From contig JAAZCN010000240.1 in assembly GCA_012513245.1 (NCBI GenBank), positions 1-8,233 of the forward strand: DNA of 8,233 nt, given 5' to 3'. Positions 1 to 8,233 of this stretch are shown in pieces. This DNA comes from Synergistaceae bacterium (GTDB lineage Bacteria > Synergistota > Synergistia > Synergistales > Synergistaceae). The notes under the pieces are model-generated. The model saw nothing but the letters and a program-made list of their open reading frames with translations, was not told where the DNA came from and did no database searches. A program made the position numbers and the translations under genes. Within the stretch, counting starts at the first letter, position 1. Every line of letters begins with the position of its first letter.

Positions 1-228
1 GCACCTACCTGTTGGACAAGCCTGTTGGAGGACGCAGAGATAAGCAATTTCAGATGGCACGATCTCAGACACACATTTGACGCCACGCTGGCAAACAACA
101 ACGTGCCTCTGCCTACCCTTCAGGCGCTTATGGGGCACGCGAACATCAGGACCACGTCACTGTACCTTCACGCTACCGATGAACAGAAAAAATCGGCAGT
201 AGACCTGCTTGAGCGGGCTTACGCCTAA
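1..228 (+). CDS. Tyrosine recombinase / phage-type integrase, C-terminal part (5' end outside the window)
   Basis: The reading frame is open from base 1, so the gene starts upstream of the window; the TTG at base 25 is an internal codon, not a convincing start. The visible 75 residues hold most of the catalytic end of a tyrosine recombinase. They contain the HxxR box (HDLRHT), the second histidine box (LMGHANI) and the nucleophile tyrosine box (TTSLYLHA), in the usual order and at XerC/XerD-like spacing, followed by a short acidic and basic helix. Proteins of this family cut and rejoin DNA through a covalent 3'-phosphotyrosine link and move phages, islands or integrons. All active-site residues expected in this part are present, so the enzyme could be active if its N-terminal part is intact. 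A second integrase-like gene with its own strong SD starts 21 bp after its stop, so the two are probably co-transcribed. Family assignment is firm; the specific element and att site cannot be told. Confidence 0.9.
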   Translation, partial: APTCWTSLLEDAEISNFRWHDLRHTFDATLANNNVPLPTLQALMGHANIRTTSLYLHATDEQKKSAVDLLERAYA

Positions 229-234
229 AATAAG

Positions 235-243
235 AAGGAGGAG
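235..243 (+). promoter_or_regulatory. Strong Shine-Dalgarno site for the second integrase-like gene
   Basis: AAGGAGGAG sits 6 bases before the ATG at 250. It is a near-perfect anti-16S match and fixes the start of the downstream gene. Confidence 0.8.
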
Positions 244-249
244 ATCAAT

Positions 250-1188
250 ATGTCGTCAAAAGGAAAAAAGTTTGGAACCTTAACGGAAGAGTGGGTTAGA
301 GTAAAAACTGAAACAGTTATAAACGTAAAACAAAGAGATACTCTTTACAAGTGGCTAATAAATTATATTTTGCCGGAACTTGGGAACAAACCCTATAACG
401 TCTATAACTATAAGGCTATGCAAAATATCTTAGAAAAGCTTAAGTCAACGCCCGAAACGGCGAAAAGAGTAAGAGGAATTTGTGCCGAGATCTATATGTT
501 CGGTTCAAAATATGACCCGATATGCAGCGCTATCAGCAGGGATGTACGAAATATGGAGGTAGTGGTCGAGGATCAGGATAAAAAGAGAAAATTCCTTGCG
601 TCCTCAGCTGATATTGATCTGATTCGCAGGATTTACATGACGGCAAAAGAGAGCGATAAAAGCCAGAGGAATATGTGCGCACTTCAGCTGCTCATGCTCA
701 CCTGCGCAAGGCCAAAAAACGTACGTTTTGCCAAGTGGAAAGAGTTCCGTCTGGAGAGAAAGGTATGGCTGACCCCTTCGAAAAGAACTGATAAAGAGGC
801 TGATCACGTTATTCATCTCTCCCGTCAGGCATTAGACCTCCTGGACAGGATAAAAAAACTTAGCCTGGAACCAGAAGACTCTCCTTACCTCTTCCCTGCC
901 GGAGATAATAATGTATTGCCTGATACTGCTTTCGCAAGCGCGATGAAGAAGATGGATGTCGGAAGCGATACCCAGACAGCATTCGGCATGCGTTATTCGG
1001 CTGAAACCATCATGAAGAATGAATATGAATATGGGGCAAAAGACGGCAAGGAACTGCATATCCTGATCCAGACCTTTATGGATGCCGTTGATGCTGAAGG
1101 AAAGCCCCAGTACCCGCCCGAGATTTTTATGAAGCAAAGGGGGGATCTTGCCCAGTGGTGGGCAGATAAACTGGAGGGAATAATATAA
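250..1188 (+). CDS. P4-type integrase-like protein, short and with an altered active site
   Basis: The 312-residue product resembles the core-binding and catalytic parts of P4-type tyrosine integrases, which are usually about 400 residues. The N-terminal arm-binding domain (DUF4102 type) is missing: the protein opens directly with the core-binding fold (about residues 8-100). The catalytic domain covers about 115-312. It shows LTCARPKNVR with Arg154, the VIHLSRQALDLL strand and helix, a YLFPAGD segment, and the family-typical AQWWADKL end. Tyr288 lies 15 residues before Trp303, the same spacing as between nucleophile and QWW in P4-type integrases. The HxxR box reads FGMR, so the His is Phe245 while Arg248 is kept, and the later LAH histidine position appears to be Asp278. 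The family is clear. Activity is doubtful: it may be a weakened integrase, a DNA-binding or directionality partner of the upstream recombinase, or a decaying gene. The long intact frame and strong SD argue against simple decay. Confidence 0.8.
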   Translation: MSSKGKKFGTLTEEWVRVKTETVINVKQRDTLYKWLINYILPELGNKPYNVYNYKAMQNILEKLKSTPETAKRVRGICAEIYMFGSKYDPICSAISRDVRNMEVVVEDQDKKRKFLASSADIDLIRRIYMTAKESDKSQRNMCALQLLMLTCARPKNVRFAKWKEFRLERKVWLTPSKRTDKEADHVIHLSRQALDLLDRIKKLSLEPEDSPYLFPAGDNNVLPDTAFASAMKKMDVGSDTQTAFGMRYSAETIMKNEYEYGAKDGKELHILIQTFMDAVDAEGKPQYPPEIFMKQRGDLAQWWADKLEGII

Positions 1189-1246
1189 TCGGGCAGTTTA
1201 TAACTCTTTAAAGGAAGCTATCAAGGGGATTTAAGTATATAAACAT

Positions 1247-1290
1247 AAAGCAGCAGGAGTCTCTGGCTTAAGGGAGTCTCCTGCTGCTTT
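1247..1290 (+). terminator. Rho-independent terminator-like hairpin after the integrase genes
   Basis: A perfect 13-bp stem (AAAGCAGCAGGAG at 1247-1259 pairing with CTCCTGCTGCTTT at 1278-1290) encloses an 18-base loop that can add about 4 further pairs. It lies about 60 bp after the integrase stop. The T-run is short (TTTGTATA), and a similar sequence follows on the other strand, so it could work in both directions. Confidence 0.7.
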
Positions 1291-1693
1291 GTATAAAATC
1301 TCAAGTGTTTTGTTTAAAAATATTAAAAAATCTATAATCCTGATGAAGGAATATCTTTATAAGTTATGCTGCGTCACTAGGAATTCCCAAGCTAAAAGGC
1401 GGCATATTGAGAATATAACAATTATCAGTGGTGTAAATTTAGACTTGAAATTATAGACAAGCTTAAATTCAGGAAATTAACTGTGTTATCTTTTCTGTGC
1501 TGAGCCAATATTACCTCTCTGTGTAGTTTTGAAGAACTGATCAGACAATTTATCACGGTTATTTTGGCTGGAGCGCAGAACAAGAACGACATAACCGTTG
1601 TATGTTACGATTATGTGCCATAATGAACATCTTATTATAAGAAGATTAACCTTTACTAAAAACACGTGCAAAGCTGGTTGCAATAAGGATTAT

Positions 1694-1699
1694 TATAAT
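1694..1699 (+). promoter_or_regulatory. Possible -10 box for the TerB operon leader
   Basis: TATAAT is a perfect -10 consensus placed about 55 bp before the small leader ORF and about 210 bp before the TerB gene. No good -35 hexamer lies 15-18 bp upstream; TTGCAA at 1678-1683 is only 10 bp away, which is too close. In AT-rich DNA such a box can occur by chance, so this is a weak call. Confidence 0.25.
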
Positions 1700-1734
1700 A
1701 CACGATTACAACTCGAACCCACGAGGGAATATTA

Positions 1735-1825
1735 GTTGAAGGAGAATCGTTACATGAGAACAGGAAGGGGCTCCCCTGCCTGCTTAAGATTTATGTGATA
1801 TCATCCATCAGCTATCCCCTTCAAC
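1735..1825 (+). promoter_or_regulatory. Nested inverted-repeat leader that could hide a ribosome binding site
   Basis: GTTGAAGG (1735-1742) is perfectly complementary to CCTTCAAC (1818-1825). Inside lies a GC-rich hairpin at 1761-1782: CAGG and AGGG pair with CCCT and CCTG around one mismatch and a 4-base loop. The first outer arm overlaps the SD (GAAGGAG, 1738-1744) of the small ORF at 1754-1798, so folding would block its translation. This is the only strongly structured block in an otherwise AT-poor-in-structure gap and lies just before the TerB operon. A leader or attenuation role is inferred from the layout alone. A DNA-level operator or a remnant of another element remains possible. Confidence 0.3.
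1754..1798 (+). CDS. Candidate 14-residue leader peptide
   Basis: The ATG at 1754 lies 9 bases after the SD-like GAAGGAG at 1738-1744. The frame encodes MRTGRGSPACLRFM and ends at TGA 1796-1798, about 105 bp before the TerB gene. The GC-rich hairpin at 1761-1782 is inside the frame and the SD is inside an outer pairing arm, as in translation-sensing leaders. The peptide resembles nothing I recognise, and an ORF this short can arise by chance. Confidence 0.25.
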   Translation: MRTGRGSPACLRFM

Positions 1826-1880
1826 GTTCTTCGATATCCAAGTATATTGCTGGCATTTAAATTTTTTAAAGCGTAATATA

Positions 1881-1893
1881 TATCCTATGGATA
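1881..1893. repeat. Small inverted repeat just before the TerB gene SD
   Basis: TATCC and GGATA are separated by TAT and end one base before the CGGAGAAGGAG SD region of the next gene. It could be an operator half-site pair or a weak hairpin beside the ribosome binding site. It is short enough to be chance. Confidence 0.25.
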
Positions 1894-1906
1894 CGGAGAA
1901 GGAGTG

Positions 1907-4123
1907 ATGACTCTGTTCACACTTTACACTACGGCATTCTTAGTAATAGTGATTCTTTTCATTTTAGGTCTGTTATTTAGTACTGAGACACCTGAAAACC
2001 AAGACTATACTCTTGAAGAAAGCAAGGAATTAACTTCATCAGGTATGACGGGTGTCACTGAATATGTTGATGATCCGATAAAATCTATAACTGGAGAGAA
2101 AAAACGTTCTGATTCTGATTATGTTAAAAAAACTGTAGGGGCATTTGATAGGTTATTTTCTAAATGCCTTACGTCACAGGAGATATTTAAAAAATACACT
2201 CTTTCTGTTGTTCCTCAAGAAGTATTGAAATCAACCAATGTTGAATTTTTGCGTTTCTATCTCCAACATTATTCGAGATTTAAGAATTTCAGTTGGACTA
2301 GAGAACAAGTACGTAATTCACTTTCTGAGCAGATAAAGGTTGATGGTAATAAACTCAAGATGAGTTCTGATAAACCTCGTTACCAAAATCCATGTACAAC
2401 TCTGATAACTATACCTCCAGACAAAGTAAGTGAACCTGAGAACATAGACACCTTCGCAACATTCAATATTGCAGAAGACGAAGAAGTTAATGGAACGGAG
2501 CATACACCTCAGAAAATATTTTTTCGATCTTATGCCCATAAAAAGTATCTGAGTAAGAATCACCACGAACGTTTTAAAAAAATGCGGGCAGTTAAAGATC
2601 TTCAAAACAGGGAACTTTCCGTTGGTGGGATTAGCCTTTCTAGAATTGACGATGCAAGTTTGTTTGTTGCTCAAGCAAAATACATGCAAACTTTTGAGGA
2701 TGACTATACAGGTCATGCAGATTTTCAATGTTACTATCCGACCTATATGAAAATGGATGAAGAACAGCTTCGCACATACTTTACTTGGCGAGCCAAAGTG
2801 AGAAACGGACATGTTGAGGCAACAGACATTTCATATATATTTGTATATATCTACGAATTGCTGAATCTGATCGGTGTAGCATCTGCAGAAGAAGGGATGC
2901 GTCAGTTACTCGCGTTTTGGTCAAGCTATCGTGGTTACAATGATAAAATAGATCGCTATCTTGAAAGATGGATAAAAGATTTCTATGTACACTATAGACT
3001 CAGCTGCTTATATAAAAACATATTAGAGCAATTTCCTGATGGAATATTAGACAAAACTTCCGTACAAGAAGAAGTATACCGGCACAATTATAAAAATAAG
3101 GACACTTATCTGAACCTATTGTCTTCGCATAAATATCTGAAGAGTAATTTCTATGAAAGTGAATACGGATACACACTTATTGAATGTATTCCGTACGTTT
3201 TAGATCGTGTTGATTCTTATCTTGATGAACAAGGCATTTCATTCCCAACTCTCTTGCTGGGCAGCGTAGTAACAAAAGATTGGTGGTCTCCTTTTAATGA
3301 CGCTGTTGTTGATGTTAAAAATCCATCCGATACTGGTTATTCTGTGAAAATAAACTCTGTCGAAGAATATTCCTTTGCAGATGGCAGATGGCGGACAAAA
3401 CATCTTCAAACACACTATCATAATAAATTGCTTGGATATATTATAAAAACTACAGAAGCGGAATTGCGGGAATTAACAGGATATAAAAGGAAACTACAGC
3501 CCAGCATCGGTTCCATCACTTATGATGATATACAGAATAAGCAAGTATTAAGGATTATCAATCATACTGAGTTTACGGATATCATCCGTAGTGTCGTTAA
3601 GGCCCACTTTGCCAATAGTGGTATCCGTCCGCAGGTTTTTAAAATAATTACGCAAGATGTTGAAATACCAATAAAGCCTGTAGAAGAAGTCAAAGTTGAT
3701 TCTAATAAACTGGAAGCGATTCGTTCTGCTGCTACTGAGACTCAGGATCGCTTGCTGATTGATGGTAATGAAAAAGAGCAGATTCAAGCCGAAACAGAAG
3801 TTGCAATTATTGAAGAAATGCATACTATCTCTGCTTCTACTGAGACTGTACAATCAGAAGTCGTTTCACATGACGTAGAAAAAAGCACGCTCTCAAAACC
3901 GCAACACAGTTGTATCTCCATTATTATCAGTGGTCAAAACGTCAATTCCAGAATTGCAGAATTATCAATGGCGTATGGGACATTGCCAGAAGTGTTGATT
4001 GAAGGCATTAATGATTTGCTATTTGAAGTCATCGGAGATAATGTCATTGATTTTTCTGCAGATGTTCCTTCTATCTATGATGACTATCTGGATGATATTA
4101 AGAAACTAATTGAGGAGGACTGA
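1907..4123 (+). CDS. sngA: Membrane-anchored TerB_N/TerB_C protein, Shango SngA-like
   Basis: The 738-residue product has three parts. A hydrophobic segment at about residues 6-24 (YTTAFLVIVILFILGLL) has little charge before it and looks like an uncleaved membrane anchor. An acidic and basic linker with a poorly conserved region follows. A TerB_N domain covers about 240-460, with CYYPTYMKMDEEQLRTYFTW, the RxG turn and the ISYIFVYIYELLNLIGV helix. A TerB_C domain covers about 595-738, opening with VDSNKLEAIRS and ending with LPEVLIEGINDLLFEVIGD; it carries a low-complexity Glu/Thr/Ser insert around 620-665. I do not see a clear central TerB domain. TerB-type proteins belong to tellurite/stress and phage-defence systems; the biochemical role of this family is unknown. 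ATG 1907 is chosen because GGAG at 1895-1898 is 8 bases before it; GTG 1904 is the alternative. The ATPase gene starts 2 bp after its stop. Domain calls are firm; the system role rests on the neighbours. Confidence 0.85.
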   Translation: MTLFTLYTTAFLVIVILFILGLLFSTETPENQDYTLEESKELTSSGMTGVTEYVDDPIKSITGEKKRSDSDYVKKTVGAFDRLFSKCLTSQEIFKKYTLSVVPQEVLKSTNVEFLRFYLQHYSRFKNFSWTREQVRNSLSEQIKVDGNKLKMSSDKPRYQNPCTTLITIPPDKVSEPENIDTFATFNIAEDEEVNGTEHTPQKIFFRSYAHKKYLSKNHHERFKKMRAVKDLQNRELSVGGISLSRIDDASLFVAQAKYMQTFEDDYTGHADFQCYYPTYMKMDEEQLRTYFTWRAKVRNGHVEATDISYIFVYIYELLNLIGVASAEEGMRQLLAFWSSYRGYNDKIDRYLERWIKDFYVHYRLSCLYKNILEQFPDGILDKTSVQEEVYRHNYKNKDTYLNLLSSHKYLKSNFYESEYGYTLIECIPYVLDRVDSYLDEQGISFPTLLLGSVVTKDWWSPFNDAVVDVKNPSDTGYSVKINSVEEYSFADGRWRTKHLQTHYHNKLLGYIIKTTEAELRELTGYKRKLQPSIGSITYDDIQNKQVLRIINHTEFTDIIRSVVKAHFANSGIRPQVFKIITQDVEIPIKPVEEVKVDSNKLEAIRSAATETQDRLLIDGNEKEQIQAETEVAIIEEMHTISASTETVQSEVVSHDVEKSTLSKPQHSCISIIISGQNVNSRIAELSMAYGTLPEVLIEGINDLLFEVIGDNVIDFSADVPSIYDDYLDDIKKLIEED

Positions 4124-4125
4124 AT

Positions 4126-5451
4126 ATGGCGTTTACATTACCGCCCAAACGCATTGCAACTACCGTCATGAATTCTCTCAAGGGCGGTGTCGTGCCAAGA
4201 GATGGGCTTGAATATATCGCGGTTGGCCGTAAAAAAGAAATTGACGCAATATTACATGATGTAGAAATTATTGAAGATGGCGGAGCAGCATTTCGTTTTG
4301 TTGTTGGAAAATATGGCAGCGGCAAAAGCTTTTTGCTGCAAATCATTCGAAATTATGTAATGAAGCGCGGATTCGTCGTTGTCGATGCTGACCTTTCTCC
4401 TGAACGTCGATTAATAGGAGCAAACGGCAAAGGACTTGCAACATACAAAGAGCTTGTCCGTAATATGTCAACAAAGACACGTCCGGATGGTGGAGCTTTA
4501 TCGTTAATTCTTGAAAAATGGATTTCCAACATTCAAACACAACTTATGAGTACTGGCCTTTATGATATTGGGAGCGCGGAGCTCACTCGTGCAGTTACAA
4601 CAAAAATTTACGAAGTAATCAATGAAATTCAAGAGATGGTTCACGGGTTTGATTTTGCCAAGGTCATTTCATTGTACTGGGAAGCATATCGAGAAGGTAA
4701 TGATGATAAAAAGTCCAAAGTGTTAAAGTGGTTTCGAGGAGAATATACAACAAAAACAGAAGCGAGGCAAGAAATTGGCATTAATATTATTATAACGGAT
4801 GAAGACTGGTATGAGTATATAAAGATTCTGGCCTCCTTTATTGCCAGAGCTGGCTACAAAGGAATGTACATTCTTGTTGATGAACTGGTCAACCTTTACA
4901 ACCTTCCATCATCAGTAAGTCGACAAAACAATTATGAGAAAATGCTCACCATGTATAACGATACCATGCAGGGGAAGGCTCATCATATTGGTATTATCAT
5001 GAGCGGCACACCACAATGCATTGAGGATATGCGAAAAGGTGTGTTTAGCTATGAGGCACTCCGCTCCAGACTAGAAACTGGACGATTTTCTACAGAAACT
5101 ACAACAGATATGCTGGCTCCCATTCTCCGACTACAGCCGCTATCCTATGAAGAGATGACGGTACTAATAGAGAAACTGACATTGATCCACGCGGGTCTCT
5201 ATAACTATAAGTCTTCGATAACAACGGATGATCTTGTGTCTTTTCTAAAGGTTGAATATAGTCGTATTGGAACAGGCACAAATATCACACCCAGAGAGAT
5301 TATACGCGATTTTATTGAAGTGCTGAATATCTTAGTGCAAAATCCTTCTGTGACGATTCAATCGATCATAGGCGACGAAACGTTTTCGTTTGCAAAAGAT
5401 GAAACAAACAAGGAAGAAATAGATACAGAGTTTAAAGAGTTTGAATTATGA
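4126..5451 (+). CDS. sngB: BrxD-like (DUF2791) P-loop ATPase, Shango SngB-like
   Basis: This 441-residue protein belongs to the BrxD / DUF2791 family of AAA-like ATPases. Near the N-terminus are the family-typical GGVVPRDGLEYIAVGRKKEI and DGGAAFRFVVGKYGSGKSFL. The Walker A loop is GKYGSGKS (61-68). VVVDADLSPERRL follows at 84-96. Walker B is MYILVDEL (247-254, with Asp252 and Glu253), a sensor-1-like strand IIMSGTP lies at 290-296, and a YEALRSRL segment (309-316) carries possible arginine fingers. A helical C-terminal part includes TPREIIRDFIEVL (388-400), and the end is acidic. Length is normal for the family. It should bind and hydrolyse ATP, probably as a ring or clamp on DNA together with the helicase; this is inference from BREX and Shango relatives. 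SD GAGGAGG (4112-4118) lies 7 bases before the ATG, inside the end of sngA. Its stop overlaps the helicase start by 4 bp, so translation is likely coupled. Confidence 0.9.
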   Translation: MAFTLPPKRIATTVMNSLKGGVVPRDGLEYIAVGRKKEIDAILHDVEIIEDGGAAFRFVVGKYGSGKSFLLQIIRNYVMKRGFVVVDADLSPERRLIGANGKGLATYKELVRNMSTKTRPDGGALSLILEKWISNIQTQLMSTGLYDIGSAELTRAVTTKIYEVINEIQEMVHGFDFAKVISLYWEAYREGNDDKKSKVLKWFRGEYTTKTEARQEIGINIIITDEDWYEYIKILASFIARAGYKGMYILVDELVNLYNLPSSVSRQNNYEKMLTMYNDTMQGKAHHIGIIMSGTPQCIEDMRKGVFSYEALRSRLETGRFSTETTTDMLAPILRLQPLSYEEMTVLIEKLTLIHAGLYNYKSSITTDDLVSFLKVEYSRIGTGTNITPREIIRDFIEVLNILVQNPSVTIQSIIGDETFSFAKDETNKEEIDTEFKEFEL

Positions 5452-7613
5452 TTCAAACCGCTTATGAGCGACTTGCTCCTTTCAATCAAGAACACATATA
5501 TCGGCATAAATGGACTGAAATGAGGAGGGTCCAGGTGGCCGCGTGTGAAGTTATCTTCGACACAGAGGCGAATTTGTTGCTGTCTTCCGGGACTGCATCC
5601 GGAAAAACTGAAGCCGCTTTTCTTCCTGCCTTAACAGAGATATATAATAACCCAAGTTCGTCAGTAGCTATTCTGTATATAAGCCCATTAAAGGCACTAA
5701 TTAATGATCAATTTATTCGTCTTAATGAATTATGCGAAGATGCTCATATACCAGTGACTAAATGGCATGGCGATGTCAATCAAAACTTAAAAAACAAGCT
5801 GATTCAAAATCCTTCAGGGATCTTGCAAATAACCCCTGAATCGTTAGAAGCTATGTTGATGCGCCAATCTACAACGATAATAAGCCTTTTTTCTGATCTC
5901 CGATTTGTTATTATTGATGAAGTCCATCATTTTATGAGCAATAGCAGGGGGTGCCAGCTCCTTTGCATCCTGGAACGAATCCAACGTCTAACTAATACTA
6001 TTCCGCGTCGCATTGGCCTATCGGCTACTCTTGGGGAATACTCAACCGCTGAAAAATGGTTAAACAGCGGTACTGCGCGTAAATGCATTACCCCTGAGCT
6101 CTCTGTGCGTGGGCAAAAAATCGGTCTTTCGGTCAGATATCATCTTTTACCGCCCAATTCCAAAAACGAAGAAGACAATCAAAGAAATGAACGCCCGTAT
6201 TATTCGGACTTGTTTGAATTGACAAAAGGAAAGCGCTGTATTGTTTTTTCAAATTCAAAAGCAGAGGTCGAAGATAATATCGCCACGTTGAAACGAATTG
6301 CCAAAGAACAGAAGTATCCGGACATCTACCATGTCCACCATGGGAGCATATCTGCCACTCTGCGCGAAGATACCGAAAGGATTATGAAGGAAGGAGAACA
6401 AAATGTTGTAACCGGCGCTACGTTGACGCTTGAGCTAGGGATTGACCTCGGTGCAATGGAGAGAATCGTTCAGACGGGAGCCCAGTTTTCTGTGTCAAGT
6501 TTTGTGCAGCGGCTTGGTAGAAGTGGGCGTCGTGACGGACAATCTGAAATGGCGTTTCTATTTCGTGAATATAGGGATGATAAAGGAAAAGAGTTTTTCA
6601 ATGAAATTAACTGGTCATTTATTAGAACAATCGCAATTATTCAGCTTTATTTGGAAGAACATTGGATCGAGCCCATTGACCAGAATACACTACCATATGG
6701 CCTTGTTTACCATCAAACGATGAGTTATCTGTTTTCCTCTGGCGCAACAAGTCCAGCGGTTTTAGCGCAAAACATACTCAAACTATCGCCCTTTCACAAC
6801 GTCTCTCAAAACGACTACAAGGAAATTCTGCGCTATTTGATTGCAAAGCATCAATTGGAGCGAATGGAAAACGGCGATATATTGATCGGGCTGGAGGGCG
6901 AAAAACTTACGAATCACTTTGACTTCTATGCAGTGTTTGAATCATCCATTGAGTTTACGGTAAAATATGGGGCCCAAAAAATTGGATCAGTCAGCACCGC
7001 TTTTCCCGTCGGTTTTCGCTTTGCACTGGCTGGTCTAACATGGCAGGTTATTGAAGTAGACCATGAGAGGCAAAACATTTACGTTGAACCAGTAAAAGGC
7101 ATTTCACGAAATCAATGGTGTGGTCTGTTCCCGGTACTTTTAAACACAAAAATCATGAAAAAAATGCAGGAGGTTTTGATCTCTGATAAACAATATAGCT
7201 ATTTAAGTAAAACGGCTACTGAACGGCTCCACGATTTTCGAGTGATAGCGAGGAAAGCTGGAGTGCTGGAGCATCTTGCCGTAAATACAGCGCCAGATCA
7301 AATAGCGCTATTCCCATGGATAGGGACAAAAGCGCTTATTGCATTATCATACGTTCTTCAGCAGAAAGGATATCAGAACCGCATCGATAGCGAGGTTATG
7401 CTTGAAGTTTTTGGTTGCTACGATGCAAACAAACTTATAAATGTACTTCTTGCACTCAAAGATGAAGCTCTTGATAAGAACACCTTTTCTGTCCCTGATG
7501 ATGTGCGACCACTTATGCAGGGTAAATTTAATAGGCATATTCCTCCGGAAATTCTACGTAAAGAGTACATTGCAGACTATATTGATGTAGAGGATATGAA
7601 AGCTTCTTTATGA
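5448..7613 (+). CDS. sngC: Lhr/BrxHI-like superfamily 2 DEAD/DEAH-type helicase, Shango SngC-like
   Basis: The 721-residue product has a complete set of superfamily 2 helicase motifs. Motif I is GTASGKT (48-54), Ia is ISPLKALINDQ (78-88), Ib is TPESLEAML (129-137), II is DEVH (157-160) and III is SAT (192-194). The second RecA lobe has CIVFSNSKAEVE (264-275), motif V ATLTLELGIDLG (324-335) and motif VI QRLGRSGRR (354-362). The remaining 350 residues look like the Lhr-type C-terminal region: winged-helix and beta-rich parts, then LFPWIGTKAL and KFNRHIPPEILRKEY near the end. No nuclease motif is visible. It should move on or unwind nucleic acid with ATP. The start overlaps the ATPase stop as ATGA, with a weak SD AAAGAG 8 bases upstream, so it depends on translational coupling. 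Similar helicases (BrxHI) occur in some BREX types, but no brxC, pglX or pglZ is nearby here, so Shango fits better. Confidence 0.9.
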   Translation: MIQTAYERLAPFNQEHIYRHKWTEMRRVQVAACEVIFDTEANLLLSSGTASGKTEAAFLPALTEIYNNPSSSVAILYISPLKALINDQFIRLNELCEDAHIPVTKWHGDVNQNLKNKLIQNPSGILQITPESLEAMLMRQSTTIISLFSDLRFVIIDEVHHFMSNSRGCQLLCILERIQRLTNTIPRRIGLSATLGEYSTAEKWLNSGTARKCITPELSVRGQKIGLSVRYHLLPPNSKNEEDNQRNERPYYSDLFELTKGKRCIVFSNSKAEVEDNIATLKRIAKEQKYPDIYHVHHGSISATLREDTERIMKEGEQNVVTGATLTLELGIDLGAMERIVQTGAQFSVSSFVQRLGRSGRRDGQSEMAFLFREYRDDKGKEFFNEINWSFIRTIAIIQLYLEEHWIEPIDQNTLPYGLVYHQTMSYLFSSGATSPAVLAQNILKLSPFHNVSQNDYKEILRYLIAKHQLERMENGDILIGLEGEKLTNHFDFYAVFESSIEFTVKYGAQKIGSVSTAFPVGFRFALAGLTWQVIEVDHERQNIYVEPVKGISRNQWCGLFPVLLNTKIMKKMQEVLISDKQYSYLSKTATERLHDFRVIARKAGVLEHLAVNTAPDQIALFPWIGTKALIALSYVLQQKGYQNRIDSEVMLEVFGCYDANKLINVLLALKDEALDKNTFSVPDDVRPLMQGKFNRHIPPEILRKEYIADYIDVEDMKASL

Positions 7614-7905
7614 CATGAACATGACCGTGGAAGGACCAGAGGGATCAGACTTACACAATTGACAGAATATCCACCAACTCCAGAAATACCTCTGTTGATA
7701 ACAGGAGACCGGCAAAGCTTGCAAAAAGCTTCAGCTAGGTAAGACATACATAATTCATAAATCGATAATTCCCCGGATATCTTCAACTTTTTTCCCAGTT
7801 GATCTTCGATTTTCATAGCCGCTTCAAATCTTATGCTTGGCTGGGTAACACCAGAATCCGACGGAAGGGAAAAATCCTTTAGCTCCTTCAGCTTAGCCCC
7901 GCTGA
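7614..7905. other. Convergent gap between the helicase gene and mcrC, possible junction scar
   Basis: No gene is convincing here. On the - strand a 79-codon frame (7577-7816) starts at an ATG with only a weak GAAG upstream and runs 37 bp into the helicase gene. Its frame stays open upstream into the 3' end of mcrC, and its first 40 residues (MKIEDQLGKKLKISGEL...) look protein-like, so it may be the stump of a lost gene. On the + strand, the frame of the helicase gene stays open for 42 codons after its TGA and ends ITGDRQSLQKASAR. Weak hairpins occur at 7691-7705 (CTGTT with AACAG) and 7715-7731 (two AAGCTT copies), neither with a T-run, so no clear terminator is seen. Confidence 0.35.
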
Positions 7906-8233
7906 CTATACAACATCTTTTGAAGAAGACAAAAAAGCATCAGAAACTTCGGTCAATAACTTGGAAATGCTATCGTCTGTATTCCTGAGATCAATAAAAA
8001 ACACATTGACCTGAACGTTATCGTGGGAGGTGTATCTGATATCTGTTTTACTTACATCTTCTGTGTAAGGATATACTAAAATAATGCTATCAGCCTCATA
8101 TTTTTTAGAATATGCATACATCTGGTACATGTCAGATTGTGAAATACCTCTGTTTCGATAATTGTCTGAAAGGATTTTCCATTTAGTGTCCAGAACAACT
8201 GTATGCCCACCGAATTCCAATACAATGTCGGGA
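7906..8233 (-). CDS. mcrC: McrC, C-terminal nuclease half (5' end outside the window)
   Basis: The - strand frame is open to the right edge, so the gene continues beyond it; the TTG at 8220 is an internal codon. The 108 visible residues begin PDIVLEFGGHTVVLDTKWK, which is the PD-(D/E)xK nuclease core of McrC: Asp of PD, then Asp and Lys of DTK. Next comes the family-typical GISQSDMYQMYAYSKKY, then IILVYPY and a VFFIDLR strand before the TAG stop. McrC is the cleaving partner of the GTPase McrB in modification-dependent restriction, which cuts DNA carrying modified cytosines. McrC is usually about 350-450 residues, so roughly the last quarter to third is present and it ends at a natural position. 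mcrB would be expected upstream of it, beyond the right edge. The gene converges on the helicase gene, so it forms a separate transcription unit. Catalytic residues are intact in this part. Confidence 0.9.
   Translation of the reverse strand, partial: PDIVLEFGGHTVVLDTKWKILSDNYRNRGISQSDMYQMYAYSKKYEADSIILVYPYTEDVSKTDIRYTSHDNVQVNVFFIDLRNTDDSISKLLTEVSDAFLSSSKDVV

Follow-up and report, generated by a model that had tools for sequence, protein, structure and literature searches.

The 8,233-nucleotide stretch of Synergistaceae DNA described here, referred to as the window, almost certainly carries, on the evidence of its genes, the complete gene set of the defense system Shango. A strong transmembrane helix is predicted at the N-terminus of its first protein, SngA. 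The overall reading, namely a complete Shango operon with a predicted anti-phage role and a mechanism that involves a membrane tether, is one that we modestly favor. The three genes are as follows.

1907..4123, + strand: sngA, a TerB_N/TerB_C protein of 738 residues with a predicted N-terminal membrane anchor (PADLOC SngA; Pfam TerB_N and TerB_C)
4126..5451, + strand: sngB, a BrxC/BrxD-family AAA+ ATPase of 441 residues (PADLOC SngB; Pfam BrxC_BrxD; Walker A and B)
5448..7613, + strand: sngC, an SF2 DEAD/DEAH helicase of 721 residues (PADLOC SngC; motifs I, Ia, II, III, V and VI)

All three frames are open, and each protein scores best against its own PADLOC Shango profile, in agreement with the sequence-only reading, which had proposed a complete Shango-type operon with its three genes intact. 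SngA matches its profile from residue 130 to 736 with 243.9 bits (1.5e-72), and this is its sole match at an E-value of 0.01. The SngB and BrxD profiles score 613 and 158.8 bits against SngB, and the SngC and BrxHI profiles score 758.2 and 439 bits against SngC. With E-values of 1.5e-72 to 3e-228 for the three Shango profiles, a chance match is excluded. In Pfam, SngA contains TerB_N at residues 241-377 (109.5 bits, cut-off 25) and TerB_C at residues 593-732 (58.2 bits, cut-off 26.3), SngB matches BrxC_BrxD (550.8 bits, cut-off 22.2), and SngC matches DEAD (104.6 bits, cut-off 26) and Helicase_C (58.8 bits, cut-off 23.5). The TerB_N/TerB_C protein proposed earlier is thus recognized by both domains. 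Likewise borne out are the BrxD-like ATPase with intact Walker motifs (Walker A, GKYGSGKS, at residue 61 and Walker B, YILVDE, at 248) and the Lhr/BrxHI-like helicase with all motifs (motif I, GTASGKT, at 48; Ia at 80; DEVH at 157; SAT at 192; V, TLELGID, at 327; and VI, QRLGRSGR, at 354).

The genes adjoin in the order A-B-C. A 2-nucleotide gap separates sngA from sngB, sngB and sngC share a 4-nucleotide overlap, and the description of one coupled operon holds. The sngA start codon is the ATG at 1907, with a GTG at 1904 as an alternative, and purine-rich stretches resembling ribosome-binding sites lie 5' of sngA and sngB. A promoter scan 5' of sngA gave a result near chance (five sites versus a mean of 3.3, standard deviation 1.9), and a search of the window with Rfam at gathering scores found nothing. 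The same gene order is present in annotated plasmid records, such as those of loci L023, L026 and L034, and the Shango systems of Pseudomonas aeruginosa PA14 and Escherichia coli likewise have TerB-type, ATPase and helicase genes in this order with matching profiles.

Two features of SngA go beyond the sequence-only reading: the N-terminal membrane-anchor helix and the absence of a hit for PF05099, the core TerB domain. This domain is named for Shango in a domain review (PMC10952713) and is not taken as defining here; it was not found in the window SngA with Pfam at an E-value of 0.1. Among 55 sngABC loci kept for comparison (see below), PF05099 was matched at an E-value of 0.001 in only 10, comprising 7 of the 18 anchored loci and 3 of the 37 others, and thus Shango as defined by profiles does not need it. 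TerB_C was matched in all 55 SngA proteins and TerB_N in 52.

A BREX identity was rejected on the PADLOC scores given above for SngB against BrxD and SngC against BrxHI. All three proteins score best with the Shango profiles, by a wide margin over BrxD and BrxHI; none scored better against another system, and the Shango reading holds. That the operon is a relic or a part of a BREX system can be given almost no weight. Homology does link SngB and SngC to BrxD and BrxHI, the ATPase and helicase of type 2 BREX (Pgl), but the BREX profiles score far lower, and SngB reaches only 160.1 bits against the NCBIfam BrxD equivalog, below its cut-off of 350. In type 2 BREX, modification, PglZ and PglW components stand where the window has SngA. 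In the 55 kept loci, the gene before sngB encodes a TerB_C protein (none was recognized directly upstream in the dropped loci L032 and L089). BrxC, PglX, PglZ and PglW were not found among the six window ORFs scanned, which include flanks of only 1.9 kb and 0.6 kb.

SngC also matches the profiles of DpdJ of the Dpd system (106 bits) and DruE of Druantia (73 bits). The placing of the helicase is disputed, since a published tree groups SngC with BrxHI, DruE and DpdJ (PMC12278908) and BrxHI is called Ski2-like elsewhere (PMC12839542). Unlike DruE and DpdJ, SngC is much shorter, and no nuclease domain is recognized in it by Pfam. Zorya is built from membrane proteins and a helicase, a likeness that concerns only how the system might work. 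No Zorya profile is among the PADLOC matches of SngA and SngB, or among the best 25 of 57 families for SngC.

Near matches to the operon were absent from 72,556 plasmid records and from a set of 20,395 E. coli records, so that its earlier description as a new sequence variant is a fair one. SngB relatives occur in 692 plasmid records, all below 60% identity (37-51% for the 40 listed of the 692). None was found in phage records, and 14 pattern matches in viral contigs included no relative. A genome scan with SngB yielded 22 loci at 53-65% identity, mostly from Bacillota, together with one Dehalococcoidales contig, one Tenericutes and one spirochaete (Pleomorphochaeta). The best relatives show 64-65% identity for SngB, 54% for SngC and ∼31% for SngA, and the ranges across these loci are 53-65%, 39-54% and 22-31%, respectively. 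On these sequence identities, SngA is the least conserved of the three proteins.

The genes surrounding the operon are as follows.

1..228, + strand: C-terminal part of a second tyrosine recombinase that runs off the window (Pfam Phage_integrase, 3e-14)
250..1188, + strand: compact tyrosine-recombinase-like protein of 312 residues, a conserved family (Pfam Phage_int_M and Phage_integrase)
1247..1290, no strand assigned: 17-bp inverted repeat 3' of the integrase gene, 94% complementary (pair I2)
7906..8232, - strand: C-terminal part of mcrC (type IV restriction) that runs off the window (Pfam McrBC, 1.1e-16, profile positions 260-318 of 318)

The operon possibly lies in a defense island of this Synergistaceae genome. 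The inverted repeat may be a transcription stop; it was not listed in the terminator scan. The gene for the 312-residue protein begins 21 nucleotides past the second recombinase gene, and its product is possibly a partner or regulator of that recombinase. The family is without an arm-type N-terminal domain, and its 38 best matches, some of them partial, are 55-95% identical; two homologues from a Synergistaceae bacterium are 84% and 72% identical, and the gene may be mobile. In an alignment of 14 sequences, the compact members have a phenylalanine in place of the histidine of the usual HxxR box, and most sequences retain the tyrosine, with a phenylalanine instead in P0150 and P0153. Between sngC and mcrC, on the minus strand at 7577-7939, lie frames with no Pfam match at an E-value of 1, one of which, of 79 residues, overlaps the end of sngC. 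They are possibly the remnant of a gene.

These neighbors bear on whether the operon serves in defense at all. Lhr-like helicases work in DNA repair, and SngC matches profiles of ligase-associated DEXH and other ATP-dependent helicases, as a housekeeping operon for DNA repair or stress would have it. Such a role is nevertheless highly unlikely given the mcrC and recombinase neighbors and the patchy spread of the system, with SngB at an E-value of 1e-60 in 25 of 398 and 8 of 296 sampled genomes of two phyla, counts that include some low-scoring matches that may be BrxD. Anti-phage activity of Shango has, moreover, been published (PMC10250203).

Two regions of SngA merit description.

1907..1978, + strand: predicted transmembrane helix, residues 1-24 (hydropathy; AlphaFold2 helix 4-23)
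3875..4120, + strand: C-terminal part of TerB_C, residues 657-738, with a weak winged-helix resemblance

The N-terminal helix has a mean hydropathy of 2.73 across 19 residues, a value reached by none of 10,000 shuffles within the first 40 residues of the protein. As a control, no segment above 1.6 was present in the first 80 residues of 63 SngB and 61 SngC proteins. Elsewhere in these proteins, such segments occur in 8 of the 63 and 6 of the 61, the window SngC being one of the latter (1.66). Values of ∼1.6-1.9 are weak alone, because these internal segments reach 1.86. The AlphaFold2 model of SngA, built with 65 sequences, has a mean pLDDT of 80 and a pTM of 0.55. From the N-terminus onward, the helix at residues 4-23 is joined by a disordered linker to a helical domain at ∼69-152, after which come the TerB_N region, a small β-part, and TerB_C. 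Note that the alignment to the Shango SngA profile begins only at residue 130, and thus covers neither the N-terminal helix nor the greater part of the helical segment at 69-152. Foldseek gave no match at an E-value of 0.001 for either of two SngA models among the folds of the searched set. Among PDB sequences, SngA retrieved only two weak Mre11 chains (E-value 0.036) and SngB none at 0.01, and PHROGs provided nothing useful for either protein.

A homologue search with SngA returned 784 proteins at an E-value of 0.001, of which 120 were listed. The closest of those listed are seven proteins, present only in the "lgn" and "ena" sources, with local identities of 48-63% and overall identities of 45-61%. 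They are some 240-400 residues longer in total, with the extra length mainly N-terminal, and they carry an anchor of another kind, consisting of a helix pair and an extra domain that is possibly PH-like. A truncated sngA in the window was considered and rejected: tblastn of P0001-P0007 against positions 1189-1903 gave nothing better than an E-value of 1. Homologues P0008-P0011 have a single N-terminal hydrophobic segment like that of the window protein. On these two grounds, the window SngA represents a different architecture rather than a broken gene. In total, 14 of the 120 listed homologues (of 784) have an N-terminal hydrophobic segment.

Other variations in domain content were observed. 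Seven homologues of 843-962 residues (P0014, P0043, P0064, P0094, P0098, P0102 and P0110) combine a radical SAM domain (PF04055) with TerB_N and TerB_C, and perhaps belong to a different TerB family. The TerB_N region of the window protein is matched twice, as if tandemly duplicated, in L001:3481-6177 and in P0008-P0012. The SngA proteins of L073, L074 and L027 (1431, 1230 and 1053 residues in the longest frame) have long N-terminal extensions with no recognized anchor.

Recurrence of the anchor was followed across 66 SngB places: the 22 genome-scan loci, 12 plasmid loci picked for spread from the 40 listed of 692, 31 of the 33 places that the two phylum samples gave (the remaining two repeat members of the 22), and the window. 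Eleven were dropped, leaving the 55 kept loci. In L007, L012, L085, L095 and L098, a complete SngA frame of 200 residues was not found, L004 was a duplicate, and the SngA-like frame of L017 was short. Upstream of sngB, L032 had no TerB gene recognized directly adjacent and L089 had a short frame of 329 residues. The SngB scores of L090 and L091 were low (142 and 126 bits), and these were taken for BrxD without a BrxD profile run.

An N-terminal anchor was recognized in 18 of the 55 loci and none in 37; the sample was not random, and hence these counts are no frequency estimate. The anchors are hydrophobic helices or, in 3 of the 18, TM2 domains (Pfam), which from our reading of the sequences would be those of L033, L084 and L088. 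Hydropathy is borderline (1.59-1.89) in four of the 18 (L028, L030, L084 and L088); L084 and L088, at or below 1.6 in the first pass, were counted as anchored because their N-termini resemble TM2 domains. L030 is anchored only through its longest frame, the annotated start falling behind the helices, and the status of L025 and L031 is uncertain. The anchored loci include Aeromonas, Pseudoalteromonas, Cetobacterium, Pantoea and the archaeon Natrinema. Outside of the 55, the SngA of the Shango system from E. coli strain A33 has, as in the window protein, an anchor-like N-terminal helix (hydropathy 2.07). Judged from sequence, a sizable share of the compared loci, the window among them, encode an SngA predicted to sit in the membrane, by means of several kinds of anchor.

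On a quick SngB tree with L090 and L091 as the outgroup, the anchor label needs seven changes, at least four of which are forced. On a more careful tree of 55 rows, which omits this outgroup and leaves three uncertain rows unlabeled (17 anchored, 35 not), five changes are needed, all forced by starred branches; such a tree gives changes only, with gain and loss not separable. Caution is due over its long end branches (L097, L030, L022, L096, L028 and L033) and over the direct joining of L096 and L097. The window falls together with two loci that have no anchor, L001 and L022, with a support of 99/95, in a clade of mostly Bacillota loci; the pairing of the window with L001 alone is weak (88/49). 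This pattern suggests that the anchor comes and goes among the compared Shango relatives, and that the anchored versions may work at the membrane.

The helix could instead be incidental, with the system cytosolic like BrxD-BrxHI and SngA a soluble sensor of DNA or protein. The 37 SngA proteins with no recognized anchor, including those of L001 and L022 that group with the window, accord with this account. It is nonetheless rather unlikely, for predicted anchors recur and differ in kind, and the seven closest SngA proteins keep one of changed form. Quite unlikely is a third account, abortive infection, in which SngB and SngC sense the phage and the N-terminus of SngA, a membrane effector, damages the membrane such that the infected cell stops growing. 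Some other defense systems do kill through the membrane, and a membrane segment is present here in a defense protein adjoining an ATPase and a helicase; the segment is, however, a single short helix with no recognized pore domain, and many Shango systems have no such anchor.

In the membrane-tether mechanism that we prefer, SngA would serve as an adaptor. Its N-terminal helix would fix it in the cytoplasmic membrane, and the TerB_N/TerB_C body and a possibly DNA-binding C-terminus would lie in the cytoplasm. As the recognition and positioning component, SngA would hold or signal to SngB, an ORC/Cdc6-type AAA+ ATPase, which in turn would load or activate the BrxHI/Lhr-like helicase SngC on phage DNA. 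The site of action would be near the inner membrane, where phage DNA arrives, and the DNA would be disturbed before or during replication. With no nuclease domain recognized, the phage might finally be blocked by unwinding, by halted replication, or by a host nuclease called in. A 2026 survey (PMC12839542) describes BrxD and BrxHI of type 2 BREX as a closely coupled pair and BrxD as a possible loader or activator of the helicase, an action likened to replicative helicase loading; TerB does not appear in its main text. DruE is described as engaging 3'-tailed DNA (PMC13192584).

In the plating and liquid-protection experiments of PMC10250203, the PA14 Shango system changed plating 10-100 fold for many, but not all, of the phages tested. 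The word "transmembrane" is absent from the main text of that paper, and "membrane" occurs only in a sentence on gasdermins. No publication was found that joins Shango, transmembrane and TerB or states an SngA tether; an earlier mention in the original 2022 description or in Anantharaman 2012 is possible. A 2026 review (PMC12926258) places Shango among the systems of unknown mechanism.

More broadly, and tentatively, many Shango systems may be membrane-tethered, SngA having repeatedly gained or lost unrelated anchors (a single helix, a helix pair with a possible PH-like domain, or a TM2 domain), with the loader and helicase thereby placed at the inner membrane and incoming DNA caught near its entry. 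With the anchor as the dividing line, Shango falls into two forms, with and without it, open to comparison inside a single system, and the recurring predicted anchor of SngA provides a concrete and cheaply testable lead on its mechanism.
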